From a virus: 64,000 nt of DNA. How positions within the stretch are numbered: the stretch's first letter is position 1; each line of letters begins with the position of its first letter. The notes beneath the pieces are model-generated. The model searched no databases. It had not been told where the DNA came from and saw only the letters and a program-made list of their open reading frames with translations. Both the position numbers and the translations under genes were made by a program. Below are positions 1-64,000 of the stretch, in pieces. The stretch covers positions 18,663 to 82,662 of the IMG/VR virus record IMGVR_UViG_3300031787_000056. One strand, written 5' to 3'.

Positions 1-670
1 CGGCGACATTAGCGACGGACTTGCCGACCTCCGGGAACCGCGCGCTGGCGCTCTTCTCGCCGTCCACAATGGGCTCGCCGGTTTCGTCGTCAACGCGATC
101 GCTCGGTCGTCCGGAAACGACCGAAGGAACTCCGTCATGTAATACGCCTTGTTTTTCCACGCTGGCAGACTGAGGCAAAAAGCAGAGCAAGTCAATCCCA
201 ACCCCAGGATAAAGCTGCATCGGCGGCGCCAGGCACAGCACGCGCACGCGCGGGGAATCGCGGTGCTCCAGAAAGCTGATCTCCAGTTCTGATCCCGGGT
301 GTGGCGCAAACATTGACTCCGAAGATCTCACCATGATCAGCAGCAGGTGCTTGACGCGGTGCAGATGCATCGGCTCGGCGCTGCTCCACGCGACCGGTGA
401 TTTGACGTCACCGATCGGCGTGTGGAACACCAGCGTGAGTTTCTTCCTGGTGCGGTCGCTCAGGCATTTGGCCACGGCCAGCAACTCACTCTCTGCCTCG
501 GTGCCGAGCAATTGCACAAGCACCGGTGGTATGCGTAATCCCGCTTCGTGAACCGCGACGATGGGCGAGTCCGGAATGTCATACTTCGGCGCCGGGACCG
601 CAGGAATGCGAATTGTGGCCTGCTCGATTTCGTCCGCTTCGATGACCTCGCTCAGGTCTCCGCTGCGCAT
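1..670 (-). CDS. Hypothetical protein, 3' end outside window
   Basis: The minus strand stays open from ATG at 670 to the left edge, so the C-terminus is missing. The protein starts MRSGDLSEVIEADEIEQATI and has no motif I recognise; its visible last 60 residues are polar and acidic. A GTG nine bases upstream is an alternative start. It begins about 25 bases after the stop of the preceding gene and follows the RNA polymerase beta pieces in the same direction, so it is probably co-transcribed with them. Nothing links it to the missing C-terminal half of beta. Confidence 0.6.
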   Translation of the reverse strand, partial: MRSGDLSEVIEADEIEQATIRIPAVPAPKYDIPDSPIVAVHEAGLRIPPVLVQLLGTEAESELLAVAKCLSDRTRKKLTLVFHTPIGDVKSPVAWSSAEPMHLHRVKHLLLIMVRSSESMFAPHPGSELEISFLEHRDSPRVRVLCLAPPMQLYPGVGIDLLCFLPQSASVEKQGVLHDGVPSVVSGRPSDRVDDETGEPIVDGEKSASARFPEVGKSVANVA

Positions 671-695
671 TCTCGCCACCAGCGCGTCGGTGGCG

Positions 696-1412
696 TCACC
701 TGGGTTCGGGGGTCTGGATCCGGACTTCGCGCTCGAGTCCGGCGGCATGGTGGGTTGTGAGTGCATTGATTCTGGTAATGTGACGTTCGACTAGGTCGTA
801 GGTCATGGGTTGCTTGTCGATTCTGCCGTCTATTTTGTGGTGCCGGCTGACGAACATACGGCGCTGTCCATCTGCGCACCGCTCCATCGTCACGACGATT
901 CGGTGCGGTGCGAATTTGTCAGCCAGCGGTATCAGCTCCGGGTGCTGCGTCAGGGAGACGTCCACGCTCGTCGGCCAGCCGGCGTCGTAGCGCAGCGTGA
1001 ACCATCCGCGCAGCCCGAACGCGTTGAACGCGAGGACGCAGATCGACAGCGCGCAATCGGTGGCCAGCTGCATCGCTTCTGAGAAAGTTGCCGCCGACGC
1101 CCATCCCACCATGGCCTCCACGCAGGTGCGCGTTACCCTCGCGGGTGCCACGCTGCTCAGCGGCTGGCCGACGACGTCGCAGATGCGCGCAGCCCGCCCG
1201 GTTCGCATCCGTCCGCGATACGGCTTGCTTTTGGAAAGCAGCCGCTTGGCAGTAATCTGCGAGCAGTTCAGCAGCTTCGCAACCGCAGCGCAGCGGTTCG
1301 GGAAGCCGTCGGCATACGAGGACAGGTATTGCATCAGCAGCGGAGTCGACTCCGCTGGCAGCAGACGGTTCTCCGCCCTGCCGATGACACCACCGGCCGG
1401 TCCCGCTGACAT
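696..1412 (-). CDS. Hypothetical protein, 238 aa
   Basis: The start codon directly abuts the stop of the 60-residue gene upstream, which supports the start. Residues about 25-80 are rich in Lys/Arg and include a stretch (VAKLLNCSQITAKRLLSKSK) that reads like a helix-turn-helix, so a DNA-binding role is possible but unproven. The central part is hydrophobic and aromatic. It sits in the run downstream of the beta-subunit genes. Not recognised as any named family. Confidence 0.65.
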   Translation of the reverse strand: MSAGPAGGVIGRAENRLLPAESTPLLMQYLSSYADGFPNRCAAVAKLLNCSQITAKRLLSKSKPYRGRMRTGRAARICDVVGQPLSSVAPARVTRTCVEAMVGWASAATFSEAMQLATDCALSICVLAFNAFGLRGWFTLRYDAGWPTSVDVSLTQHPELIPLADKFAPHRIVVTMERCADGQRRMFVSRHHKIDGRIDKQPMTYDLVERHITRINALTTHHAAGLEREVRIQTPEPR

Positions 1413-1595
1413 TTACTTCGCGCCCATGACCGTCTTGAAGAATCCGGACACGTTGCGCTCGCGCCGCGTGTCCTGCTTCACATAACTCGCATTCAGCGCG
1501 CTGCGGCGGGGCTCCGCAATGATCGCTGTGCTGTGGTCGAAACCTTGACGGCGGGCGTTGCGGATCTGCTCTTGTGTGGGTTGGGATTGGCTCAT
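1413..1595 (-). CDS. Small basic protein, 60 aa
   Basis: Starts MSQSQPTQEQ four bases after the stop of the intein-bearing beta gene and ends immediately before the next start, a tight operon fit. The product is basic (many Arg and Lys) with no Cys and no membrane segment. Function not recognised. A longer reading in the same frame exists upstream but overlaps the beta gene and is not needed. Confidence 0.6.
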   Translation of the reverse strand: MSQSQPTQEQIRNARRQGFDHSTAIIAEPRRSALNASYVKQDTRRERNVSGFFKTVMGAK

Positions 1596-1599
1596 GGAA

Positions 1600-4437
1600 T
1601 TAGTCGGGTAGTTTGAGGGTCTTCCCCCGCAGGTTGCTGGGGCTGACCCACTCCTTCTTACCCGTGCGCCGGTTGACGAGCAACTGATAAATTCGACCGT
1701 CAGATCCGACACGGGCGCCGTGCGCCAGTCGGACGTCGATGCCGGCTTTTTCAGAATTGCCAGTCCAGTAGCCAGAAGTCCCTTTTTTGCCGCGCACATG
1801 CAACTGACCGCCCGGGACAGTGGCGCAGTAGACCAGCCCGCTGTGCGGCTGTCGGGACCAGTGCGCCTTTGAAATCTTCCGATCTTCGCGGCGCCAGATT
1901 CTCACATTGAAATATGGACGTCCGGCTGTTGTCTCGCCAACCTGCTTCGTGTAGGCCGAGTATCCCAATCCCATCGCCAACCGCTCTACGGATGCTGCAA
2001 GTCGCGCAGAGACAGTGCAGTATTTGAAACACTTGCTGGTATCAGTTCCGTCGCCGCGGATCAACGCATCAAGCATGCGCTGACGCGCTAGCAACGGCGC
2101 GGAGAATAGCGCATCCGGGATGTGTTTGTCGAAGCAGCCGCAGTCCCACTGTCGAAAATAATCGACGAACTGCAGGCCGGTGACGACGAGCGATGTCCCA
2201 GTCCCCGCAGCTCCCGGCAGTCCCATACGCCTGAACAGCGTAGAAATGCGCCGACGATTATCTGGATTTGCGACAGGACATTGGGTGATCGCCACTCGCT
2301 GTGTGCGGTGTCCATTTTTTCTTACGCCGTCAAACAGCGATCCTTCAGAAAGCCACCACCCCATGAATTCGCACCAGTCGCCGATGGTAAACGGCCCATA
2401 ATGCTTCTGCGCGCTATACTTGCTCAACTTCTCGACCTCTGGCAGCTCAAAGTGCGTCATACTGGGATCCCCGATTTCCGGCTCGTGACGCGCTGGAATC
2501 CATAATGACGCGCCTTCTACTTCGTCCGCAGTCGCTACGCTGAAATCCCTGGTGTAGAAGTCGCGCTTGTGGATCACCCTGTGCTGCGGTGTCAGTGCCA
2601 TACGCAATGTCTTGTGCTCTGCCACGATGAGATCCCCCTCGTAGTGTTCACGCACAATTCGCTCCGCGGGATGCCACTCGAGTCGACCGTCTATTTTACA
2701 GGCAAAAACCTCGTCGTCCGTGACCGCATCCCAACGCACCCATCCGCGGCGTGTATAAACCTCGTGATCGGCGGGAATGCATTCCGGCCCCGCGATCGGA
2801 TCCACGAAGCCGAACTGCGTGGCGCTGACTGCCGTCATGTCGTCCGTGATGGCATTCGGGTCGCCGATGCCGCCGGGTCCCATTTTGGTGATGCGACGCT
2901 TCTGCTCGAGGATGTGCATCGGGTTGATCTCCTCCAGCGCTGTGACCAGCGGATTGGACTTGAGGTAGCCCATCGTGTATCCGCCGAACGCGTCCGGGCC
3001 CACAGGGTCCAGTGTACGTATGCGGCTCAGCCGTCCCATCATCGCGCGCAGGGTATGTCCGTGGTCGAGCTTGACACGCTCGGCCATCAGGCGGTCCACC
3101 GTGTGGACGCGGTCGTTCGGCAGGCTGTCGCGGTCGTCCGTCTCAGCCAGGCCGCGGTTCACGGCCAGCAGCTTCTCGGTGGCAGCCAGCAGGCCGTCGA
3201 TACCCACCGGCGCATACTTCTCGTGCTCGTCGTCGTCCGCCAGGTAGCGGTGATGCGCCATGGGCGACTTCATCGGTGCTTTCGGCATCGGCTTCGGAAC
3301 TCCGATCGGGACGTAGGTCGATGCCGCCTTCGCAAACGCAGTCGGGCCATAATCCTGCGGATTGGCAAGCTGGTCCTCGTAAATGGGCACCTCACCCATC
3401 AATTGCCGAAGAGCGCGCGCCGTCACATTGCCGTGCAGCGCGTTATCCCGATGGGTCAGGTTGAACCGATCCGCCACCCACTTCCGACGATCGTCAGGCG
3501 TCTTGTCGAAATTCCTGATGAAGCCCTGCCGGGTGTTGAACGTCATGACGTCATCATCCACCAGCTCCACCCGATGCAGCGGCTCATCCTCCTCTGGCTC
3601 GATCTCGGGATGTTCCAGCCCCTGCGCGACGAGGTAGGCGCGCAATTTCTCCAGTGCGACATCAGCGTGCTTGTCCTCCACCGAGGCATGCACATCCCCG
3701 GTGTGAGCGTCATTCACGGCCAGGCCCGAAGCTTGCAGCTCCTTGAGGATCGCGTGCCAGTTCTTCCGCAGCCCCACGCCCTGCAGCTTGTCGCCGGACA
3801 GCCGGAAAGTCTTCGCCATCTTTTCCATCGGAAACTCCAGATACTTCGGATCGATCTTCCCCGTCGGATGGATGATCTGGACGTGCGGCACATCGCCGGC
3901 ATACCGGCCGTGCCCGGGCTCGAAGTGCTTCCACAGTTCCTTCGGATTCTTCGCGCGCTCGATGAGCTGCTTGATCTCATCGATCTTCAGGTCGTGATGA
4001 CGCTGGGCGAGGATCGGCTCTTTCTCTTCGTCCGACATGGCGTCCCACTCCTCGTCGCTCAGATGTCCCCACAGTTCCTTCCCTGGGGCCAGCTCGACGC
4101 CGTGGAGGCGCGTGTCCGGTGCGTCCCGCAGCAGGGCTTCGAGATCGATCTGCAGCGGCACAGACTTCCGCTGGTTCATCGGGTGTGTCGCGTCACCCTT
4201 GATGCGGTCCGTGTCGGGCTGCCCGAAGAATGCGGACGGGCCGGCGAACGACGCCTTCCACGGCTCGTCCTTCAGCTTCTGCTCCCGGAATGCCAGCCAC
4301 TCGTCGGCCGCCTTGCCGGGGCGTGCGAGTTCCAGCAGGTGCCGGTTCTCGGGCTGCGCCAGGACGTCGCCGGACAGCAGCCCGTGCTCGCGGACTGAGT
4401 CCAGCGTTTCTTCAGGGATGTAGGACAGGAGCTTCAT
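1600..4437 (-). CDS. RNA polymerase beta-like subunit, central part, with an intein
   Basis: A 945-residue protein with three parts. Residues 1 to about 430 are an N-terminal extension I cannot assign with confidence. Residues about 433-552 match the rifampicin-pocket region of bacterial RpoB: TDDRDSLPNDRV corresponds to DDIDHLGNRRV, LEQKRRITKMGPGG to LTHKRRLSALGPGG, and FGFVDPIAGPE to YGRICPIETPE. Residues 553-894 are an intein (separate entry) and only 51 residues of C-extein follow. The flap and the catalytic-site lysine region of beta are absent, so beta must be completed by another gene outside the window. Start is fixed by a 4-bp ATGA overlap with the 100-residue gene upstream. With the RpoB N-terminal gene at 4738-6225 it implies a polymerase split over several polypeptides, as in known jumbo phages. 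Confidence 0.88.
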   Translation of the reverse strand: MKLLSYIPEETLDSVREHGLLSGDVLAQPENRHLLELARPGKAADEWLAFREQKLKDEPWKASFAGPSAFFGQPDTDRIKGDATHPMNQRKSVPLQIDLEALLRDAPDTRLHGVELAPGKELWGHLSDEEWDAMSDEEKEPILAQRHHDLKIDEIKQLIERAKNPKELWKHFEPGHGRYAGDVPHVQIIHPTGKIDPKYLEFPMEKMAKTFRLSGDKLQGVGLRKNWHAILKELQASGLAVNDAHTGDVHASVEDKHADVALEKLRAYLVAQGLEHPEIEPEEDEPLHRVELVDDDVMTFNTRQGFIRNFDKTPDDRRKWVADRFNLTHRDNALHGNVTARALRQLMGEVPIYEDQLANPQDYGPTAFAKAASTYVPIGVPKPMPKAPMKSPMAHHRYLADDDEHEKYAPVGIDGLLAATEKLLAVNRGLAETDDRDSLPNDRVHTVDRLMAERVKLDHGHTLRAMMGRLSRIRTLDPVGPDAFGGYTMGYLKSNPLVTALEEINPMHILEQKRRITKMGPGGIGDPNAITDDMTAVSATQFGFVDPIAGPECIPADHEVYTRRGWVRWDAVTDDEVFACKIDGRLEWHPAERIVREHYEGDLIVAEHKTLRMALTPQHRVIHKRDFYTRDFSVATADEVEGASLWIPARHEPEIGDPSMTHFELPEVEKLSKYSAQKHYGPFTIGDWCEFMGWWLSEGSLFDGVRKNGHRTQRVAITQCPVANPDNRRRISTLFRRMGLPGAAGTGTSLVVTGLQFVDYFRQWDCGCFDKHIPDALFSAPLLARQRMLDALIRGDGTDTSKCFKYCTVSARLAASVERLAMGLGYSAYTKQVGETTAGRPYFNVRIWRREDRKISKAHWSRQPHSGLVYCATVPGGQLHVRGKKGTSGYWTGNSEKAGIDVRLAHGARVGSDGRIYQLLVNRRTGKKEWVSPSNLRGKTLKLPD
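1756..2781 (-). other. LAGLIDADG intein inside the beta subunit
   Basis: Protein residues 553-894 (342 aa). Block A starts CIPADHEVYTRRGW; block B contains LTPQHRVIH; two LAGLIDADG-type helices are visible (FMGWWLSEGSLF near residue 691 and MLDALIRGDGT near 788); block F reads LVYCATVP; the end is WTGN followed by Ser as the +1 nucleophile. The penultimate residue is Gly, not the usual His. Removing it joins PIAGPE to SEKAGIDVRL, the place where RpoB has PIETPEGPNIGL. Self-splicing and homing are known for the family; activity here is inferred. Confidence 0.88.
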
Positions 4438-4736
4438 AACGTCGCGCAGGTTGGTTGCGGCATGCTGCGTATCCAGACTGCCTCCACCCCGTGCTCGATC
4501 CCGCTCATGCCCAAAGGAGGGCGATGAGTAGTGACGTATTCAAGCGTTCCGCGCATGAGATCAGTCACCGCCTTGATTTGAGCATCGCACGTGTCTGACA
4601 ATTCTTGCGTCAGAGTCCCGTCGCCGGGCAGAGAGATTACCATGAACCACATGTCTTCGTCCGCCGCCTTGCGTATCTCGAAAGGCAGAGCGAAAACTCC
4701 CAGCGCCTCATAGCCTCCACGTTGTGATTGTGTCAT
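4434..4736 (-). CDS. Hypothetical protein, 100 aa, between the two beta genes
   Basis: Acidic-to-neutral protein starting MTQSQRGGYEALGVFALPFE, lying between the N-terminal and central beta genes, with a 4-bp overlap downstream and a 1-base gap upstream. The tight packing suggests co-translation with the polymerase subunits. No motif recognised. Confidence 0.6.
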   Translation of the reverse strand: MTQSQRGGYEALGVFALPFEIRKAADEDMWFMVISLPGDGTLTQELSDTCDAQIKAVTDLMRGTLEYVTTHRPPLGMSGIEHGVEAVWIRSMPQPTCATL

Positions 4737-4737
4737 T

Positions 4738-6225
4738 TTATTGTAGATCCTCCGGTTTGATGTGTCCCTCCAGCGCCAGCGTCATCAGCTCCCCAGGTCC
4801 GGGAGCGTCGTCGGTCTTGGCACCGCGGCCGCGCGCCAGCTTGGCTAGGCGTTCGCGCTCGGAGTCGTCGAAGTCGTGCCGCTGCATGTAGTGGCGGACA
4901 TACTCCTTACGGCGGTAGCCTTCCATCTCCTCCTTGAAGTCTTCCCGCTGCTTAGCGGGCAGCAGCTTCAGCGGGTCGATGCCCCAGTTGACCAGGGCGA
5001 ACGCGCGGCGTGGTGTCGGCTTGGCCTCGAACTGCGCGCCGGTCCGAGCCTTGAAACTTTTCCACCTGGCGATCTGCTTCTCGTCTGTCTCGCCGCGGCG
5101 ACCGGTGTGGTAGTTCTCATACCACTGCAGCCAGCCCTGCTTGTCGGTGTCGTCCAGCCAGTGCTCCGGCCACGCGCGCATGGACGCAAGGCGCGGACCT
5201 TTGCCGCCGTAGATCGCGTTGTAGGACTCCTTGAGTTCGTCCGGCGTGAAGTCCGGGGAGAACGCCGCGCGCTTGGTCAGCGGCACGTCGAACGATTCCC
5301 ACTGTCCCCATATCTGTTCGGGCGTGAAGTCAGGATCGAACGGGACGGCTGCCGCCTTGGTCATGCGGTCGGCTGCGTCGATCGCGGCCCCCGCCATCCT
5401 CCAGCTTGCCGCCTTCTCGTGGCTGTAAAGGTTCGGCAGGTTCTGCTTGAGAATCGACTCCGCCACCTGGGCGCGGTCCAGCGCCGCCCGGATGTCCTTC
5501 ACGCGGTCCTCCGGCGCGCGCGCTGGGTCGCGCTCCCACTTCGGGATCACCTTGTTGTACACGCGGTCCAGCGTGTGCCTCGAATACTTCGCCCGGTTGG
5601 CTTCGAGAATCTCCGGCCCCCACCGGCGCGCGAGCTCCTCGTCCGTCACCCCGAGGTCCTTGAACACCGAGTAGGCGTGCAGGTCCGACGATCCCACCTT
5701 GAGACGATACTGCGCCGTGCGCGGGTCGAACGACACCCGCATGGCCGAGCCGGTGCCGGGGCGCACGTTCAGATGCGTCTCGAGTTCGCCATTGTCCCGG
5801 CGTCGCGTGTAGGCCCCAGGCAGCAGGCGCGACTGCATGGCTGGGGCATACTCGGATCCGTTCTCGATGAACGTCCCGCGCTCCGTCAGGTAAGGCACTC
5901 GGGCCAGCGTCACATTCTTGCGCTCGTCGAGCACCTCGTTGGTCACGTCGTCCACGAGCCGCATCGTTCCGCGCAGCCGGCGCACGAGCGACTTGTCGTC
6001 CAGCAGCGCCTCGCGTTGCTCGGCTTTGGTGAACCTCGCCGGACCGACATACTTCATGTCTTTCAGCTCCAGCCGGACTCCGCCGTAGGCGTAGCCGTTG
6101 ACGTAGCGCTGCATGGACTGCATCACAGAGGTATCGATCGCCTCCCGCGTGGCGTCGGAATCTTCCGGGTCGCGAAGCGTGACGCCTTCTGGCGGCTCAG
6201 GGATGTCGGAGGATGGGTTCGGCAC
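4738..6225 (-). CDS. RNA polymerase beta-like subunit, N-terminal part
   Basis: A 495-residue protein. Residues 111-140 (VPYLTERGTFIENGSEYAPA, then MQSRLLPGAY) match the RpoB protrusion motif TEKGTFIINGxERVxVSQLxRSPGVYF, the clearest evidence. The preceding stretch with KSLVRRLRGTMRLVD and ERKNVTLARV also fits the beta N-terminal domain. The last 250 residues are charged and less recognisable. It is encoded just upstream of the central beta gene, in the order expected for one ancestral rpoB broken by a gene boundary. Either fission of a phage beta gene or an ancient two-gene beta as in phiKZ-type phages would explain it. Confidence 0.82.
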   Translation of the reverse strand: MPNPSSDIPEPPEGVTLRDPEDSDATREAIDTSVMQSMQRYVNGYAYGGVRLELKDMKYVGPARFTKAEQREALLDDKSLVRRLRGTMRLVDDVTNEVLDERKNVTLARVPYLTERGTFIENGSEYAPAMQSRLLPGAYTRRRDNGELETHLNVRPGTGSAMRVSFDPRTAQYRLKVGSSDLHAYSVFKDLGVTDEELARRWGPEILEANRAKYSRHTLDRVYNKVIPKWERDPARAPEDRVKDIRAALDRAQVAESILKQNLPNLYSHEKAASWRMAGAAIDAADRMTKAAAVPFDPDFTPEQIWGQWESFDVPLTKRAAFSPDFTPDELKESYNAIYGGKGPRLASMRAWPEHWLDDTDKQGWLQWYENYHTGRRGETDEKQIARWKSFKARTGAQFEAKPTPRRAFALVNWGIDPLKLLPAKQREDFKEEMEGYRRKEYVRHYMQRHDFDDSERERLAKLARGRGAKTDDAPGPGELMTLALEGHIKPEDLQ

Positions 6226-6261
6226 GTTGTGGTTCTACCCTGTTTGTGCGCCCGATGCAAT

Positions 6262-6906
6262 CTACGGATTTATCCGATCTCGCGCATCTTCGCCAATTGT
6301 TGCGGACGCGGGCGCTCTCACGAGCGGGGACCTGTTCGCCTCGTCCTGTTTTCGCTTCTTCTCGAGTGACAGATACGCCGCCACTTGGTGCGCGTTCTCA
6401 TCCATCCACTCGATGCACTTCATCGCCGGCGCGTGCCAGCACTTGCAGTCGATCACGTATTCCACGCCGCCGAAGATCACGGTGCCGATCGACCACTGGC
6501 GCGCGACGGCGTCCGGATCCGCTTCCAGCGCTTCGAGCTCTCCCTCGTTCCAGTCGTAGCCGGTGTCCGGGGCGTAGAACTGCCGACCGCACGCGCACTC
6601 ACGGCGACAGCCGGCGGTGCGACTGGTGAATGCCTGCTCGAAGTTCTGAAGCTTCGGAGGCAGCTCGTCCCACGTGGCGACGCCGCTCCATTTTTTGACT
6701 TCAGACGCCGTCGCGCTGTCGGAACGACCCATTTTGTCGAGCCACAGCACAGTGATGCGTCCACCGCCGGATGAACCAACGGACCCGATCACGACGTCTG
6801 ACTTGAACAGGAATCCCTTATCCAACGTCAGGCTCAACGATTCGGCGTCGTCGCAACTCTCCATCGCTTTACGCAGATCGCCTACGGTATGAATTTTAGC
6901 ACTCAT
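6262..6906 (-). CDS. Hypothetical protein with a Cys cluster, 214 aa
   Basis: Starts MSAKIHTVGDLRKAMESCDD. The middle carries CRRECACG and later CKCWH, spaced as a possible zinc site. The C-terminal 40 residues are charged. It lies 36 bases upstream of the beta N-terminal gene. No family recognised. Confidence 0.65.
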   Translation of the reverse strand: MSAKIHTVGDLRKAMESCDDAESLSLTLDKGFLFKSDVVIGSVGSSGGGRITVLWLDKMGRSDSATASEVKKWSGVATWDELPPKLQNFEQAFTSRTAGCRRECACGRQFYAPDTGYDWNEGELEALEADPDAVARQWSIGTVIFGGVEYVIDCKCWHAPAMKCIEWMDENAHQVAAYLSLEKKRKQDEANRSPLVRAPASATIGEDARDRINP

Positions 6907-6912
6907 CGGTTA

Positions 6913-7125
6913 TCAGACGCTCCCTTCTGTCCCCAGTTCGGCTCCCAGTTCAGCTGCTCTGCGCGCGACAGCAACCCACGAGTCGCTCTGCTTTTGCTTC
7001 CGCGGGTCTGCGCGGAACTCTGTCCATTTCGGAAGCGGCTCGCCGTTGTAGGCGACTCCTCCAACATGCAGACAAAGCTCTTCGTAGAGGATGCCTGCGA
7101 GCGTTTCGATTTCGGTATCTTTCAT
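6913..7125 (-). CDS. Small hypothetical protein, 70 aa
   Basis: Starts MKDTEIETLAGILYEELCLH; mixed charge, no motif. It is packed between the RecQ-like gene (8-base gap) and the 214-residue gene (6-base gap), in the same direction, which is the main support for it being real. Confidence 0.6.
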   Translation of the reverse strand: MKDTEIETLAGILYEELCLHVGGVAYNGEPLPKWTEFRADPRKQKQSDSWVAVARRAAELGAELGTEGSV

Positions 7126-7133
7126 GTTTGTGT

Positions 7134-8861
7134 TTATCGGTTCAGGTGTTTCTCCAGGAAGTCATGCTTCGCATCGTCCGCCTCGTTCGTGTAGTCCAGC
7201 ACCAGCTCCAGGTCCGCATTCGCGCGCGCAGACTTCTCGTGCAGTCGGTCGAACGACTCCTTCGGAATTTCGTCAGGACGCCGCAAGATCTGCAGCGGCT
7301 TGCGCGTGGTGGACCGCACCCATTCCAGGATGTTCTTGTCGTGCATCTTTCGCATGCGCGACATCACCGTGACCGGCTCGGCGCCGCACTGCTCCGCCAG
7401 CGCATCCACGTCGAACTGCCACCAGCCGTCCTTCTCCACGCCGACGTCGAAGATCGCGTCGCGCGTTTCCGATTCCTTCTTCGTCATGGTCGGAATGACT
7501 TCCTCAAACCGGATGCGATGCTGCCGCGCGGCGTCTGCGTCGTGCGCGAAGATTCGCTCACCCAGGCAGAACGACATGATGGCCTGGGTCGCGAACGGAT
7601 CGATCGAAGCCCGCTTGCATATCTCATCGCGCGACGCCGTGATCGCCCCGTTGGCGCCCTCACGCATCTGACTTGCCGCCTTGAAGAACGCCTTGATGTC
7701 CTCCGGCGTTGGATTGCCGCAGCGGATGAAGTGCTTCCGCGTGCGAATGCCCTCAGGAGTCGGAATGATCGTGCAGTAGGAGTCGAGACCGTCTCTGCCT
7801 GCGCGACCCACTTCTTGCGCCAAAGCCACCAGAGTGCCCGGGATGTCGAAGTGCACCACGTGTCTGATATTGCCTTTATCCACGCCCATGCCGAACGCGT
7901 TCGTGGCCACGATGACTGCCTCGGGGTCCGCCATGAACTTGTCCTGGTTGAACCGACGATCCGGCTGCAGCATTCCGCCGTGGTAGAAGTAGACCGGGCG
8001 GTTGGTGTAGCGGCTGATGGCCGCCGCGTATTCCTCCACCCTCTTACGCGTGGAAGCGTAGACGATGGTCGGCCCCTCGCAGTTCGCAGCCACCCAGGGT
8101 GCGGCCTCCGACATGCGGTCCAGGAACAGGGACGCCAGATGCAGATTCGTGCGGCGCGGGTAGTGGTAGATCAGCTTGGCCTTGAGGATGCCCAGACCGC
8201 TCCGCACCTCCGCCTCAGCCTCCTCGGACAGCGTCGCAGAGAACGCCGCCACCACTTTCGGCTGCACCTTCTGGATGAACTCCCCGGCGAACTTGTAGCC
8301 GGGACGGAAGGTGTCCGCCCAGTCATGGAACGTATGTGCTTCGTCCATCGCCACAAAATCAGGCGGGAACTGCGACACCACGTTCGACCACTCCGGATTC
8401 GAGAAGCGCTCCGGGCTGACCAGCATGAACTGCAGCGTGCCTGACGCCCAGTCCCGCAGCACCGAGGCGTTGTGTCCGTCTGTCTCCTGGCTGGAGATGG
8501 ACGCCGCAGCAAGCCCCTTGCGCTGCATGGACGTGGCCTGGTCACGCATGAGCGCGATCAGCGGGTAGATGACGATGGTGCGCCAGCCCATGCACAGCGT
8601 CGGCACAACGAAGCATGCACTTTTCCCAGACCCGGTTGGCAGGATCGTGATCGTGTCCCGCTGCGCCATGATGGACTTCACCGATCGGTCCTGCCCCTCC
8701 CGGAGCGTGCTGAACCCCAGGCTGTTCAGGACCGCCGGCATCTTCTTCATTCCCTGCATCAGCGCCTGTATTTCGGCGGTGGTTGTTACGGCTTTCCGCG
8801 CTTCGATCGGAGGACTTTCAGTTTCGGATTCTTCGGGTTTCGGTTTGGTCAGAGTCGACAT
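7134..8861 (-). CDS. RecQ-family superfamily 2 DNA helicase
   Basis: 575 residues, typical for the RecQ helicase core. Visible motifs in order: Q-like FSTLREGQ (50-57), Walker A LPTGSGKS (74-81), DEAH box (173-176), FSAT (motif III, near 207), YHGGM (motif IV region, near 291) and VGRAGRDG (motif VI, near 345). A C-terminal helical region probably corresponds to a reduced RecQ-Ct; no clear Cys4 zinc site is seen. Known role of the family: ATP-dependent 3'-5' DNA unwinding in recombination. The 13-base overlap with the next gene upstream supports the start at MSTLTKPKPE. Confidence 0.9.
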   Translation of the reverse strand: MSTLTKPKPEESETESPPIEARKAVTTTAEIQALMQGMKKMPAVLNSLGFSTLREGQDRSVKSIMAQRDTITILPTGSGKSACFVVPTLCMGWRTIVIYPLIALMRDQATSMQRKGLAAASISSQETDGHNASVLRDWASGTLQFMLVSPERFSNPEWSNVVSQFPPDFVAMDEAHTFHDWADTFRPGYKFAGEFIQKVQPKVVAAFSATLSEEAEAEVRSGLGILKAKLIYHYPRRTNLHLASLFLDRMSEAAPWVAANCEGPTIVYASTRKRVEEYAAAISRYTNRPVYFYHGGMLQPDRRFNQDKFMADPEAVIVATNAFGMGVDKGNIRHVVHFDIPGTLVALAQEVGRAGRDGLDSYCTIIPTPEGIRTRKHFIRCGNPTPEDIKAFFKAASQMREGANGAITASRDEICKRASIDPFATQAIMSFCLGERIFAHDADAARQHRIRFEEVIPTMTKKESETRDAIFDVGVEKDGWWQFDVDALAEQCGAEPVTVMSRMRKMHDKNILEWVRSTTRKPLQILRRPDEIPKESFDRLHEKSARANADLELVLDYTNEADDAKHDFLEKHLNR

Positions 8862-9298
8862 GATGATAGTTGCACGGCGATGATCATGGAGAGGTCATCG
8901 CCGACTTTGAATGTGTGGAATAAACCTCGACATCTCATGCGTTGCAGCGCCGCCAGCATGTCCGCCCACGGATCGGCGACAGCCAGCCATAACGACTCCG
9001 GGCCGGATGCGGTCGTGTCCTTCACCACATACATCGACCCCGGCGTCGACAGCAGATGTTCCGCAAGCGGCGTCGACTCCTCGTTCATGATGTCCGCCGC
9101 GACGGCCGCCACCCACGGATACAACCCGTGGGTGGCGACGATCAACAGCCGCAAGGGTGAGTCGGCCGGCAGGCTGTCCACTGCCGCGGTCTTGACATCG
9201 TCGAGAGCGTCAGACGCCGGCACTCCCAGCAGCTTCGCCAGCATGCGGCTGACGACCGAGTCCGATGCCTTCACCGGCGACGGTGCGTGACGCTTCAC
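8849..9298 (-). CDS. Hypothetical protein, 149 aa, between recQ-like and recA-like genes
   Basis: Starts MKRHAPSPVKASDSVVSRML with an ATGA overlap with the RecA-like gene upstream, and runs 13 bases into the helicase gene. Mostly helical composition, with no P-loop and no Cys motif. The position between two recombination genes suggests a DNA-metabolism role, but nothing in the protein shows it. Confidence 0.65.
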   Translation of the reverse strand: MKRHAPSPVKASDSVVSRMLAKLLGVPASDALDDVKTAAVDSLPADSPLRLLIVATHGLYPWVAAVAADIMNEESTPLAEHLLSTPGSMYVVKDTTASGPESLWLAVADPWADMLAALQRMRCRGLFHTFKVGDDLSMIIAVQLSSCRL

Positions 9299-10734
9299 GG
9301 CACCACCTCCGGCTCGGCGCCGTCATCCTCGTCCTCGTCATCAGCGGCGTCGTTCTCGGCGGGTATGATATGTTTGATCGCCCGCGCGTAACCTTCGATG
9401 TCCAGCTGACCGCCGATATACTCGATGTGCTCAGGGTGCGTATGCAGCGCGCGCATCAGCTCCTCGGGCTTCACAGCCACGCAGCCCAGCGCATCGCAGG
9501 TGTAGAGGTCCTTCTCGACAGTCGTACCGAGGAACTTGTTGGTCACCATCCAGGTAGCGGTCCGGTCTGCGTAGGTGAACGCGGGTGCCTGATAATCCTC
9601 AGTGTCCTCATGGCGGTCGAAGAACAGCGTCATGTCGCATGTCCTGCCCCTTGGTCCATAGGAGTTTTTCAGCAGCATCATACGCAGGACTTGCCCGTAA
9701 ACCTCCTTGTTGCCGTCCTTCGCGCGAATGTCCGTCGTCGACATCATGGTCATCCGATAGGCGCACAGGCGCTTCATCGCCCGACCGCCGACACGCGTGT
9801 CGTTCTTCAGCGGGCTCGGCGCCATATAGGACGGCAAGGGCTTGGCGGCCATGTCGACCTTGTCGTTCTGCTTGTTGATGAACACCACCGTGGTGTTGTT
9901 CTTCTCCATGAACGCCGGCAACCAGCGCGCCATTCCCTGCGCATGCTTCGAGTGTCCGAAGTTGGATCCGTCCACCGTGTCCTTGGGCGCTTCCTTCTTC
10001 GCGTTGGCGGCCAGACCCCAGTCCGTATTGCCTACGGCCTCGCTCTTCGACATCAACCCGCTCCACGGATCTGCGAAGAAGAAGATCGGATTGCCTTTCG
10101 TTTCGGGATCGCTGTCGCACCTCTTGCGCAGATCTTCGACCGTCTTCCGGAGCGTGTCGTCGAACTGCGGCAGCGACCTGGCTTCAGTGTATTCGATCGA
10201 GTTGACCTTGATGACCGCCAGCTTCGGGTCGCGGTCCATGATGCGCTTGATGCGCTTGTCGGACATCTGCTTGCCCTCGCACTCGCAGTAGATGGCGTAA
10301 CAGCCCATATCCAGCAACCTGCTGATCCAGTCGAACACGAACGTCGTGCTGCCGACGCCCTCCTGTGCGATGATCTCGATGGCCAACGGGTAGCGGAAAC
10401 CGATCGAACCCAGCATGTTCTGGAACTGCAGTTCGCCGTATGGAATCATGTTTCTGCGCAGCATGGCCGGGGTGAACAGGCGGATGGGTCGCTGCTTCGA
10501 TCGCTCATGCAAGACGTCGATGCTCTTGCGGATGTTCTCGGTCATCTTACTGAGGACCTTCACCCTATTACCGGCGTCGACACGCGGCTTGAGCAGCAGC
10601 GGCTGGAACTTGTCCGGGTCTTCGATCTGGAGCTCGGCGGGCGTTTTGGTTGGTCTCCGCGCGACTTTCTTGGGGGCGGGTTTTGCAGCCGGCACAACGG
10701 GCTGCTTCTTGGGTGTGCGTTTTTTAGCGGGCAT
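9295..10734 (-). CDS. RecA/UvsX-like recombinase with altered P-loop
   Basis: 479 residues from ATG at 10734; eight further in-frame codons upstream are possible but lie in the hairpin tail. A Lys/Pro/Ala-rich N-terminus is followed by a RecA core: AIEIIAQEGVGSTTFVFDW (Walker A position, near 119-137), IYCECEG after it, FGHSKHAQGMARWLPAFM, NTTVVFINKQNDKV (RecA: NTTVIFINQIREKVG), VGGRAMKRLCAYRM (RecA: GGNALKFYASVRLDI). The C-terminus is very acidic (AADDEDEDDG), as in other recombinases and SSBs. The P-loop lacks the usual Lys (GVGSTT instead of GxGKTT), so ATP use is uncertain. Confidence 0.8.
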   Translation of the reverse strand: MPAKKRTPKKQPVVPAAKPAPKKVARRPTKTPAELQIEDPDKFQPLLLKPRVDAGNRVKVLSKMTENIRKSIDVLHERSKQRPIRLFTPAMLRRNMIPYGELQFQNMLGSIGFRYPLAIEIIAQEGVGSTTFVFDWISRLLDMGCYAIYCECEGKQMSDKRIKRIMDRDPKLAVIKVNSIEYTEARSLPQFDDTLRKTVEDLRKRCDSDPETKGNPIFFFADPWSGLMSKSEAVGNTDWGLAANAKKEAPKDTVDGSNFGHSKHAQGMARWLPAFMEKNNTTVVFINKQNDKVDMAAKPLPSYMAPSPLKNDTRVGGRAMKRLCAYRMTMMSTTDIRAKDGNKEVYGQVLRMMLLKNSYGPRGRTCDMTLFFDRHEDTEDYQAPAFTYADRTATWMVTNKFLGTTVEKDLYTCDALGCVAVKPEELMRALHTHPEHIEYIGGQLDIEGYARAIKHIIPAENDAADDEDEDDGAEPEVVP

Positions 10735-10755
10735 AAATAGGTAAAGGAACAGAGA

Positions 10756-10781
10756 CACCGGGGAGGACGACCTCCCCGGTG
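10756..10781 (-). terminator. GC hairpin with TTTACC tail
   Basis: Perfect 11-bp arms (10756-10766 and 10771-10781) around a 4-base loop, between the 570-residue gene and the RecA-like gene. On the minus strand the hairpin is followed by a pyrimidine-rich tail ending CCTTTACC, shared with hairpins at 13872, 38701, 49448, 49875 and 50341. It resembles a rho-independent terminator but the U tract is weak. Confidence 0.6.
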
Positions 10782-10809
10782 CTCAAGTTACTGTTGGTGT
10801 GGGTGTCGT

Positions 10810-12522
10810 TTAGTCGAGCAGTTCCATCAAGCCGGAGACCACGTCATCCGGCAGTTCCGTGCCGCGGCCTTTGTCGGTGGCGTGCCACGCGCGTTCGACC
10901 AAGACTTTGGCCTTCTTCTGCTTGTCGGCAGGGAGCCGCTTGAAGCTTTCGGCGTCAGGAAACAGACGCGCATGCATGTCCTCCAGTGTCACCTCGCCCG
11001 CTGCTGAACCAGCGGGCACCGTGGGCGGTTCCTCGTCGGCCGGCACCGTGGGCGGTTCCTCGTCGGCCGGCACCGTGGGCGGTTCCTCGTCGGCCGGCAG
11101 AGTGACCAACCCGGACTCCGCCAGGCTGACCCACGTGTTCGGCCTGATCATGACTTTGACGCCTTCGATCTGTCCGGCGTCTGTCATCGCCTGGAGTTCC
11201 GCCAGCGTTTTCTTCGCCGGTTTAACGCCTGACGCGCCCGCCCAGAACGGCGAGGCGAGGTCGCCCGCCTTCGCGATCGGTGCGTCAGCAGGCGCGCGCT
11301 CCTTCGGAGGGGCCGTGCGTTCTGGCATCGGCGGCTTCGCGTTGGTCGGAGCGAGACGCGAAGCAGCAGGGCCTCCGCCGGTCACAGCGGCGACTGGATC
11401 GCCGTCGTCCGGCGCGGCTTCGCGCGACGTACGGCTCGCGCGCGGCGCGTGAGTCTCGGCGCGATCCGGCGACTCTCCGTCCGGCGTGCGCGAGGCGGCT
11501 CCCGCTGTGAGGCGGACATACTCAGGACGGTCTGCGGGCAGTTCCCCGCTGTAGCGCTGCGCGCAGGCGCCGCGAATCATTTCCATCGTGACGGCCGCGT
11601 CGTAGGTCTTGATCATGTGATCCACCTGCTCCTCGTAGGTGGGGATGTTCCAGTTCGCCGGGTCCGGCAGCAGGAAGCGGCTGGCCAGCACCTCCGCGCT
11701 GATCTTGTGGATCTTCGGCTTTTCGTCGAGGATCTCGGCCTGGTCCGTGAAGCAGATCACGTTGGTGTCATACGGGTCCTTCGGGTCCAGATTGACCTTG
11801 TCAACGTACCATTCCAGCGCACCGGCCGGGTCGGTCGGATCGCCCAGCAGGTAGTGCGGCCAGTTGGGATCGCGCGCCGGCCCTTCATCCGAGCGGTGCG
11901 CCCATCGCATCTGCTCGATGCAGTAGGAATACGCCGCCTGTGTGATGGCGACGACAGCGTTGTGCCAGCCGTGTTCCTTGTCCGCGCAGCGCGCCAGCGC
12001 GAAGAAACGCAGCGAGCGTCCGGGCACCAGGGCGTCTTCCTTCATGGACGGGGCCTTCAGGTAGAAGTCCTTCTTGGAATCGCTGAACGCCTTGTTCCGG
12101 CGAATCCAGCGATTGAGGTCATCGAACGCGTCCGCGACATCATCGTTGCTGAGGGTCTCGCCTCCGATCATGTTGCGACGATTCGACGGTGAGAGCCAGT
12201 GCTCCTTCTTCTCGCCGAGGAACGGGTAGCACGTCAGCGGCAGCGCAAACGCGTTCGGCGTGAAGTGCCGCGGCAGACGCTTGTCGGGCGTGTCGCTCCA
12301 GCATGGTGCGACCGAGGCGGCGAACGCCTTGTCGTCGAAGGAGAGCGTCCAGTCGTAGGACGGCAGCAGGAAGCCGCGGAGTTTGGCGTCGATCGACTGC
12401 TTGCCGATCATGTAGAGCTTGAATGCGTCTCCGCTGCGCGGCGCAGCGCCCAGCAGTGGGCGCCAATCGCCCTCTCCGTAAGCGGCATCGGCATCGACAA
12501 CAGGTGTGAATTTCTTGGGCAT
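10810..12522 (-). CDS. Hypothetical replication-region protein, 570 aa, with a Pro/acidic repeat
   Basis: Start chosen at MPKKFTPVVD (12522), after a hairpin at 12556-12585. Residues 1 to about 370 look globular and aromatic-rich (for example LLPSYDWTLSFDDKAF and SPSNRRNMIGGETL). A low-complexity linker follows with three copies of PTVPADEEP, encoded by a 27-bp tandem repeat, then a short C-terminal helical domain. It lies between two further unknown genes and the RecA-like gene. A single-stranded DNA-binding or accessory role is possible from position only; no fold is recognised. Confidence 0.75.
   Translation of the reverse strand: MPKKFTPVVDADAAYGEGDWRPLLGAAPRSGDAFKLYMIGKQSIDAKLRGFLLPSYDWTLSFDDKAFAASVAPCWSDTPDKRLPRHFTPNAFALPLTCYPFLGEKKEHWLSPSNRRNMIGGETLSNDDVADAFDDLNRWIRRNKAFSDSKKDFYLKAPSMKEDALVPGRSLRFFALARCADKEHGWHNAVVAITQAAYSYCIEQMRWAHRSDEGPARDPNWPHYLLGDPTDPAGALEWYVDKVNLDPKDPYDTNVICFTDQAEILDEKPKIHKISAEVLASRFLLPDPANWNIPTYEEQVDHMIKTYDAAVTMEMIRGACAQRYSGELPADRPEYVRLTAGAASRTPDGESPDRAETHAPRASRTSREAAPDDGDPVAAVTGGGPAASRLAPTNAKPPMPERTAPPKERAPADAPIAKAGDLASPFWAGASGVKPAKKTLAELQAMTDAGQIEGVKVMIRPNTWVSLAESGLVTLPADEEPPTVPADEEPPTVPADEEPPTVPAGSAAGEVTLEDMHARLFPDAESFKRLPADKQKKAKVLVERAWHATDKGRGTELPDDVVSGLMELLD
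11015..11095 (-). repeat. Three tandem 27-bp repeats inside a gene
   Basis: Three identical 27-bp units (11015-11041, 11042-11068, 11069-11095) encode PTVPADEEP in frame in the linker of the 570-residue protein. The unit length is a multiple of three, so copy-number change would keep the frame. Exact identity suggests recent expansion. Confidence 0.92.
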
Positions 12523-12555
12523 AGGTATTTTGGTTTCTGCGTAGTTTCTGAGTGC

Positions 12556-12585
12556 GCAAAGGCGGACCGAATGGTCCGCCTTTGC
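12556..12585 (-). terminator. 13-bp perfect hairpin upstream of the 570-residue gene
   Basis: Arms 12556-12568 and 12573-12585 pair perfectly around a 4-base loop. It lies between the stop of the 215-residue gene (12617) and the start at 12522. There is no T run on either side, so it may terminate transcription or stabilise an mRNA end. On the minus strand CACTCAGAAACTAC follows at once, a 14-mer also found near 47270. Confidence 0.5.
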
Positions 12586-12616
12586 AGTGATTGATCCTCG
12601 TGTGTGTGTCGGTGAG

Positions 12617-13264
12617 TTAAGCGCTCTGAACTTCGGTCGCTTCCTCTTCGCCTTCCTCATCAATGGCGTCGGGGTCCATCTTGCTGTCGGACGGCTTCGT
12701 CGCTTCGCGGCGGCTCGCCGCGTTCAGCTTGATCTCGACTGAGTTTTCCGTCGTGTTGACGACCCGCCCGAGATTGCCAAGCCGCGTCGATGTCTCAACC
12801 GGCTTGCCAGACGCGAACAGCCTGTCCAGCTCGAGGATGATCGCGGCTGACTGCTCGAAGCGCACGTTGAACGGACGCTGGGTCACCCGGGCGACCGCTC
12901 CGTCCAGATCGTATTGCACGATCATGGTGGTGACGCCGTCCTGCGACTTGGGCACGACTCCCGACCGGTAGAGCCGGTTCGGGATGATGTCGAGCCCGAC
13001 TGCCTTGCCGGCGTCGTTGGTGTGCACGATGAACTGGTGGTTCTGCAGTCTGTCCAGTCCATCCGGGACCTCGCCAACTTCGTTGGTGCCTGCTGCGTAG
13101 AGGAACAGTGCTTTCGTGGTCGGGCTGTGCTGCTGGTAGCTGCTGCCGTCAATGTAGGAGAGAAGGACGATGTTCTTCCCTGTGTTCGGGTCGAGCCGCG
13201 TTTCAGGTGCGGTGATCCGTTTGGCGATGGTTCTGGTGGCGGTTGCGCGTGATTTGATTTTCAT
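12617..13264 (-). CDS. Hypothetical protein with acidic tail, 215 aa
   Basis: Starts MKIKSRATATRTIAKRITAP with a 4-bp overlap with the Cys-rich gene upstream. The N-terminus is basic, the core is beta-rich by composition, and the last 25 residues are acidic (DEEGEEEATEVQ), a layout seen in single-stranded DNA-binding proteins. That role is inference from composition and neighbours only. Confidence 0.7.
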   Translation of the reverse strand: MKIKSRATATRTIAKRITAPETRLDPNTGKNIVLLSYIDGSSYQQHSPTTKALFLYAAGTNEVGEVPDGLDRLQNHQFIVHTNDAGKAVGLDIIPNRLYRSGVVPKSQDGVTTMIVQYDLDGAVARVTQRPFNVRFEQSAAIILELDRLFASGKPVETSTRLGNLGRVVNTTENSVEIKLNAASRREATKPSDSKMDPDAIDEEGEEEATEVQSA

Positions 13265-13806
13265 GTTTTAGCGGAGCGTTCATACTCCGTGCGCAATTTA
13301 GCCGCCTCGTTCTCCGCCTGCAAGGTTTTTTGTTCAATCTCTTGAAGCAAGTCCGGATTGGTCGTCGTCTGAATCCGGCGCTGCTGACAGAACTGCTCGT
13401 GCTCGATCACCGGCGTGCTGAAGGATGCCGGCTTGCACTTCGGGCAGGACGCGATGTGGTAGTGCCGCCCGTTCTCAAACACGAAACCCGTTGCCTGCTT
13501 GCCAGGCTTGTAGAACCCCATCAGCGACCGGCACCCCAGACAGACGATGCGCGGCCAGTTCTTGAACTCCTTCCGGCAATCCTCACACAGCAGGTCCGTG
13601 TAGTTGATGCCGGGCGCGATCATCACGCCCTTGCAGAACCGTCCGCTGTGCCACTTCACTTCCCACGCGATCACGTCCAGCAGCTTGCCGCAGAGGCACG
13701 GCTCGTAGCGCGTCAGCTTCAGATCTGATGCCGACTGAGTCGAGACGCCTCGCAGCATCTCCAGCATCGCGGGCGTGAGCTTGAAATCGTCAGGCTGGTC
13801 AGTCAT
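13261..13806 (-). CDS. Zinc-finger-like protein, 181 aa
   Basis: Four Cys pairs are visible: CLCG, CEDC, CLGC and CPKC, with a spacing that suggests two zinc ribbons. The C-terminal 40 residues form a likely coiled coil (LLQEIEQKTLQAENEAAKLR). Start taken at MTDQPDDFKL; an in-frame ATG 36 bases upstream (13842) is an alternative. The gene follows the hairpin at 13872-13902. Confidence 0.7.
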   Translation of the reverse strand: MTDQPDDFKLTPAMLEMLRGVSTQSASDLKLTRYEPCLCGKLLDVIAWEVKWHSGRFCKGVMIAPGINYTDLLCEDCRKEFKNWPRIVCLGCRSLMGFYKPGKQATGFVFENGRHYHIASCPKCKPASFSTPVIEHEQFCQQRRIQTTTNPDLLQEIEQKTLQAENEAAKLRTEYERSAKT

Positions 13807-13871
13807 GGCGGCAGTCGAGCAGCACACGCCGATGCAGTCCATCGGAATTTCGTCAGCCAGGTAAAGAAGAT

Positions 13872-13902
13872 GAAGAGCCGGGGACCATGTCCCCGGCTCT
13901 TC
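13872..13902 (-). terminator. 13-bp perfect hairpin with TCTTCTTTACC tail
   Basis: Arms 13872-13884 and 13890-13902 around a 5-base loop, placed between the small membrane gene and the zinc-finger gene. The minus-strand tail TCTTCTTTACC is T-rich and shared with other hairpins in the window. It is likely the terminator of the membrane-protein unit. Confidence 0.65.
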
Positions 13903-13944
13903 CCTCTTAACGTCGTTCCACGCTTATGCCCCGCGGCTCAGGTG

Positions 13945-14151
13945 TTACCCTTTGCCGTATCCTATGCGGGAGGCGGCATAAGCCGCGCCTCCCAAGCAGG
14001 CGAGTGCCGGTATCGCCAAGACGATACCGTTACCAAGACCTTTCAGCACCGCCACGACGGCGGCAGCTGAGAAGCCTATGCCTGCCAGGATCGCCACCGC
14101 GCAAGCGGCAGCACCCAGAGCACCGATGATCATTTTTAGGAGTTCATTCAT
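13945..14151 (-). CDS. Small membrane protein, 68 aa
   Basis: Starts MNELLKMIIGALGAA. Two hydrophobic Gly/Ala-rich segments cover most of the protein, so it should span the membrane twice; a holin-like or membrane-modifying role is possible but not shown. It forms its own transcription unit: a conserved promoter ends nine bases before the ATG and a hairpin follows the stop. Confidence 0.75.
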   Translation of the reverse strand: MNELLKMIIGALGAAACAVAILAGIGFSAAAVVAVLKGLGNGIVLAIPALACLGGAAYAASRIGYGKG

Positions 14152-14160
14152 GTGCAATAT

Positions 14161-14189
14161 ATTATGACACGGCAGGCTGCGCTTTTGCA
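14161..14189 (-). promoter_or_regulatory. Conserved phage promoter (copy 1), near-leaderless
   Basis: Minus-strand TGCAAA (14184-14189), 17-bp spacer containing GCAGCCTG, then CATAAT (14161-14166). It matches three other copies at 49823, 50291 and 50777. Only nine bases separate the -10 box from the ATG of the 68-residue membrane protein, so the mRNA should have almost no leader. Confidence 0.8.
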
Positions 14190-14338
14190 AGGAGCGTGCC
14201 GTCGCCGCGGATGTCGCCGAACTGGAGGGCATACACGCCCACGAAATATGGGTCCGTGGTGCCGTAGCTGCTCTGGCACGCCTCGGCCCCTGCCTCGCGC
14301 AGCATGATGTTGCCGAGCTCGATCAAGGTCTTGTTCAT
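14162..14338 (-). CDS. Small hypothetical protein, 58 aa
   Basis: Starts MNKTLIELGNIMLREAGAEA with an ATGA overlap with the DNA polymerase stop, so it is probably translated from the polymerase transcript. The C-terminal coding bases overlap the promoter at 14161-14189. No motif recognised. Confidence 0.6.
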   Translation of the reverse strand: MNKTLIELGNIMLREAGAEACQSSYGTTDPYFVGVYALQFGDIRGDGTLLAKAQPAVS

Positions 14339-17300
14339 GGGTTCTTCGGTTGATGCAGTCCAGCGAGCGTCAGCAACTGCGGATGCGTCTCCAGGAAACT
14401 CCACTTGGATGTCGCCGGGTGCCACGTGCGATCGTCCAACTGCTTTTGCTCGTCCCTGCTCGGACGCGTGGACCAGCGGTAGTTGAACTCGTTGTCGATG
14501 GAGTATTTCAACGTCCGCTTGCCCTGCTCGTCATCGTAGTCCCAGGTGTTGATCTCCGACATGCAGAGCGTGTGCAGTCGAGCTGCGAGGAACCGCTCTT
14601 CCAGCGGCGCCAGCGTCACCACCGAGTCGTAGAGACAGATCATCGGTCGGGACCTCATGCCGAGCCGGCGGTAGGCCTTCAGCAGCCAGTTGCACGCTCG
14701 CGCCGAGGTGCTTCCGACGGATTCTTGCATCGGAAAGTTCTTTAATTCACGTCCCAGGGCGCTGTCGATCGAGTTGCGCGTGCGCCAGCCTACGCCGCTG
14801 CCGGCCGAGTGCGTGAGGCAATGACGGATGCGCCCGGACGCCGCCCGATACATCCCGCGCTCCTTCGGCACCCTGGCCATCTCTTCCAGGAACTCCGTCG
14901 CCCGCGGTTGACGCTCACGGATTGCCTCCAGTCCGCGCTCACCGGTGCCAGGCTCCGGCTTGACGCCGGTGACGGCCTCGATCTGTCGCTCCAGGGAATT
15001 TTCAGAGGCGCCGTATGCGCTGCTGAAATTTATGACTTTTCCAGCATTTCTATGAATTTTAGCTTTCATAGTTTCCCGGTAACGCCCGTAGGTGCTCTCG
15101 ACCAGCGACCAGTGGATGTCGTAGCGCGTGTGAACTACGGCGCCGCTCTCGTCCCGCAGCAGATCGCTCTCTTCGACCTTGCCGAGACACACACCATCGG
15201 CCCACGCGCGCATCAGAAAGTCCGGGTTCTGTGCGCTCTCCGGAATGCCGGAGGTCTTTGCGTCAGTGAACGCCACGCGCACCACAGTCGCTCCGTGCAT
15301 CTTGCTCTTCAGCTTCGCCCACTCTGGATCCGGATCGAACAGGATGCGCATCAGATCCTTGTCCCCGGAGATCATCGCCAGCGCGACCATCTCGGCCGTG
15401 ACGTAATCGCTCTCGACCAGTATGTAGCCTTCCGGAGCCCGCACGCACGACCGTATCGACGGCAAGTCGTCTGCGTCCTTGTCGACCCATCGCAGCAGAT
15501 TCTCCGGCAGGTCGCCTTCCTCGTGGGTTTCTTTCACGCATCGCGCCACGGACACCGCGATGCGCTTGTTCACGAAGCTCGGCCAGTTGAGGACGTTTGG
15601 GAAAAACGTACGCGGCCGGCCTGTCTCCGTCGATGAGGTCTGCGGATGGATGCAGCCGTCGCTCTGCAGCCACAGGTGCAAGCCGTTCTCCTCGATGACT
15701 TCCTCCCCGGTGTCCTCGTCGATCTCGATGGTCGGCTCCTTCAGGAACGCCTTCGACAAGTTGCCGACGGCGTTCAGGTTCAGAAGCTCGTCGATGGCGG
15801 GCAGCCGCTCCGAGAGAATCGCGAGCGTCTGCTTGTCCACCGCGGGCTTGTAAAGCGACTGGCGGTCCTCAGGCAGCTCCAGCACTTTCTCCCACGCCAT
15901 GGACGGCAGGCCCTTGGCCTTCTGGTTGGTGGACTTGATCGGGACGAGCTCCTCGAAGTCGAACAACCAGCGCACCATCTGGTCGGGAGACCGGATGTTG
16001 AACGCCGGGGAATCCTCCCAGTGGGCGATCCATTTGTTCCACTTCGGCACCTCTGCGAGCTTGCCGGCGTCGAGCAGCATCTGCTTCACCTGCGTGCGCA
16101 GCAGCTCGCCGTCACGCGCCACGATCGCCGGCAGGCACAGCTTGGTCGCCGCGACACCGAACGCCTTAATGAGCTTCGACTTGAGCTTTGACTCCGCCTC
16201 CGCAGCCACCCGTCGCTTGAACGTCTTGTCCAGACGCAGCTTCGCAAAGGTGAACAGGTGACGCAGGTCGTCCATCATCGAGATGTCCATCGGCAGCCCG
16301 GTCATGCAGAACTCGACGAACACGTCCGAGGAGAACGGACCGAACATGTCGCGGTAGTAGGCCCACAGCCGCTGCGCCTCCAGCTGCCGCTTGATCAGCG
16401 GGTAGGCACGATACGGCGTGATGACGTCAGCCGCAGCGTAGGGATGCAGGATGGCGCTCGGGATGAAGCCGTAGCCGCCCTTGCAGAGATCCTTATTCTC
16501 GCGCTTCCACATGACGAGCTCTTGGTCGTATCGACCCAGGCTCGTGTATTGCATCGCGATGCGCTCCAACCCGAGGTCCGAGCTTTCGTCGGAAACCTGC
16601 TGCGCGAACTCCGTGTCCATCTCCAGCTTCCCGTAGGTCTCCATCCCGAGCCAGTGCTGCATCCACGGAGCATCCGCCGGGAAGTGGTGGCCGATGTAGC
16701 GGACGCCGATCTTCGTGAAGGTGCTCTCGATCGGTCTGCCGACGGCAGCGTAGCGGGACCTGTCGAAACAAGCGACGAGGAGATCGTCCTTAATCTTGTG
16801 CTGCAGCGCGGGAGTGCACGCCTGTCCGATATATTTCTTCAGCGTTGCCTTCATCGCGTCGGGATCGAATGAATCACCGTTGCGGTTGGTGCCGAGATGC
16901 TCACACCGATCTTTTCCGCATATGACGCACGGGTCTGTCCTGAGCCTGAACATTAGCGACACGGCGTCGCGAGCACCTCCCGGCGTGCCTGGGTCGTATC
17001 CGATCAGCTCTGGCGCACCAGTCTCGAAGCTCCACTCACCCTTCTCGTCCCGGAACTCGATCACCACGGCTTCGGTTTCCGACCAGGCGAACTGGATGGT
17101 GCGCAGCTTGCCGTCGATGTGCGTCTTGCCGTGCCACTCCGCGTCCACCGACACGAGCGGGTTGCCGTGCTCGTCCTTGAGTCCCGGCCAGCGGTCCTCC
17201 TCGACAAGCGTCTCCAGGTGGCTGAGCCAGTCCTCCAGTTCGTCCATGTTGCGAATCACCTGATGCGTGAAGGTCTGGCCGACGATGTTACCGCCGTTGT

Positions 17301-17952
17301 CCAGGATCTCCTTGCGCCGGGCCACCTCCTTGAAGTCGATGCGGAACATCTCGTAATACTCCGGCTTGCCGACCAGAAGCGACGGCGCATACATCACGTA
17401 GAGGTGCGCCTGGTGATCCTCTGACCAGAACCAGCAGCCGTGGGCGTCATCGAAGCTGATCTTCTGCGGGCTGAGCATGTCGAACACGTGCTTGCCCAGG
17501 CAGACGATGATCTTCGGTTTCACGCGGGCGATCTCGTCCTCGAGGATCGGCATCCCCCACTTCATGATCTTCTTCGCCGGCTTCGACCGCTGCGCGCGCG
17601 GCAGCAGCCACTTGCAGCACGCGGTGTAGTAGCACCGCTCCATGTCGATTCCGGCCCGCAGCGCCACGTCCTTGATGATGCCCGTGGACCCTTTCAGATA
17701 CTCGGCCGGCTGCGGGATTCGCATGCCGAACACCGAGGTGGCCGCGGTCGCCGCCTCGTCCTCCTCAAGGGAGGACGTGACGAACATGATGTCGTATTCC
17801 TCCTGCTTGTCCACCAGTGCCCGGCCTGCGACGTAGAGCACGCCGTCGATGTGCCGAGTCTTGGTCAGTGTCCGTGGGCACTTCGCAGCTTCGTCGTAGG
17901 GAGGCTGCAGCTCCTCCAGTGTCCGCCCGCGGCGGGATGGTGTGTCGCTCAT
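14335..17952 (-). CDS. DNA polymerase family A with N-terminal uracil-DNA-glycosylase-like domain
   Basis: 1205 residues from MSDTPSRRGR (ATGA overlap upstream). Residues 30-215 resemble family 4 UDG (YYTACCKWLLP, VKPKIIVCLGKHVFDML) but the usual HPS is APS (189-191). Residues 265-520 are a 3'-5' exonuclease: DAE (270-272), METYGKLEMDT (near 437-447), YAAAD (505-509), with an inserted Cys cluster CVICGKDRC (342-350). The polymerase part has QTSSTETGRPR (771-781), motif A SDYVTAEM (848-855), motif B KVINFSSAYG (972-981) and motif C CLYDS (1106-1110). Motif C has Ser where most family A enzymes have Glu (HDE). This is the likely replicative polymerase. Confidence 0.92.
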   Translation of the reverse strand: MSDTPSRRGRTLEELQPPYDEAAKCPRTLTKTRHIDGVLYVAGRALVDKQEEYDIMFVTSSLEEDEAATAATSVFGMRIPQPAEYLKGSTGIIKDVALRAGIDMERCYYTACCKWLLPRAQRSKPAKKIMKWGMPILEDEIARVKPKIIVCLGKHVFDMLSPQKISFDDAHGCWFWSEDHQAHLYVMYAPSLLVGKPEYYEMFRIDFKEVARRKEILDNGGNIVGQTFTHQVIRNMDELEDWLSHLETLVEEDRWPGLKDEHGNPLVSVDAEWHGKTHIDGKLRTIQFAWSETEAVVIEFRDEKGEWSFETGAPELIGYDPGTPGGARDAVSLMFRLRTDPCVICGKDRCEHLGTNRNGDSFDPDAMKATLKKYIGQACTPALQHKIKDDLLVACFDRSRYAAVGRPIESTFTKIGVRYIGHHFPADAPWMQHWLGMETYGKLEMDTEFAQQVSDESSDLGLERIAMQYTSLGRYDQELVMWKRENKDLCKGGYGFIPSAILHPYAAADVITPYRAYPLIKRQLEAQRLWAYYRDMFGPFSSDVFVEFCMTGLPMDISMMDDLRHLFTFAKLRLDKTFKRRVAAEAESKLKSKLIKAFGVAATKLCLPAIVARDGELLRTQVKQMLLDAGKLAEVPKWNKWIAHWEDSPAFNIRSPDQMVRWLFDFEELVPIKSTNQKAKGLPSMAWEKVLELPEDRQSLYKPAVDKQTLAILSERLPAIDELLNLNAVGNLSKAFLKEPTIEIDEDTGEEVIEENGLHLWLQSDGCIHPQTSSTETGRPRTFFPNVLNWPSFVNKRIAVSVARCVKETHEEGDLPENLLRWVDKDADDLPSIRSCVRAPEGYILVESDYVTAEMVALAMISGDKDLMRILFDPDPEWAKLKSKMHGATVVRVAFTDAKTSGIPESAQNPDFLMRAWADGVCLGKVEESDLLRDESGAVVHTRYDIHWSLVESTYGRYRETMKAKIHRNAGKVINFSSAYGASENSLERQIEAVTGVKPEPGTGERGLEAIRERQPRATEFLEEMARVPKERGMYRAASGRIRHCLTHSAGSGVGWRTRNSIDSALGRELKNFPMQESVGSTSARACNWLLKAYRRLGMRSRPMICLYDSVVTLAPLEERFLAARLHTLCMSEINTWDYDDEQGKRTLKYSIDNEFNYRWSTRPSRDEQKQLDDRTWHPATSKWSFLETHPQLLTLAGLHQPKNP

Positions 17953-18254
17953 ACTGGTTTGATCTCCGGCTGGCTCGCCTGGAACTGGCGCCTGGCTTCG
18001 AGCAGCGTGTCCAAGGATTTCCGATCCCATGCGCCGTGCGTGGCCTCGATCTCGTTTTCGTGCCACTGAATAGCATCGTCGATATGCAGATACATCGTCT
18101 CGGATTTCCCGAACAACGCGATCGGGATGCCGTCAACCAGGAGACTGAGAATGTGCATCCCCGCATACTTAGCCTTCACGTAGAGTTTTCCCTCGCATTG
18201 CGTGTATGGTGTTCTTCTTGATCTGGATTTTGTATTCGTAGGTCGGTTACTCAT
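17949..18254 (-). CDS. Hypothetical protein, 101 aa
   Basis: Starts MSNRPTNTKSRSRRTPYTQC; basic N-terminus, then a mixed alpha/beta composition. ATGA overlaps on both sides (polymerase downstream, 79-residue gene upstream) place it in the polymerase operon. Function unknown. Confidence 0.65.
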   Translation of the reverse strand: MSNRPTNTKSRSRRTPYTQCEGKLYVKAKYAGMHILSLLVDGIPIALFGKSETMYLHIDDAIQWHENEIEATHGAWDRKSLDTLLEARRQFQASQPEIKPV

Positions 18255-18490
18255 GGTTTTTGGTGTTTCGCGTTAGCCTCCAGCCACGCCTTGCCTTCGT
18301 CGGCGGTGATTCTCTTGGCGTGCCTGTATTCTCGGAAGTCGCTCCACGTTCCGTCCTGCTCTCCGATGATGTAGGATTCGCCGCGTTTGTCCGTGATGAT
18401 TCGCGCAACGAATCCGACGCGCCATGGGTCTTGCGGATCACGGTCGGAGTATTTGGTTGCCAGCACGTAGTCGCCGAGGTTCATGCTCAT
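18251..18490 (-). CDS. Small hypothetical protein, 79 aa
   Basis: Starts MSMNLGDYVLATKYSD (18490; a second Met at 18484 is also possible). Charged, soluble, with several Tyr and Trp (VLATKYSDRDPQDPWRVGFV); such short beta-rich proteins are common in phages. Four-base overlap downstream and a 5-base gap upstream. Confidence 0.6.
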   Translation of the reverse strand: MSMNLGDYVLATKYSDRDPQDPWRVGFVARIITDKRGESYIIGEQDGTWSDFREYRHAKRITADEGKAWLEANAKHQKP

Positions 18491-18495
18491 CTGGT

Positions 18496-18690
18496 TCAGT
18501 AGGTAGGCGGCCCGGCTTCGAGCCGCAGCAGTCGCCTGTGGATGTCCAGCAGCTTCTCGTCGGTGGTCTTCGCCATCCAAGCAGCCATCACTTCGCGGCG
18601 CTCCCGCTCGCTGCAGTGGTCACACTTGCCGTTGGTGTGCTGCATGAACCGCGCGCACTCGTTGCAGTATTGAGTTATTACGAGGGCCAT
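18496..18690 (-). CDS. Small zinc-ribbon-like protein, 64 aa
   Basis: CNEC near residue 9 and CDHC near residue 23 form a likely zinc-binding knuckle; a charged helix follows (REVMAAWMAKTTDEKLLDIH). Function unknown, possibly nucleic-acid or protein binding. Confidence 0.65.
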   Translation of the reverse strand: MALVITQYCNECARFMQHTNGKCDHCSERERREVMAAWMAKTTDEKLLDIHRRLLRLEAGPPTY

Positions 18691-18693
18691 AGT

Positions 18694-19221
18694 TCAGGGT
18701 TCCTTGCTGCTTGCGGCGATGTCCTCCGGTGTTGTTCTGTTCAGCGCGTCGCACCCATCGGCCGGTGTCGTGTGCGGCGTTCTGCCCAACGCGTCGCAGG
18801 CCGCCAGATAGACGTCCGCCAGGTCCATCCAATCCGGATCGCCGACGCAGCCGGAGATTGTCCCGCTGCTTTCCTCGATGACTCCTCCTGTGCTTTCGAT
18901 GACCTGCGTCAGTCGCTTCAGCACCGCCTTGTAGGCGAACTCTGTTTCGCTCGGCAGCCGGTAGTCAGGATTCCACTCGTCGTAGACGCATTCTCCGTCC
19001 TCCCCGCCGAGATGCACGCTGGCATACACCAGCCGCTCGCTCATCTCGCCGGCAACGCGGAAGAGCTCACTCAGGACGTGCTTCACCTGCTGTTTGGCAG
19101 ACAGATAGTTCGGCGCGCGCCGGTCTGCCGACCATCCGGTAATGTGCTGCGTCTTGCCTCTGCATTTCTCGACGGCCATCCGGTCGTAGCCGAGGATTGT
19201 GTATTTGGAGTCTGAGTTCAT
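18694..19221 (-). CDS. Hypothetical protein, 175 aa
   Basis: Starts MNSDSKYTILGYDR with an ATGA overlap with the gene upstream. No motif recognised. The first 43 bases of its coding region are duplicated exactly at 19532-19574, where they form a dead fragment. Confidence 0.65.
   Translation of the reverse strand: MNSDSKYTILGYDRMAVEKCRGKTQHITGWSADRRAPNYLSAKQQVKHVLSELFRVAGEMSERLVYASVHLGGEDGECVYDEWNPDYRLPSETEFAYKAVLKRLTQVIESTGGVIEESSGTISGCVGDPDWMDLADVYLAACDALGRTPHTTPADGCDALNRTTPEDIAASSKEP
19179..19221 (-). repeat. 43-bp direct repeat, copy 1 (start of the 175-residue gene)
   Basis: Identical to 19532-19574. This copy is the live 5' end of the 175-residue gene; the other is a truncated fragment. 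Confidence 0.95.
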
Positions 19222-19484
19222 ACGATTGCGCACGGCGTCGGGACTCTTCGGCGGATGATCCGGAATGATGACATCGTCGAGTCGGTACCGCAGGCGACGT
19301 AAATCGGATCTTTGACACCCAACAATTCTGCGGCGGTGTGCAGCAGCGCGACGATCTTCCCTTCGTCGATGTCATCCGGCAGGTGCATGTCGATTTGCGC
19401 AACTTTCACGAACTCGCGGTCGTTGCTGATGATGATAAGCTGACTGCCTTTGTTAGCGGCTTCTTGTATGCTATTGAGGTTCAT
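19218..19484 (-). CDS. Hypothetical protein, 88 aa (possible paralogue of the 87-aa gene)
   Basis: Starts MNLNSIQEAANKGSQLIIIS. It holds the same place relative to duplicated flanks as the 87-residue gene at 19579-19842 and shares the pattern EAANKG/RAANEG near the start, so the two may be diverged copies. No function recognised. Confidence 0.6.
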   Translation of the reverse strand: MNLNSIQEAANKGSQLIIISNDREFVKVAQIDMHLPDDIDEGKIVALLHTAAELLGVKDPIYVACGTDSTMSSFRIIRRRVPTPCAIV

Positions 19485-19574
19485 ATGGTTTCAGTCGTTG
19501 TTATTCGTAGGGGATTCCTAACTCATCGAGCTCCGGTCGTAGCCGAGGATTGTGTATTTGGAGTCTGAGTTCAT
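19481..19574 (-). pseudogene. Recombination scar: fused ends of two neighbouring genes
   Basis: Bases 19532-19574 duplicate the first 43 bases of the 175-residue gene; bases 19481-19536 resemble the 3' end and trailer of the PAPS-reductase-like gene (compare 19839-19895; both contain a tail ending IPY and the run GTTGTTATT). The fused fragment reads only about 18 residues before a stop. It looks like the join of a tandem duplication. Confidence 0.8.
19532..19574 (-). repeat. 43-bp direct repeat, copy 2 (truncated)
   Basis: Exact copy of 19179-19221, out of context and followed by a stop after a few codons. Confidence 0.95.
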
Positions 19575-19578
19575 GTGA

Positions 19579-19842
19579 TTACTGGCCGGAGACAACCGGC
19601 GCGCTGAAGACTTCGATCGTCAGCGAAGCAGCGTGCTTGTGCACGTGCGCCGCTGCTTCGCGTCCGCCGACCGCCAAGGCCAGCGCACGTATAGAGTTAC
19701 CCAGCGCAGAAGGGTCTACGCTCGATGCATTGTTAATTAGAATATCCGCGAGCTTGGTCCGCCCACGCATATCTATCTTGTTGATTCGCAGTCCTTCATT
19801 GGCCGCTCTTTCGACAGCGGCGTGAACAGATGTTTGATTCAT
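19579..19842 (-). CDS. Hypothetical protein, 87 aa
   Basis: Starts MNQTSVHAAVERAANEGLRI. Alanine-rich and helical with no cysteine. It lies between the PAPS-reductase-like gene and the duplication scar and may be a diverged copy of the 88-residue gene. Function unknown. Confidence 0.6.
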   Translation of the reverse strand: MNQTSVHAAVERAANEGLRINKIDMRGRTKLADILINNASSVDPSALGNSIRALALAVGGREAAAHVHKHAASLTIEVFSAPVVSGQ

Positions 19843-19862
19843 ATGATTTTCAGTTGTTGTTA

Positions 19863-20897
19863 TTAGTAAGGTATCCTCAGCTCGTCGAGCACTGCGCGGT
19901 ATCCCCAGTCATCAAGCGCCGCTGCGTGCATTTTCGGGTTCCGGGTCTTCAGGTCCTGCATGGTGTTCAGCGTTCCTTCCTGTGCGCGTGACCTATTTCC
20001 GAACATACAAGTCACGCAGCCCGAGCCGCCGCTGAGGGTGTCGGGCCGGATGACGTCGATGCCGCGGGTCTTCAGATAGGTCGCGACGTCGTCGTCAGTC
20101 CAGAAGGCCAGCGGATTGGAAATCCACAAGCCGCCGAGCTTCGACGCCTGGTAGAGCGCGCCGCACGTGATCCACGCCAGGCGGCGCGCGCGGGACTCTG
20201 CGCAGCGCACGCCGGTGAAGTGACCGTGCACGCCGACCTCCTCGTCCCACTTCTTCATCGGCTTCTTCTTGAGGTAGTCGCAGCACTTCTCGGTGATCTT
20301 CAACCCCTTCTCCTTGGCGCGTCGGAACTGCTCATGCAGATCTTCCGGGACGTGCGCGGGTATCTTGTCGCTCTTGGACGCTGCGAACTTCCGATACTTG
20401 TAGGCGAGCAGCTTGCTCCAGAGCGGTACGCCGATCTTCGGCCACAGGTCCTTCGGTCGGATGTCGGGGAACACCTGGTGACACTCGACGCCGCGCTCCG
20501 CCAGCCACTCCTTCCACTTCTTGAACATCTGCAGCGTCTCCGGATACTCCATGCGCGTGTTGCTCATGACGTGCGGGATGTGCCGGATACCCATGTCCTC
20601 GACCATCAAGTGTGACAGCGCCGTGCTGTCCCGCCCGGCGGAATAGCTGACGGCCCACTTGAGATCGGGGTGATTGGCCAAGGACAGCTTGATAACCTTG
20701 CGGGCGTGCATCAGCTTGTCCTTGAAGGGCCGGTTGATGCCGGCCTGCAGTGTCTGGGCGCGATCGATGATGTGCGCCTTCTGCTCAGGCGTCTTGCTGG
20801 AGTTGTTCCAGAACGCCATCCTGGGCAGCGTCACCAGTTCGCAGTCCGTGGCGTCGCGCACCTTGAGCAGGACTTCGATCAGTTCGTTATCGATCAT
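19863..20897 (-). CDS. PAPS-reductase-like ATP pyrophosphatase
   Basis: 344 residues. The PP-loop is SYSAGRDSTAL (family SGGKDS), followed by the pattern of PAPS reductase/DndC-like proteins: SNTRMEYPETL, TGVRCAESRARR, NPLAFWTDDDV and SGCVTCMFG near the C-terminus. Known members activate or reduce sulfate, or insert sulfur into nucleic acids (DndC). In a phage a nucleotide or nucleic-acid modification role is likely but the substrate cannot be read from sequence. No other dnd-like gene is seen nearby. Confidence 0.8.
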   Translation of the reverse strand: MIDNELIEVLLKVRDATDCELVTLPRMAFWNNSSKTPEQKAHIIDRAQTLQAGINRPFKDKLMHARKVIKLSLANHPDLKWAVSYSAGRDSTALSHLMVEDMGIRHIPHVMSNTRMEYPETLQMFKKWKEWLAERGVECHQVFPDIRPKDLWPKIGVPLWSKLLAYKYRKFAASKSDKIPAHVPEDLHEQFRRAKEKGLKITEKCCDYLKKKPMKKWDEEVGVHGHFTGVRCAESRARRLAWITCGALYQASKLGGLWISNPLAFWTDDDVATYLKTRGIDVIRPDTLSGGSGCVTCMFGNRSRAQEGTLNTMQDLKTRNPKMHAAALDDWGYRAVLDELRIPY

Positions 20898-20900
20898 GCG

Positions 20901-22622
20901 TCACGGTACGATGTTCGGCGGTTCGGCGTCAGCATTGCCCTCGCGGATGCTGCGGTAATACCGCATAACGTGCGGGTCCACCTTCGCCACGAAGTCGTCC
21001 TCGGCGAGTATCAAACCCTCCGGCGACCGCAAGCGGGACAGTCCCACGTAAACGTGTCCGGATGCAAACGTGCGGGAAAGCGCCAGGATCGCGCTGTCCA
21101 TCGAAAGGCCTTGCGATTTGTGGATTGTGATCGAGGTAGCCGGGATGAGCGGGAACTGCCGTGCCGTCGGATACAGGCTAATCTCCGGCGGCAGCTTCGG
21201 GTTGTCGGGGTTCGCATACCATTCAGGCGGGACAACAACTGATTCCTTCGGGTCCTGCTCGCGCGTCCGTGTGTAGCGGTGACGATATAGCGTCACAAGC
21301 CGTTCCTCGTCCTCCGGTTTGCGGCCTGGGACGCCGATGACTACATTGTCCGCGTCGTAACTCCCTTCGCTGCGCTGAAAGATGTTGATCTCGCGTACAA
21401 AGCCGCGTGTGCCATTCACGAATCTGCCGTCGGGGTCGTTGACTGTGAACATTACAGGATACCCGACGCGCACAAACGTCCGCTTGTCCAGCAGGCGTCG
21501 CTGCAACGCTTTAGTCAATTCATCCTTCACGCCTTCGATGTTCTTGGTCTCCCAGTCCTTCATCTGTTGCACCCCGGGCACGATGCAGAACTCTGCGTCG
21601 AGTGGTTGCGTGGGGGCCGGATAGTGTTCCAGCGCCTGCGCGTTGATCGCTTTCGCCTGTTTGTTGGTCGGCACCAGAAACGTGTAGAACCGCGTCTCCT
21701 CCAGCGTCATGCCCTTGCGTACAAACCTTCGCGCGTATTCCCGGTCGTCCTGCGTCGTGATACCCACGCGAATGTTATTAAGGAACCCGACAAACCGATG
21801 GTCGCCCTGCCGAAACACCTTCGTCAGCTCAATCGGCTTTACACGTGCGTCGTCCCATGCGCGCGCCAGGAATGCCCAGTCGGGACGATCGTCGTTCATG
21901 CCCTCCTCGACCGGAGGCAACTGCGCGAAGTCGCCGATGAATACCATCTGCAGCCCGCCGAACGGCTGCTCGTTGCCGCGGATACGCTTCAGCATGAAGT
22001 CCAGGTAGCCGAGCATGGCAGCGCCGGAGAGCATGGAGACTTCGTCGAGCAGCAGCACCTCGTGAGCGCGCAGCCGCGCCAGCACGCCGTGGCGCATGAA
22101 CGGCTTGATCTTCGGATCAGTCATCCAGCGCTCGTAGAACATCTCATACCACGCGTCCAACTCCTCCTTGCTCATGTCCGCCGCCCGCGGCACATCGGCG
22201 CCTGGCCGCACGTCCGCCAGGAACTCGCACATTTTCTTCGGGTAGCACGGCGGCCAGTCCGGCCCCAGGCCAATCCCAAAGAACGAGTGCATGGTCTTGC
22301 CGTCCAGATGGCTGCCGGCGATGCCGGTCGTAGCTGTGACTGACCAATGCATGTTGCGATAATCCAGCTCAGGCATCACCACAGCCTTCACGAACGTCGT
22401 CTTGCCGACGCCAGCACCTCCGGTGATCAGAACGTGCCGGTGCTCGGTGAAGATGGACACGAGAGCATCCAGATGTTCTTCCGTGCCCTCGAACCCCGGA
22501 GTGTTCTTCTCGTAGTATTTCAACCGGGCTGCGAGTTCGGCGCGCTCGACGCGTTTGCGACGATTCGGCGCCTCGGCGAACGGGTCTTCCGCCGTCTGTT
22601 TCAGGAATACGTTCAGGTCCAT
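20901..22622 (-). CDS. Pif1/RecD-like superfamily 1 helicase
   Basis: 573 residues. Walker A GGAGVGKTTF (68-77), motif Ia ATTGIAGSHLDGKTMHSF (Pif1: TGxAAxxIxGxTLHSF), Walker B LLLDEVSML, motif III GDFAQLPPV, LTKVFRQGD (motif IV), TIHKSQGLSMD (motif V) and YVGLSRLRS (motif VI). Known role: 5'-3' unwinding, comparable with T4 Dda. Start at MDLNVFLKQT adjoins the MazG-like stop. Confidence 0.92.
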   Translation of the reverse strand: MDLNVFLKQTAEDPFAEAPNRRKRVERAELAARLKYYEKNTPGFEGTEEHLDALVSIFTEHRHVLITGGAGVGKTTFVKAVVMPELDYRNMHWSVTATTGIAGSHLDGKTMHSFFGIGLGPDWPPCYPKKMCEFLADVRPGADVPRAADMSKEELDAWYEMFYERWMTDPKIKPFMRHGVLARLRAHEVLLLDEVSMLSGAAMLGYLDFMLKRIRGNEQPFGGLQMVFIGDFAQLPPVEEGMNDDRPDWAFLARAWDDARVKPIELTKVFRQGDHRFVGFLNNIRVGITTQDDREYARRFVRKGMTLEETRFYTFLVPTNKQAKAINAQALEHYPAPTQPLDAEFCIVPGVQQMKDWETKNIEGVKDELTKALQRRLLDKRTFVRVGYPVMFTVNDPDGRFVNGTRGFVREINIFQRSEGSYDADNVVIGVPGRKPEDEERLVTLYRHRYTRTREQDPKESVVVPPEWYANPDNPKLPPEISLYPTARQFPLIPATSITIHKSQGLSMDSAILALSRTFASGHVYVGLSRLRSPEGLILAEDDFVAKVDPHVMRYYRSIREGNADAEPPNIVP

Positions 22623-23282
22623 TTACTCGCCCTCCTTTTTGTCGGCGCGCGCCTGCGCTGCGGCGTCGGAATACGTCCCAGTCTTGTAGCGGGCGTTCGG
22701 TCCTCGCTCAAGCTTCACGATGTTGAGTTCGCGCAAGCGGTCTTCGTCGATTTCCAGCAGCCCCGCCATCTCACGCACGACCCAGCAATCCTGCAGCAGC
22801 AGATCCCTGAGTTTGTCCCGGTCCAAATCTTTGCGATAGAACACGTGCTTCTTGATGACGTCCAGGATGTGACCCGCCAATACGGAGTGCATGCTGATGA
22901 GGTTGCAGAGAGCTTCACTCGGATACGGGCAGTATGAAGGACTCCACGGCATCGCCCACGACGCCGGCATTGACAACTCGGCCTCGTCTAGCTGCACAAG
23001 ACCCGTGACGATTCGCAACGCGCCCTCGTAGAACAGATGGTCGCCCAGCTCCTCGATGATATTTTCGACATCCAACTTCGGATGCAAGCCAAACCACTTG
23101 AGGTCGGACATTCTGATTCCGATCACTGCCATTTCAAGTTCCGCCGCCTCGGTGGCGATGCCTACGGCGGCGTGCAGCATCGAGAGTGCGTCTGTGGTGA
23201 TCCCCATGATGATCTGATCGCCGCCCTTGAAGAGGCGCGCGATCAGGTCGCGGTGTGCGGGTGGAATAGTGAGTGGGTTCAT
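22623..23282 (-). CDS. MazG-like nucleotide pyrophosphohydrolase
   Basis: 219 residues. The metal-site pattern is visible as GIATEAAELEMAV and ENIIEELGDHLFYEG (EExxE/ExxD). The phage-type ending NARYKTGTYSDAAAQARADK matches other MazG-like proteins. Two Trp/Tyr-rich stretches are extra. Likely hydrolyses nucleoside triphosphates (or ppGpp-like alarmones, inference). Overlaps the next gene upstream by 4 bases. Confidence 0.8.
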   Translation of the reverse strand: MNPLTIPPAHRDLIARLFKGGDQIIMGITTDALSMLHAAVGIATEAAELEMAVIGIRMSDLKWFGLHPKLDVENIIEELGDHLFYEGALRIVTGLVQLDEAELSMPASWAMPWSPSYCPYPSEALCNLISMHSVLAGHILDVIKKHVFYRKDLDRDKLRDLLLQDCWVVREMAGLLEIDEDRLRELNIVKLERGPNARYKTGTYSDAAAQARADKKEGE

Positions 23283-24067
23283 CGTTTGAGTGTAATGGAT
23301 TTGTTCTTGTTGTAGGAGAACTGGACGTTCTCCCGCTTGAGCCGTTTGATCGCGTCCGAGCCTGTCGAGCCAGCTTTCTGCGCGCCGTGAAGAAGTAACG
23401 CGAAGTCATGTCCGTCGTCCGCCCTCGCGTGACTGTCGTCGTGGTCAATCTCCAGCCCGAGCCGCTCGGCCTCATCCGGGTGGAAGACTATCCGGGCGCT
23501 GCGCAGCTTGTTCGGTTCGATCAGGCTGTCCCACTTTCCTCCCCATGAAGCAGTCAGCACGAAGTTCTTCGGTACCTTCTTGCGGTGGGCGATCCAGATC
23601 GGAAGGCTTTTGGTGTAGGCATAGAACCACCGGTTCGGGTTGCTGCGCGCCGCCGCCATCCAGGCCAGAAAATAATCCTGGTGGTAGAAATCCCCGTCCA
23701 CGTGCACCCGCACGTTGTGCAGCCATGCCGCGGGCAGGGACAGGTCGATGATGTTCGTCATCCGTTCCGTGGTGCGCGCCTCCTGCAGGATGGCCAGATT
23801 GCGATCCACAGACGCGCGCAGCGACGGTGTGTAAGCCTCCATCGAGGCGGCGAAGCAGCGGTGCTCTGACTTCGGCCCGTCGACGAGTCGTTTTTCCTTG
23901 CGGTCGAACCACGCCAGACACTTCTCGGCGCCGGGGCATGTGTAGCCGGCCGGCAGCGAGAAGGTGGCAGTGCCTTCGATTTTTGCATTGCCTATACCGA
24001 AGAAGAGCGTGCGGCGCTCTTCAGGATACGGAGGCTTGAGTTTATTGAATGGTGAGTAGGTAGGCAT
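23279..24067 (-). CDS. gp88-family phage protein
   Basis: 262 residues. The N-terminal half shows the pattern of the phage gene-product-88 family: TATFSLPAGYTCPGAEKC, HRCFAASMEAY, VRVHVDGDFYHQDYFLAWM and FYAYTKSLPIW. The Cys residues suggest a metal site. Function of the family is not established. It sits between the primase and MazG-like genes with 1-4 base overlaps. Confidence 0.75.
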   Translation of the reverse strand: MPTYSPFNKLKPPYPEERRTLFFGIGNAKIEGTATFSLPAGYTCPGAEKCLAWFDRKEKRLVDGPKSEHRCFAASMEAYTPSLRASVDRNLAILQEARTTERMTNIIDLSLPAAWLHNVRVHVDGDFYHQDYFLAWMAAARSNPNRWFYAYTKSLPIWIAHRKKVPKNFVLTASWGGKWDSLIEPNKLRSARIVFHPDEAERLGLEIDHDDSHARADDGHDFALLLHGAQKAGSTGSDAIKRLKRENVQFSYNKNKSITLKR

Positions 24068-25536
24068 TAAAGGCTGCGTTTTAAGCGCTTGAGCGCTCGG
24101 TTAAAGATCCTCTGGTATTCTTCTGGCGTCAGGTCGCCCAGGTCCTTCCCTGCTGGGAGTTCCAGTTTGGCGAGCGCCAACATGATCTGCTCCTTGTGCT
24201 GCGTGGACCCCAACAGCTTGGCAATCTTCTCCGTCGCCTCGCGGCCAGCGACGTCGTCGTCGAACGCCAAGAACACCAGGTGAAAGTGTCTTACCACCTT
24301 TGCGGCGTTCTCCAGGCTGATGGACGAGCCGGTGACGGGGAGGACACCGGGGCCTCCGCGCCCGCCGTCCAGTGGTCCTTCGGTGAGCACCACCCACTTG
24401 AGATCGTCCGGATCGCTCTTCGCGCGCGCGATCGCCGCGTCCCACCCCATCAGCTGCCGCTGTGAGTATTTCGCGGTGCGATACTTCGACGGTCGGAACT
24501 TGAGCACGCCGTCCTTGACTTCGTCGTAAGGCGGTATCGGCTGCCACGCCGCCTTGGGGTTCGCTCGGGTGTGCGTGTGGCTCCAGACGCACAGCCAGTA
24601 GCCGCCTCGCTGCTCGTCTCGCACCATCCGCATCTGGTCTCCCGGTCCGCCCGACTTGAACGATGCCCTGTGCGATCTGGCGATCGTCGATAAGTCGAAC
24701 CCGCGGTAGAAGCCGCCGCCGTATGGATGCAGCATGTAGCGGTTGAGGCCATCCTCGGACTCCCTCTCGATGACACGCGCCTGCCAGCCCAGTGGCACTC
24801 CGTCCACCGTCGCCTTGAAGATGATGCGGTGCTGCGGCGTGTCCTTCCAGCCGCCTGGCATCTTCCGGTAGAATATCTGCTTCTCGCCGTAGGGATATTC
24901 CTTCACGCAAAACCCAACGTCGAACTGCCGCACGAGTGCCGCGATGTCGTAGCGCCGGTTGACCAGATACCGGACGGCCGGATGCTCAGCGGGCAGCGTG
25001 TCCAGCCCCACCACCTCGCCAGGCGGTGGTGGGGCCATCTCGCCGCTCTTCGGGTCCATCTCCCACATCTCCTTGATGTCGTCCGCGGCGGCCCCGCCGC
25101 GCATGTCCGCGCGGGTGGCGATGTCGGGGAACCGCTCGGAGACGGTCCCCATGTTCAGCAGATCGTCCAGCGGGATCATGTGCGGCTGCCGGGACGACCT
25201 CGTGCGCATGCAGATGCCGGCGCCGTATTCCTGCTTCTTGCGCAGCTCCTCCCGCTCCTCGAACATGCCCGGTCGCCAGGCTTGCCCCGCGGTGGTATCG
25301 CGGTAATCGCCGAGCCCGGCCAGCACGCTCAGGTTGATCGCGTATTTCGGATCGTCCAGCTCGCGGCGACCGTGATCCTCCAGACACTTCGGACATGGGA
25401 TGTAGAGGTGGTAGCCGCTGACCTCGCGCGCGAGCACCGTGGGGCACCCTTGCACCTCCGTGATCCTCTGCGCCCATTTTCGAACCTCCTCGGGCGCGTG
25501 GGCCGCGCTGTCGTTTGTGTGGATGTCGTTGCTCAT
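24067..25536 (-). CDS. DNA primase with TOPRIM domain
   Basis: 489 residues. A CPKC pair lies near residue 52 in the N-terminal zinc-binding part. The TOPRIM core is clear: VVLTEGPLDGGRGGPGV (catalytic Glu) and HLVFLAFDDDVAGREATEKI (DxD). No helicase domain follows, so it should work with the separate DnaB-like helicase at 32152-33600. The C-terminal basic helix (NRALKRLKRSL) could contact DNA or the helicase. Overlaps the gp88-like gene by 1 base. Confidence 0.87.
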   Translation of the reverse strand: MSNDIHTNDSAAHAPEEVRKWAQRITEVQGCPTVLAREVSGYHLYIPCPKCLEDHGRRELDDPKYAINLSVLAGLGDYRDTTAGQAWRPGMFEEREELRKKQEYGAGICMRTRSSRQPHMIPLDDLLNMGTVSERFPDIATRADMRGGAAADDIKEMWEMDPKSGEMAPPPPGEVVGLDTLPAEHPAVRYLVNRRYDIAALVRQFDVGFCVKEYPYGEKQIFYRKMPGGWKDTPQHRIIFKATVDGVPLGWQARVIERESEDGLNRYMLHPYGGGFYRGFDLSTIARSHRASFKSGGPGDQMRMVRDEQRGGYWLCVWSHTHTRANPKAAWQPIPPYDEVKDGVLKFRPSKYRTAKYSQRQLMGWDAAIARAKSDPDDLKWVVLTEGPLDGGRGGPGVLPVTGSSISLENAAKVVRHFHLVFLAFDDDVAGREATEKIAKLLGSTQHKEQIMLALAKLELPAGKDLGDLTPEEYQRIFNRALKRLKRSL

Positions 25537-25542
25537 TTGTCG

Positions 25543-26142
25543 TCATTGTCTGTGTTCGTCTGCTGTCATGGCATCGAGTTTCGCAAACAGCGGATGAGTT
25601 GGATTCTTGCCGCGCTTGCGGTTATAGAAGCATTCGAGGTTTTCTGGTTGGCACTGATTCGGAATCGTCGTCACCGCATGCCCGTCGCGTCTGCACGTCC
25701 CTCGGAATTTCTTATATCCCGACTGCTCCTCCATCGCGCCGCGCTCGAAATAGAGACAGTCATTGCAGGCCGTATCCGCCTCCTGCCAGAAGATCGTTTC
25801 ACACATCTCACCGTCTGCCCTGCAAGCTTTGTGCGATGGATACCAGTCGCCAGCCGGGCTGCCGAGATGGTAACCGTATGTGATCGTAATTTGTTCTCTC
25901 TCGATCGGCTGCGAGCAGTAACGGCATTTATCTGATGGGTGCCAAACTCCGCGTCGCATCAACCCATGAAACGTCTCGCGTAGTGTTGCTACAGGCGCAA
26001 CAATCTCACTATCGGCAGCGGCGCGACCGTCGCTAATTCCTTGTCGATAATCGGCGAGTCTGTGTCGCGCGACAGCGGCAGCGATATAAGTCCACGGATC
26101 CGCTTCCAGACAGGCGGCTAGAAATATCTCCTGGTCAGACAT
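25543..26142 (-). CDS. Cys-rich hypothetical protein, 199 aa
   Basis: Contains CRYC, CRAD...C, CNDC and further Cys residues (about nine), so two zinc sites are plausible. Starts MSDQEIFLAACLEADPW. Just upstream of the primase in the same direction. No family recognised. Confidence 0.65.
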   Translation of the reverse strand: MSDQEIFLAACLEADPWTYIAAAVARHRLADYRQGISDGRAAADSEIVAPVATLRETFHGLMRRGVWHPSDKCRYCSQPIEREQITITYGYHLGSPAGDWYPSHKACRADGEMCETIFWQEADTACNDCLYFERGAMEEQSGYKKFRGTCRRDGHAVTTIPNQCQPENLECFYNRKRGKNPTHPLFAKLDAMTADEHRQ

Positions 26143-26377
26143 ACGTTATCCTTTCGCGAGCGAGTGTCTGCGCGTTTAGTGCCGCGGTAGCTGCCTCCTC
26201 CAACGTGTCGCCGAACCCCAATGCGTCGCCGGTCATCCCATCCTTGAAAATGTATTGCCGCTTGTCGATCACTGCGCTCTTGCCCGGGAGTCGGACGAGC
26301 CACTTATTGACGCAGTTCGGCGAGTATTCCACGCAGAAGGTTTTCTCCAGCAACCAGTCCGGTATGCGCATGCTCAT
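26135..26377 (-). CDS. Small hypothetical protein, 80 aa
   Basis: Starts MSMRIPDWLLEKTFCVEYSP; overlaps the next gene by 8 bases and the previous one by 4. Mixed composition, no motif recognised. Part of a run of four short overlapping genes. Confidence 0.6.
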   Translation of the reverse strand: MSMRIPDWLLEKTFCVEYSPNCVNKWLVRLPGKSAVIDKRQYIFKDGMTGDALGFGDTLEEAATAALNAQTLARERITYV

Positions 26378-26634
26378 GCGCAGGCCTCCAGTGCGCGCAT
26401 GGCGTCCTCAGCAAGCAACTTCATCCATCCGCGTCCGCTGTATTTTCCGCGCTGATTGACCTGACCAACACCCAGCCTGAAGCTTCTCATCACAGGATCC
26501 ACAGTCACGTAGCCCAGCACCGGCGCGACAAAAAGAAGCGCACCGAGCGTCGTGTCTTCCACGGTCCAGCCTGTCTTGTTGCTGGTTGTCAAAAGCGCCG
26601 TCATCACCTTGCGCAGTTCTTCTGTCTCCTTCAT
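26374..26634 (-). CDS. Small hypothetical protein, 86 aa
   Basis: Starts MKETEELRKVMTALLTTSNK. ATGA overlaps on both sides. A hydrophobic middle (TLGALLFVAPVLGYVTV) could be a buried strand or a weak membrane segment. Unknown function. Confidence 0.6.
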   Translation of the reverse strand: MKETEELRKVMTALLTTSNKTGWTVEDTTLGALLFVAPVLGYVTVDPVMRSFRLGVGQVNQRGKYSGRGWMKLLAEDAMRALEACA

Positions 26635-26894
26635 GCGACCTCCTCTTCGTTCGGATCGTTGACCTCATCGTCGATGTCGGGAATGCTGTAGATCCAGCAG
26701 TGGGCCAGCTCCGGCGCGTCGTAGATGCCCGCTGCGTAAGCGGCAATCTCGCGACGGCATTCGGCCAGCGCTACCTCCTCGATTTTGTCCTCAGGTGTGT
26801 CGATCGGGATGTCGTAATACGCCGTGTCCCACTCTCCGCTGTCGCCTTCGGAACCGCACCAGGCGCGGGCTACTTCAATTGCTCTTGTTTTCAT
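26631..26894 (-). CDS. Small acidic hypothetical protein, 87 aa
   Basis: Starts MKTRAIEVARAWCGSEGDSG and ends in a strongly acidic tail (DDEVNDPNEEEVA). ATGA overlaps with both neighbours. Unknown function. Confidence 0.6.
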   Translation of the reverse strand: MKTRAIEVARAWCGSEGDSGEWDTAYYDIPIDTPEDKIEEVALAECRREIAAYAAGIYDAPELAHCWIYSIPDIDDEVNDPNEEEVA

Positions 26895-27148
26895 TGGTCA
26901 CTGTTGTCTGTGTAAGTTTTCCCTGATGGTGCCATGATGGCGATCCCACCGCCGCGCGGACTTAGTTTCGCAACTCGCATGTTCACTGCCTTGTTGATGT
27001 TCTCCACGGTCTGCGCGACTGTCCGAGCGATTTGAATATCGTTCGGGAGTTTTGCAGCATTCCGAAACGTGTAAGTCCCGCAGTGGAACGTGAGGCTGTC
27101 ACCATCTTCCACCGCTGGTCGCTTCTGCTTTTTACTTTTAGTTGCCAT
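26891..27148 (-). CDS. Small hypothetical protein, 85 aa
   Basis: Start at MATKSKKQKRPAVEDG, just after the 594-residue gene's stop; the 4-base overlap at the other end supports the reading frame. Basic N-terminus, beta-like core (LTFHCGTYTFRNAAKL). Unknown function. Confidence 0.6.
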   Translation of the reverse strand: MATKSKKQKRPAVEDGDSLTFHCGTYTFRNAAKLPNDIQIARTVAQTVENINKAVNMRVAKLSPRGGGIAIMAPSGKTYTDNSDQ

Positions 27149-27159
27149 TGTCCTGATGA

Positions 27160-28944
27160 TTAAGCCGGCACGACGGCCGGCACGTCTTGTAGGTGTCCCC
27201 AGTAGGCGGCGAGCTTCAGCTTGCCGGCCTTGTTCCAGTCGCAGAAATCCTCGCCGTTCGGCTTGTGCTTGACCCATAGATTGATGCCGTCCTTATCGAT
27301 CGGAGCGTCCTCATCATCGGCAATAATCGGCGGCTCGGGAATGCCCACCGCCCCGCCGCGCAGCAGGAGCGAGTCTGGAAACATGTCGAGCAGCTTCGGC
27401 AGCACCCTGCGCTCCAGCTTCGACATGCGGGTGAGCGACACGACCGGCAGGAAATGCACCGCGTAAATCGCGGCCGCCTTGTGCCCCAGCGTAACCATCA
27501 TCCGCAAGGCTTCGCTGTCGTGGAACGCCTCGGGGTGCTCCGCGAAGTCAGCCCGGGCCTCCTCGAACTCGTCGAGCGCGTCCTGCAGATCGATCGCCGG
27601 CGCCCGGTTCGGCAGCGTGTAGGCCCGCGTCGTCCTGCCCATCTGGCATTCCTCGGTGCCGCACAGCTCCGCCAGGTCGCCGCGAGCCACCAGCTCGTCC
27701 AGCAGCGCCAGCGTGACGCCGGGGATGTCCCTGCGGACCTGTGTGCGCGGTATGCGCCTGTGCGTGGATTTCTCAATCGCTTCCTCCATCGCCCGCTTGG
27801 CCACGGCGAGCCGGGGTGCTGTCACGAAGATGTCCCGCGGATGCCTGAGGTTGAGCATCCGCTTCTCGAACCCTGCCTGCCCGCTGGCCATACGGTAAAT
27901 GTAGCGAGCCATCCCCTGTGCAAACTCCAGCGACTTCGCGTCCAGCTCCACTTCGCGCAGCGGGCCGTCCCGGTTGGTCTGTGCGGCCTCCAGGAATGAA
28001 TTGACCATGGCCGCGCGCGCGGCGAACAGGATGGCGTTCTCCGGCGACGTCGGCGAAGTTTCCGCCAGCTTCACCTGCCACGCCGGCACCTCGGGAACGT
28101 CCAGCAGATGCGACAGCTGCCAGTTGAGAAACTTGCGCCAACCCGCATCAGCGTCGGCCGCGAAGCGAACCTTCACCCGCTTCTCCTCCGGCTTGTCGCC
28201 GAGCGCGAACACCCGACGTGCCAGCGAATACAGCACGTCCGCGCTGGTGCCGCTGAAGATGCCTGGGCGTCCTGGAATGACGATGGTCGTGCCGATACCA
28301 ACCTGTCCGGATGCGGTGTTCTTCACCCGCTCCAGCAATGTCGTCAGATGCTGCTCCTTGCAGCTGCAGAAGAAGTTGAACGCCGGACAGACGCCGGTCA
28401 GCGAGTGGATGAGCGCGCCGCCGGTCGCACCGGCCCGGATGAATGTCTCGTCGGTCGTGCCTTCCATCAGCGTCGTCCATCCGAGGTCACCGGCCAGATT
28501 CCGCGGATTGCTGAGATGCGCGCCGAGCCGGGCGCCGACTGGATCGACGTAAGTGAACGCTCCGTAGTAATGCGTCTTGAGCAGCTCGATGATCGTCGAC
28601 TTCTGCGTCTGATCCTCCTTCCACGCGATGTGCGCACGCATCGCAATTTTGTCCTTCAACTCCCTGAGCTTTGCCTTGTTCATGCCGGTCGCACTCGCGA
28701 GTTGTTCCGGCTGCTGTTCTGCTGCCTCGACTGCGCGCCGGTCTGCGGCTGTGGCGTCGTCGTGGAAGCGCTTGAACATGACCTCTGCGCTCGCCAGATT
28801 GACCAGCGCCATGCTGGGCAGCGCTGAAGTGAACACCATCCCCCGGGTCAGCGGAAATGGCGAGATGTAGCCGCGCCCCAGCGTCGCATGGTAGAGCAGC
28901 AGCTCTGCGAGCATGGAAGCCCGGGGTTCAGTGGTGGATTGCAT
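27160..28944 (-). CDS. Hypothetical replication-region protein, 594 aa
   Basis: Start taken at MQSTTEPRAS (28944). The stretch LMEGTTDETFIRAGATGG, long helical middle and a winged-helix-like C-terminal part (IPGVTLALLDELVARGDLAE) recall the DUF3987 type of primase/helicase-associated protein, but no intact P-loop is seen, so this is weak. It is the first gene after the 507-base gap with the nested inverted repeat, so its promoter may lie there. Confidence 0.75.
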   Translation of the reverse strand: MQSTTEPRASMLAELLLYHATLGRGYISPFPLTRGMVFTSALPSMALVNLASAEVMFKRFHDDATAADRRAVEAAEQQPEQLASATGMNKAKLRELKDKIAMRAHIAWKEDQTQKSTIIELLKTHYYGAFTYVDPVGARLGAHLSNPRNLAGDLGWTTLMEGTTDETFIRAGATGGALIHSLTGVCPAFNFFCSCKEQHLTTLLERVKNTASGQVGIGTTIVIPGRPGIFSGTSADVLYSLARRVFALGDKPEEKRVKVRFAADADAGWRKFLNWQLSHLLDVPEVPAWQVKLAETSPTSPENAILFAARAAMVNSFLEAAQTNRDGPLREVELDAKSLEFAQGMARYIYRMASGQAGFEKRMLNLRHPRDIFVTAPRLAVAKRAMEEAIEKSTHRRIPRTQVRRDIPGVTLALLDELVARGDLAELCGTEECQMGRTTRAYTLPNRAPAIDLQDALDEFEEARADFAEHPEAFHDSEALRMMVTLGHKAAAIYAVHFLPVVSLTRMSKLERRVLPKLLDMFPDSLLLRGGAVGIPEPPIIADDEDAPIDKDGINLWVKHKPNGEDFCDWNKAGKLKLAAYWGHLQDVPAVVPA

Positions 28945-29005
28945 AGTGTCGCATTGTGTTGATTCGTGATCGCCCCGCAGCAGCCAAGCCGGGAGCGACG
29001 TTGTA

Positions 29006-29034
29006 TGGTTAGACTCTCCGCGGAAGCTCGTCAA
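29006..29034 (-). promoter_or_regulatory. Weak sigma70-like promoter candidate for the 594-aa gene
   Basis: Minus-strand TTGACG (29029-29034) and TAACCA (29006-29011) with 17 bp between. The -10 box matches the consensus poorly; support is mainly its place 60 bases before the gene. Confidence 0.35.
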
Positions 29035-29102
29035 CTGCTTATTTCAAAGTCTTGAACGAATTTTTATTGACCGGGAAGTGTGCGCAACGCTGCAGCATCG
29101 TA

Positions 29103-29360
29103 CAAAGCCAAAGCCAATCTCGAGATTGCTCGTGCTTTGCTCGTGCTTTGATTTGATAATCACCCGGGTGTCAACGACTTACGTCAAATCCAATCTGGAA
29201 AAGGCCTTTCCTATATAACGCGCGCGCGTTTTATTCCGGACCTCTTATATAAGAAGCGTCTTTTCCAGATTGGATTTGACGTAAGTGCCTGCTGTTGTTT
29301 GTTTAATCAAATCAAAGCACGAGCAAAGCACGAGCAATCTCGAGATTGGCTTTGGCTTTG
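29103..29360. repeat. Nested perfect inverted repeat, replication origin candidate
   Basis: Outer arms of 55 bp (29103-29157 and 29306-29360) and inner arms of 27 bp (29177-29203 and 29260-29286) pair without mismatch. The 56-base centre has two TATATAA-like runs and a CG alternation. Each outer arm also holds direct repeats (two GCTCGTGCTTT in tandem, AAAGCC twice) and the palindrome AATCTCGAGATT. Large cruciform-capable repeats with iterons and AT-rich elements are usual at origins; this is inference. A transcription control region is the alternative. Confidence 0.93.
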
Positions 29361-29451
29361 ATTTCGAGATGGGCTTTGCATTCTACCCGGTTTTTCCAGA
29401 TGTGCTATTTCATTAGACTAAACTATCGGGACACCTCGACGATTACGGCAT

Positions 29452-29907
29452 CTACATCAAAATTCGCTCACGCCGTTCCATGTACACGACGCCGATGACG
29501 TGGTTGCTGCCTTCCTCGATTGCGATACGCCACCCCTCACCGGGATTCCCGGGAATGCCTTGCTCTTGCAGCAACGCGGACGCCTCCTCGTAGGTGCAGA
29601 CTCTCAGCTCGAGTCGTCGGTATCGCTTGAAGATTCGGTAGTAGAGGCTTTTCAACGCGCGGAGTAGCAGCTGAAAACCAGACGCCGGCCTGGTTTTCAG
29701 CCTCCGGATGTAGATCATCTGAAACTCCCTCGGGGTGCGCAGCGACGTTCTTCCCGGATGATAATGCTCACACCAACGCCCGGACGGCGGATAGAAGAAG
29801 CGGTCTCCAGCTATCACCTCCTCATCGTCTCCGAGCCTGCGCCAGCCGTCTGGGATCTCCAGCGTCGAGTTGAGCGCGTCATGCTGTGGTGTTGTGCTGT
29901 TTGTCAT
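29452..29907 (-). CDS. Hypothetical protein, 151 aa
   Basis: Starts MTNSTTPQHDALNSTLEIPD. Has an aromatic N-terminal part (GDRFFYPPSGRWCEHYHPGR) and a basic middle (YYRIFKRYRRLELRV). A perfect 12-bp inverted repeat (29670-29681 and 29690-29701) lies inside its coding sequence. No family recognised. Confidence 0.65.
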   Translation of the reverse strand: MTNSTTPQHDALNSTLEIPDGWRRLGDDEEVIAGDRFFYPPSGRWCEHYHPGRTSLRTPREFQMIYIRRLKTRPASGFQLLLRALKSLYYRIFKRYRRLELRVCTYEEASALLQEQGIPGNPGEGWRIAIEEGSNHVIGVVYMERRERILM

Positions 29908-29925
29908 AGGTGATGGTGATTGTGT

Positions 29926-29953
29926 TTGACACTGCGCGTTGTTGCGCTATTTT
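29926..29953 (+). promoter_or_regulatory. Sigma70-like promoter, plus strand
   Basis: TTGACA (29926-29931), 16 bp, TATTTT (29948-29953). The -35 box is perfect. A transcript from here meets a strong terminator at 29999-30032 after about 70 bases and would not reach the structural gene unless it reads through. Confidence 0.6.
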
Positions 29954-29998
29954 TCCCGCGTCGAGATGCTCGTCGCATTGTATCTCAACAGCCAGCGG

Positions 29999-30032
29999 AA
30001 CGCCGGCCCTCACGGGCCGGCGTTTTCGTTTT
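29999..30032 (+). terminator. Rho-independent terminator (or attenuator), plus strand
   Basis: 11-bp arms (29999-30009 and 30014-30024) around a 4-base loop followed by TTTTCGTTTT. It lies between two promoters, so it ends a short transcript or protects the structural gene from upstream reading. Confidence 0.8.
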
Positions 30033-30050
30033 GTGCGCCAGAGATGAGTC

Positions 30051-30079
30051 TTGCACCCCGGAGAGTTTTCGCCTACATT
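30051..30079 (+). promoter_or_regulatory. Likely promoter of the plus-strand structural gene
   Basis: TTGCAC (30051-30056), 17 bp, TACATT (30074-30079), fifty bases before the ATG at 30129 and after the terminator. The -35 box resembles the TGCAA core of the phage promoters but the -10 differs. No Shine-Dalgarno is visible before the ATG. Confidence 0.5.
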
Positions 30080-30128
30080 CGCGCCTCTGTAAATCCCACG
30101 CAACAAAACCCATCAACTACACACTACC

Positions 30129-31271
30129 ATGACTGTCCGAGTTCCCACTACCAATCTCAGCGGCAACGACGGCCGCGCCGGCTTCCGCGACGTCGACTTC
30201 AAAACGGCGCAGGACCTCTCGGTCACGTTCCCGAAAGTCGGCAAACGCTACCGCATCAAATCCATCTCGATCATCTCCAAGACGGTCTCAGTGCTGACCA
30301 ACGGCGCGACCGTAGTGGCGAACGAAGCGACCACCAGCGCCGACACGGACGCGCAAGTCACGCTGACCAGCAGCGGCACCCCGCCGACGAACGGCGAGAC
30401 AGTCACGCTGGGCAACAAGACCTACACCCTGAAGGATTTCGTGAAAGCATCCGGGACGCTGACGTCGGACGGCACAGCCCCTTCGGACGGCGACACCGTC
30501 ACCATCGGGAACAAGACCTACACGTTCAAGACGGCCCTGACGCCCACGGAAGGCCAGGTGTTGATCGGGGCCGATGCCGCTGCGGCCTTGGACAACCTCA
30601 AGTCGGCAGTCAACCACACCGGGACTCCTGACACGGACTACAAGTGCGCAGCCGCCCACACGCAAGTCGAAGCGACCACGAACACGGATACGACCCAGCT
30701 GTTCGTGGCTCTGGATGCCGGCACCGCTGGTAACGCTCTCGTCACCACGGAGGCGGGCACGCATACGTCCTTCGGCGCGGCCACGCTCACCGGCGGCACT
30801 GACCCGACCGTCGAGGGCGAAGTGAAGATCGGCGTCTCTGCTGCTACCTGCCTCGACAACCTCAAGGCCGCGGTCAACAAGGACGCCGGCCACGGCACCC
30901 TCTACTTCGCTGCGGCGGCCCACACGCAGTTCACGGCGACGACCAACTCGGACACCACGCAGCTGTTCGTGGCCAGCGTGGGTGCATACACCGGCGCAGG
31001 CGGCAACGGTCTCACCGTGTCGGACACCTCGTCCACCCTGACCTGGAGCGTGGCGACACTCGCTGGAGGTCTGGACGGCGTCCTCGTCAACGAGATGGTC
31101 GACAGCACCAACCTCGCGGACACCGACGAAGACGGACTCGTTCAGCACCTCACCCTTCGCTCCGACGCAGAGGTCATCACCGGCGGCAACGCCCTGATCC
31201 TCTCCATCCGCGCCGGGGCATCGGCCAACACGGACGTGAAGGACGTGGACATCGAATACAGCGTCATCTAG
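30129..31271 (+). CDS. Repeat-containing virion structural protein
   Basis: 380 residues, Thr/Ala/Gly-rich, no Trp-rich or catalytic motif. Contains repeats of the type GDTVTIGNKTYTFKTAL and AAAHTQ-EATTNTDTTQLFVA (second copy AAAHTQFTATTNSDTTQLFVA), a beta-rich module common in phage capsid-decoration and tail proteins. The N-terminus (MTVRVPTTNLSGNDGRAGFR) is distinct. It is a single-gene plus-strand unit with its own promoter and terminator among minus-strand genes, fitting strong separate expression. Capsid decoration versus fibre cannot be decided. Confidence 0.75.
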   Translation: MTVRVPTTNLSGNDGRAGFRDVDFKTAQDLSVTFPKVGKRYRIKSISIISKTVSVLTNGATVVANEATTSADTDAQVTLTSSGTPPTNGETVTLGNKTYTLKDFVKASGTLTSDGTAPSDGDTVTIGNKTYTFKTALTPTEGQVLIGADAAAALDNLKSAVNHTGTPDTDYKCAAAHTQVEATTNTDTTQLFVALDAGTAGNALVTTEAGTHTSFGAATLTGGTDPTVEGEVKIGVSAATCLDNLKAAVNKDAGHGTLYFAAAAHTQFTATTNSDTTQLFVASVGAYTGAGGNGLTVSDTSSTLTWSVATLAGGLDGVLVNEMVDSTNLADTDEDGLVQHLTLRSDAEVITGGNALILSIRAGASANTDVKDVDIEYSVI

Positions 31272-31297
31272 TCCGCCCGGTAACGCTGCAACACTTC

Positions 31298-31330
31298 AAG
31301 GCGCCGGTCTGTGAAGACCGGCGCCTTTTT
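31298..31330 (+). terminator. Rho-independent terminator of the structural gene
   Basis: 13-bp perfect arms (31298-31310 and 31315-31327) with a 4-base loop; the right arm runs into five T. It starts 26 bases after the stop codon. Confidence 0.9.
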
Positions 31331-31353
31331 GCTGGCTTGGTGATGTCAGTATT

Positions 31354-31479
31354 TCAATCGGACTTCTTTCGAATGTATTGCACGATCTGTCCGGCACAGA
31401 GACCGCGCAGGCTGAGCCATTGGTATTTGAGGAACAGGCCGATCCTGCCCCATCTGCCCTTTGACGTCACCAAACGCAT
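31354..31479 (-). CDS. Possible small protein, 41 aa
   Basis: Starts MRLVTSKGRWGRIGLFLKYQ at ATG 31479 in the gap after the 206-residue gene. One moderately hydrophobic segment. An alternative 23-residue reading starts at 31538 in another frame with an ATGA overlap. Both are weak; the gap may be largely non-coding. Confidence 0.3.
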   Translation of the reverse strand: MRLVTSKGRWGRIGLFLKYQWLSLRGLCAGQIVQYIRKKSD

Positions 31480-31534
31480 GACGGGCTGTTCTGTGTCGGG
31501 AGGAGGGAGCGGTGGCGCGGTGGCGCTTTTTTGT

Positions 31535-32155
31535 TCATTGGATTTTTTTGATGACTTCGCGTGCGATGACTCCGCACGCTTCTCGGTCGCGGTTGTGCGT
31601 ACCATCCGGACGCATCGGCGACGCAATCAGATCCAGCGCCGCGAAGCACGCAGATAACTTGGCGCGAAGTAGAGCCTCAGTCTCCTGCGCGCACCCAAGC
31701 GCCGCCCACGGCTCATCTCCGGCGCGGAATAGTTGCTCCTGCGCAAGCTTGAGGTCGGCGGTGAGTCTCTCTTTCTCCGCAAACCACCCGTTCAGCTTTT
31801 CCTCCAGTTCCGCGATACGCTTGACCTGCGCGGCGATTGTCTCGTCCGCGAACTGCGACGAGTAAGGGCGCTTGCCCTTGAGCGCGACGGAGAGCTGCCG
31901 GTTGAGTTCATCGAGCGCAACATCGCCCACACGTTCAGCGGCCTGCACGTAATCCAGCATCCCGTCCACCTGCGGCAGGATTGCCAAGATCAGCTTGTCC
32001 CGGATGCGCCAGTCGCCCGGATCCATTCCGAGCGCAAGCATCGCAGTGACGGCGATCGCGCGCGAGGCAGAGACGCCTTCTTCGTTGTCGAGTCGCCACA
32101 CGCTACCTGACTTGACTCGCCGAACTGCGAAGGGATTGGTTTTTGGTTTGCTCAT
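31535..32155 (-). CDS. Hypothetical coiled-coil protein, 206 aa
   Basis: Start at MSKPKTNPFAVRRVKSGSVW, overlapping the helicase stop by 4 bases. Residues about 105-150 predict a coiled coil (VKRIAELEEKLNGWFAEKER). It is co-encoded with the DnaB-like helicase, so a replisome role is conceivable, but no family is recognised. Confidence 0.65.
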   Translation of the reverse strand: MSKPKTNPFAVRRVKSGSVWRLDNEEGVSASRAIAVTAMLALGMDPGDWRIRDKLILAILPQVDGMLDYVQAAERVGDVALDELNRQLSVALKGKRPYSSQFADETIAAQVKRIAELEEKLNGWFAEKERLTADLKLAQEQLFRAGDEPWAALGCAQETEALLRAKLSACFAALDLIASPMRPDGTHNRDREACGVIAREVIKKIQ

Positions 32156-33600
32156 GCTGTCTTTGCTGTGAATCGCTGGAACCGGAACTCCCGGCGCACA
32201 GGGATGTTGTTTCCCTCGCCCTTTCTGGCCTTGCACGCACAGAACAGCTGATCCTCCAGAAACATGCTGCGTGGCATATCAGCCTTGCCGCGCTCCGCAG
32301 CCAAGATACCAGCCTTGTCGATCGTGTTGGTGATGCCGATGACCGCGACCATGTTCTTGCCGAGCCCCTTGCTGATGCCGATGTCGTTGATCGTCAGTAC
32401 GCGCTTGAGCTGCGCGTCGTTGACCCCCTGCGCGAGGAGCAGCGTCGGGATCCCGGACCGGTCCGCGAACTTCACGCCGCTGTTGGCCGACTGCTCCCAG
32501 AGCATCGCCCGCTCCGAGGTGCCGCCTTGCCGCCCGCCCGACGAGACGTCCGCTACCGAGCCCAGCCAGTCGAGACACACCCAGGTCGGGTCGTGCCCCA
32601 TCCTGGTCTTGTAGATCATGCACTCCCGTTCGAGCAGCATCTGCAGATTCATCCCGTCATCCGGGGAGACTTTGTGGATGCGCGTACGCTCCAGAAACTT
32701 GGCCAGCACCTCGTCCACCTTCTTGATGCGATACATGGACGCGGGGTTGCTCATGACCGCCTGCCGGATCTGCGCCACGTTCTCGCAGTCCTGCACGATG
32801 TTGATCGGGATGCCGGCCGCATTGGACACCGTCCGTGCGGCATACTCGCGAGGTTGCAACTCCGTGGTCACGATCAGCGGCCAGCCGTGGTTGTGGCTGG
32901 CCTCCCACCACGCGCACTGCCCGGCAGCGATCGATTTCCCAGACCCGGTGCCGCCAAACATCAGGTAGCACTCGTTGGGCCCCCATCCGCCGTTCAGGCA
33001 CTCGTCCAGCCCTGTGATGCCTGTGGGGCGCCTCAGCGTACGTTCGAGGATCTGACTGCCGGCGAACGCCTGCATGGGGTCCTCCGCGCCTTCTGCGACC
33101 GCCTGGGCCGCGGCGGAGAGGGACCGCTGCATCTCGACGATCTGCCCGGGCACGTCGGGAATCACGTCCCGCCGGAGCACCAGCGCGGCTTTCTTCGCGC
33201 GGATGCTGCCATACCAGGCCTCGAAGTAGGGCCGGATGCAGTAGTGCTGCGCGCAGAACGACGGGTTCTGCATCTCCTTGATCAGATTCACCGCGCGCGC
33301 AATGATCTCGTCATCGGAGCTTTCCGTCTTCGCGGCGACCTCCAGGTAGGTGCGCAGGAACTCGTAGGTCGGCGGGCACGGCACCTGGTGCCCGATGACG
33401 TGCATGATCTTCACGGCGCTGGTCAGGGCCGCCACGATCAGCGAGTGCTCTTCCCGCTCGAAGTCATCATCCGTCACCGGGACGCTGAGCATCGCTGCGC
33501 GCATCAGCGGATCGTGCATCATCGCGTGCAGCAGGTAGAACGCGTAGGTGTCGCGGTTGTCCGCGAGCCACTGCTTCATCTCATCTGTGATCTGGGCCAT
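32152..33600 (-). CDS. DnaB-like replicative DNA helicase
   Basis: 482 residues. N-terminal helical part, then the linker TGITGLDECLNGGWGPNECY typical of DnaB/RecA-type motors, Walker A MFGGTGSGKS, Walker B TWVCLDWLGSV, and LLLAQGVNDAQ near the position of the sensor motif. Known role: 5'-3' hexameric unwinding at the fork. Works with the separate TOPRIM primase at 24067-25536 (inference). Confidence 0.85.
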   Translation of the reverse strand: MAQITDEMKQWLADNRDTYAFYLLHAMMHDPLMRAAMLSVPVTDDDFEREEHSLIVAALTSAVKIMHVIGHQVPCPPTYEFLRTYLEVAAKTESSDDEIIARAVNLIKEMQNPSFCAQHYCIRPYFEAWYGSIRAKKAALVLRRDVIPDVPGQIVEMQRSLSAAAQAVAEGAEDPMQAFAGSQILERTLRRPTGITGLDECLNGGWGPNECYLMFGGTGSGKSIAAGQCAWWEASHNHGWPLIVTTELQPREYAARTVSNAAGIPINIVQDCENVAQIRQAVMSNPASMYRIKKVDEVLAKFLERTRIHKVSPDDGMNLQMLLERECMIYKTRMGHDPTWVCLDWLGSVADVSSGGRQGGTSERAMLWEQSANSGVKFADRSGIPTLLLAQGVNDAQLKRVLTINDIGISKGLGKNMVAVIGITNTIDKAGILAAERGKADMPRSMFLEDQLFCACKARKGEGNNIPVRREFRFQRFTAKTA

Positions 33601-33602
33601 GT

Positions 33603-33803
33603 TTACGCAGCCTCCTTGATGTAGTCCGAGGCCATCTTCTCACTCACTCCGCAGAGGACGGGCGTTTGATACGCTGGCGAGCCGACGGTCTCATACACCG
33701 TGTATGTTTTGAGCAGCACGACTTTGGTGTTCGACCATTTCTTCGTGACGGGACACTGCTCCGCTTCGTAGGTTCTGTCCCGCTCGTAGGTGAGCCTCCT
33801 CAT
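33603..33803 (-). CDS. Small hypothetical protein, 66 aa
   Basis: Start at MRRLTYERDRTYEAEQCPVT with an ATGA overlap upstream and a 2-base gap to the helicase gene. Two Cys only. Unknown function. Confidence 0.6.
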   Translation of the reverse strand: MRRLTYERDRTYEAEQCPVTKKWSNTKVVLLKTYTVYETVGSPAYQTPVLCGVSEKMASDYIKEAA

Positions 33804-34417
33804 TTGGGTTGGTTCTTTCGTTTGTTGAATTGTGCAGCCACACGTTCGTAGAGCACCCCGCGGTGCGCCAGCCACTTGGTCACGCGGCGGTCGGCCGACA
33901 TCATCGCCAGGAGTTCCTGGGCCATGTAGAACATGGCCTCCGTATCCATCCGGTTGACCGCGATGAGGTAGCGCACCTCGACCGGGTAGGACGTGGCGGT
34001 GGTGACGTCGGTCACGCCGGCCCGCTCCAGCTCCTGCCGCATCCGGGTGAACTCGAAGTCGCGACGCTCCAGGAACAGCTTGGCGCTGCGCTTGTCCACC
34101 ACGACCTCGTAGGGCACCTGCAGGTAGTTGCTGAGCGCCTTGGTGAGATACTTCGACGAGAACAGCATGTTCGGCATGGGGCCGTCCGGATGCTTGTTGA
34201 ACTTGGCCCAGTCGAAGATTGCCTCCATCAGGATGTCCGGGGCGACATCCCAGTCGTGCACGACGCTCGCCATCTTCTCGATGCGCGGCAGCATCAGCGA
34301 GCGCAGGCGCCGCTCGTCCAGCTTGCCGTGGTGCCCGGCGTCCTCGAGCAGCTTGGCCTTCTGGTAGATGTAGTTGTCGAGGAGCCGCGTGACGAGGGTT
34401 GGGTCAATGTCCGGCAT
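33800..34417 (-). CDS. Hypothetical helical protein, 205 aa
   Basis: Starts MPDIDPTLVTRLLDNYIYQK; predicted all-helical, mixed charge, basic tail (RVAAQFNKRKNQPK). Being two genes upstream of the DnaB-like helicase, it could be a helicase loader, but there is no sequence proof. Confidence 0.65.
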   Translation of the reverse strand: MPDIDPTLVTRLLDNYIYQKAKLLEDAGHHGKLDERRLRSLMLPRIEKMASVVHDWDVAPDILMEAIFDWAKFNKHPDGPMPNMLFSSKYLTKALSNYLQVPYEVVVDKRSAKLFLERRDFEFTRMRQELERAGVTDVTTATSYPVEVRYLIAVNRMDTEAMFYMAQELLAMMSADRRVTKWLAHRGVLYERVAAQFNKRKNQPK

Positions 34418-34628
34418 CCTTGGTATTCTGTTTGGACCTGGTGACTTGTCCGATGTTTGCGCGGTCGAACTTTATGCGACGTTTGGCGCCGTTCGGAAAC
34501 ACTCCGTGGACTTCGAAGCGCTCGATGCGCCACGCTGGATCGTCGAAAGTTTCACGAATTCTGTCCAATGTCCGTTCGATGGTCCTGCAGTCTTTTTGTG
34601 GATCGTCTTTCATGGTGGGTGTGTTCAT
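34404..34628 (-). CDS. Small basic hypothetical protein, 74 aa
   Basis: Start taken at MNTPTMKDDPQKDCRTIERT (a second Met five codons on is possible). Overlaps its downstream neighbour by 14 bases and the 35-residue gene upstream by 4. No motif. Confidence 0.5.
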   Translation of the reverse strand: MNTPTMKDDPQKDCRTIERTLDRIRETFDDPAWRIERFEVHGVFPNGAKRRIKFDRANIGQVTRSKQNTKDAGH

Positions 34629-34732
34629 CTGCGATCCAAGAGAAGTCTGATCAGCGCTAGAAGTATCAGACACAGCAGCACGACGCCCCATATGGCCAGC
34701 TCGTAGATCTGATGATATTGTTGGTCGCTCAT
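34625..34732 (-). CDS. Single-pass membrane peptide, 35 aa
   Basis: MSDQQYHQIYELAIWG leads into one strong membrane segment (VVLLCLILLALIRLLL) and a basic end (DRR). ATGA overlap with the gene downstream. Too short to assign; small phage membrane peptides often act in lysis or exclusion. Confidence 0.55.
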   Translation of the reverse strand: MSDQQYHQIYELAIWGVVLLCLILLALIRLLLDRR

Positions 34733-34743
34733 GGGCAGTGTGA

Positions 34744-34953
34744 TTATTTGACTCCCGCAGCGAAGTGATCGCACACGCCGGATTCCTCGACTGGCAGATC
34801 GAACGCCGGCGACAACGTGCAGTGCGCACCATTGGCTCCCGGCTCCCCGGAGCAGTCGACTCCCACGAAGTGCCGGCATACTTTACAGCACTGCATACCG
34901 TCTCGGTAGTTCATCTGCCGCAGAATTAGGTCGTTTGTTGTTTGATCGAGCAT
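34744..34953 (-). CDS. Cys-rich small protein, 69 aa
   Basis: Start at MLDQTTNDLILRQMNYRDGM (34953), avoiding overlap with the gene upstream. Cys pattern CCKVC, then three more Cys near the end (CSG, HC, VCDHF) suggests metal or disulfide binding. Unknown function. Confidence 0.6.
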   Translation of the reverse strand: MLDQTTNDLILRQMNYRDGMQCCKVCRHFVGVDCSGEPGANGAHCTLSPAFDLPVEESGVCDHFAAGVK

Positions 34954-34973
34954 GATTTGGTTGGTTGGTTGAG

Positions 34974-35168
34974 TTACTTCCAAGGCACAAGGAATCGCGC
35001 CACGGCTCCTCGAGTCCTCGCGTCATTTTGACATTCGCGTTTGGTCAGCCACGGGAAAATCGCATGTCCGTCTGCGGTGGACTCGCTGTAGCCGTTGTGC
35101 CATCGGTAGCCTGGGCCGCCGGTGCCGCGTTCGACTCCTCCGCGGTAGGTGTAGATGATCTCGTTCAT
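34974..35168 (-). CDS. Small hypothetical protein, 64 aa
   Basis: Start at MNEIIYTYRGGVERGTGGPG with a 4-base overlap with the nuclease gene upstream. No motif recognised. Confidence 0.55.
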   Translation of the reverse strand: MNEIIYTYRGGVERGTGGPGYRWHNGYSESTADGHAIFPWLTKRECQNDARTRGAVARFLVPWK

Positions 35169-35983
35169 GCTGCGCCGACCAGACCCAGCAGGTCCGGCCG
35201 GAGTTTGTTGGCCCTCGGCGGAATATGCCACTTGACTGGAATTCCCAGCTCCTGCGCCAGCTGCCTGGTCAACCCGGGGAATTCGGTGTCCTTCTCCTTG
35301 CATTCAGCGAACTGCGCCCATCCCGCGGCCCATCCGCCAGCGCCATCAAGTATCGGCATGGCCACCGTGAACGCAGGCTCGTAGAACGTGCGACCCAGGC
35401 GCGCGTTGAAGTGAATCAGCACGTAGCAGTCCACGTTGAACCGGCTGCGCTTGAGCATGTGTCGCAACTGCTTCTGCTTGATCTTGTCGTTCTGGATGCG
35501 GAAGGACGGCTGGCTGCAGACCTTGGCCTCGATGATGAACTGCCGGCCGTTGGCGCGCGCACCTTCGAAGTCCGGCAGGCTCGGCACCGGCAGCCAGGCG
35601 TCGTCCACCATGCTGACCATCGTGCCGTAGCGGCCCATCGTCAGCACGCCATCCTTCTCGAGCCGCTTAGCCTCGTTCATCAGCAGCTCCTCCAGCTCCT
35701 TGCCGTTCCCGCCCAGGGTGTCGGGCGGAGAGCATGGGTCCAGCGAGGCAACGCGCTTGTGGATGAACTGCAGTATGTCGCCGAGGTCGGTCGTATCCGC
35801 GATCGGCAGCGACCGATCGTCCTCCCCGGACAGGCTGCAGACAACGACGCTGTTCAGACCCCTGAACGCTAAGGCGCCGAGGCGCAGGACGTCGCTCTCG
35901 TAGCGGAACCGCGTGTCGGACCTGAACAGGATGTCTGCGGCCTTTTCGAACAGGCTTTTCTTGGGAGCCGCAGGCTTAGCCAC
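35165..35983 (-). CDS. RecU-like PD-(D/E)XK nuclease, likely Holliday junction resolvase
   Basis: 272 residues from GTG at 35983, directly after the upstream stop. The nuclease core is SLPDFEGARANGRQFIIEAK followed by VCSQPSFRI, DKIKQKQLRHM and YVLIHFNARL. This fits the RecU order: DFxG, hydrophobic-E-x-K, then a KxxQ pair and a strand. Known role: resolving recombination intermediates before packaging. Fits the RecA, SbcCD and UvsW-like genes nearby. Confidence 0.7.
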   Translation of the reverse strand: MAKPAAPKKSLFEKAADILFRSDTRFRYESDVLRLGALAFRGLNSVVVCSLSGEDDRSLPIADTTDLGDILQFIHKRVASLDPCSPPDTLGGNGKELEELLMNEAKRLEKDGVLTMGRYGTMVSMVDDAWLPVPSLPDFEGARANGRQFIIEAKVCSQPSFRIQNDKIKQKQLRHMLKRSRFNVDCYVLIHFNARLGRTFYEPAFTVAMPILDGAGGWAAGWAQFAECKEKDTEFPGLTRQLAQELGIPVKWHIPPRANKLRPDLLGLVGAA

Positions 35984-36461
35984 GGGGCGCCTCCTCCTGC
36001 GTGAACGCTGCAATGCGCTCACCGAGCACGACCGAATACTGGTCCATGATCTTCGACTGCCGTATGAGGCGTTCCTGTTCTTCCTCTGGCAGCGTCGGAA
36101 AGACGTCTCCACGTCCGAACGCATTCAGCTTTTCGAGCTTTTCATCCAGCTCTTGTTTTTCCGCTACGACTCTCTGTTGGTAATCGGGCAGCCTCGGCCT
36201 GCGCAGCTCGTCCTCGCGCTTCACGATGTCCGCAGCCATTTCCGGCGACAGTCCGTAACCGATCGCGGCCATCGGTGCGATGCTCAGCGGCCTGAGATAC
36301 GGCGGGAGCTCTGCCGGACAATTCTCGCAGTTCCAGAACCACCACTGTTCATACAAGCTCTGAGGGGTGGCGTGCTGGTAGGTGATTCCCAAGCTTTTCA
36401 TCACCTCTTGCGGGTGAGCGGCAGGACCGTCCTGCATGATGAAGCGTAGATGTTGTGTCAT
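35976..36461 (-). CDS. Hypothetical protein, 161 aa
   Basis: Starts MTQHLRFIMQDGPAAHPQEV. A CENCP motif lies near residue 45; the C-terminal half is a probable coiled coil (VVAEKQELDEKLEKLNAFGR). Between the UvsW-like and RecU-like genes; the function is not recognised. Confidence 0.65.
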   Translation of the reverse strand: MTQHLRFIMQDGPAAHPQEVMKSLGITYQHATPQSLYEQWWFWNCENCPAELPPYLRPLSIAPMAAIGYGLSPEMAADIVKREDELRRPRLPDYQQRVVAEKQELDEKLEKLNAFGRGDVFPTLPEEEQERLIRQSKIMDQYSVVLGERIAAFTQEEAPRG

Positions 36462-36480
36462 GTTTTTATAGATGTGCCGT

Positions 36481-37992
36481 CTATCCGACGGCGGGTGTTG
36501 TAGCCGCAGTTTGTTCGTAAGCCCCCAGCACGATTTCTCGCGCGCGCTCAGACGTCGCCACGAACTCGATGTCGTAGCCGATCTCCTCGTATGCTTTGTG
36601 CCGCGCCCAGCACTCCCCGATGATGCCGGAGTATGGAGGGTTGCTGCGCGTCTCCTGCTCCGCGTCGCGGCACTCGAACATGAAGTCGACCATCACGCCG
36701 TAATTCTTGCCGGGGCGGCACTGCAGCAGCCGGCCCGGCTTCTGAATCGCCGTCGTGTTCGCCCCGCCGCCGGCCAGATTCACCACCACCTTCAGGTCCG
36801 GAAAAGTCAGCCCCTGCACGTAGATGTTGCTCGCGAGCACGCGGATGATTGAGCCGTCGGCAATCCTGCGTGTGACGCTGTCGCGCTCTTTGTCCGTCAT
36901 GCGTTTGGCCATGGCGATGGTGCCCCACGGCGGCATGGCGTGCTCGAGGTAGAACTCGGCTTGCTTCTCGTCGCGGATGAACGCCATGGTCTGCCAGTCC
37001 TGCGGAATCACCTCGTCCACGATCTTCTTCACCAGCGCCGCGGTGCGGGAGGATTCAGTCAGCAGCCGCTGATACACCACCGCGCGGTCCACCATGCGCC
37101 CCGGCACAGTGTCCTTGCTGAACGGGATCTTCACGAAGATGACCTTCAGCGGCGAGATGGCACCCCAGGCGACGGCCTCGCGGTAGGTGACGTTCGAGAT
37201 CACCGGCCCGATGATCCCCTCGATCAGACGGTCCTTCTTGTCGAACCGGCCTTTCAGCGTGGCGCCGAACCCATACTTCCGGGCACGGACGAACGCGGTC
37301 ACCTTGGGCATGCGCTCATCCGACACCACTGCGTGCGGCTCGTCGATGATCAGCAGCTCGGTCGCGTCCGGATCCATCTTGTCCAGCGAGTCGACGGAGC
37401 AGATCGTGATGTCGTCCGACTGCTTGGAGTTGCGGCTGCCGGTGTAGACTCCTTTGATCTCGCGCCCAGGAATGGCATCCTTGAAGTGCGCGAAGAGCTG
37501 CTTGCACAAGTCCACGCCGGGGGCGGTGATCACCGTCATCGCCTTCGGGAACGCTTTGCAGATGGCGGACATTCCAAAACTTTTCCCAAATCTGGTTGGA
37601 GCGCCGATCAAGCCGGAGTCGCCGCACATCAGAGCGTCCATGATCCAGCGCTTCTGGAACCCGCGCAGCCCTGGCAGGGCTGTCAGGAAGTTCGGATGGT
37701 CCAGCACCTTTGGGCGCACATCCTGCACGACCACCGTGTGTCCCAGCTCGACGAGATGCTGCCGTAAAACTTTCCAGAAGCCCTGATGGCTGAGCAGCGC
37801 CGCCCGCCCATCCACGGAGGTCATGTTGAACATCGGCTCCGTGATTGTCTCGAACCTCGTGCGACCGCGATCGAAAATCATCTCGCGGTATTGCAGGGTC
37901 AGGAATTCCCGCACGAGCGGATGGTCTGGCAGCACAGTCAGGCCGCCTTCGTCCCTGGCTATGACGAAATGGGTAGATTCATTCTTCTTCAC
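36481..37992 (-). CDS. UvsW-like superfamily 2 helicase
   Basis: 503 residues. Motifs: LRGFQKRWIMDAL (Q/I region), Walker A GAPTRFGKS (near 145), VITAPGVDLCKQL (Ia), DEPH box LLIIDEPHAVV, GFGATLKGR (motif III; SAT replaced by GAT), and a C-terminal half with VLASNIYVQGLTFP and QKPGRLLQCRPGK (motif VI). This is the layout of T4 UvsW and related annealing/branch-migration helicases. Confidence 0.85.
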   Translation of the reverse strand: MKKNESTHFVIARDEGGLTVLPDHPLVREFLTLQYREMIFDRGRTRFETITEPMFNMTSVDGRAALLSHQGFWKVLRQHLVELGHTVVVQDVRPKVLDHPNFLTALPGLRGFQKRWIMDALMCGDSGLIGAPTRFGKSFGMSAICKAFPKAMTVITAPGVDLCKQLFAHFKDAIPGREIKGVYTGSRNSKQSDDITICSVDSLDKMDPDATELLIIDEPHAVVSDERMPKVTAFVRARKYGFGATLKGRFDKKDRLIEGIIGPVISNVTYREAVAWGAISPLKVIFVKIPFSKDTVPGRMVDRAVVYQRLLTESSRTAALVKKIVDEVIPQDWQTMAFIRDEKQAEFYLEHAMPPWGTIAMAKRMTDKERDSVTRRIADGSIIRVLASNIYVQGLTFPDLKVVVNLAGGGANTTAIQKPGRLLQCRPGKNYGVMVDFMFECRDAEQETRSNPPYSGIIGECWARHKAYEEIGYDIEFVATSERAREIVLGAYEQTAATTPAVG

Positions 37993-38578
37993 TTAGGTTT
38001 GCAAATTGTTCATCGGCCTGCGCCGGCGACTCCAGCAGCAGATCGCCGCTGGGTTCTTTTTCGTCCACAGAGCGCAGCTCGAACCGTCCGTAATCACGCG
38101 CGTGTCCCCACTCGGATATCCCGAGATGCGCGCCGATATGCAGCAGCATCTCGTCGAACTCTTGCTCATCGGGCGCCCGGGTGAATCGTCCTCCGCCGTC
38201 AGTGTTCGGAGGGATGTGCTTGGACAGAGTGAACTGCACGTCGAGCGTCTGCCCGGCGGACAGCGCCTCGAACTTTTCCGTCAGCATCTGTCCCGCGCGC
38301 TTGAACTTTCGGTTGTAGGCCGACGTGCGCTTCACTGAATACCAGCGGCAGGGGATGATGGCACTCACAGCCACGTCACTCAGGTGCAGCGCGTCGCGGG
38401 CCTCCAGGAACGCCCACTCCCATCGCGGCATGTCCATGTAGATGTAGCAGCGATCTGGATCGCACCCCTGCGGAGGCTTCAGCACGCGGTTGAACACCCG
38501 CTTCGGGTCTTTGCGGTCGTTGTTGTGTTTCGCCGCGAGCAGCGGAGTGAGGAGACGAAGACGTCGGTTAATCAGCAT
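37979..38578 (-). CDS. Hypothetical protein, 199 aa
   Basis: Start at MLINRRLRLLTPLLAAKHNN. Ends in an acidic tail (ADEQFANLSEEE). A 25-residue leader frame overlaps its start. Some features (VSAIIPCRWYSVKRT) suggest a small beta-barrel fold, but no family is recognised. Overlaps the helicase gene by 14 bases. Confidence 0.65.
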   Translation of the reverse strand: MLINRRLRLLTPLLAAKHNNDRKDPKRVFNRVLKPPQGCDPDRCYIYMDMPRWEWAFLEARDALHLSDVAVSAIIPCRWYSVKRTSAYNRKFKRAGQMLTEKFEALSAGQTLDVQFTLSKHIPPNTDGGGRFTRAPDEQEFDEMLLHIGAHLGISEWGHARDYGRFELRSVDEKEPSGDLLLESPAQADEQFANLSEEE

Positions 38579-38645
38579 GGTGGCAATCGTTGAGCAACTG
38601 GCGCAATCTGGCAAGGCCCATGTAGGCGTTCTGTAGGCGTAACAT
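38568..38645 (-). CDS. Possible 25-aa leader peptide overlapping the next gene
   Basis: MLRLQNAYMGLARLRQLL and seven more residues, starting at ATG 38645 and ending inside the first codons of the 199-residue gene. The leader overlaps two of the TGTAGGCGT repeats. It may couple translation; evidence is position only. Confidence 0.3.
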   Translation of the reverse strand: MLRLQNAYMGLARLRQLLNDCHHAD

Positions 38646-38682
38646 TTTAACCGCCTGGACTTTGTGGGCGTCCTGTAGGCGT
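38621..38682. repeat. Four phased 9-bp repeats, TGTAGGCGT
   Basis: Copies at 38621-38629, 38632-38640, 38663-38671 (one mismatch, TGTGGGCGT) and 38674-38682. Pairs are 11 bp apart and the two pairs 42 bp apart, so all lie on one face of the helix. Direct phased repeats next to a gene start suggest an operator or iteron bound by a protein. Confidence 0.7.
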
Positions 38683-38700
38683 GCTAGGTAAACAACGAGA

Positions 38701-38728
38701 AGCGGCGGCCCCTTTCGGAGCCGCCGCT
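38701..38728 (-). terminator. 9-bp GC hairpin with TTTACC tail
   Basis: Arms 38701-38709 and 38720-38728 with a 10-base loop, right after the stop (38731) of the 102-residue gene. Minus-strand tail CGTTGTTTACC belongs to the shared family. Confidence 0.6.
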
Positions 38729-38730
38729 GG

Positions 38731-39039
38731 CTAGTTCTGAATTCGTTCTGCGTCCCACATCCGCTGCTGAGCGCAACGCTTGTCCCACGCGACGCGGTCG
38801 TAATAGACATCGATCATGTCGACGGACAAACGCTGGTCCACTATGAATGACAGACCACACAGAGCATTGAAGAACCTGTCGGTGCGCGACGGCAGGTGGT
38901 GCTCCAACCTCAGAATGTCTTCCGCCTGCGAGCTGATCGCTGTCCCGACCGGCGATGCCGCGGGACGCTCAGCCGCAAGCATCGCGGCGAGCGCGCCACC
39001 AAAGTCAGACCCGGGACTCGTGGTGAATGTCCCTGTCAT
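38731..39039 (-). CDS. Hypothetical protein, 102 aa
   Basis: Start MTGTFTTSPGSDFGGALAAM with an ATGA overlap upstream. The C-terminal half is helical with several Arg/Asp pairs. Followed by the terminator hairpin. Function unknown. Confidence 0.65.
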   Translation of the reverse strand: MTGTFTTSPGSDFGGALAAMLAAERPAASPVGTAISSQAEDILRLEHHLPSRTDRFFNALCGLSFIVDQRLSVDMIDVYYDRVAWDKRCAQQRMWDAERIQN

Positions 39040-39488
39040 GGTAGCGCCTTCGTGGTCGACTGCGCCGGAAGCGCCAGTCCGGCAAATCCGCGTTCCTTCA
39101 GCGTCTCGTAGAGCGTCGCTCCCGACGCATCCTGCGCATACGGCAAGAAGACCTGCTCGAGTTCCGCCAGCCCGGCGCTCACCAGCGCCAACTGCGCGGC
39201 GAGCCAGTCTTTCACGATGCGCCACGCAACGCGCGATGCCTGCTCGCGTGTCTTCAGTTTGGGAGTGACGTTCTGCCGCACAAGCACCTGATATATCCTC
39301 GTCGCGTTTGCTGGCAAACGAAAACTCATCAGTCCCGCCGCCGTCTGAATCCGGAAGCTCAGAGCGACCAGCACGCCGTCGGCATACTCGGTCATCACAG
39401 CCTGCGCCTTGGCCTCCACGAGCATGGCCTGGATCTCCGTCGCCGTCTTCGCCGCAGCAATCTGCGTAGTATAATTCAGGATGGGCAT
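39036..39488 (-). CDS. Hypothetical protein, 150 aa
   Basis: Start MPILNYTTQIAAAKTATEIQ, chosen because a clear Shine-Dalgarno (AAGGAG) lies four bases before this ATG; 21 more in-frame codons exist upstream. Helical, Ala-rich. A similar phrase (TQIAAAKTATEIQAML) is seen in many phage proteins of unknown function. Confidence 0.7.
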   Translation of the reverse strand: MPILNYTTQIAAAKTATEIQAMLVEAKAQAVMTEYADGVLVALSFRIQTAAGLMSFRLPANATRIYQVLVRQNVTPKLKTREQASRVAWRIVKDWLAAQLALVSAGLAELEQVFLPYAQDASGATLYETLKERGFAGLALPAQSTTKALP

Positions 39489-39591
39489 ACGTCTCCTTCG
39501 CCGTTCGCCGCTCGCCGCGTCGAATTTTTCCTGCTCATCGTCGTCCCGCACCCCACCGCCGCCGCCACCGACTGCTTTGGCTGTCCTTCGA

Positions 39592-39849
39592 TCATAGTTT
39601 TTCCTCCCCGTGTCGTTGAGCTACGTCGTCAGCCGACAACTCGCGTTTCTTTTTCTGCACCCATTTACACCCAGAGAAGTGCCCGCTGAGGGTGCCGTTG
39701 ATTTGCGGGTCGCTCGCGCCACAAGAGCAGCAACGATAATACGGATTGCCGCCGCCTATTGGCTCGTTCGGGTAGTCGTGATATGGTCCGTAGTCGGCTA
39801 ACCCGTCAGTGCAGCCGACGATGCCTTCGGTTTTAATTCGGTCGCTCAT
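39592..39849 (-). CDS. Small Cys-rich protein, 85 aa
   Basis: Starts MSDRIKTEGIVGCTDGLADY; CCSCG and a later Cys in FSGCKW suggest metal binding. ATGA overlap upstream. Unknown. Confidence 0.6.
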   Translation of the reverse strand: MSDRIKTEGIVGCTDGLADYGPYHDYPNEPIGGGNPYYRCCSCGASDPQINGTLSGHFSGCKWVQKKKRELSADDVAQRHGEEKL

Positions 39850-40211
39850 GGTAGTTTGTTCCCTTCGGTTGCAGCAGCCGACGCGCCGCTTCCGGCATCG
39901 CGGCTGACTTCTGCGATATGCGGCTGATCCAGTTCAGGATCGTCCACGGCGGGCGACTCCATCATCGCCACCACTTCTTTCAGGAACGCCAGCAGTTCGC
40001 CCGGAGTCTCTAGTGGGCTGGACGTTGATACTCCGAGCAGCAGCCTGCCGCTCACTCGCATTTCCACGCGCCGCATATCCAGGGCATGGAGCGAAGCGGC
40101 TTCCTGTGTGTCGTTTTCGGTTTCAGTTTTCATAAAGTTAGTGCTGCGATTCACGGTCTCGCCGCGCGCGACCAGGAACGCCGTCGCCAGATTTGGAATC
40201 TCCGTGTCCAT
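39846..40211 (-). CDS. Hypothetical protein, 121 aa
   Basis: Start MDTEIPNLATAFLVARGETV, one base overlapping the SbcC-like stop. The middle (DMRRVEMRVSGRLLLGVST) is beta-like and the rest polar. Unknown. Confidence 0.6.
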   Translation of the reverse strand: MDTEIPNLATAFLVARGETVNRSTNFMKTETENDTQEAASLHALDMRRVEMRVSGRLLLGVSTSSPLETPGELLAFLKEVVAMMESPAVDDPELDQPHIAEVSRDAGSGASAAATEGNKLP

Positions 40212-42733
40212 CACGCAGGAAGCTCAATCCGGTCGCTGAACGCCTCGATGAGCGTCGGGGAGTGGTCGCAGACGATCATCTGCAGCGTGCCCTCTTCGCC
40301 GATCTTCCGGAGCATGTCCGCCATAGCGCGTTTGGCTTCTTCGTCCAGATGCGTGGTCGGCTCGTCCAGCGACAGGAGTCCCACGTTTGGCATGATCATC
40401 GCGTGCAGCGCGCGCAGCGTAGCCACGGCCAGGCGCACCTTCTGACCGCCTGACATGCGGCTTTGCGGCATCCAGGCCTCGTCCGCGCGGTCGGTGCGGA
40501 GGAAGTCATAGGACAGCGGCAGATCCTCGCTCGCCGAGACCATGAAGTCTGCGCCGCTCTCCGCCAGATAATCCCCGGCCAGTTGTGCGATCTGCCCGAA
40601 CTTGTAGTTCAGGAATTCGAGGCTGGCGCCGTTCGGTCGGAACGTGTCGCGCAGCATCTCCAGATCCTTGGCGAGCGCCAGGCGCGTCTTCTGTTCCGCG
40701 GTCCGAAGGTCGAGCTCGTCGATCTTGCGGCTCGCCGCCTTCATCGACTCGTTGGCGGCGTCATGCCGTCCGCGGGCCTCGTCGAGGGTCTGCTGCGCCT
40801 TCTCGAGTTCGGTCAGTTTGCTCTGCACCATCTGCTGCGTCAGCACCGGGGCACCGTCGCTCGGGAAGAATCCCAGCGGCACATCAGCAAGCAATTTGCG
40901 CAGGCTGTCGTGCGCGGCTTCCATGCTGCGCTGCGCGGCGTCGACTTCCGCGATCTGCTTCTGTACAGTCTCCACTGCGTCGCTGGTGCTCTTGGCTTCC
41001 TCGGCGGCGTCGTGAAGCATTGCACCATCGATCAGCGCGCGCCACGGCGCGTCTTTCAGCGCTTGCGCCTGGCTCGCCTCTTGCGCGACCAGATTGTCGA
41101 TCTCGTGCTGCGTCGGCTCCGTCTTGCCTTTGACAGCGACCCTGTAGCGGTCCACGACCTGCGTGAGACGCGCGTGCTCGTGCGCCTTGGCGTGCCACGC
41201 CTGCAGCTTTGCCGTCGCTTCATTCAGCCCCTGCTGTGTCGTCTCCCTGGTAGTCAGCGACGTTTCAATCTGCAGCCGCCTCTGGTCGTTCAGGTGCTTT
41301 GCCAGCGCGTCAGCCAGCGTCGCGTGCGCGCGTTGCAACGCGCCCGCATCCTTCTGCTTGGCGCGAAGAGCGTCGCCGCTGACCACCCCCTTGTCCTCGG
41401 CCTTTTTCAACTGCCCCTCGAGGTCTGTGATTTCCTTGCGCAGATGCTCTGGGTCAGGAGGCGTCGTGCCGCCACAAAGCGGACAGTGATCCGAGTGTCC
41501 CCCGCCGACTTCGAGTCCACGCAGAAGATCACGCCGCATCTGCAGAGCATTGCGAATCAGAACGTATGACTCCCGGTTGGCGTCATACGCAGTCTGCAAG
41601 GCCGCGACGACTTCTGTGCCCGCGGTCACCTTCTCCTCTGCCTCTCTCTCGCTCGCAGTCGCGCCGGGGATGGATGTCGTCAGCGTGTCCAGGTCGTCGA
41701 ACTTCTTCAGCATCGCCTCGGCGCGTTTGACGGACGACTCGGGACTGTCGCCCAGCTCTCCGGCCTCTTTCAGCTTCGCTTCCGCGTCTGCGAGTTCCGC
41801 GAACTGTTGCTTGAGCCCGCGCGCGCTGAGCAGAGCCAGGTCCGTCTTGGACTGGTCTGCGCTGGCTTGCAGATTCGCCTGCTTGCGCTGCGTCAAACTG
41901 GTCAGCTTCTTCTGCCACTCTTGTTGCTGCTGGCGCGCGTTGACGAGCCACAGGGCAGCGTCCTCGCCCGCTGGGACGTGCTGCTGCAGCTGCGTCTTGG
42001 CCGCTGTCGCGGCATCCTCCGCTGCCGCAACCGCGCTGTATTGGGACGAAACATTGCGGACCAGCGCCAGATACTCGGCAGGCGAAGGCAACCCTTTCAT
42101 CTCCGACTCGCATGTCTCGAAGAAACGGCGGGCCTCTTCGTAGGACGCCTGGGCGGCGTCGCGCACTGCGCCGAGATCCTGCACGCTGCTCGCGACGGTT
42201 TCCCGATGCGTCTCGATCACGTTGGCAATCTTCGCGAGGTGCCCCAACATGAGCAGTTTGGTGTAGAACTCCCGGCGGTCAGTCTCGAGCCCGAACATGC
42301 TGGCCATCTCGCCCTGCCGGATGAACACCGTGGAGTTGATGGCCTTTTTGTCGACGCCGAGGATGTCTAACATGATGCTGCTGACCTCTGCGTCGGACGT
42401 GATGGGCTTCTCGGCCCCGTCCCACCACAGCTTCCTGGTCACTGTCGTGCGCGTGATGCGCCGCTGGATCTTGCCGACCTTGCCGTCCGCCACGAACTCC
42501 AGCGTCACCTCGGCCGCGGCCGGCGGATTTTCGCCGCTCGACCGGCGGATGAATGCGCGCAGTGGGTCCGGGTGGTCGATGGTGCCGGTGAGTCCGAACT
42601 GAATGGCCTGCAGCACAGTCGATTTGCCGCGCCCGTTGGGGCCAGCCAAGCCGACGACGCAGCCCTGCAGTTTGCTTTTGATCGAGTGATGCCGACCGAA
42701 GTCGGTGATTTCGATGGATGTGATTTTGATCAT
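40211..42733 (-). CDS. SbcC/Rad50/gp46-like recombination ATPase
   Basis: 840 residues from MIKITSIEITDFGRH. Walker A GPNGRGKST (34-42), long coiled coils with the zinc hook CPLCGG in the middle, the ABC signature MSGGQKVRLAVATLRAL, and Walker B LLSLDEPTTHLDEE. Known role with SbcD/gp47: processing of DNA ends. It is separated from the SbcD-like gene by the HNH protein. Confidence 0.93.
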   Translation of the reverse strand: MIKITSIEITDFGRHHSIKSKLQGCVVGLAGPNGRGKSTVLQAIQFGLTGTIDHPDPLRAFIRRSSGENPPAAAEVTLEFVADGKVGKIQRRITRTTVTRKLWWDGAEKPITSDAEVSSIMLDILGVDKKAINSTVFIRQGEMASMFGLETDRREFYTKLLMLGHLAKIANVIETHRETVASSVQDLGAVRDAAQASYEEARRFFETCESEMKGLPSPAEYLALVRNVSSQYSAVAAAEDAATAAKTQLQQHVPAGEDAALWLVNARQQQQEWQKKLTSLTQRKQANLQASADQSKTDLALLSARGLKQQFAELADAEAKLKEAGELGDSPESSVKRAEAMLKKFDDLDTLTTSIPGATASEREAEEKVTAGTEVVAALQTAYDANRESYVLIRNALQMRRDLLRGLEVGGGHSDHCPLCGGTTPPDPEHLRKEITDLEGQLKKAEDKGVVSGDALRAKQKDAGALQRAHATLADALAKHLNDQRRLQIETSLTTRETTQQGLNEATAKLQAWHAKAHEHARLTQVVDRYRVAVKGKTEPTQHEIDNLVAQEASQAQALKDAPWRALIDGAMLHDAAEEAKSTSDAVETVQKQIAEVDAAQRSMEAAHDSLRKLLADVPLGFFPSDGAPVLTQQMVQSKLTELEKAQQTLDEARGRHDAANESMKAASRKIDELDLRTAEQKTRLALAKDLEMLRDTFRPNGASLEFLNYKFGQIAQLAGDYLAESGADFMVSASEDLPLSYDFLRTDRADEAWMPQSRMSGGQKVRLAVATLRALHAMIMPNVGLLSLDEPTTHLDEEAKRAMADMLRKIGEEGTLQMIVCDHSPTLIEAFSDRIELPA

Positions 42734-42746
42734 GTAATGAGTGTGG

Positions 42747-43307
42747 CTAGAATGGACAGTTTGGGTCGTCCGGGATGGTGTATTCGCCGCTGTCCTCTTC
42801 ATCTAAGACGTCGGACTCCTCTCGGTTGTCCATCGCCAGGTATTTCGCATTCCTCTCCTGGATGTCGTCGCGTTTGCGTTCCAGCATGTGCTGCACGTGC
42901 TCTGGCAGGTAGCGCTCCTGATGCGATTTCCATGCGTTCAGCTCCACCGTCACCACGCGCATGTTGCCCTCCTCGTAGCCGAGCGTCGGATTCACGCGGT
43001 CGATCGTCAGCACCGAATCGTCGCCCTCCTTTTTGGAATACAGACCGAAGGCGTCCACCAACCCTCGCCAGTAGTCCAGCGTGATCCTGAACGGTATTTT
43101 CCGCTCGGCCGCGTGGTCACGCAGCGTGCAGTAGTCCGCGGTTTTCTTCTGCTGCGCGCGCCAACGCCGCATCTCGTGCATGTGACACAGACACCGATCG
43201 TCCCGCGACGCGCGCCGGCAGCCTTTTACCCAGCACAGTCCGTCGCCGGAATTCCCCTTGAACTCGAAGAATCCTTCGGCAAGCAGAGCTGCGCTGGGTT
43301 TCGGCAT
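42747..43307 (-). CDS. HNH-type endonuclease-like protein
   Basis: 186 residues. A zinc pattern CWVKGC...CLCHMH precedes LTIDRVNPTLGYEEGNM and VVTVELNAWK, which matches the HNH pattern DRxNxxxGYxxxNxxxxxxxxN. Acidic C-terminus. It lies between the SbcC- and SbcD-like genes, a usual place for free-standing homing-type nucleases in phages; a packaging or recombination role is possible instead. Confidence 0.72.
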   Translation of the reverse strand: MPKPSAALLAEGFFEFKGNSGDGLCWVKGCRRASRDDRCLCHMHEMRRWRAQQKKTADYCTLRDHAAERKIPFRITLDYWRGLVDAFGLYSKKEGDDSVLTIDRVNPTLGYEEGNMRVVTVELNAWKSHQERYLPEHVQHMLERKRDDIQERNAKYLAMDNREESDVLDEEDSGEYTIPDDPNCPF

Positions 43308-43313
43308 GTCAGC

Positions 43314-44522
43314 CTATTCTTCATTTTCCCTGACGGCTGCTGCGACCAGGCGAGCCTCGATCAGCTCTGCCACGATATTGCTAGCGTCGCTCTCGCCGCG
43401 GTGCAGGAGATCCAGCGCCGTCTTCTGCAGGTCTTCCCGGTCCTTGAATCGCTGACTCACGAAGTATTCCATCGTGAACTCCTTCTCGGAGTCCGGTGAA
43501 TCTTTGACTCTCGCCGGATGCGCCTGCGTGTTGGGCAGCGGGTAGCACCGTATGACCGCGCGCTGGGCGTCCAGCATCGAGTGCAGCCGGTTGATCGTCT
43601 GCGGAAACTGCCGGTCGAACTGCACGACCGCCACAGGATGCTGCGCGGCCACCGGCTCGATACGCAGCATGAGCGCGTCGAGGTCATCGGCGGTGCGCAC
43701 CTCCGCGTTGATGAACGGACGTGTGTGAATCGGAATCGTCTCCTTCAGGATAGCGCCCTCGGCAGTCAGCCGGATGATCGGCACAGACTTGCCGATCGGC
43801 TCGCCAGCGTTGCACATCTCGGTCGACCCCGGGTAACCAATCAGGCACTTGCCTCCGCCGGGACGGTCCAGCTGCTGGAACCCCTGCAGGTGGATGTCGC
43901 CGAGCAGCCAGGCCTTGTTGTGCTTCGAGATCGGCAGCTCGGACACGTGCAGCGGGTCCGGTGTGTGTATCGGGAACTTCACCACACCGTCGATGAGTCC
44001 GTGGAACAGCACGACGTCTGCCTGCCGCACCCGCACGGTGATGTTCGCCAAGTCGCCGCGGAAGCTGGCTGCGGTGTGCGGCGTGAGCCCCACGATGCGA
44101 TAGCCACGGAAGACGACGCTGGAGTCGTCCAACGGCACGATGCCTGTCTCACCTTCAAATAGCGTCTCGGTGTCGTCGTCCGTCAGATTTAACGTGCGCC
44201 CCGGAAACAGCGTCTGCAGCCACGTGGGCGTGCTCCAGTCGTGGTTGCCGGTGATGGTGAATGCCACCTTCCCGGCGCTCCGGATCATCTGGTCGATGTG
44301 CATCAGCTGTCCGATCACCTGCGGGCTCGGCCGAGGGCGGTCGAAGATGTCGCCGGTGATGCAGATGATGTCCGCGTGCTTCAGCGCCGTCTCGACTGCA
44401 TTACGGAAGCCGTCGTAGAAGTCCTGGCCCCGACGGGCAGCCGCGTATTGTGAGTCTCGCAGGTGGGTGTCACCGATAAGTGCGATCAGAAGATCGCTGT
44501 TTGGGGTCGCATTTTTTGCCAT
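43314..44522 (-). CDS. SbcD/Mre11/gp47-like nuclease
   Basis: 402 residues. Calcineurin-type motifs: GDTHLRDSQ (near 17), CITGDIFDRP (near 55), FTITGNHDW (near 92), and LFHGLIDGVV/WLLGDIHLQG with the expected His residues. This is the nuclease partner of the SbcC-like protein. Confidence 0.92.
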   Translation of the reverse strand: MAKNATPNSDLLIALIGDTHLRDSQYAAARRGQDFYDGFRNAVETALKHADIICITGDIFDRPRPSPQVIGQLMHIDQMIRSAGKVAFTITGNHDWSTPTWLQTLFPGRTLNLTDDDTETLFEGETGIVPLDDSSVVFRGYRIVGLTPHTAASFRGDLANITVRVRQADVVLFHGLIDGVVKFPIHTPDPLHVSELPISKHNKAWLLGDIHLQGFQQLDRPGGGKCLIGYPGSTEMCNAGEPIGKSVPIIRLTAEGAILKETIPIHTRPFINAEVRTADDLDALMLRIEPVAAQHPVAVVQFDRQFPQTINRLHSMLDAQRAVIRCYPLPNTQAHPARVKDSPDSEKEFTMEYFVSQRFKDREDLQKTALDLLHRGESDASNIVAELIEARLVAAAVRENEE

Positions 44523-45253
44523 TTTTCAGTAGGGTAAATTTTGGAAGCCGCTTCAGCCAATTCTTCGCGAGCCCCCTTGAGGAGAGCGCGCGCCGCGCCT
44601 GCGAGTGCATCACAAATCGCCTGCCCGTCCACGACATTACGCGGGCGGCACATGGGCGTGATGCAAACGTGCTTGGCCATGAACGACCAACGCATCCACA
44701 GATCACGCTCCTTCAGCCGGGACATCAGCGGGTCGCCATCCTCGTTGTAGAGGAACGCGTGGGCGAGACTGCTGCGATCGGTGTACCAGAGAATCGAGAC
44801 CCGGTCAGGTCCCGTGAATTGGTTCAGGATTCCCTCAGTGCCGATCTTGTAAAGCTCCGCGGAGTCAGTCGTCTGCTCCTGAAGCTCCCGCCCGCGCTCT
44901 GTCAGGATGGAGTGCACGCCATCCAGCAGGGCGCTGAACTCCGATCGGCTGACCGTGGACCCATAGGTGCCAGCGACGTAGCAGCCGCGCGACACCGGCG
45001 CCCTGATCTCGCCGATCAGATCGATACGCTCCCAGACGGCCGCGTAGCCGCCCCATCCATCGGCGCAGCCGGAGCCGTCGGTGTAGAGGACGCAGTCGTG
45101 CTCGTAAGGATCCGGGGCGACCTCTTCGAGCCACTCGAACACGTCGGCGTAGCGCTCCTTGATCAGCTCACCGTCGACGGTCAGGTTATCCCACCAGGAC
45201 GTCTCTTTTCGCCACTTGTGTTTGTTCCAGGTGTCACGGTTGTGGTGAGTCAT
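44486..45253 (-). CDS. RNase H-like nuclease
   Basis: 255 residues. VLYTDGSGCADGWGGYAAVW (first Asp), SRSEFSALLDGVHSIL (Glu), ILWYTDRSSLAHAF (Asp) and the C-terminal PRNVVDGQAICDAL (Asp) give the DEDD order of RNase HI. Likely removes RNA from hybrids (primers). It overlaps the SbcD-like gene by 37 bases. Confidence 0.82.
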   Translation of the reverse strand: MTHHNRDTWNKHKWRKETSWWDNLTVDGELIKERYADVFEWLEEVAPDPYEHDCVLYTDGSGCADGWGGYAAVWERIDLIGEIRAPVSRGCYVAGTYGSTVSRSEFSALLDGVHSILTERGRELQEQTTDSAELYKIGTEGILNQFTGPDRVSILWYTDRSSLAHAFLYNEDGDPLMSRLKERDLWMRWSFMAKHVCITPMCRPRNVVDGQAICDALAGAARALLKGAREELAEAASKIYPTEKWQKMRPQTAIF

Positions 45254-45842
45254 CGTCGTCCGCTTCTGGAGTCCTCACGCTTCCGGCCGTCTCCTTTTCG
45301 TGCTGCTGCGCCACGTCCAGAACGCTGCCGTTCGCGTCCTCTCCTTGTGGTAATTTCGGCGCGGCGGGTGCGGTGGTCTCGACCGCCGTGATCAGGCGCC
45401 GGCTGGCAATTCGCTTCAGAGAGCCGACGTTCTGATGTTCCGCTTCTTCCATGAACGCAGCGATGAGAGGGCCGGCCATCTTGTCCGCCACCTCCTGCTG
45501 AATCTGCGCTTGAGCATGCGGTCGCATCTTGTCGCTCAGCATACCGGGCATGGATGATGTGCCAGTGACCTGCGTGAACGGCTGGTCGGCCCCGCGCACA
45601 ATGCGGATGTCCCAGTAGATGCGGATGTCGCTGTCGTTGACCCCGACGACGCCCGAGTGGAAATCGATCAGCGGACGTTCGCGGTCCAGCAGCCTGGCGT
45701 TGAGTTCGTTGGCCTCCTGGATGACCTTGATCGCGCTCTGCAGCGCGGCCAAGGCATCGACGGACGGCGCGTCAGGCGTTGAATTTCGCCCGGATTTCTT
45801 CTGCTTCGCTTTCGACTGGTTCGGTGGGTGGTGATTGCTCAT
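45234..45842 (-). CDS. Hypothetical protein, 202 aa
   Basis: Start MSNHHPPNQSKAKQKKSGRN, a Lys/Ser-rich N-terminus; the C-terminal 40 residues are acidic (EADDDDSPQP). It overlaps the 64-residue gene by 71 bases, so a later start is possible. Function unknown. Confidence 0.6.
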   Translation of the reverse strand: MSNHHPPNQSKAKQKKSGRNSTPDAPSVDALAALQSAIKVIQEANELNARLLDRERPLIDFHSGVVGVNDSDIRIYWDIRIVRGADQPFTQVTGTSSMPGMLSDKMRPHAQAQIQQEVADKMAGPLIAAFMEEAEHQNVGSLKRIASRRLITAVETTAPAAPKLPQGEDANGSVLDVAQQHEKETAGSVRTPEADDDDSPQP

Positions 45843-45966
45843 TTTGAATATCGCGTAGTTTCTCGCCTTGCTCACGCGTCCAGATCAAATAGAGTGACGT
45901 GCGTGCCTTTCCGAACCTGTCCGCACGTTCGTTTTCCAACAACACCGTCGATTTTGATTGAGCCAT
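45772..45966 (-). CDS. Small charged protein, 64 aa
   Basis: Starts MAQSKSTVLLENERADRFGK. Its ATG shares two bases (CATG at 45964-45967) with the ATG of the terminase N-half on the other strand. Helical, charged. Unknown. Confidence 0.55.
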   Translation of the reverse strand: MAQSKSTVLLENERADRFGKARTSLYLIWTREQGEKLRDIQNEQSPPTEPVESEAEEIRAKFNA

Positions 45967-46399
45967 GTTAGCGCAAGGTGAATTTATTTATGATTTGATG
46001 AACGCCTTGAGGAGAGACCCTCAGCGGGCGGCAAAGGTGTCCGCCGCTCTGCAGCGCATGGACACGGTAACGGCGGCCGTGGCGGATGGCAAGGCCACAC
46101 GCAGCGACATCGCCAAGATCGAGGCTGAGATCGTCCCGCTGTGCGGTTTCAACTTCGGCCTTCTCATTCCTCGATTCTTCCCGCGTTACCCATTCGAGAA
46201 GCCGCTCGACCTGAGCGCGCGCCCGTTCATGTATGCCATGACCGCGCTGGCGCCGGGCAGCGTCGTCACCCTAAAGGCTGGACGTCAGGTCGGGAAATGC
46301 GCCGACGGCGACACCACGGTCGTCACCGACCGCGGCGTCGCCACGTTGTGCGACATCTTCGCGGAGGGGATTCCAGTTCAGGCCAGCAGCGTGCGGTAG
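45965..46399 (+). CDS. Terminase large subunit, N-terminal part fused to split-intein N-half
   Basis: 144 residues. Residues 1-111 are the terminase N-terminus ending in the ATPase P-loop GRQVGK; residue 112 onward is an intein N-half, CADGDTTVVTDRGVATLCDI and 13 more residues, then a stop. This is like the short N-intein of the atypical split AceL-TerL intein, which begins CVYGDTMVETEDGKI and lies in the same protein. The Walker A is completed only after trans-splicing to the Ser-Thr-Gly of the C-half (47545-49425). The 3' end overlaps the convergent minus-strand gene by 22 bases. Confidence 0.92.
   Translation: MLAQGEFIYDLMNALRRDPQRAAKVSAALQRMDTVTAAVADGKATRSDIAKIEAEIVPLCGFNFGLLIPRFFPRYPFEKPLDLSARPFMYAMTALAPGSVVTLKAGRQVGKCADGDTTVVTDRGVATLCDIFAEGIPVQASSVR
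46298..46396 (+). other. Split intein N-half (about 25-33 residues)
   Basis: Starts with Cys1 and includes block A. Block B is not here but in the other half, so the split lies unusually near the N-terminus, as in AceL-TerL-type inteins. Last eight residues (GIPVQASSVR region) may be extra. Confidence 0.88.
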
Positions 46400-47340
46400 C
46401 TGCGAATGGCTTCTGCTCCGTGGATCTCGACGTATGACGGGTCGAACACTTCCGCCTCCGCAGGCGTGTAGATCAGACCGTCCTTCAGCTTGTCGATCAG
46501 GTGCTGCGAGAACCGGTAGCGGACGCCGGGCGAAGCGAGCATCCATTTCGACTGCAGCGTGAGGATCATCTCCCCGGACATCCCGGCTGCGAATCCGCAG
46601 TCCCGCAGCAGATCGGTGATGTAGTTTTCCCGGATGCGTGCGAAACGATCCGCCAGCGTCTCGAAGTGGTGTCTGGCGCTCAGCGGCCAGCTTTTCTTCA
46701 ACCACTTGTGGCGCTCGAGGTAGATGTCCTGCATGCTCGACGACAGGGCACTCACGTCGGCGTAGATGCAGGACACTCCGCAGGTCCACATCTTGTGCTC
46801 GCCGATGTAGAACTGATCAAGGTCCGCCTTGCCCGATTCCATGATCATGCGGCGGCAGAGCATGCCGAAGTTGGAATGATCCGCGGCGCTGGCTCCGGCG
46901 TGATCCTCCGCGCACGCCAGCAGCGACAGCTGCGGTTGACGCAGCGCGGTCCGCATCTGCTGCAGCAGGATGCTACGGTCAATCTGCAGCGCCGTTGCGT
47001 CCGGGCCCGTATATGGGTATGCCGGCTTCGGCAACTTCTTGATCAGCTTTCCGGCTGCGTCATACATCTCGACGATCCGCTCGTCGCGACGCAGGAAGAA
47101 CGCATCGCTCTCGTCTCTCCTCGCAGCCTTGCGCATCCATATTTCGGCGTCTTCGACGTCGATTCGGTAGATGGTGATGTCCGGCCTGCCCGGGTCGTTG
47201 CTGGCGGCCTGGACGCTGACGAGTCCTGCGAGGAACGGGGATGGACGCGGAGTCCATTGCTGCTTTTTTGGTAGTTTCTGAGTGGTGTTCAAATGGTTGA
47301 GTTGTGGACGACCATACAGCGTGGAGACGGCGGACGACAA
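46378..47340 (-). CDS. Hypothetical protein, 320 aa, inserted in the broken terminase locus
   Basis: Lies antisense between the terminase halves. In fractured phage genes with split inteins a homing nuclease often occupies this place, but I see no LAGLIDADG, HNH, GIY-YIG or Vsr motif. The protein has an N-terminal part with DITIYRIDVEDAEIWMRKAA and a middle with several Cys/His (AEDHAGASAADHSNF, MLCRRM, WTCGVSCIYADV), followed by a long helical end. ATG at 47340 is the longest start; the CACTCAGAAACTAC element at about 47270 could mark a later start. Confidence 0.7.
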   Translation of the reverse strand: MSSAVSTLYGRPQLNHLNTTQKLPKKQQWTPRPSPFLAGLVSVQAASNDPGRPDITIYRIDVEDAEIWMRKAARRDESDAFFLRRDERIVEMYDAAGKLIKKLPKPAYPYTGPDATALQIDRSILLQQMRTALRQPQLSLLACAEDHAGASAADHSNFGMLCRRMIMESGKADLDQFYIGEHKMWTCGVSCIYADVSALSSSMQDIYLERHKWLKKSWPLSARHHFETLADRFARIRENYITDLLRDCGFAAGMSGEMILTLQSKWMLASPGVRYRFSQHLIDKLKDGLIYTPAEAEVFDPSYVEIHGAEAIRSYRTLLA

Positions 47341-47544
47341 GTCCGTGGATGTCTTCGCTGCCCCTTCGTCCGTAATGGGGAATAATGCGCGCGGTCGTTC
47401 CGTGCCGACCGTGTTCCTGCGCCTGTTCAGGTGAGCCCCCGCCGCTTGCGCTTGCGGGGATCTTCATCTTGACGCTATTTGCGGTGCGCCTACGATGCCA
47501 AACATCGCGTGCTGTTGGAAACCGAAATAGCTGAGGAAAGATCC

Positions 47545-47865
47545 GTGGAGCATCTCGACTTAAAAGTCGCTGCTCCGGGTGGTGCTTTTGTGCGTGTCAC
47601 CCACGTCTGCCGAACCGTGCCGATGCCGGTGTGGCGAATCCTGACGCGAGATTTCGCGTTGGAGTGCGCCGGCAAGCATTTGGTAAGGAGACTCAGTGGA
47701 TATGGGCAGGTGGATCAATGCCTGCCCGGTGACTTCATACTGACTCAAGACGGCTGGCAGCCCGTCACTGCATGTGCGCCGGTGGGTGAGGAACGCGAGA
47801 TGTTCGACCTCCGTGTGGAGGGCGAGGATCACGCATACTTCACCTCCGGGATTGCCAGCCACAAT
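47545..47865 (+). other. Split intein C-half (107 residues)
   Basis: Contains blocks B, F and G and ends His-Asn before Ser. No nuclease domain is present. It lies 1.15 kb from the N-half. Confidence 0.88.
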
Positions 47866-49425
47866 TCCACGGGCCTCGGGGCCGCTGAGCTGTTCAAGCT
47901 CAGCGTGGTTCCAAATTACCGCTCCATCTACCTGACCCCGCTGAGGGAGCAGAGCAAGACGATGGCGGACAAGCTGCTCAACATGCAGCGCGGCTCGATC
48001 TGTCCCCCGGCGTATTTCACCTCCCGCGGCTACCGCAACAACATGTATTACAAGGAGTCTCCACAGGGAGGCTCGCTGAAGCTGATGCACATCCTGACGG
48101 ACCCGACAAAGATCCGCGGCGAAAGCGTGCCCACCATCATCATCGATGAGAGCCAGGATTTCGACGCCGAGCATCTGCCGGAAATCGAGCAGGTTCAAAA
48201 AGCCTTTCCCGACGATCGTCTGACCGTGTTCGCCGGCACGTCAAAGACTCTCGATACCTGCCTGGAGGCTCAATACAACCTGGGCAGTCGCGGCGTGTGG
48301 CACGTGTATTGTCCGTGTCCGAAGAAGTTCCACTCGCTTGGCGACGCAGAGCTCGTGCCGAAAATGATGGTCTCCGTGGAAGGCCTGCGCTGCCCGGACA
48401 ACAAGCACATCAAGCTCAACCCCCTGATGGGGGAGTTCGTCCACGAAGACCGGTCTCGGCTGCGCGTCAACATGCCCAGCTTCCATCTGCCGCAGGTGAT
48501 CGTGCCGGAGTATGCCCTCGGAAAGGGCTTCATGGACATCTGGAAGGACTACAAAAAGTATCCTCTCAAGAAGTTCCTGCAGGAGGTCTGGGGTATCGCA
48601 GTCGAGTCCGGGCTGACCGAACTCAACGAGGAAGATTTGAAGCGGTGCTGCACCACCAAGACGTTCGCGCAGACGCAGGAGGACTGCCTCGCCGGACGTT
48701 CGCGCTACATGTATCTGTTCTCCGGCGTGGACTGGGGCGGCTCGGACTGGGAGCCGGCGTATCGCAGCAAACTCTCCTACACGGTGCATACGATTTACGG
48801 GATGCGCGGCGACGGGAAGATGGACCTGGTCTACGCCTTCCGCTACTCCGGCATGAACTACCGCGAGATCGCACAGAACATCGTCGAGCAGCACAACAAG
48901 TACAAGAGCTTCGCGATGGGCACCGACAACGGCGGCGGCGCTTACTACAACGCCTACATGCGGGACTGCGGACGCATCCGGACGGAATCGATCATTCACT
49001 TTCAGTATACCGACACCAAGCTGATGCTGGACCGCATCAAGCACCCGGAGGCGCACATCATGTCGCTGCACCGGTCGGACTCCCTCTCGGCTCTGCTTGC
49101 CGACATCAAGGACCAGAACATCTCATGGCCACGCTGGGACGAGTCCAGCCCGTTCGTGTTGGACTGCCTGAACATCCGGAGAAACATAGCCGAAGCGCCG
49201 TCCGGTCGCACCATCATGCGCTACATCAAGGCCGGCGCGCGGTCGGACGACTTCCTGCAGTCTACCAACTACGCGTGCATGATGAAGCGCATCGTGCGCA
49301 ACGAATCGCTCATCCCGAACAAGCAGATCATGGACGAGCTGCGGACGCTGTTCGGTCTGTCCATCCCGAACGATCTGGCGTCGCGGATGGGCGACATGTT
49401 CGAGGGCGGCTACGTCGGCGGGTAA
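47545..49425 (+). CDS. Terminase large subunit, C-terminal part fused to split-intein C-half
   Basis: 626 residues. GTG at 47545 is chosen because GAGGAAA lies eight bases upstream and the intein part then has 107 residues, near the 104 of AceL-TerL; an upstream TTG (47479) is possible. Intein C-half: VEHLDLKVAAPGGAF, block B ILTRDFALECAGKHLV, block F MFDLRVEGEDHAYF and SGIASHN. Ser108 is the +1 residue and joins GRQVGK to STGLGAAELF. The rest is the ATPase and nuclease: PTIIIDESQDF (Walker B), FAGTSKT, FSGVDWGGSD, MGTDNGGGAYYN and DDFLQSTNYA. Packaging motor and headful nuclease. Confidence 0.92.
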   Translation: MEHLDLKVAAPGGAFVRVTHVCRTVPMPVWRILTRDFALECAGKHLVRRLSGYGQVDQCLPGDFILTQDGWQPVTACAPVGEEREMFDLRVEGEDHAYFTSGIASHNSTGLGAAELFKLSVVPNYRSIYLTPLREQSKTMADKLLNMQRGSICPPAYFTSRGYRNNMYYKESPQGGSLKLMHILTDPTKIRGESVPTIIIDESQDFDAEHLPEIEQVQKAFPDDRLTVFAGTSKTLDTCLEAQYNLGSRGVWHVYCPCPKKFHSLGDAELVPKMMVSVEGLRCPDNKHIKLNPLMGEFVHEDRSRLRVNMPSFHLPQVIVPEYALGKGFMDIWKDYKKYPLKKFLQEVWGIAVESGLTELNEEDLKRCCTTKTFAQTQEDCLAGRSRYMYLFSGVDWGGSDWEPAYRSKLSYTVHTIYGMRGDGKMDLVYAFRYSGMNYREIAQNIVEQHNKYKSFAMGTDNGGGAYYNAYMRDCGRIRTESIIHFQYTDTKLMLDRIKHPEAHIMSLHRSDSLSALLADIKDQNISWPRWDESSPFVLDCLNIRRNIAEAPSGRTIMRYIKAGARSDDFLQSTNYACMMKRIVRNESLIPNKQIMDELRTLFGLSIPNDLASRMGDMFEGGYVGG

Positions 49426-49669
49426 TTTCTGTGCTACGTAAAGAAGACGCCAGCGCGGCCCCCGAAGGAGCCGCGCTGGCGCTGACAGGTGCGAGTGACT
49501 ATTGTTTCGGGCGGGTATTCGTATGCCGTCACTCACGGCTGCAGTTGCCCTAGCCGTCACCGACCCTTTCAGGTCACGGCGTTTCGAAAGTGCTGCAGCG
49601 CATGGTATCCCACCATGTTGACTTCTGTGCAGTCTTGCTACACATGGCCACGTCCTTGTAAATCTTACT
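49426..49669. other. Intergenic region, structured on the minus strand
   Basis: Between the terminase stop and the 47-residue frame. Besides the hairpin it holds short inverted repeats on the minus strand (ATGGTGGGATACCAT; GACC...GGTC) and a 23-codon frame starting MCSKTAQKSTWWDT that I do not count as a gene. It may be the end of a structured transcript. Confidence 0.4.
49448..49481 (-). terminator. 12-bp GC hairpin with TCTTCTTTACG tail
   Basis: Arms 49448-49459 and 49470-49481, loop of 10, downstream of the terminase stop. The T-rich tail is on the minus strand, so it mainly ends the minus-strand unit from 49813, but may act on both. Confidence 0.65.
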
Positions 49670-49813
49670 TCACCAAGCTGCGTGGCGCTGTGAAGTCCAT
49701 TCCGCTAATCTTCGTCGGTCCATGGTAGACGTACGGAGATACTGGTTTCGTTCGCGCACGAAGCCAGCAAAGAGCACATACGCAGCCCCCAGACGAATCT
49801 GGTAAGTGTGCAT
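49670..49813 (-). CDS. Small protein, 47 aa, expressed from the conserved promoter
   Basis: MHTYQIRLGAAYVLFAGFVR and 27 more residues, basic at the end. The ATG is nine bases from the -10 box of promoter copy 2. Neither Shine-Dalgarno nor conserved motif is seen; support is the promoter spacing. Confidence 0.5.
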   Translation of the reverse strand: MHTYQIRLGAAYVLFAGFVRERNQYLRTSTMDRRRLAEWTSQRHAAW

Positions 49814-49822
49814 ATGCAAAGT

Positions 49823-49851
49823 ATTATGACGCAGAACGGTCTGGAATTGCA
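49823..49851 (-). promoter_or_regulatory. Conserved phage promoter (copy 2), near-leaderless
   Basis: Minus-strand TGCAAT (49846-49851), 17 bp, CATAAT (49823-49828), then ACTTTGC and ATG at 49813. Spacer begins TCCAGACCG. Confidence 0.82.
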
Positions 49852-49874
49852 CGGGGTCCGGGGAGGTAAAGGAA

Positions 49875-49911
49875 GTGCCGCCGCGGCCCCGTGAGGGGGC
49901 CGCGGCGGCAC
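49875..49911 (-). terminator. 16-bp perfect GC hairpin with CCTTTACC tail
   Basis: Arms 49875-49890 and 49896-49911, 5-base loop, just after the stop (49918) of the 121-residue gene and before promoter copy 2. Confidence 0.72.
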
Positions 49912-49917
49912 GTTGCG

Positions 49918-50283
49918 TTACATGACTGGATCGGCACCCCTCAGCAGGGTGCCGGTTTTGCTCAGGCGCTCGATGAGCTCCTGCAGGCGGGCGAACACGC
50001 CCGCCACGAACGGGATCTCGTAGTCGACGTCCTCCGGCCCGCTGAGGACCGCCGGCAGCCACCCGCCGTCCTCTGGCTCGGTCGGCTTCGCGGCCGCCTC
50101 GAGCCAGAGGACGTCCGCGAGGTTCTTCGGAGTGAACCCCGCGAGGAGTTCCTTCCGATGTTTTTCCAGCGCAGCGATGACGGACCAGCCCTTGCGGGCG
50201 GCGTCGTCGCTGGCCATGGTTCCGAGCTGGCGGACCAGCTCACATAGTTCAGCCGCTTTTGGCGGCATGGTGTTGGTGCTCAT
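49918..50283 (-). CDS. Hypothetical protein, 121 aa
   Basis: Start MSTNTMPPKAAELCELVRQL; seven bases after the -10 box of promoter copy 3. Helical, mixed charge, with ELLAGFTPKNLADVLWLEAA in the middle. One gene flanked by promoter and hairpin; function unknown. Confidence 0.72.
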   Translation of the reverse strand: MSTNTMPPKAAELCELVRQLGTMASDDAARKGWSVIAALEKHRKELLAGFTPKNLADVLWLEAAAKPTEPEDGGWLPAVLSGPEDVDYEIPFVAGVFARLQELIERLSKTGTLLRGADPVM

Positions 50284-50290
50284 ACAAAGT

Positions 50291-50319
50291 CTTATGACAC
50301 CGCGCGGTCTCGAATTGCG
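50291..50319 (-). promoter_or_regulatory. Conserved phage promoter (copy 3), near-leaderless
   Basis: Minus-strand CGCAAT (50314-50319), 17 bp, CATAAG (50291-50296). The spacer shares GAGACCG with copy 2 and GTGT with copy 1. Confidence 0.78.
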
Positions 50320-50340
50320 GCAGGTAAAGAAGACGAGCCA

Positions 50341-50365
50341 GCGCGGCCCCTTCACGGGGCCGCGC
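50341..50365 (-). terminator. 10-bp GC hairpin with TCTTCTTTACC tail
   Basis: Arms 50341-50350 and 50356-50365, loop TTCAC; upstream of promoter copy 3, so it ends whatever is transcribed from further upstream on the minus strand. Confidence 0.65.
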
Positions 50366-50485
50366 GCAGAAGAATGGGAACCCGACAGCGCAGGATTTGT
50401 CCTGCTTGCAATCATCCGCTGAACGCGCTGATATGCCGTCGTCACAGCCGTCGCGCCCTGGGCGCCGTCGGGTTCCACGTTTGTC

Positions 50486-50769
50486 TAAAAAATGAACCGG
50501 ACGAGGACCTCAGCCCCCGCCCGGTGTATCGAGGCGATACGGTATCGCAGCACGACGCTGCGATTGATGAACACCAACCGCTCGAAGAGGCGCAGGACTC
50601 GCCTGCGGCTTTTCGAGCGGGGCGCGAAACGAAAAAGAACGGACACCGTATCCGTCAGCCAGCGGCGCATCTGTTGCTGTAGATGATCCCGCGCATGACG
50701 CAGGATGAACTTCACAACAGATGCGCGGGCTGACGCGGCGCGAGTGTATCAGACGGCGAACACCACTCA
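50486..50769 (-). ncRNA. Candidate structured non-coding RNA, about 280 nt
   Basis: Bounded by promoter copy 4 and by a T6 tract (50487-50492) behind a 5-bp stem (50496-50500 with 50521-50525). Perfect helices: 50653-50660 with 50728-50735 (8 bp) stacked on 50665-50676 with 50715-50726 (12 bp), capped by 50686-50693 with 50699-50706; 50578-50586 with 50612-50620 (9 bp) around 50591-50596 with 50602-50607; and 50544-50551 with 50557-50564 (8 bp). A 76-codon reading starting at GTG 50715 is very Arg-rich and probably a by-product. No known RNA family recognised; the role is unknown. Confidence 0.65.
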
Positions 50770-50776
50770 GCAAAGT

Positions 50777-50805
50777 ATTATGACGCAACAGGCTGCGGAA
50801 TTGCA
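50777..50805 (-). promoter_or_regulatory. Conserved phage promoter (copy 4), upstream of the RNA candidate
   Basis: Minus-strand TGCAAT (50800-50805), 17 bp containing GCAGCCTG as in copy 1, CATAAT (50777-50782), then ACTTTGC. The first start codon lies about 60 bases on, unlike the other copies. Confidence 0.82.
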
Positions 50806-51435
50806 TCAAGCATCCGAGTCGTCTTTGAACTCGGCCGCGACCGCTGCATACTCCTCATCCATCGCGCGCAGCATGTCGGTTGGGACTCCCAGCGCACGCA
50901 TCTGGTCGAGCACCGTCAGGTATACCCGCTCGACCTCTCTCGCATTCTGATCCTGATCCTCTTGCTCGTATTCGAGCGCATCCTGGATGTATCGCTGCAC
51001 CGCATTCGAGAATACCGGCGGATCAACGGAGTCGCTCGCCATCCCCATTTCGAGCACCGCCCACATGATCTCCGTGGCGTCCAGGTCATCGAAGATCAGC
51101 GTGTCGCCGAGGTCACCGTCGAACAAAGCGGTAGCGACCGCCACGAACACATCCGCGTCATACCAGAATTGTCCGTTCGTCAACCCGGTGATGATCGCGT
51201 TGAGTTTGTTCTCTCCCTCCTCGGTCACCCAGGTTCCATACCGGGTAAACAGGTCCGACCACATCTCAGACGGATCCATCTGTTCCACGCCTGCCTCCGC
51301 ATCCCCCATGACTGCCGGACCGAAGGCGTGGAGCGCAATGACAAACAGGACGATACCAGACGTGTCAGCATCTCCGAGGGCCTTCCTTATCTCGCCCTCG
51401 TCCAGGTTGACAGATGCCGTCATCAAGCTGCTCAT
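50806..51435 (-). CDS. Hypothetical acidic protein, 209 aa
   Basis: Starts MSSLMTASVNLDEGEIRKAL. Strongly acidic, helical, with no motif. The stop codon abuts the -35 box of promoter copy 4. Unknown function. Confidence 0.7.
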   Translation of the reverse strand: MSSLMTASVNLDEGEIRKALGDADTSGIVLFVIALHAFGPAVMGDAEAGVEQMDPSEMWSDLFTRYGTWVTEEGENKLNAIITGLTNGQFWYDADVFVAVATALFDGDLGDTLIFDDLDATEIMWAVLEMGMASDSVDPPVFSNAVQRYIQDALEYEQEDQDQNAREVERVYLTVLDQMRALGVPTDMLRAMDEEYAAVAAEFKDDSDA

Positions 51436-51454
51436 AGTGCGTCAGATGTCGTCT

Positions 51455-52522
51455 TCAGGCGGCGGCAGCGACGGTCAAACGTAGTAGAGTTTTTTGGTCG
51501 CTCTCCGACCACTGCTCGACAGCGAGACTGAGGTCACGCGCATCCCCGGTGTCCCGCAGACGTCTGAATGTATCCGCGGCAGATTTGCTGAGCCGATACT
51601 CTGCGTCCATCGCATCGATTGCGCGGACTTCTTGCAGCGGCAGTAAAACGTCACGAACCAGGACGTGCTCCTTCGCCGCCTTTTCCGCATCCGAGGCGAG
51701 CGCGCCGCAGAACACGATGTCGAACGGCGTCGGCACCAGCGATGAGTGACGGTAGCTGTTGGAGACGCCAGCGACAAAATCAATGGCTGCGATTTTTTCC
51801 ATGGCTGCGTCCGGCTCGTTCTCCAAGTCGACTAGGGCCGCCTGGTAGTCCGCCTCCACCTGCTCCCGGATTGTCGCGTCCTTGCAAAACTGCGACCGTC
51901 CCTGAATTCTTCGTGCGGCCTCCTCTGCGTCCGGGAAGCGCTCTACGCCGTGCCGCATGATGAGATCCGGCAGTTCGTGCGACACGTTATGGTCGTGCGC
52001 GGCTTTCACGATCTCTCTGGCTGCAGCCACGAACATCGGAAGCATGATGCGATTCTCCGCTGCCATCTTCGACAGCTCGAACGATGAATCGCGAACGTCG
52101 ACCGCGTCGTTCAGCGGCAGCAGCTTGAAAACTTCGCCGCCGAATTCGTCATCGATGGCGTAGCGGCCCTCCGTCAATTCGTCGAGCGAGGCGCTCTTCT
52201 CGAACTCGCTCGCGAACAGTTCAGCGTAGGGTAGGATGTCCTGCTCGATGCCATAGTAGGCGCACGCTGACTTGACGCGTTCCAGCGCGGCGTCGTCGTA
52301 ATCATCCAGATGCGCGAATACGTTGAGTGCCGAGTGAAAGGCTGCAGACTTTGTGCAGATTGGCAGCAGCCGGCGCTTCGTGTCGGCGAAGGCTGCCGAT
52401 GCTTTCTGCTCAAATTCCGCTGCCTCCGGCATGGGCTCGCGCGTGACCCAATCGGGAAACGGATGATGCATCTCGGCCCGATACAAAAACTTGGGATTGT
52501 TGAGGGTGTTGAAGTCTTGCAT
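51455..52522 (-). CDS. Hypothetical protein, 355 aa
   Basis: Start MQDFNTLNNPKFLYRAEMHH. Helical, acidic. The pattern (MAAENRIMLPMFVAAAREIV, HNVSHELPDLI) recalls phage structural or scaffolding-type proteins but no family is recognised. Divergent from the zinc-ribbon gene at 52641. Confidence 0.68.
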   Translation of the reverse strand: MQDFNTLNNPKFLYRAEMHHPFPDWVTREPMPEAAEFEQKASAAFADTKRRLLPICTKSAAFHSALNVFAHLDDYDDAALERVKSACAYYGIEQDILPYAELFASEFEKSASLDELTEGRYAIDDEFGGEVFKLLPLNDAVDVRDSSFELSKMAAENRIMLPMFVAAAREIVKAAHDHNVSHELPDLIMRHGVERFPDAEEAARRIQGRSQFCKDATIREQVEADYQAALVDLENEPDAAMEKIAAIDFVAGVSNSYRHSSLVPTPFDIVFCGALASDAEKAAKEHVLVRDVLLPLQEVRAIDAMDAEYRLSKSAADTFRRLRDTGDARDLSLAVEQWSESDQKTLLRLTVAAAA

Positions 52523-52640
52523 GTTCGTGTCGTAGAGGTGGCTGTGGGTATGGAGACAGCATAGCCGAATTTTTGCAACTGTGGAAGTGCAAATCCTGAC
52601 GTGGACTTCCGGCAGAGGATCGCGATAATGCCAAACACCT
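52523..52640. promoter_or_regulatory. Divergent intergenic region with a TTTGCA/TGCAAA inverted repeat
   Basis: 118 bases between divergent genes. An inverted repeat (52572-52577 and 52588-52593) could be an operator. On the plus strand GATAAT (52623-52628) lies 12 bases before the GTG and could be a -10 box, with a poor -35. Confidence 0.35.
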
Positions 52641-55106
52641 GTGCGAATCATTACGGCAATCGACTTTCTGGGCATCCCAGTCACTCCACTGGATACGTGG
52701 TCACATCAGCTGGTGTGTCCGTGGTGTCATGAGGATGCCTGGGCCGTCTCGGACTACCTCCAGTGCTACAATCCCACATGCACAACGCAGGCGGCGACAG
52801 CGGAGGATCTGCTTGCGCATCAGTTCGGCAGCTACGAGCAGGCCGCTCAAATCATGGCTCAAAAATATAAGCACGAGCCGGACTTTCAGAGGGCGAAAAG
52901 CCGCGAGGCGGAGCGCCTGGTGCTGGACACGTGGTTGCGGTTCTGCGTCACGCCGCCGACGAACGAAGCGCTGCAAGCAGCGGGCCGGCTGCAAGCCAGT
53001 GGTTACGGCATACGCAGCAGCCGCTTCGGCGCCATCGTGTTGGACTCCAATCAGATCAAGCAGCTCGTCGACGTAGCCATGTCCACCGGGGCGGAAGTTC
53101 CCGAGGCGTGGCAAAAAACACCACCATCGGTCGTCCGAGCGTTCTGTGTGCAGACGCGCCCGCACACCGTGGACCGCATCATCATCATGCACCACAGCGG
53201 ACGCACCGATGAGATTATCTGGTACTCGCACGCCGCGGGGTTCTGTTCGCTGCTGGGGTTGCGCCCGAACCAGCCGCGCCTTCTGGCTGCCGACATCGAG
53301 ACGGCGCTGAAGCTTCAGCACGATCTGACCGCGGTTGGCAAATCGGAGGAGGTAGCCTGCATCCACCTGGACCTGCACCGCGGAGACCCGTGCCCGCGAT
53401 GGGAAGTGCAGGAGCATCTGCTGACGGCGGTGCCACGTCACTGCGCGACGAGTTCGAACGCGAAGTTTTTCGGACCCAACGACATCGTGCGGATACAGAA
53501 CGCGATGGACCACTTCCCGGGCGCGGAGGGTAGCGTGCGAGGTCTGCCGATCGACCATGTCATCAATCTGCGTCCGCGCGAGCAAGCGGTGGCTTGGTCA
53601 TCGCTGCGCTTCGCCATGATCGCCAGCATGGTGCCGTCGACGGTCGCGCAGATGCCGCCGGCCGCCGCCAGCATCTTCGAGCAGACTGGCACCAAGGCCG
53701 AGGACGCAGCGGCACTCATCGACTGTTACGCCAAGCAGGGACGTCAGCGCCTGGTGGAGGACGTGGAGATGCTGGCAATGACGCGCGTGATCCAGCGCGA
53801 CAGGTCAATGACCGTAAAGGAGACGGCAAACGACTACCGCATCATTCGCGGGGCTGACACAGCCCTGCTGACCAACTTCAGCCTGCGCATCACCTCGAAC
53901 GTCACGTTCCGCAACCACAAGGCCGACCGTTACTGCCAGGCCACGATGCGCTGCGGCAAGGCCGTCGTGGACGTCATCTTTCCGCAGACGCTGCTCAACG
54001 ACCGCGTGCAAAGCCTGGAGGGAGAACTGCAGCGTCAGATCACCGTGGCCGACATGGTGACTCAGGCCGGCAGAATGCCGACAGTCATCGAGATCAACAA
54101 GTTCAGGCAGTTCGTCGTCCCGCATCTGCGCACACAGGCGGCCAAGGCCAAGCCGATCCGGGGCGTCGACATGCTCGGGTGGAGCGACAACCGCAAGTCG
54201 TTCATGTTCCCCGGCTTCGTCGTGACGGCGAACGGGACGGAAGCTGCCAGCCAGATTCTCTGTCCGTCCGTGCCTGTGCTGTCCCGATACAAGGCCATCC
54301 CGCTTGCGGGCTGGTCCGAGAGCTGCCCGGCGAATCTGGACTCTGCCTGTCACGACATCATCGCCATGATGGTGGCATCCAGTGTCCGATATTTCCGCCG
54401 GTGCATCACGCAGCCGATCATGATCGCGCAGAACTCAGCTGCGATGACCTTGCTGGACCGCCTGAGCACCGCGATGGGGCAGCACGAAATTCATACGCTG
54501 AACAGCAACGCCAGAGAGGGCAGCCGCATCGAGGGAATCTACGGTTACCCGCTGCTGGCCGCGGGCGCCCGCAACGCAGGCCTGGCAGATTCGCAGACGC
54601 CGTTCCTGCATCTGACCGACAGCGGATACAGCATGTCCACTCCTACCGAGCCGCAGCAGGCGGCCGCCGCGGGCCGCGCGGCGCAGTTCTGTCTGAAGAA
54701 GGTGGTGGAGTGGTGCCTGGCGACCGGCGGCGACGCGTTCCAGGAGGTGCCGTCGCTGATCCATTACCGCTCCCTGCTGCGCGAGGGTCACTGGCTGATC
54801 GAGAATGTGTGCGGACTCAAGGGCTGGACGGTTTCGCATCGCGAAGCGACTGCGCTGGAAAAGCTGCTTGCGCAGATACCGTATGCCGAGGCCGGACGCC
54901 GCATCACACTCATCGACGGACAGGATCTCAACATCGACATCCGCGGACTCGATCATGACCACGACGGTATTCTTCGGGAGTCGCGCGACATGGGTACCAT
55001 CATCGCCATCAACGAGGATCAGCTGGCATCGTCCGCGGTCCGGTTACTGCCGGCCATCGCGACCTACTACGGGCAGGAGCCGGATGTTACTGTCGTGGTG
55101 TCGTGA
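52641..55106 (+). CDS. Zinc-ribbon protein, primase/helicase-like, 821 aa
   Basis: GTG start at 52641; a stop lies five codons upstream in frame. N-terminal zinc ribbon CPWCHEDAWAVSDYLQCYNP with TC (residues about 27-48) is of the primase type. The middle has a DUF927-like stretch (GVDMLGWSDNRKSFMFPGF) and a motor-like region (QPIMIAQNSAAMTLLDRL) where a P-loop would be expected but GKS/T is missing. Likely a DNA-binding replication protein or an inactive primase-helicase; uncertain. Single plus-strand gene between minus-strand runs. Confidence 0.72.
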   Translation: MRIITAIDFLGIPVTPLDTWSHQLVCPWCHEDAWAVSDYLQCYNPTCTTQAATAEDLLAHQFGSYEQAAQIMAQKYKHEPDFQRAKSREAERLVLDTWLRFCVTPPTNEALQAAGRLQASGYGIRSSRFGAIVLDSNQIKQLVDVAMSTGAEVPEAWQKTPPSVVRAFCVQTRPHTVDRIIIMHHSGRTDEIIWYSHAAGFCSLLGLRPNQPRLLAADIETALKLQHDLTAVGKSEEVACIHLDLHRGDPCPRWEVQEHLLTAVPRHCATSSNAKFFGPNDIVRIQNAMDHFPGAEGSVRGLPIDHVINLRPREQAVAWSSLRFAMIASMVPSTVAQMPPAAASIFEQTGTKAEDAAALIDCYAKQGRQRLVEDVEMLAMTRVIQRDRSMTVKETANDYRIIRGADTALLTNFSLRITSNVTFRNHKADRYCQATMRCGKAVVDVIFPQTLLNDRVQSLEGELQRQITVADMVTQAGRMPTVIEINKFRQFVVPHLRTQAAKAKPIRGVDMLGWSDNRKSFMFPGFVVTANGTEAASQILCPSVPVLSRYKAIPLAGWSESCPANLDSACHDIIAMMVASSVRYFRRCITQPIMIAQNSAAMTLLDRLSTAMGQHEIHTLNSNAREGSRIEGIYGYPLLAAGARNAGLADSQTPFLHLTDSGYSMSTPTEPQQAAAAGRAAQFCLKKVVEWCLATGGDAFQEVPSLIHYRSLLREGHWLIENVCGLKGWTVSHREATALEKLLAQIPYAEAGRRITLIDGQDLNIDIRGLDHDHDGILRESRDMGTIIAINEDQLASSAVRLLPAIATYYGQEPDVTVVVS

Positions 55107-55155
55107 CCGCGAGGTAGCAGTCGTAACACCACACCCCAGCCAGCATGAGCCATCG

Positions 55156-55368
55156 CTACGATGACGCGATAGTAAAGCCCAGCGGCAGTCCGCTGATGCT
55201 CAGGATCACATCATCGACCGCCAGCTGATTCGTCAGCAGCGTTCCGCCAGTCAGCGTCATCGGCCCCTTCAGTGCGAAGTCGCGCCGCATGGGAGGCGCG
55301 ACCGAAGATCCGTCCTGTCGCCGGCTGTCGATGGTCATCAGATCCTCGATGGCGAGATGCTCGTTCAT
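55156..55368 (-). CDS. Small hypothetical protein, 70 aa
   Basis: Starts MNEHLAIEDLMTIDSRRQDG; 4-base overlap upstream. Beta-rich C-terminus (VDDVILSISGLPLGF). It ends the tail-gene run. Unknown. Confidence 0.6.
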   Translation of the reverse strand: MNEHLAIEDLMTIDSRRQDGSSVAPPMRRDFALKGPMTLTGGTLLTNQLAVDDVILSISGLPLGFTIASS

Positions 55369-55757
55369 ACCTCCTCGGGTTCGATAATGATCTGCTCCGT
55401 GATGGAAAGCGATTCCGCCGCCTGCAAATTGTTGGCCAGATCTTGCACCATCATCTCGACCTTCTCCACAAACTCCTCCGCGGCCTTCGCGCTGCGGCAG
55501 AGTTTCGTCACCGTGGACACCCGGTAATACGGGCTTCCCTCCGCGGGCTCCGACTCCGGCAGATCAGTCATCTGGATGGCGCTGGCGACGCAGGACAGGC
55601 TGTCCGCGGACACGTCCGGCTGTGGCGATGCCTGCATCACGAAGATGAACGCAGGCTCGTCGTCCCGTGTGTAGAGCGCGGTGTAGCGCACCGGCCAGTG
55701 GTGCCGGTTATTGATCACATCCTCAGTGCTTATTTCTTCTCTCGTCAGTTTGAACAT
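55365..55757 (-). CDS. Hypothetical protein, 130 aa
   Basis: Starts MFKLTREEISTEDVINNRHH; acidic, helical C-terminus (FVEKVEMMVQDLANNLQAAE). In the tail cluster; no family recognised. Confidence 0.65.
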   Translation of the reverse strand: MFKLTREEISTEDVINNRHHWPVRYTALYTRDDEPAFIFVMQASPQPDVSADSLSCVASAIQMTDLPESEPAEGSPYYRVSTVTKLCRSAKAAEEFVEKVEMMVQDLANNLQAAESLSITEQIIIEPEEV

Positions 55758-55777
55758 GTGGCGGGTGGGTTGCGGTC

Positions 55778-55972
55778 CTAGTCGCCAGCGACGGCAAGAG
55801 GCTGACCGGAGATCGTGAAGATGTAGTTCGGACCGCCTGGCGTAGTGGGAGAGACGGCAAAAATGAGATTATCAGCGCCAGGGTCGCATATCAACGCTCT
55901 CACGTATTGGCCGCGCTCATCCAACAGCGGCGCTCCGAATGAGTCTTCAGGTGGTGTCAGCAGCAGATTCAT
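55778..55972 (-). CDS. Small hypothetical protein, 64 aa
   Basis: Starts MNLLLTPPEDSFGAPLLDER, 4-base overlap with the 461-residue gene. Its ending (FTISGQPLAVAGD) resembles that of the 70-residue gene (LSISGLPLGFTIASS), so the two may be related modules. Unknown. Confidence 0.6.
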   Translation of the reverse strand: MNLLLTPPEDSFGAPLLDERGQYVRALICDPGADNLIFAVSPTTPGGPNYIFTISGQPLAVAGD

Positions 55973-57354
55973 AGCGGCAGCGGTTTGATGCTGACGAGAA
56001 TGTTACACGACTTCGGTCGGTGTTCGAACAAAAACCGCCACAGCCGGCTGTTGATTGCGGGTCCGTGATCGGCAGCCACAGCCAGCGCAAGCCGGCTGCC
56101 GTAGAACGTGTGCAGCATCTCCCAGAAATCCACGCTGTGTGGAAACGACGGAGCGCCCAGCTCCTCATGCAGGAAGACTCCGGTCGCGCGCTCGTGCAAG
56201 GCCGAGAATTCCCAGTAGCGCTCCTGCACCGCAGTGTCGCCGTCGAACATCAAGCGGGCATGCGTCTTACCATTGTGGGGCCCGGGTTCTGGGTTGGTGC
56301 CGCCGTCAGTCAGCATGACTTCGCTGACGCCGTCCCAGGTCAGCCCGTTTACAGGCAGGATGCCGTCGAGCGTGATCGGGTGGTCCCATCCGGAAAACAT
56401 CTGCTTTCGAAGATCCTCGGTGCTGGCGTGCCTGGTGTTCACCAGCTCGAACTTCTGACAGACGATGTAGCCCGGCTCCACGGTTTGGCCCGGCGTGAGA
56501 TGGACGTGCGGATAGGCGATCTCAATCGCTCCGGCGGACGCGGTGGCGTAGACCATGGTGTCGACACCACTGACCGCGTGCGCTGAGAGCACCACATCGG
56601 CCGAGTGAAAGACGTAGAGACCAGCATACTCCGCCGCGGCCCTTTTGTAAGCCTCCAGCGACTGCGTCTTGTAGGTGTAATCGGCCACCCACTTGCTGCG
56701 CGTCAGCTGCGCAGGCGCGGACAGCACGAACCGGTTGACCGACGCGGTCTTCACATACGCGGAGTTTACCTTCACCACGCCCCTGGGCATCACCAGAGTC
56801 GGCAGATCGATCATGGCGATGTAACCTTCGAAGGCCAGGAAGTCCACACCCTGCACCAGATACTCCCCTGCGTTCAGACCCTGAATGACGATCGGCAGGA
56901 TGTGCGACGGCACGGGAACCAGATACCAGTCACGACTCTGGTCTGCCAGGAACATGTCCTGGTCCTCCTCGACCTTCGCGACGAACTCGAGCGACAGGCG
57001 CGCAAGTTTCGTCGCCAACGGATCGGCGCTGTAGCCGCCAGCCCCGGACCGGTAGCCGGCGTAGATCGGCGTGCCGTCCGGCATGACGACGCGCCGGTGG
57101 CTATACTCCCGCTGCTTCTTGCCGATGACTGCGAATTCGCCGTCCGTAAATTGAAAGTAGACATCCTCCACGAGCACGCGCTCGCTGTTCAGCGCGGCGG
57201 CCGCCGCCTGATCCAGCTGGGCAAGCAGCGATGCGCCGCCTGCCGCGCTCACGATGGCGCGGACGATCTGACGGGTGGGCTCGTCGACCTGGCGCTCCCA
57301 GAGCGAACCCTGCCCGCCGTATAATTTGTGCCGCAGATCGTAGTCGGCTTTCAT
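55969..57354 (-). CDS. Putative baseplate or tail structural protein, 461 aa
   Basis: Starts MKADYDLRHKLYGGQGSLWE. Mixed alpha/beta, many Tyr/Phe, no enzyme motif. Directly follows the baseplate J-like gene (1-base gap), so a baseplate role is likely by position. Confidence 0.65.
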   Translation of the reverse strand: MKADYDLRHKLYGGQGSLWERQVDEPTRQIVRAIVSAAGGASLLAQLDQAAAAALNSERVLVEDVYFQFTDGEFAVIGKKQREYSHRRVVMPDGTPIYAGYRSGAGGYSADPLATKLARLSLEFVAKVEEDQDMFLADQSRDWYLVPVPSHILPIVIQGLNAGEYLVQGVDFLAFEGYIAMIDLPTLVMPRGVVKVNSAYVKTASVNRFVLSAPAQLTRSKWVADYTYKTQSLEAYKRAAAEYAGLYVFHSADVVLSAHAVSGVDTMVYATASAGAIEIAYPHVHLTPGQTVEPGYIVCQKFELVNTRHASTEDLRKQMFSGWDHPITLDGILPVNGLTWDGVSEVMLTDGGTNPEPGPHNGKTHARLMFDGDTAVQERYWEFSALHERATGVFLHEELGAPSFPHSVDFWEMLHTFYGSRLALAVAADHGPAINSRLWRFLFEHRPKSCNILVSIKPLPL

Positions 57355-57355
57355 G

Positions 57356-59110
57356 TCAGGCGGTTTCGACGAAGCTCACGTTCTCAGGATCGACAGCGTA
57401 ACGCACGGTGCGGTTGGTTGCTGCCCAGGCGTCGGCAGGTCCTCCCGGCGAGATCTCCCCGTCGACGATCTCATACGGATTGTTGACCGTCGCGATGTCC
57501 GTAAACGTGGGGATGTAGAGCGCGTCCGATTCCGTCGCCCAGTCCGCCGTGATGTCCGCATCACCAGGATCAGCGATCGCGACGCGCAGCAAGCGTGAAG
57601 CTGCCGAGACCAGTATGCGCCCAGCGACGCCCACCGCGATGATTTTGTCCGCTCCGGCGTTGCGCATGATGTCGTAGATCTCCGTCACGCGAAAATCATC
57701 CGGGTGACCAGCGGTGCGGAGATACTCCACGATCTTGTCCCTGGCCACGCTGAGCAGCGTCTTCACTCCCTGCTTCTTCACATACGTGATTTCGAGATCA
57801 TCGAGGACAAGCAGCGGGCCGGACTTCACGAGCACGTCCACGCCGGCCGGTCGATACTCCGGCGACTCGAGCAACGATGACACCGTTTCGAGCAGCGGAT
57901 CAGCGTCGTAGGTGATGGTGAAAATGGCATACTGATCGCCGCCATCCTCGCTCAGCGGAATCAGCGGCACGTCCAGACCGTCCACGATCGGCACCAGCGA
58001 CACGTAGAGCGACTCGAACCGCGTTCCGCAGTGCAGGCTACCGTAGAGATCGGCGCGATCGGTCTTGCTGAACACTGCGTAAGAACTCACCAGCGACTCG
58101 GTCGTGGTGCCGGACCACTCGATGCTGACGATCCGCGACGCGCGGTGAAGCAACGGCAGCAGGCCGCGGAACACTTTGTCCCCGACCGACGGTTGCACGT
58201 AGTCCAGGCGGACGCTCTGCGTGATGCGCTGCATGTCCCGAGCCGACCGGAAGTAGACGTCGACGGAGGGCGCCGTCAGCGCGAGCGCCGAACCTGCGGC
58301 GATTCGCTGCATCTCAGCGTCGCCCGGGACGATAGGTGAGACCATGTTGGACTCCGGCCAGTTGCGATACACCAGCGCCTTCGTGGACGCGCGCGACCCG
58401 GACGTCAGCGAGCAGGCGATCTTGCGCGCCGTGCGCGCCAGGTCAGACAGTGTAGCTGACGGCACGCCTGACGTGAAAGTGATGGCCGCCGCAATGCCGA
58501 CGAGCGTCGTCGCGATCTCAGTGGCTGCGCCTTCCGTGCCGATTTCGATTGGCGCGCTCAGTGTGCCTTCCACCGGCAAGTCCACCGCCCATGTGTTGGC
58601 GGTCGTCTGCGCCAAAATGTAGGTGTCAGCCGCCCCGGTGTGCGTGCTGCCGGCTGCCAGTATCTGGACGTAGGTGGCGTCCGGGTTGACCACCTTCAGA
58701 ACCCAATCGTCGTCAGCGGCGAAGCGGAAGCGAATCGTGCGATCCAAATTGACGGCGTTTGGACTCGAGAAGGTCAGACGCACCAGACCAAACGCCCGCA
58801 GGTTCTCGACGTCGTAGACCCCGAAATTCCCGAGGTAGGCCTTCACGAACTCGCACGAGTAGATCAGCCCTTCGGCGACGTTGCCCAGGTCCAGGTCGCT
58901 CATGAACCTGCTGTGCGCTTCGTTCGTGGCTGCCCTGCGCAGTGCCAGCGGGGTGATGACGAGATCGCCGGTCGGCGTACCTGGCGCCAGGTCCACGTCG
59001 GGCATGGCGGGACGCAGCTCGGCCACCTCTTCCGCGCGCGCAGCAGCGATCTGCTCAGGCGTCAGTTCCGCCACGGATGGGTAATACTCTTTGGTGAAGC
59101 TCAGGCTCAT
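57356..59110 (-). CDS. Baseplate J/gp6-like wedge protein
   Basis: 584 residues. The N-terminus LRPAMPDVDLAPGTPTGDLV followed by ITPLALRRAATNEAHSRFM is typical of baseplate assembly J/T4 gp6 proteins. The C-terminal half repeats beta-type segments. Known role: connects baseplate wedges in contractile tails. ATGA overlap upstream. Confidence 0.78.
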   Translation of the reverse strand: MSLSFTKEYYPSVAELTPEQIAAARAEEVAELRPAMPDVDLAPGTPTGDLVITPLALRRAATNEAHSRFMSDLDLGNVAEGLIYSCEFVKAYLGNFGVYDVENLRAFGLVRLTFSSPNAVNLDRTIRFRFAADDDWVLKVVNPDATYVQILAAGSTHTGAADTYILAQTTANTWAVDLPVEGTLSAPIEIGTEGAATEIATTLVGIAAAITFTSGVPSATLSDLARTARKIACSLTSGSRASTKALVYRNWPESNMVSPIVPGDAEMQRIAAGSALALTAPSVDVYFRSARDMQRITQSVRLDYVQPSVGDKVFRGLLPLLHRASRIVSIEWSGTTTESLVSSYAVFSKTDRADLYGSLHCGTRFESLYVSLVPIVDGLDVPLIPLSEDGGDQYAIFTITYDADPLLETVSSLLESPEYRPAGVDVLVKSGPLLVLDDLEITYVKKQGVKTLLSVARDKIVEYLRTAGHPDDFRVTEIYDIMRNAGADKIIAVGVAGRILVSAASRLLRVAIADPGDADITADWATESDALYIPTFTDIATVNNPYEIVDGEISPGGPADAWAATNRTVRYAVDPENVSFVETA

Positions 59111-59508
59111 GCGATGGATTTGATTTCCTGTGTGGTTTGTCCGGCGCGATTGGTCACGGTGATACCCACCTGCGCCACGTTGTCTTTGACGGTGATCAGC
59201 GTGGTTTTTATGCTGGCCACGCTGTCGGCCGCCGCGCGCGCAGGTTCGTCGTAGAGCAGCATGTCGCTGCGCGCCTTCAGCGCGCCGAAGTTCAGGATGT
59301 GCTGCAGGCCCAGCATGTCAAACGCGCCGTAGCCGAAAAGCGTGCGCGCCACTTCCGTGCCTCGGTCCGGCAGCAGCTTGTCGGACCCGAGCTGAGTCAG
59401 CAGCGAAACGCTGACGCGCTGTGCGACCGCAGCCATCCCATCCACTGAGCTGCCCCAGTCGATCGCCACTTTATTGGCTCCGCCGAAATTGATTTTGAGT
59501 GCTCTCAT
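59107..59508 (-). CDS. Probable baseplate wedge protein (gp25/gp46-type position), 133 aa
   Basis: Start MRALKINFGGANKVAIDWGS. Has LTQLGSDKLLPDRGTEVART, a pattern reminiscent of gp25/Mu gp46-like proteins, right upstream of the J-like gene as in many contractile phages. The family match is weak. Confidence 0.6.
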   Translation of the reverse strand: MRALKINFGGANKVAIDWGSSVDGMAAVAQRVSVSLLTQLGSDKLLPDRGTEVARTLFGYGAFDMLGLQHILNFGALKARSDMLLYDEPARAAADSVASIKTTLITVKDNVAQVGITVTNRAGQTTQEIKSIA

Positions 59509-59831
59509 GCGTAGTTGTTGCCGTCCTGGATCTGACCGCCCCCGTCGTAGATGGATCTCAGGCATTGGCTCATGCCGAAAATCTGCAGGTAAGGAGCGGA
59601 AGCCACAGCGTAGCGCGCGTCCCGCGCGACCGCCAGCTTGAAGCGCCGGACCATCGAAGAGTCGCCGTCGGCCGGCTTCACGTCAGCGAAACTGAGTCGC
59701 TCCTGCATCGTCGCGCCGCCGCTGCCTGAGAACTCGAAAGGACCGCTTGGCAGGCGACCCTGCAGTTCCTGCCGGTGCTCTTGGAATGCGCGCGTGCGTG
59801 CGCTTTCATCTGCGAGCGCGTGCCCTTTCAT
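59505..59831 (-). CDS. Hypothetical tail-region protein, 108 aa
   Basis: Starts MKGHALADESARTRAFQEHR. Four-base overlaps on both sides. No motif. Probably a baseplate component by position. Confidence 0.6.
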   Translation of the reverse strand: MKGHALADESARTRAFQEHRQELQGRLPSGPFEFSGSGGATMQERLSFADVKPADGDSSMVRRFKLAVARDARYAVASAPYLQIFGMSQCLRSIYDGGGQIQDGNNYA

Positions 59832-60562
59832 GCGTGTGCGCCCTCGATTTGACCTTCCATGTCCTGCATCTTCAGGCCGATGCGGTCCGAGCGGCGGGTC
59901 ACCTGAGACGGCGAGATCCCGAGCTGCGCGGCGATGACATTCTTCGTCAGCAGCGGCGCTCCGCCGTAGCCAGTCGTGTGCTCGATAATCTTGCGGTCGA
60001 TGCGGTCGGACGTGTCGTAGACATACTCCAGAGCCTCACCCAGGAAGTCCGGCATGTCGTGCCCTTCGTCATACATCTGCGTGGACGCCGCCACCGGCCT
60101 GGTGATCTTGCGCACCGCGGCGATGCGCTTCACGGACAGCCCGGAGCGGTCCGCCAGCTGCTTCACGTCCGGGTCGAACCCGAGCTCGTCCTGCAGTTCC
60201 CTCGCTGAGCGTTCGATTGTCCAGGCATCGATCGCGGCGCGATCCGGAACCTTCACCGGCCCCTGACTCTCGCGGCGGTAGCGCTGCAGCGACTGCAGCT
60301 GGTTCTGCGTCCAGGTGCGCAGGTTGACACCAGCGCCCGGACTGAATTTCCGAACGGCGTCCGCCGCATACAGCCTCGCCTGATGGCGCATCTGCGGGTT
60401 CACGCTCACGCCCATGGAGGACAGCTTGAAGCTGATCGTAGGGTCGAGCGAGCGCACCACGCGGTTCATGTTGTCCGGTGTCGGATCCTTGCGCCACACG
60501 CCGTAGAGCGCCTCTGACGAAGTCGGCAGCGGGGACGTTGGAGTATCTGGAGTCACAGGCAT
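59828..60562 (-). CDS. Sigma-70-like transcription factor
   Basis: 244 residues from MPVTPDTPTS. Residues 60-108 read like sigma region 2.4-3.0 (LYAADAVRKFSPGAGVNLRT, WTQNQLQSLQRYR, then VKVPDRA); 118-152 like region 3 (ARELQDELGFDPDVKQLADR, SGLSVKRI); 200-232 like region 4 (KNVIAAQLGISPSQVTRRSD). This is the layout of phage sigma factors in the tail-gene block. With the phage RNA polymerase pieces it probably directs expression from phage promoters (inference). Confidence 0.8.
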   Translation of the reverse strand: MPVTPDTPTSPLPTSSEALYGVWRKDPTPDNMNRVVRSLDPTISFKLSSMGVSVNPQMRHQARLYAADAVRKFSPGAGVNLRTWTQNQLQSLQRYRRESQGPVKVPDRAAIDAWTIERSARELQDELGFDPDVKQLADRSGLSVKRIAAVRKITRPVAASTQMYDEGHDMPDFLGEALEYVYDTSDRIDRKIIEHTTGYGGAPLLTKNVIAAQLGISPSQVTRRSDRIGLKMQDMEGQIEGAHA

Positions 60563-60566
60563 CAGT

Positions 60567-60749
60567 CTATACGCTTTGCGGCGGCTTGTCACGCCTGAGC
60601 CGCTCACTCAGCATGTAGCGAAATCGCTCATGTACTTTGCGCACGGCGCACTTGCTGCATCCCCCTCCTCGGGAATGCAAAGCGGACTGCAGTTCCGCGT
60701 GGTAGCGTTTTTCAAGTTCCGGGTAGCGCGCGATACCCGGAACGCTCAC
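60567..60749 (-). CDS. Small Cys-containing protein, 60 aa
   Basis: Starts MSVPGIARYPELEKRYHAEL; one CSKC pair, basic C-terminus (ERLRRDKPPQ). ATGA overlap upstream. Could aid the sigma-like protein; unknown. Confidence 0.55.
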   Translation of the reverse strand: MSVPGIARYPELEKRYHAELQSALHSRGGGCSKCAVRKVHERFRYMLSERLRRDKPPQSV

Positions 60750-61123
60750 AGCAGACCCTTCGCCTCGAGCTTCCCCCGGAACGCGCGGATCAACTTTCCG
60801 ACCTCGCAGCTGGGGCAGGGTGCGCCGCCGTAGCTCGACACGAGCTTCCGCTTCGCGGCGAAGAATTCCTCGCGAAGTTCCTCGCTTCCAGGAATCGGAT
60901 TGACGTCCACTTGTTCCGTCACCCAGCGTCCGACAACCTGCGCCTTGCGGCGCTCAGGCGACGTCTCCTGCGTGGGGGTCGCGCGCCCTTCGGCAACGTG
61001 ATCGAGCGCGGTCATGTCGGCATACTCCGCGATGACGGTGAGTTCCGCGTCGAGCTCGATCGTGTAGGGCACACGCTGGTCGCCCTTCATCCGGAATATC
61101 CTCAGTTTGCGTGGTGCTGGCAT
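60746..61123 (-). CDS. Hypothetical protein, 125 aa
   Basis: Start MPAPRKLRIFRMKGDQRVPY. Has a CPSC motif near the end and a basic last helix (LIRAFRGKLEAKGLL). The pattern YTIELDAELTVIAEYADMTA is beta-like. Unknown. Confidence 0.62.
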   Translation of the reverse strand: MPAPRKLRIFRMKGDQRVPYTIELDAELTVIAEYADMTALDHVAEGRATPTQETSPERRKAQVVGRWVTEQVDVNPIPGSEELREEFFAAKRKLVSSYGGAPCPSCEVGKLIRAFRGKLEAKGLL

Positions 61124-61128
61124 GGGTG

Positions 61129-61503
61129 TCAGATGTGGTGGAACAGGCGGTGGCCAATCCAGGCTGCGGTCGCCCATATCAGCGGCGCGAGAAAGATTGG
61201 CAAGAAGAAACCGGCGACGCCGAACAGCGTCCCGACCGCGGCGACATGCGCGGACAGGCAGCCTGGACATCCGAGGACGCCACGAATGAACCCGGGGGCG
61301 TTGGACTCAGCGGCCAGGAACATCTCGAAGTCCTCCGTGCTGAGCGTCAGGATGTCCTCGCGCGTCCGGTCCGCGCGCCACGACTTCGGAAACACGTAGG
61401 CGAACAGCGCGTGACGCAGCTCGCCTTTGAAGAACCAGTGGAGCCACGCGGCGGTCCAGCCGGCGATGAGGACGAGGATGACGAGTAGAAGATCGATTTT
61501 CAT
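61129..61503 (-). CDS. Membrane protein, DUF1360-like, 124 aa
   Basis: One membrane segment at the N-terminus (LLLVILVLIAGWTAAW) and one or two at the C-terminus, with GCPGCLSAH between, typical of DUF1360 proteins. 4-base overlap with the methyltransferase gene. Function of the family is unknown. Confidence 0.68.
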   Translation of the reverse strand: MKIDLLLVILVLIAGWTAAWLHWFFKGELRHALFAYVFPKSWRADRTREDILTLSTEDFEMFLAAESNAPGFIRGVLGCPGCLSAHVAAVGTLFGVAGFFLPIFLAPLIWATAAWIGHRLFHHI

Positions 61504-62756
61504 TTTGAGTCAACAGCAGCCAGTAATTTGAACACGTCATCGCCGCGCCACAAGCTCGTATTCGTGCAGCACAAGCTCTCGATATGATGCCATGGTCTGC
61601 TGCCGAGCCACATCTCGGCATGCATTCTCTCCCACGGATGCCCAGCTAACCAAGGACCTCCGTCGGCTTTATAAGCCTCGACGTCTGGCAACGAGTTTAT
61701 CCAGTCAGCGCGCGCCATCCAGAAATTGCCCGCAAAGTGCGGATAATTGGGTGAGTGCTGCCAATCCACTCCCACCATGTCTGCCACCTTGAGCTTGGAC
61801 AGATTGTCACGCACGCCGCGCACAACGTAGTGCATCATCAACCGGCGCCACGCTATTTTATTCGCGTCCGTCGGCTGGCTGACTCCTTTGGTGTGCAGAT
61901 ACATCACTGCTCCGTCCGGATTATCCTCGCACCATCGATCGAGCAGCGCCAGCGTGGGCGTCTCGTATTCCGACAAATTTTCGCTGTATCCGGCGACATC
62001 CAGGGCATGCTGCGCCAGCCACGCCACATCTTCGGCGCTGCCCAGCGCAAAGGCTGTCGGACGAATGCCGACCTTGCGCATATCTGCGCACTGCTCCGCA
62101 ACCACCTCCTTCCAGTTGCCCAAGCATGCTATGTGGTAGAATGCGCGCAGCGGAAACGGTAAGACACTGTTCGGCGATCTTCTGAGGCGCATACGCTCAT
62201 CGAACGCTTCGCTGCTGTGATACGGAATGATCAACGCGGACGGACAGGGCGGCGGTAGGAGCGCGCGCCCCTTGACGCCGGCATACAGAAATCCCGGATC
62301 TTGATGGTCTTCGGCCAGATAGAGCGTAGCGAAATCCGAACACATAGATGCGACGTCATCCGTTGTGAAACGCCAATGATCCGACGGATGATTATGCAGC
62401 GGAAATCCCGGCCCGCGCGCAGTGAGCAAGAAAATTCCACCGTGTCTCAGCACGCCCTTCATGTTCCGCACGGCACTTTCCCAATCGCGGGCGTGTTCCA
62501 GCATCTCGGTGGAGATGACTACGTCCCATGACTCCGGTCCGAATTTATCCAGCAGCCCGCAGGCGTCCATCACATGATCCACGTATCCCTCCTGCGGTGT
62601 GATGTCCACCCCGACATACGCAGCCGGCAGAAGCGTCGTGACGAAATCCCTCACCGAGCCGTTTACGTTGAAGCTGCCTACTTCCAGCACGCGCTTGCCG
62701 TTTACGCGCTCGGCGGTGAGTATCTTGCGGCAGAAGTTTAGGACCGATGTGTGCAT
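61500..62756 (-). CDS. Methyltransferase fused to a glycosyltransferase-like domain
   Basis: 418 residues from MHTSVLNFCRKILTAER; another in-frame ATG at 62858 would overlap the upstream gene by 73 bases. Residues about 15-150 form a class I methyltransferase (KRVLEVGSFNVNGSVRDF; VVISTEMLEHARDWESAV). Residues about 195-410 look like a glycosyltransferase-like domain (LPFPLRAFYHIACLGNWKEV; AVMYLHTKGVSQPTDANKI; FAGNFWMARADWINSL). Likely modifies a surface glycan or a virion protein with the neighbouring GT25 enzyme. Confidence 0.78.
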   Translation of the reverse strand: MHTSVLNFCRKILTAERVNGKRVLEVGSFNVNGSVRDFVTTLLPAAYVGVDITPQEGYVDHVMDACGLLDKFGPESWDVVISTEMLEHARDWESAVRNMKGVLRHGGIFLLTARGPGFPLHNHPSDHWRFTTDDVASMCSDFATLYLAEDHQDPGFLYAGVKGRALLPPPCPSALIIPYHSSEAFDERMRLRRSPNSVLPFPLRAFYHIACLGNWKEVVAEQCADMRKVGIRPTAFALGSAEDVAWLAQHALDVAGYSENLSEYETPTLALLDRWCEDNPDGAVMYLHTKGVSQPTDANKIAWRRLMMHYVVRGVRDNLSKLKVADMVGVDWQHSPNYPHFAGNFWMARADWINSLPDVEAYKADGGPWLAGHPWERMHAEMWLGSRPWHHIESLCCTNTSLWRGDDVFKLLAAVDSK

Positions 62757-62785
62757 GCGCGATGTGAGGCGGGAGAAGGGTCCAT

Positions 62786-63547
62786 TTATTGCCAGGTCAT
62801 CGCCTCCAGTTTTTTTCCACTCACGTTGGAGGTGCTGGCACGTTGCCCGCAAATCCATTTCGCAGGGCAGTAGACTGGCCAGTCCGCGCGCATGTGCGCC
62901 AGCTCCATCTGGTGGTCGATGTGCTTGTTCGTGCCAGCGTAATCCGGCATGTAAGACACGTGGCAGTAGATCTTCTGGATGTAGGCAGCGCTGACCGCGT
63001 AAGCATGCGTCCGGTTCACCGACTTGCCGATGATGACATCCGGGTTCGTCGTCTTGACGGGTGGTTTCCTGTGTTGCCCGCCCAGGTAAATCTGACCCCA
63101 AGTGGGCGGTACGCTCGTCATGAATCGCTTGAGATCCTCCAACGCGCGGTCCAGGAAGAACACGTCGTCCTCCAGAATCAGGGCACTTCCCCACGCCAAC
63201 GCCTCACGTTCGTCCCGGATGTGCATCAGGTCCTCGAGGATGCGCGCGTGCGATCTCAAACAACCCCAAGCCCCTCGGCCGCCGCCCCACCCGGCAGGGT
63301 GCGCTGTGTAATCTCCGATGATCGCCGGGTAGACGGTGATCTTGTCGATGTCCGCGAGGCCCTTGCTTGTGATCTCATCCTTGAATTCCGCCAGGCGATC
63401 CGGACGGTGCTGGCAGTTGATCACAAACACGCGGTCGAACCAGTCAGTCAGCTTCGCGGGCGCGGGCGCGGGCGTGGGCGCAGACACCTCCACGGTCGCG
63501 TCGTTTTTGTTGCGCAGGTCGTCCTGCGTTGTGGCTTTTGAGTTCAT
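62786..63547 (-). CDS. Glycosyltransferase family 25-like protein
   Basis: 253 residues. FDRVFVINCQHRPDRLAEFK, GGRGAWGCLRSHARILEDLM and SALILEDDVFFLD are the family 25 motifs (start, SH, ILEDD with the metal-binding DD). After a Pro-rich N-terminus (VSAPTPAPAPAK). Typically transfers sugars to lipopolysaccharide or protein. Substrate unknown. Confidence 0.83.
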   Translation of the reverse strand: MNSKATTQDDLRNKNDATVEVSAPTPAPAPAKLTDWFDRVFVINCQHRPDRLAEFKDEITSKGLADIDKITVYPAIIGDYTAHPAGWGGGRGAWGCLRSHARILEDLMHIRDEREALAWGSALILEDDVFFLDRALEDLKRFMTSVPPTWGQIYLGGQHRKPPVKTTNPDVIIGKSVNRTHAYAVSAAYIQKIYCHVSYMPDYAGTNKHIDHQMELAHMRADWPVYCPAKWICGQRASTSNVSGKKLEAMTWQ

Positions 63548-63599
63548 GCTGTGTGCTCGGGTTTACATCAACGCACGCAGAGGCTGTCGTCAAGGTAGA

Positions 63600-64000
63600 C
63601 TATGGCGACGGTGTCCACATTCCCCAGATGTTTCCCCCCGGTGCATCGTAAGGATATATTGCACCGTCTGCGTAGGGCGTGCCGCTGCCGTCAGATGCGG
63701 TGTTCCACCCAGCAAAGACGTAGCCGTCGCGTGTGTACGGATTCATAACCAAAGGTCTAGGCCCGGGTGCGTATCTAGTGAAAAACGGGAAGTCGGGCGA
63801 CCCTTCACCGTGGTCGCCGTAGTGGTAGATGAGCGCGTACACAGTGTGACAATCTAAGGTGAAGGTTCCGTCGTCAAACACGGTGATGGTGCCGACAGGA
63901 TCCGTTGAATACGGTGTGCACAAAAACGGATCTGTTTTGATTCCTGGATACGCAACACAGCTTTGCGTGTCCCCCTTGTAGGAAACAGTTATGGTCACGC
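63600..64000 (-). CDS. C-terminal part of a protein with an InlB-type repeat, 5' end outside window
   Basis: Open to the right edge, so the N-terminus is missing. Residues GYVFAGWNTASDGSGTPYAD match the InlB B-repeat (Listeria-Bacteroides) pattern GYTFxGWNTxxDGSGTxY; before it come ITVFDDGTFTLDCHTVYALI and similar beta segments. Probably a fibre or surface protein whose glycosylation could involve the enzymes upstream. Confidence 0.72.
   Translation of the reverse strand, partial: VTITVSYKGDTQSCVAYPGIKTDPFLCTPYSTDPVGTITVFDDGTFTLDCHTVYALIYHYGDHGEGSPDFPFFTRYAPGPRPLVMNPYTRDGYVFAGWNTASDGSGTPYADGAIYPYDAPGGNIWGMWTPSP

Follow-up and report, generated by a model that had tools for sequence, protein, structure and literature searches.

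A 258-bp nested dyad between dnaB and the primase gene as a candidate replication origin of large phages

Introduction

Where large phages that encode a replisome of their own start replication is seldom known, and the locus described here raises the question of whether a nested inverted repeat (dyad) may be such a start site in one of them. The window, that is, the whole stretch of 64,000 nucleotides analysed, comprises bases 18663-82662 of G000, an IMG/VR virus contig of 82.7 kb. Its genes are those of a large phage that has a replisome of its own and recombination genes resembling those of T4. For replication it encodes a polymerase (PHROG 17), a primase, a DnaB-like helicase, a Dda-like helicase, and RecQ-like and other helicases, and for recombination a UvsX-like recombinase and SbcC-like and SbcD-like proteins. 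The dyad spans 258 bp (29103-29360) and was regarded as a functional, origin-like element in a first-pass annotation. From sequence comparison, we consider it rather probable that the dyad serves a large dsDNA phage as a cis-acting site at which replication is initiated. As a candidate it is precise, with a box of 13 bp that can be defined and a small set of candidate initiators, in a phage for which GC skew gives no answer.

Results

None of 50,697 phage records matched the middle 20 kb of the window at the DNA level, and tblastn searches of the same records with the window primase, DnaB-like protein and P0001, the product of the gene next to the dyad, gave no matches. The window polymerase gave only partial matches in phage records, at 22-27% identity, and its best named match was a phage DNA polymerase of family A. 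No match was found in the cellular genomes searched. Among the relatives compared, G001 (126,971 bp) is identical to the window at the dyad locus, G002 (L003; 184,016 bp) is 97% identical to the window, and G003 (98,463 bp) is identical to G002 across the 20.8 kb compared. G004 (L028; 200 kb) represents a second lineage, whose relatives of P0001, primase, DnaB and polymerase show 60-74% identity to those of the window. The third lineage consists of L059 and L060, two near-identical contigs of 77.8 and 38.5 kb, with 59% identity to the window in the polymerase, 52% in the primase and 36-37% in P0001. All conclusions are drawn from these three lineages, and sampling is sparse for two of them.

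The architecture described by the first-pass annotation proved exact to the base. Two outer arms of 55 nt (left, 29103-29157, + strand; right, 29306-29360, - strand) are 100% complementary to each other and enclose two inner arms that pair perfectly over 27 nt (left, 29177-29203, + strand; right, 29260-29286, - strand), the left one reaching 42 nt at 90% when followed to 29218. Between them lies an asymmetric core of 56 nt (29204-29259) with both of the TATATAA elements reported before (29211-29218 and 29244-29253, the latter a palindrome) and a AACGCGCGCGCGTT element (29217-29230). The dyad is far beyond chance: neither the window nor the 184-kb G002 has another inverted repeat whose arms, 20 nt or longer, lie within 300 bp, and compared with dinucleotide shuffles its strand folds better by 21.7 s.d., into a near-perfect hairpin. 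The same structure is present in the independent contigs G001, G002 and G003, which rules out the objection that the symmetry is an assembly artefact. Two statements about its surroundings had to be corrected. The dyad had been described as the only large non-coding region, and a crude codon-usage gene call gives other large gaps; it had also been placed at the edge of the replication genes, and it lies inside them, with the SbcCD-like, helicase and dnaB genes on one side and those for primase, Dda, polymerase, UvsX and RecQ on the other.

The repeat unit of the dyad is a 13-bp box, CCAATCYSGAAAA, present in four convergent copies. Boxes 1 and 4 are the outer ones and read CCAATCTCGAGAT (29114-29126, + strand, and 29337-29349, - strand), while the inner boxes 2 and 3 read CCAATCTGGAAAA (29190-29202, + strand, and 29261-29273, - strand). 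Their four CCAATC hexamers are spaced 76-78-76 bp in the window and 77-78-76 bp in G004, and the inner form CCAATCYGGAAAA is found nowhere outside the dyad locus in G002 and G004. When up to two mismatches are allowed, G002 and G004 each have six CCAATCYSGAAAA-like boxes no more than 400 bp from the centre. In the window, two extra degenerate boxes on the - strand sit on the P0001-upstream side of the dyad, CCCATCTCGAAAT at 29361-29373, which is a perfect CCAATCTCGAAAA in G002, and CACATCTGGAAAA at 29392-29404; the extra copies of G004 are also upstream, on the same side, within 34-bp direct repeats. The tandem 11-bp GCTCGTGCTTT, previously taken for an iteron, is indeed found twice within each outer arm of the window, but it gave 0 hits in G002 and G004 and does not stand as a working iteron.

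In both G002 and G004, no other 258-bp stretch is as A+T-rich as the dyad, and in L059 the two dyad copies rank first and second among such segments. Cumulative GC skew had been proposed as a check on the origin, and no switch was seen at the dyad in GC or AT skew, whether raw or at fourfold sites. In G002 the GC skew, fourfold sites included, has the same sign and size on both sides, and there is no switch in G004. With nearly all genes in one direction, skew counts for little on either side of the question.

The comparison of the arms in relatives, also proposed earlier, showed mirrored changes in G002 and a dyad kept in G004. The dyads of the window and G002 differ at eight positions, six of them in the outer arms, and all six form mirrored complementary pairs (29131/29332, 29140/29323 and 29141/29322). 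The chance of full mirroring is about 1e-5, with the right bases not yet required. Divergence reaches 5.5% in the outer arms and 0.9% in the inner arms and core; it is 2.3% in P0001 and 11% in the adjoining non-coding stretch (29361-29451). Taken alone, the mirrored changes would fit both with selection on symmetry and with copying from arm to arm by template switching.

In G004 the dyad, again between dnaB and P0001, aligns to that of the window with 55% nucleotide identity and one internal gap, and its strand folds with z = -8.7. In a test that uses three sequences only and whose shuffles ignore relatedness, 15 pairs (about 14-15) are altered on both sides, compared with 6.0 +- 1.8 in shuffles (0/500 as high), and controls in which the pairing was slid gave 1-4 such changes vs 15 in the true register. 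These double-sided changes would back kept pairing, as support rather than proof. Pairing kept by compensatory changes, together with the near-perfect hairpin of the window and the strong hairpins of the other lineages, would also suit a dyad that is transcribed and acts as a long structured or double-stranded RNA. We consider this very unlikely, as Rfam gave no match at gathering scores (below threshold, only generic microRNA hairpins appeared), the mirrored box motifs and the highest A+T content suit DNA sites equally, and 24 of the 55 outer pairs depart by unpaired cells only while the box hexamers and their spacing are retained.

Another possibility is that the hairpin is meant to be cut. 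SbcCD cleaves hairpins (PMC6265447), and the phage encodes SbcC-like and SbcD-like proteins as well as a UvsX-like recombinase. The dyad might then be a programmed break site, at which the phage's own SbcCD-like nuclease seeds recombination-dependent replication. Such a role seems highly improbable to us, and it leaves the conserved boxes at fixed spacing and the A+T-rich asymmetric core unexplained. SbcCD-like genes are common in large phages that are not known to carry such a palindrome.

In L059 and L060 the dyad differs in sequence, with 31-bp perfect arms, 39 nt between them and an outer AGCAACGG pair, and that of L059 folds with z = -8.0. The CCAATC box was looked for at this dyad and was not seen. 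Judging from the sequences compared, what is common to all three lineages is architecture and place, not box sequence. The three cores, when that of the window is read on the P0001 strand, show the same order of an A+T-rich left part, an ACGC...CG element and TAGG, a likeness that we take as tentative given the short alignment. A 607-bp tandem duplication at L059:2063-2969, also present in L060, contains the dyad complete for a second time, together with a broken version of a gene for a protein with two tandem helix-turn-helix units (two-HTH gene), and is apparently a doubled origin.

Hairpin-telomere resolution sites, invertible segments and transposon-like repeats are superficially like long perfect inverted repeats with a CGCG core, and N15-type telomere resolution sites have nested inverted repeats near a CGCG-containing core. 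That the dyad is a mobile or recombination element of this kind is, in our estimation, exceedingly unlikely. Its core is asymmetric and not a perfect palindrome, its place and orientation are identical in every relative, there is one copy per genome save for the local 607-bp duplication in L059, and the two ends of G002 share 127 bp, which suits a circular map. The readings as a telomere, recombinase or invertase site were rejected after no telomere-resolvase, tyrosine-recombinase or serine-recombinase domain was detected in G002 or G004. The telomere resolvase PF16684 was absent from both, its control search giving one match among 14 genomes. For the idea of a packaging site, a search for Terminase_6N gave no match.

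In the three lineages the dyad lies between dnaB and P0001, and P0001 is the gene just upstream of primase. In the window these genes are all on the - strand: the DnaB-like replicative helicase at 32152-33600, P0001 at 27160-28944 (594 aa) and the DnaG/Toprim-like primase at 24067-25536. No other structural genes occur between dnaB and P0001 in G004 and L059. P0001 (98%, 60% and 37% identity, the last one 36-37%) is the first candidate initiator because it is the neighbour of the dyad common to the three lineages. It has no family match in Pfam, PHROG, NCBIfam or PDB. Its full-length predicted fold was useless (pLDDT 38); residues 330-452 reached pLDDT 74, and many of their top PDB matches look like winged helices, all with E > 1. 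In this sense, residues 330-452 form a possible winged helix, on model matches below significance. A small two-HTH protein is encoded next to the dyad in G004 and L059 (39.8% identity, E = 9e-20) and matches Pfam HTH_23 with E = 4e-4, below the curated cut-off of the family. The gene was sought in the window and in G002 and was not found, so this protein cannot be the universal binder.

In the main rival explanation, a regulator dimer or tetramer on the four boxes would loop the DNA and control the P0001-primase operon or promoters in the TATATAA elements. The dyad is upstream of P0001 in the operon direction in all lineages, the TATATAA elements are confined to the dyad locus in G002, the dyad has an HTH gene next to it in two lineages, and spaced symmetric boxes at one locus would suit an operator too. 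We nevertheless consider transcription control unlikely. There is no sigma-70-like promoter in the window region, and those of G004 and L059 score weakly or close to chance; a 13-15-bp hairpin separates the dyad from P0001 in G004 and L059; dnaB and P0001 run in the same direction and do not form an outward pair needing a bidirectional promoter; and outside the dyad locus the inner box is absent from G002 and G004.

Discussion

A replication origin is the best explanation for this dyad because it has locus-specific convergent boxes at fixed spacing, symmetry about the genome's most A+T-rich DNA, and a place between dnaB and primase that is kept as the letters drift. The suggestion made by the first-pass annotation gains strong comparative support from the mirrored changes, the box spacing, the place beside dnaB, the unique motif and the top A+T content, although three of its details failed. 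In the mechanism that we propose, an initiator would bind the boxes, either P0001 or possibly, in two lineages, the two-HTH protein. The initiator would pair across the core and then open the A+T-rich DNA, and the DnaB-like helicase and the primase, encoded on either side, would then be loaded at the dyad. If the arms fold back, this may stabilise the opened DNA. At later stages replication probably depends on recombination, as the UvsX, SbcCD-like, Dda and helicase genes may indicate.

Known origins offer partial parallels. The closest one in working, by analogy only, may be HSV OriS, in which initiator boxes in inverse orientation stand on both sides of an A+T-rich spacer. The spacer becomes distorted and opens, and a further inverted box allows the opened strand to fold into an initiator-bound hairpin (PMC12543377); HSV oriL is a longer palindromic relative of OriS. 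The phage dyad differs in having four boxes at about 77-bp spacing, far longer perfect arms and a CGCG element, and no initiator of the UL9/OBP family was found in library scans of the neighbouring proteins, which covered part of the genes. Iteron origins of phages and satellites, such as those of lambda-type O and of the RepA_N of the V. cholerae PLE, have repeated initiator boxes by A+T-rich DNA and replication genes (PMC7145576, PMC7466680). The likeness lies in the clustered boxes, the adjacent A+T-rich DNA and the nearby replication genes; however, the phage boxes form a mirror dyad and not mainly direct repeats, and no O or RepA_N relatives were found among the proteins scanned. Regarding T4, the excerpts of PMC3016281 describe evenly spaced 12-nt repeats at oriE, whose syntenic place is kept in relatives, and the window shares with T4 its type of recombination genes and clustered repeats like those of oriE. 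On the other hand, T4 has several origins, among them oriF and oriG, which rely on R-loops formed from middle promoters, and those excerpts describe no large dyad; also, the polymerase here is of another kind (family A by its best named match). Since no initiator family was recognised, we do not file the dyad in the HSV, iteron or T4 oriE families.

A bolder proposal, which we hold to be doubtful, is that the dyad represents a new class of phage origin. P0001 would then be a new initiator family that recognises a four-box mirror dyad, partly as a folded single-strand hairpin, with its symmetry kept despite drift, and the whole would be an independent bacterial-virus counterpart of the palindromic herpesvirus origins.

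Some observations on the surroundings are also worth recording. The phage that carries this long hairpin-forming dyad has its SbcC-like and SbcD-like genes at 40211-42802 and 43314-44522 of the window. G002 has nothing that corresponds to the interval between primase and P0001 (25547-27163), which is about 1.6 kb long and contains several small ORFs. Between dnaB and the dyad, at 29452-31271, the window's lineage alone has P0002, part of which is missing in G002, and a rightward gene (30129-31271) with a weak match, below cut-off, to phage head-tail attachment proteins. Finally, the dnaB copies of the window, G004 and L059 lack an intein-like insert of about 340 codons that lies in the Walker A loop of dnaB in G002 (L003:8360-10831; GTGGGK/CYSKGTRIL...ITHN/SIAAGQ), and the G003 gene is identical to that of G002.
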